From a bacterium (GTDB lineage: Bacteria > Blakebacterota > Blakebacteria > Blakebacterales > Blakebacteraceae), in contig JALGWK010000187.1 in assembly GCA_025774205.1 (NCBI GenBank), positions 1 to 8,345 of the forward strand: a stretch of DNA of 8,345 bases, read 5' to 3'. Below the pieces are notes generated by a model. It did no database searches and was not told where the DNA came from. It saw only the letters and a list, made by a program, of their open reading frames with translations. A program made the translations under genes and the position numbers. Each line of letters begins with the position of its first letter. Position 1 is the stretch's first letter. Shown piece after piece: positions 1 to 8,345 of this stretch.

Positions 1-1351
1 CCATCCAGCGCATGTCATCGGAGAGGTGGTAGGGATTGATCTCGGCCACCAGTCCCAGCTCCCCGAACCGGGCGAAGTCCTTGTCGTGGACCACCTGGGC
101 GTGGATGACCCGGGCCCGGTGATCCTTGAGTCCCAGTTCACCGATCACCCGCTCGAACATGGTCAGCAGGGTATCGACGCCCTTGTCGCCGATGGCGTGG
201 ATGTGCGGCATGAATCCGGCCTCGAACCCCCGCCGGATCAGTTCTTCCATCCCGGGATCGGGGGTCATCCTCACCCGCCATACCCCATTCTCTCCGGAGT
301 CGTTGTAGGGCTCGTAGAACATCGCTCCGTGCGTGCCCATGATGCCGTCGATGAAGTCCTTCAGGCCGGCGAAGCGGAGCCAGGGATCGCCGAGCCCTTC
401 GCTGATCCCGACCCGCTGCAGGAACTCTGCCTTCTCCAGGGTCGGCCGGGGACGGATGCGGGCGGTCAACTCGCCGTTGGCATAGAGTTCCTGGAAGATC
501 GCCAGCTGATCGGGAGGGGTGATATCATGGATCTGGGTGATCCCGGAGGCGGCCATGTCCCTGAGAGCCATACGGGACTCGGCCAGTCGGAGTTCGTGGG
601 AGGACGAGGGCAGATCGCGGAAGAGTCGGCGGATCGCCATCGCGTTCCCTTCGAAGAGACCGGTCGGTTCACCTCCCGGGTCGCGGTGGATGGTCACACC
701 CTGCGGCTCCCCGGTGTCCCCGTCGATTCCGGCGATCTCGAGCGCGAGTGAATTGGCCAGGTACATGCTGTTGTCCCAGCGATTGATCAGCACCGGATGC
801 CCTGGTGTCACCGGATCGATCATGCCCCGGTCGGGCCGGAAGAGGTTCTCCAGTTCCCCGGCCTCATCCTTCTCCTCCCCGGTAGTGCCGGCCCCCCACG
901 ATTCGTAGGCGCCCCACATGCCATTGGTGATCGCGCTTCCCTCCGGCATCCGCTCCGCCGCCGCCCTCAACTCGTTCCTCAGGCCCTGCTCATCGCTCAC
1001 CGCCAGGAGGTTGACGCCCAGCAGGAGTCTTCCGGCCGAGTTGAAATGGGTGTGCCCGTCGATGAGCCCGGGCAGTACGAAGGCGCCCTGCACGTTGAGG
1101 GTGCGGGTTCCAGCGCCGCGCCAGCGATTTACATCCGCCCGTGAACCGACCGCCACGAACCGGCCGTCCTGGATGGCCACTGCCTCAGCCCACGGCTGAT
1201 CCTCTTCCATGGTATAGAACTGGCCGCCGGTTACGATCAGGTCGGCGACCCGTGAACCTTCCGGTCGGTTCCCGCCGCACCCGGTGCTCACGAGGAGGAC
1301 CGGTACGACCAGGAGGGCGAGCAGATTGCGGGGAAGCTGAAGGCGCGACAT
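1..1351 (-). CDS. YtcJ-type amidohydrolase lipoprotein, 3' end outside window
   Basis: The frame is open from the ATG at 1351 to the left edge: 450 residues, C-terminus missing. A hydrophobic leader (residues 9-22) ends in STGC with Cys25, a lipobox with an unusual Ser at -3, so the protein is probably a lipoprotein facing outward. Metal-dependent amidohydrolase features follow in order: the metal-binding GHTH at 99-102 after a PGLID strand, WGAYESW at 146-152, KDFIDG at 331-336, HAIGD at 385-389, an IHAQ at 416-419 where the family usually has EHAQ, and NPYHLSDDMRW near 439-449. This order matches the YtcJ/NfdA branch, which hydrolyses amide or formamide bonds; the substrate cannot be read here. 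GGGAG lies 9 bases before the start. The gene follows a paralogous TPR gene pair after a 105-base gap with a possible promoter. Family confident, substrate unknown. Confidence 0.9.
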   Translation of the reverse strand, partial: MSRLQLPRNLLALLVVPVLLVSTGCGGNRPEGSRVADLIVTGGQFYTMEEDQPWAEAVAIQDGRFVAVGSRADVNRWRGAGTRTLNVQGAFVLPGLIDGHTHFNSAGRLLLGVNLLAVSDEQGLRNELRAAAERMPEGSAITNGMWGAYESWGAGTTGEEKDEAGELENLFRPDRGMIDPVTPGHPVLINRWDNSMYLANSLALEIAGIDGDTGEPQGVTIHRDPGGEPTGLFEGNAMAIRRLFRDLPSSSHELRLAESRMALRDMAASGITQIHDITPPDQLAIFQELYANGELTARIRPRPTLEKAEFLQRVGISEGLGDPWLRFAGLKDFIDGIMGTHGAMFYEPYNDSGENGVWRVRMTPDPGMEELIRRGFEAGFMPHIHAIGDKGVDTLLTMFERVIGELGLKDHRARVIHAQVVHDKDFARFGELGLVAEINPYHLSDDMRWM

Positions 1352-1365
1352 GGCTGCGAACTCCC

Positions 1366-1380
1366 GTATATCGGATATAC
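1366..1380. promoter_or_regulatory. 15-bp perfect inverted repeat, candidate operator
   Basis: GTATATC and GATATAC (7-bp arms, one central base) lie 14 bases upstream of the amidohydrolase ATG, directly beside its ribosome-binding GGGAG. The AT-rich perfect symmetry stands out in GC-rich surroundings and is the size of a dimeric repressor site. Binding here could block a transcript or its leader. No matching regulator gene is in the window. Confidence 0.4.
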
Positions 1381-1386
1381 CTCGAA

Positions 1387-1407
1387 CCCGGGAGACGACC
1401 TCCCGGG
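1387..1407. repeat. strong GC hairpin, 8-bp perfect stem
   Basis: CCCGGGAG (1387-1394) and CTCCCGGG (1400-1407) pair perfectly around a 5-base loop, between the split GWxTD gene and the amidohydrolase. On the minus strand it is followed by TTCGAGG rather than a U-run, so it is not a standard intrinsic terminator. It could be a factor-assisted terminator, an mRNA-stabilising hairpin or a 5' leader structure of the amidohydrolase message. Confidence 0.5.
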
Positions 1408-1421
1408 ATGGTCATCACCGG

Positions 1422-1450
1422 ATAGTATACAGAGGTGGAAACCTCTTCAA
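1422..1450 (-). promoter_or_regulatory. possible sigma70-like promoter for the amidohydrolase
   Basis: On the minus strand TTGAAG (1450-1445) is followed after 17 bases by TACTAT (1427-1422); the overlapping TATACT (1429-1424) is closer to the -10 consensus but at only 15 bases. This lies just past the stop of the upstream gene and about 70 bases before the amidohydrolase start. Each hexamer matches consensus at four positions or so, and the consensus of this organism is unknown. Confidence 0.3.
1431..1446. repeat. 6-bp inverted repeat AGAGGT-GGAA-ACCTCT
   Basis: Perfect 6-bp arms surround a 4-base centre, starting 10 bases past the TGA of the split GWxTD gene. It sits inside the spacer of the possible promoter at 1422-1450, so it could be an operator. 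It could equally be a weak 3' hairpin of the upstream transcript. No T tract follows on either strand. Confidence 0.4.
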
Positions 1451-1456
1451 GCCCGC

Positions 1457-2041
1457 TCACTCTCTGCGGACGGGCATAGGCGGCAGGGTCCTGAAGAGGA
1501 GGGAGCCGGATGTCTTCTCGCCGTTGTTGAGGTTTGTGACGTGAAGCTCGAGGATATAGGTCTTCGGCTCGAGTTGACTGACATCGATCTCGAGGTAGGA
1601 AAAGAGATCGGGTCGGATGCCGCTCCGCGTGACGGTGGCTGCCACGCCGGTCGGGCGGCGGCCCCGGCCGAGGAAACTCTGTACACTGTGGAAGAGCCTC
1701 GTCGCCAGGCGACGGTTCTCCGGAGCCTCTTTTACCAGGTACTCGATCTGGTACTCGGTGGCCCCGAACTCGTCCCGGGTGAGGTTGTACACTTCATAGT
1801 AGATGAAGAGGGCCTGATCGGTCTGGATCGCCCGCCCCGGCAGCGGCAGGACCTCGAGATCGCCCCGGACGAAATCGGGCCGGCTGGTCTCGTCGGCCAG
1901 GCCGATATACGCCGCCGGGAGGATGTTACTCATCATCAGTTCATCGCCGCTGTAGTCGGGGAGTTCGACGCTCTCCTCGGCCCGGGCCCGCTTACCCGTT
2001 TCAGGGTCGAGCAGGAGGGTGGTGAGCAGGTAGTTTCCGGG
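1457..2041 (-). pseudogene. frame-displaced C-terminal part of the second GWxTD paralogue
   Basis: This 194-codon stretch continues the preceding gene in another frame. It begins with PGNYLLTTLLLDPETGKR and aligns with residues 571 onward of the intact neighbour, sharing PDYSGDEL, RGDLEVLPLPGRA, DEFGAT and the FRTLP end. This is the C-terminal beta-rich region of the family. The first ATG in this frame is at 1936 and has no Shine-Dalgarno sequence, and I find no GTG or TTG between 2041 and 1936, so independent translation is unlikely. The frame remains free of stops and closely similar to its paralogue, so the break is recent or is an assembly fault. Confidence 0.75.
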
Positions 2042-3761
2042 TGACGAAGAGGGGGATGCCCCGGATGGTGACCTGGGGGATCGTCTCCAGCCGGCGGCGT
2101 CTGTCCCCCGCCCCGGCGATCAGCTCCCAGGCCTCGTTGTAGAGATTCACCTCCACGTCGACGGTGGCATACAGCCCGGTCATGCTCCGGAACGATCCGA
2201 ACTCATCGGGCAGCAGGGCGAAGGCGTACTCCACCGCGGTCCGACCTTCCTCGCCCCTGAAGGTGATCACCGAGTCCATCGGATCGATCAGTTCGATCCG
2301 GTCCTCCTCCTCGCTGAGGGAGGGGAGCCGTTCCTCCATCTGTTCCACGACCATGCGGCTGCGCGGACCGGAGACGGTGAAGATCCCGGAGTGGGCAAAA
2401 TCCTCGAAGTTGAGATCGATCCCCTCGTCGGCGTAAACCCACCGCTCGGGAGTGGCGTACGACGCCCCCCGGAATGCCTTCCCTTCAGCGATCGCTACAG
2501 CCGCCTCCCAGACATCGGGCAGAGTATCCATGGGATTCACGGCCCTGATCGACTCGGCGGTGGCGATGATCAGCGGTTTGGGGATGTAGAGGGGATAATC
2601 CCAGTGGTCGGCGTCGAAGACACTCAACTCGAGCATCAGCGAGGGCAAGCCCATCTCCTCCTGGTGATCACGTTTCCGTTTGGTCCATGCAGGATCGCCG
2701 TCGACCATGGACCAGGCGACCGGTCGCCCCTGTCCACTCCGGTAATCGGGTTCGCCGTACCGTATATAGAGCCGGCCGCGGGCGTCGAAGGGCCAGGTGT
2801 CCTGCCCGTATTCGATCCGGGCCCAGGCGATCCTGATGTAGTGCTCGAGCAGGCGTTCGTTCACGTCGGTCTTCGGATCGGGATCCCTGCTCCGCCAGTA
2901 GTGCCCCCAGTAGGCCCGCCTGCCCTCGTTCTCAAGGGCGGCGTATTCCGCCATCTCCTCGGAGTCGAGGACCAGGCCGAGGTCGAGGTAGAGGTTCACC
3001 TCCCGCTCTCCCACGATGGCGAAGTAACGCTCGAATACCCGCATCGCCTCGTCACCGTTCCCCGCCTTCCACTGCGCCCCGGCCAGGTAGGGATAGGCAT
3101 CGAACACTTCCGGATCCCTCTCGATCAGCGCCTCGGCCGAGGTCACCGCTTCATTCCACTCCCCCATCTCCATCAGCACCTTCAGCAGTACCAGCCGCGC
3201 TTCCAGGTGCCCCGGGTTCACCAGAATCTGGTTCTCGAATTCCTGCTTCGCCTCGCGGTACTCCTCGAAATACTCATAATGGACGATACCGAGCCGGTAA
3301 CGCGCGTCGGAGTGTGAGGGATCGAGGTCGAGGACGGTGCGCAGTTCCGATCGCGCCATCCTTATGTTGTCCTGCCCGATATCCCGCTCGGCCAGACGCA
3401 TGTGGGCCAGGGCCCGCCAGTAATGAGCGGATATGTCGAGGGGAAGCGCCTCCGAGGCCCGGATGAGGTATTCGACCGCCCGACTGCCTCCGGTTCGGAC
3501 GCCGAGCAGTACCCGACCCATGCCCAGGAGCGCGCGCGGGTACTGCGGATCGCGGCGGATGACCTGTTCGAATAAGACCCTGGCTCCCTCGATGTCATCG
3601 TTGTCGAGATGAACGAAACCGGAGTCGCAGAGAGCGGCGTGCGGATCCTCCCCGCCCTGTTGCGCCGTCACCCCGGCAACCGGATTCAGGAGGAGGGTGA
3701 TCATGACCGCCGGAAGGAGGGTCAGCAGGGAAGTTTTCGATCTCGGCATGGCTAGTGACAT
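2001..3761 (-). CDS. secreted TPR/GWxTD protein, second paralogue, frameshifted
   Basis: The 586-residue product begins with a signal peptide (hydrophobic 11-25, cleavage VTA|QQ after 33). TPR-like helix pairs span about 40-250. The GWxTD-type region (about 265-345) has HYWRSRDPDPKT, NERLLEHYIR and YIRYGEPD, with the naming motif reduced to WPFD (323-326). Residues 1-573 track the intact neighbour, then a net loss of about 23 bases near 2037-2043 gives 13 foreign residues (TRKLPAHHPPARP) and a stop. Restoring the frame would give about 767 residues, ending at 1457. The start at 3761 is 16 bases after the upstream stop, with only a weak purine stretch; an ATG at 3749 is the alternative. Compared with the neighbour it carries about 29 extra residues between the RYGEPD and TPERW motifs. 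Probably exported and co-transcribed with the neighbour; molecular role unknown. Confidence 0.8.
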   Translation of the reverse strand: MSLAMPRSKTSLLTLLPAVMITLLLNPVAGVTAQQGGEDPHAALCDSGFVHLDNDDIEGARVLFEQVIRRDPQYPRALLGMGRVLLGVRTGGSRAVEYLIRASEALPLDISAHYWRALAHMRLAERDIGQDNIRMARSELRTVLDLDPSHSDARYRLGIVHYEYFEEYREAKQEFENQILVNPGHLEARLVLLKVLMEMGEWNEAVTSAEALIERDPEVFDAYPYLAGAQWKAGNGDEAMRVFERYFAIVGEREVNLYLDLGLVLDSEEMAEYAALENEGRRAYWGHYWRSRDPDPKTDVNERLLEHYIRIAWARIEYGQDTWPFDARGRLYIRYGEPDYRSGQGRPVAWSMVDGDPAWTKRKRDHQEEMGLPSLMLELSVFDADHWDYPLYIPKPLIIATAESIRAVNPMDTLPDVWEAAVAIAEGKAFRGASYATPERWVYADEGIDLNFEDFAHSGIFTVSGPRSRMVVEQMEERLPSLSEEEDRIELIDPMDSVITFRGEEGRTAVEYAFALLPDEFGSFRSMTGLYATVDVEVNLYNEAWELIAGAGDRRRRLETIPQVTIRGIPLFVTRKLPAHHPPARP

Positions 3762-3777
3762 GACACTGGGTTCTTTC

Positions 3778-6078
3778 TCATGGCTGTCGGTCCTGTTCGT
3801 TTCTGATCGGCAGGGTGCGGAAGATCAGGGAACTCGATCGGGATACGCCGGTGTGCAGGTCGGTGATCGTCAGACGCAGCTCCCAGGTCTCCGCTCTCAG
3901 ATCGCTGAGATCTATCTCGAGATAGGAAGCCATATCGGTACTGATCCCCTGGCGCGTGACGCTGCTGGCGATCCGCACCCGGCCTCTCCGCCCGGTCACG
4001 ATACTCCGGATCCCCTGGAAGAGCCGCGTCATCAGCGCCTGTCCTTCCGGAGCCTGAGAGATCGCGTATTCCACCTGGTAATCGGTAGCGCCGAACTCGT
4101 CCCTCGAGAGATTGTACGCTTCGTAATAGATGAACAGGGGCTGGTCGGCCTGCAGGGCGCGTCCCGGCAGGGGCAGCACTTCCAGGTCGCCCCGGATGAA
4201 TCTCCCCTCCCGTCCCGGCCCTACCTCGGTGATCAGGGCAGCGGGAAGGATGTTGCTCACCATCAGCTCATCACCGCTGTAGTCGGGAACCTCAATCTGT
4301 TCTTCAGATCCCGCACGCCGCCCGGTCTCCGGATCGGTCAGCATTGTGGCGAGGATGTACTCGCCGGGCTCGACCTCGAGCCTGGTCGCATCCACGAAGA
4401 GCGGGATGCCCCGGATCCTCACCTGGGGCACCACTTCGATCCGGCGGGCAGCGTCTCCGGTCGAAGTCACCTCATGCCACCCGGGAGTGAAGAGCCGGAC
4501 ATCCACGTCGAGGGTTGTCCAGGCTCCGGTCAGACTCCTGAATGATCCAAATTCCTCCGGAAGAAGCGCGAAGGCGTATTCAACGGCTGTCAATCCGTCC
4601 GAGCCCCTGAAGGTGATGGCCACGTCCATCAGATCGATATACTCGATCTTGTCCTCCTCGGGACTCATGATCGGCAGGCGCTCTTCCATCTGCTCCATGA
4701 GCTGGCGATGCAGATTACTGGTCAGCATGTACCTGCCGCGACCCACCGGGTCGTTGAAGACCATGTCGACGCCCCGGTCCCGGTAGATCCAGCGCTCGGG
4801 AGTACGCTCGACGCTGCCGACCGGTCCAGTATCCCCGCTGGCATCCTGGAATCCGGATCGGCGGCCGCCGATCCCATCACTGGCACTGATCGTATCCTGC
4901 ATGGGTGAGAGCCCCATGCTCTCGTAGAATTCCCGTTTGGCTCGCCTGAAGAAGGGATCGTCGTCAATGAAATCCTCGGGAAAGGGACGCCCCTGACCGG
5001 TCCGGATATCGGGCTCTCCATATCGGACGTAGAAGTCCCCCCGCGCGTCCCAGGGCCAATCCTCCCCGAACTCGAGCCTGGCCCAGGCCACCCGGATGAA
5101 GTGCTCCAGCAGACGCTCGTTCACCAGCGTCTTCGGGTCGGGATCCCGCTGGGCCCAGTAGTGGTTCCGGTAGGAGATCCGCCCCTCGTCATCGAGGGTC
5201 CTGTATTCCCGCTGCTCATCAGGTGTGAGGATGTAGCCGATGTTGAGATAGAGTCCCAGTTCGTCCGCGTCCAGGATCCCGAAGTAGTTCTCGAAAACCC
5301 GCATGGCCTCGTCGAACCGCTCCTCCTGCCAGAACGCACCGGCCAGGAGCGGATAGGCTTCCGTCGCCTCCGGATCGAGAGTGATCAGTTCCCCGGCAGC
5401 GCGGGCGGCGTCATCCCACTCCCCCAGGGCCATATGCACGTCGAGGAGTTTCTGCCAGGCATCCCGGTGGGCCGGCACCGCCTCCACCTGATGGATGAGG
5501 AGATCACGCGCCTCTTCCGGCCGGGGCACATCGAGACGGTCGAACACGATCAGAGCGAGCTGGTAGTGGGCATCGGGATGCGAGGGATTCAGTTCGATGG
5601 CCAGGGCGAGTTCCTTCCTCGCGCTGCGCACGCCACCACGGATGGGATCCACCCGGGCGATATGCAGGAATGAGAGGGCCAGATTGTAGTGCGCCTCGGA
5701 ACTCGTGGGCATCAGCCTGACTGCCTCCTGGAAGATATTCAGGATCTCCAGCGGGGTATCCTCTTCCAGTTCGAGGGCGATCCGTCCGAGACCGAGCACC
5801 GCCCGGAAGTAATTGTCGCTCACTGCCAGCGCCTGCTCGAACAGAGCGCGGGCGCTGTCCAGTTCGCCCCGATCCAGGTGCGCCATCCCCGAATCTGCGA
5901 GGGCCGCCGCCCGGGCCATCTCCTGCTGCGCCCGGACCGGCAGAGGGCCGGAACAGACCAGGAGGAGACCGGTCAGCAGCGCCAGCACTGAACCTGAAAG
6001 GGAACGTGCCGAACGGATGCCGGTCGTCGGGATATACCTCCGCCCCGAATCAGATATGCCGCAGAATGTCATGGTCAT
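3778..6078 (-). CDS. secreted TPR and GWxTD-domain protein, intact copy
   Basis: The 766-residue protein has a signal peptide with a long N-region (hydrophobic 31-43, probable cleavage VRA|QQ after 50). TPR-like helical repeats follow from about 55 to 265, the clearest around 61-85, 128-166 and 240-262. The GWxTD-type domain (about 280-360) shows ILTPDEQREY, NHYWAQRDPDPKT, NERLLEHFIRVAWARLEFG and FYVRYGEPD; the signature itself has become DWPWD (340-344). After a variable linker comes ERWIYRDRGVDMVFND with GRGRYML, also typical of the family, then a beta-rich C-terminal half. I infer a periplasmic or surface scaffold; the family's biochemistry is not established. No strong Shine-Dalgarno precedes 6078. 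An in-frame GGAGG near codon 14 has no ATG, GTG or TTG at a usable distance, so I keep this start. It lies 72 bases after the serpin's original stop. Confidence 0.85.
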   Translation of the reverse strand: MTMTFCGISDSGRRYIPTTGIRSARSLSGSVLALLTGLLLVCSGPLPVRAQQEMARAAALADSGMAHLDRGELDSARALFEQALAVSDNYFRAVLGLGRIALELEEDTPLEILNIFQEAVRLMPTSSEAHYNLALSFLHIARVDPIRGGVRSARKELALAIELNPSHPDAHYQLALIVFDRLDVPRPEEARDLLIHQVEAVPAHRDAWQKLLDVHMALGEWDDAARAAGELITLDPEATEAYPLLAGAFWQEERFDEAMRVFENYFGILDADELGLYLNIGYILTPDEQREYRTLDDEGRISYRNHYWAQRDPDPKTLVNERLLEHFIRVAWARLEFGEDWPWDARGDFYVRYGEPDIRTGQGRPFPEDFIDDDPFFRRAKREFYESMGLSPMQDTISASDGIGGRRSGFQDASGDTGPVGSVERTPERWIYRDRGVDMVFNDPVGRGRYMLTSNLHRQLMEQMEERLPIMSPEEDKIEYIDLMDVAITFRGSDGLTAVEYAFALLPEEFGSFRSLTGAWTTLDVDVRLFTPGWHEVTSTGDAARRIEVVPQVRIRGIPLFVDATRLEVEPGEYILATMLTDPETGRRAGSEEQIEVPDYSGDELMVSNILPAALITEVGPGREGRFIRGDLEVLPLPGRALQADQPLFIYYEAYNLSRDEFGATDYQVEYAISQAPEGQALMTRLFQGIRSIVTGRRGRVRIASSVTRQGISTDMASYLEIDLSDLRAETWELRLTITDLHTGVSRSSSLIFRTLPIRNEQDRQP

Positions 6079-6085
6079 CAGTCTA

Positions 6086-6140
6086 CAATCACCCGACCCT
6101 TTCCCCCACCTGTTCCTTCAGCCATTCCTTCAATCACCCG
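6086..6140. repeat. short direct repeats in the serpin/GWxTD spacer
   Basis: CAATCACCCG occurs at 6086-6095 and again at 6131-6140, and TTCCTTCA at 6113-6120 and 6125-6132. They fill most of the 72-base gap. They may be paired regulator sites or traces of replication slippage; nothing in the sequence decides this. Confidence 0.35.
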
Positions 6141-6150
6141 GTCATCCCTG

Positions 6151-6261
6151 TCATTTCACCCGCGCCAGGAGTTCAGCGTTCGCCACCCAGAGCAGGAAAT
6201 ACGGCTGCTCGGCCCCCTCCTCGATCATCGCCAGCAGGAAGGGCCGATCGAAGATGTAGCT
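6151..6261 (-). pseudogene. displaced C-terminal tail of the serpin-like gene
   Basis: In the frame that would be restored by removing one 44-bp repeat copy, this stretch encodes 36 residues beginning SYIFDRPFLLAMIEE, continuing through GAEQPYFLLWVANAELL, and ending ARVK at a TGA (6153-6151). This is the expected serpin C-terminus: the RPFL strand, then the last beta strand corresponding to LFMGKVVNP in alpha-1-antitrypsin. Its first 14 codons duplicate the sequence already read in the main frame in the second repeat copy. The final 22 residues occur nowhere in the translated product. No start codon context supports separate expression. Confidence 0.8.
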
Positions 6262-6306
6262 CCCTCGATCATCGCCAGCAGGAAGGGCCGATCGAAGATG
6301 TAGCTC
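6219..6306. repeat. perfect 44-bp tandem duplication
   Basis: Copies at 6219-6262 and 6263-6306 are identical and directly adjacent. Each begins cctcgatcatc and ends gatgtagctc. Because 44 is not a multiple of three, the second copy shifts the serpin-like gene out of frame close to its end. Identity without a single difference points to a recent event, a reversible slippage site, or an assembly artefact. Confidence 0.95.
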
Positions 6307-7319
6307 TTTGGCGGACTGGAAGGGGCCATTCCTATCGTGGCACTCGATTCCAGTACCGCCCCCCGTTCCGAGAGCTGGAACCGGATGTTCTGGAGGGCTT
6401 CCTGGATCTCGTACTCATCTTCGTCCCACGGTTCATTCAGGACCCGGGCGTACATCAACTCCCCGTACCTGTGGGTCAGATCGAAATTGATCTTGGGAAC
6501 CTTGAAATCGACCCCGGTCGTGAGTGTGTGATCGGAGTACTCCTCATCAACCACCAATACCCGCTCCCAGGTTTCCTGCAGGGTCGCACCGGGTGCGACC
6601 ATCGCCAGGATCAGGTGGTCCCGATCCGATTTCGTGGTGATCTCCACGACCGGTCCCGTGTCAGGACCGCTGTAATCGAAGCCCCTGACGATCACCTGGC
6701 CCAGCATGTCGGCGGCTTTGCTGCCCTTCTCATCATCTTCGACCCCGAAGGCATGGACCTTCTGGTTTGCGTCGCCATTGAAACGGAGGGGACGTTCGAT
6801 GGTCGTGAAGACGTGTTCGAAGTCGAGCCGTTTCAGGAGGTAGGCGTAGGAGATGACCGCCAGCGTATCCTGGACGTCGAACTGCGGTGACGGGGCAGCG
6901 TCCCCGAATGTCTGGAAGAGAGCCTCCCGGATCCTTCCCTCGATGAAGTTGCCGACGAAATCGGCCAGCGCGACATAGGACATCGGGTCCAGATATCCGG
7001 CCTCGAAGAGACGCTCGTTGAGCCCCTCGGCAGTCGCCATGGTCAATTCTGTAGCCTGCACGCCTCCCAGCTCGATCGGCTCCCCCATGACCGAGTCGAT
7101 CAGAGTGTTCCAGGCCAGAGCGAAGGTGGCACAGTAGACCTGATTTATTTCCGGATCGATTGTCGCCAGTGTATGAGCATTGAACCTGGTGGTGACGAGT
7201 TCGCTGGAGGCTGCCGTGAGGAGCGGTGGCGGACCGGGATCTTCCCGTTTGTGACGGAAAATGTCACATGATGCTGCTCCGCAGAGAACCGCGAGCAGCA
7301 GAAGCAGTCTGAACTTCAT
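6225..7319 (-). CDS. serpin-like lipoprotein, C-terminus lost by duplication
   Basis: The 364-residue product has a hydrophobic leader and lipobox AASC with Cys18 followed by Asp. Similarity to serpins is clearest in the second half: VISYAYLLKRLDFEHVF (155-171) resembles the strand-3A region, HLILAMVAPGATLQE (235-249) the strand before helix H, and VPKINFD (274-280) the LPKF strand. A reactive-loop segment runs from ERG (318-320) to FDRPFL (342-347), with the same spacing as alpha-1-antitrypsin, which would place P1-P1' at Ser334-Ser335. The P12-P9 hinge reads LESS rather than small residues, so inhibition is uncertain. The N-terminal third is divergent. The 44-bp duplication replaces the last 22 residues with 12 unrelated ones; the restored length is 374, normal for serpins. 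GGTGAGG precedes the start by 8 bases. It is first in the minus-strand cluster. Confidence 0.7.
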   Translation of the reverse strand: MKFRLLLLLAVLCGAASCDIFRHKREDPGPPPLLTAASSELVTTRFNAHTLATIDPEINQVYCATFALAWNTLIDSVMGEPIELGGVQATELTMATAEGLNERLFEAGYLDPMSYVALADFVGNFIEGRIREALFQTFGDAAPSPQFDVQDTLAVISYAYLLKRLDFEHVFTTIERPLRFNGDANQKVHAFGVEDDEKGSKAADMLGQVIVRGFDYSGPDTGPVVEITTKSDRDHLILAMVAPGATLQETWERVLVVDEEYSDHTLTTGVDFKVPKINFDLTHRYGELMYARVLNEPWDEDEYEIQEALQNIRFQLSERGAVLESSATIGMAPSSPPKSYIFDRPFLLAMIEGATSSIGPSCWR

Positions 7320-7337
7320 CTCAGGTACCTCACCGTG

Positions 7338-7356
7338 AGCCTTTAAGGTAAAGGCT
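7338..7356. promoter_or_regulatory. 19-bp perfect inverted repeat, candidate operator
   Basis: AGCCTTTA and TAAAGGCT (8-bp arms around AGG) lie 18 bases upstream of the serpin-like start, within the 172-base divergent spacer shared with the symporter. Position and symmetry fit a repressor or activator site acting on one or both genes, or a leader hairpin on the serpin transcript. No T-run follows, so a terminator is unlikely. Confidence 0.45.
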
Positions 7357-7425
7357 TGCCGAGACCCCCCTCCGTTCCGGATGACGAACGAAGGTGCCGG
7401 TACTGTTTACCCCCGACCGTTCCCC

Positions 7426-7455
7426 TTACCAGACAACTCGATTCTCTGATACATT
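7426..7455 (+). promoter_or_regulatory. possible promoter for the symporter
   Basis: TTACCA (7426-7431) and TACATT (7450-7455) are 18 bases apart and 37 bases upstream of the symporter ATG. Each matches four of six consensus positions. This is the best pair I find in the spacer on the plus strand; I see no convincing pair for the minus strand. Confidence 0.25.
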
Positions 7456-7491
7456 CTCTCCGGCTCGGCAACCGATCGCGCGGAGGGCTCC

Positions 7492-8345
7492 ATGCAGCTC
7501 AACTTCCTCGATACCATCGCCTTCATCGCCTTCATCGCCCTCGTGATCGGGGTCTCGCTCTACGCTTCCCGCAAGGAAGACACCTCGGAGGACTATTTCC
7601 TCGCGGGGAGAGGTCTGACCTGGTGGCTGGTCGGGTTCTCCCTCATCGCCTCCAATATATCATCCGAGCACTTCGTCGGTCAGGCGGGGAAAGGATTCGG
7701 CAGCGCCGGACTGGCCGTGGCCAGCTACGAGTGGATCGCGGCCATCACACTGGTGTTCGTGGCCATCTGGTTCCTGCCGCGATTCCTCCGCAGCGGGATC
7801 TACACCATCCCCGAGTTCCTGGAGTACCGTTACAACGCCACCGCCCGGGCCATCATGGCGGTCTTCATGATGGTAGCCTACGTGGTCGTGGCGATGGCCA
7901 CCGTACTCTACTCGGGAGCGATCGCCCTCAAGGCGATCTTCGGGATCAATGTCCTGCTCGGCATCTGGCTGATCGGACTGCTGGCGGGCGCCTACACCAT
8001 ATACGGCGGACTGAAAGCGGTGGTCTGGTCCGACCTGATCCAGGGCATCGCCCTCCTGATGGGAGGAGTGCTCGTCACCTGGCTGGGGTTGAGGGCCGTG
8101 GGAGGGGTTGCACCGTTCCTGTCGACCAATGCCGACAAACTCCACATGATCCTGCCGGCCAATCATGTCGATTACCCCTGGACCATTCTCCTGGTGGGCA
8201 TCTGGGTACCCAATCTCTTCTACTGGGGTCTGAACCAGTTCATCACCCAGCGGACCCTCGGCTCGAAGAGCCTCGCTGAAGGACAGCGCGGGATCCTCTT
8301 CGCGGCGATGTTCAAACTGCTGATCCCCTTCATCATCATCATGCC
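7492..8345 (+). CDS. Na+/sugar symporter of the SGLT branch, 3' end outside window
   Basis: The frame is open from the ATG at 7492 to the right edge: 284 residues, roughly the first half of a transporter of about 500-600. GGAGG ends 5 bases before the start. Hydrophobic segments lie at about 5-24, 44-62, 72-95, 120-148, 152-172, 180-200, 229-247 and 267-284. Solute:sodium symporter landmarks are SLIASNISSEHFVGQAG (50-66), ASYEW (77-81), YTIPEFLEYRYN (104-115), YTIYGGLKAVVWSDLIQ (168-184) and YWGLNQFITQRTL (244-256). The region 50-115 strongly recalls Vibrio vSGLT as I remember it, with Glu80 at the sugar-binding glutamate and His60 where vSGLT has Gln and human SGLT1 has His. It should import a sugar or similar solute with Na+ across the inner membrane. 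It is divergent from the serpin-like gene. Confidence 0.92.
   Translation, partial: MQLNFLDTIAFIAFIALVIGVSLYASRKEDTSEDYFLAGRGLTWWLVGFSLIASNISSEHFVGQAGKGFGSAGLAVASYEWIAAITLVFVAIWFLPRFLRSGIYTIPEFLEYRYNATARAIMAVFMMVAYVVVAMATVLYSGAIALKAIFGINVLLGIWLIGLLAGAYTIYGGLKAVVWSDLIQGIALLMGGVLVTWLGLRAVGGVAPFLSTNADKLHMILPANHVDYPWTILLVGIWVPNLFYWGLNQFITQRTLGSKSLAEGQRGILFAAMFKLLIPFIIIM

Follow-up and report, generated by a model that had tools for sequence, protein, structure and literature searches.

Does the exact tandem duplication in the last part of a serpin-like gene belong to the organism, or did it arise when the draft genome was assembled? The original prediction had offered three readings: an on/off switch worked by gain and loss of the repeat, a fresh null mutation, or an assembly error. 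The window, that is the whole stretch of DNA that was analysed, is 8,345 nt long and is identical to contig C479 of a draft of 527 contigs with a completeness of 85.9% and a contamination of 4.8%. It contains two adjacent 44-bp copies (6219-6262 and 6263-6306) that are letter-for-letter identical. The period-44 match spans exactly 6219-6306 and does not extend on either side, which leaves zero microhomology at the junction. This is the top tandem array of the window (Tandem Repeats Finder score 176; next best 50), and the observed match far exceeds what chance would produce. In the two-copy state the minus-strand open reading frame 7319-6225 encodes 364 amino acids, the last 12 of which are out of frame (GATSSIGPSCWR); read with one copy, it encodes 374 amino acids with the C-terminus ...FDRPFLLAMIEEGAEQPYFLLWVANAELLARVK. 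The perfect adjacent repeat and its effect on the protein, both predicted at the outset, are thus borne out, the former by direct comparison and the period-44 match and the latter by translation. RNA-family and tRNA searches of the whole window gave no matches. The features of the locus are:

6225-7319, minus strand: assembled open reading frame of the serpin-like lipoprotein, whose 364 aa end in 12 foreign residues; scores under the Pfam Serpin cut-off and belongs to a homologue family with a predicted serpin fold
6263-6306, minus strand: 44-bp copy that comes first in the direction of the gene and encodes SYIFDRPFLLAMIE; identical to 6219-6262
6219-6262, minus strand: second 44-bp copy in the direction of the gene, on the side of its 3' end; identical to 6263-6306
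6157-6218, minus strand: out-of-frame remainder that codes for the conserved C-terminal strand GAEQPYFLLWVANAELLARVK, which is kept in homologues

The C-termini of homologues bear on which of the two frames is the original one. Among the distinct homologues, 21 have a readable end; they come from several phyla, and every one keeps the one-copy C-terminus, in the pattern PYFxxWVxNxEL or a close variant (PYFALW, PYFILG, PYFAMW and similar, then xNxEL). In the one-copy reading a [FL]D[KR]P[FY] motif precedes the conserved strand, and the same holds for each homologue whose end can be read; the two-copy product lacks the strand. None of the 21 has a duplication or repeat at the corresponding place. 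Since all readable ends are of the one-copy type, the one-copy frame is, as judged from this conservation, the real one and the two-copy frame the aberrant one. This agrees with the earlier suggestion that the duplication breaks the last serpin strand. A second genome of the species was looked for and not found. G001, which belongs to the same genus and is 82% complete, has ordinary serpins but no detected copy of the serpin-like lipoprotein gene, and the same is true of two genomes of the same family; therefore, no close relative could show a one-copy locus.

Is the gene product a serpin at all? The protein starts with a lipoprotein-like signal, LCGAASC, as seen in the sequence. Its match to Pfam Serpin (PF00079) covers about 60 residues near the end and reaches 19 bits as assembled and 20.5 bits in the one-copy reading, at a cut-off of 27; of ten homologues, one passes that cut-off (L190, 27.5 bits). 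A sequence search of the PDB gave a match to PAI-1 over residues 265-355. Searches with the single sequence found no homologue among 60 relatives and none in a first GTDB scan. Three clear homologues came from a search of 386 genomes, and their alignment then found 18 GTDB loci, among them loci from Pelobacter, Geotalea, a Clostridium, Pirellulales, Melainabacteria, Saprospiraceae and candidate phyla; other genomes hold further members of the family beyond these 18. The family loci are:

L189-L206, L172-L174, L208 and L210: predicted serpin-fold family; lipoprotein-like signals occur in many members, most score under the Pfam Serpin cut-off, and the hinge differs from that of inhibitory serpins

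The fold was addressed with the full-length Pelobacter member (L189), which is 30% identical to the window protein. An AlphaFold2 model of this protein, built from 18 sequences, had a mean pLDDT of 79. With this model the matches listed by Foldseek were serpins (best E 9.6e-11), and VIA-align matched residues 64-386 to serpins with a best Z of 18.2 over 280 residues at 4.5 A. Both structure comparisons show a serpin fold for the family, which is a widespread and divergent one that is mostly missed by Pfam. In its predicted fold and its conserved C-terminal strand L189 is like PAI-1, corticosteroid-binding globulin, antithrombin and conserpin, but the family differs from the solved serpins in that identity is only about 10-16% and Pfam scores are mostly below the cut-off. 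The model of the assembled window protein itself (four sequences) had a pLDDT of 38 and was set aside as unusable, so that a serpin fold for the window protein follows by homology; on this footing, the description of the gene as serpin-like is supported. Whether the family inhibits proteases is another matter. Inhibitory serpins carry small residues (Ala, Gly, Ser) at hinge positions P12-P9. In the alignment, most family members read A-x-[LV]-[KE]-[SN]-x-A after the invariant hinge glycine, and this G-A-x-[LV]-[KE]-[SN] stretch does not match the small-residue run of inhibitory serpins. Protease inhibition by the family is therefore doubtful, as far as the alignment tells. The homologue from G269 is present as two overlapping frames (L172, 1432-2052 and 2043-2789, minus strand) and is split elsewhere than the window gene, around query residue 165.

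The origin of the second copy is best seen from the rest of the draft. In 527 kb, about a sixth of the 3.09-Mb draft, we looked for exact tandem duplications that stand isolated, have two copies and are at least 16 bp long; there were 15, with periods of 17-71 bp, which corresponds to 28.5 per Mb. A 93-bp match in L063 was not counted, since with a spacing of 104 bp its copies do not adjoin. Three single-contig control genomes had 4 in 800 kb, or 5 per Mb; these controls are unrelated organisms, and one of them, G049, is rich in short repeats and a weak control, whereas the cleanest, G014, had 1 in 400 kb. The draft differs from the single-contig controls with P about 6e-4 in a conditional test that was chosen after the first cases had been seen. 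A draft from the same genus had 2 exact duplications in 201 kb. Junction microhomology was 0 in nine of the 15 duplications, 1 bp in five and 2 bp in one, which is about the chance level for blunt concatenation. More microhomology at the junction would be expected from slippage between short direct repeats. The period is a multiple of three in only two of the 15. For seven of them a contig end is 222-374 bp away (P about 4e-4 for a position within 400 bp, again a test chosen after the first cases had been seen); the duplication at 6219-6306 has its nearest contig end at a distance of about 2 kb and is thus outside the 220-375 bp band of these seven.

Conserved genes are among those that such duplications interrupt. 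The gene yidC is split by an exact 47-bp duplication (L088 1947-2040, contig C515). The first half of the periplasmic domain lies on one fragment; the rest of this domain lies on the other, along with the 60-kDa insertase domain. Whole-genome searches of the draft found no second YidC periplasmic domain and no second insertase domain of the family. YidC is essential in E. coli (PMC3587592), and a living cell whose only yidC is broken is implausible. For this reason, the class of duplications, that at 6219-6306 included, is best read as error. Similarly, a nuoF-type gene is split by an exact 71-bp duplication (L101 9310-9452, contig C414); the nuoF-type domain is also present in several other genes of the draft. 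An aminotransferase gene is split by a 61-bp duplication and a TonB receptor gene by one of 28 bp.

Because the draft has many similar exact duplications, one of them inside the only yidC detected, the second 44-bp copy is very probably an assembly artefact and not a real feature of the organism. We infer a failed overlap merge as the cause: two contig pieces that shared a 44-bp overlap inside the serpin-like gene would have been joined end to end, and the overlap, left unmerged, would then be present twice in the contig. The gene of the organism would most likely have one copy and encode an intact 374-aa serpin-fold lipoprotein. Local assembly errors in which scaffolding leaves duplicate sequence despite overlapping flanks have been described (Chen et al. 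2020, PMC7111523), and such uncorrected local errors in metagenome-assembled genomes put wrong protein-coding sequences into databases (PMC7111523). The locus resembles these scaffold-join errors in that the overlapping flanks would be unmerged and the overlap appears twice, but differs from them in that Ns lie between the copies there, whereas the copies at 6219-6306 touch and have no Ns between them. The literature on short tandem duplications in bacteria and on sequence duplicated in scaffolds yielded little else. Of the three readings offered at the outset, the draft-wide duplications and the split yidC thus favour the assembly error; the null mutation and the switch found no support.

Alternatively, a recent and real tandem duplication in the sampled strain may have inactivated the gene and left a fresh null allele or an early pseudogene. 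This is unlikely. Copies that are 100% identical are indeed expected of a recent event, but the junction of the 44-bp copies has zero microhomology; and local gene decay could explain why a GWxTD/TPR gene nearby on the same contig is frameshifted too, but the decay of one gene leaves unexplained the equivalent duplications in conserved genes across the draft, among them the only detected yidC.

The third possibility, that a serpin-fold lipoprotein is toggled on and off in the population as one 44-bp unit is gained and lost, is highly improbable: although a change by one unit would switch the frame, 44 being no multiple of three, and although an exact 44-bp direct repeat would be prone to collapse by slippage or recombination, there are two copies only, zero microhomology at their junction, a repeat at the same place in no homologue, no recombinase identified among the genes of the window, and equivalent duplications in genes that no cell would switch, such as yidC. 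Known contingency loci are usually arrays of many short units. They share with this locus a unit in the coding frame that is not a multiple of three, but here there are two 44-bp copies and no sign of copy-number variation in the sequences compared. There is thus no positive evidence for a repeat-driven switch. Were the duplication real and variable, it would make a phase-variable bacterial serpin.

If the second copy is an assembly artefact, as we favour, the locus is a caution that draft metagenome assemblies can contain exact two-copy duplications which mimic a null allele or a switch. Even when no reads are at hand, the likely artefact is exposed by a draft-wide count of duplications and a look at whether essential genes are split.

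The frameshifted GWxTD/TPR gene of the window lies at 1457-3761 on the minus strand, is split near 2043 and adjoins an intact paralogue (3778-6078). Around the break it lacks about 23 bp relative to this neighbour. Either gene decay or another assembly error would explain its frameshift. A further GWxTD paralogue, on contig C206 (L054, about 7068-9263), has its most conserved stretch (7798-8028) in another frame than the flanking parts, which suggests two compensating indels.
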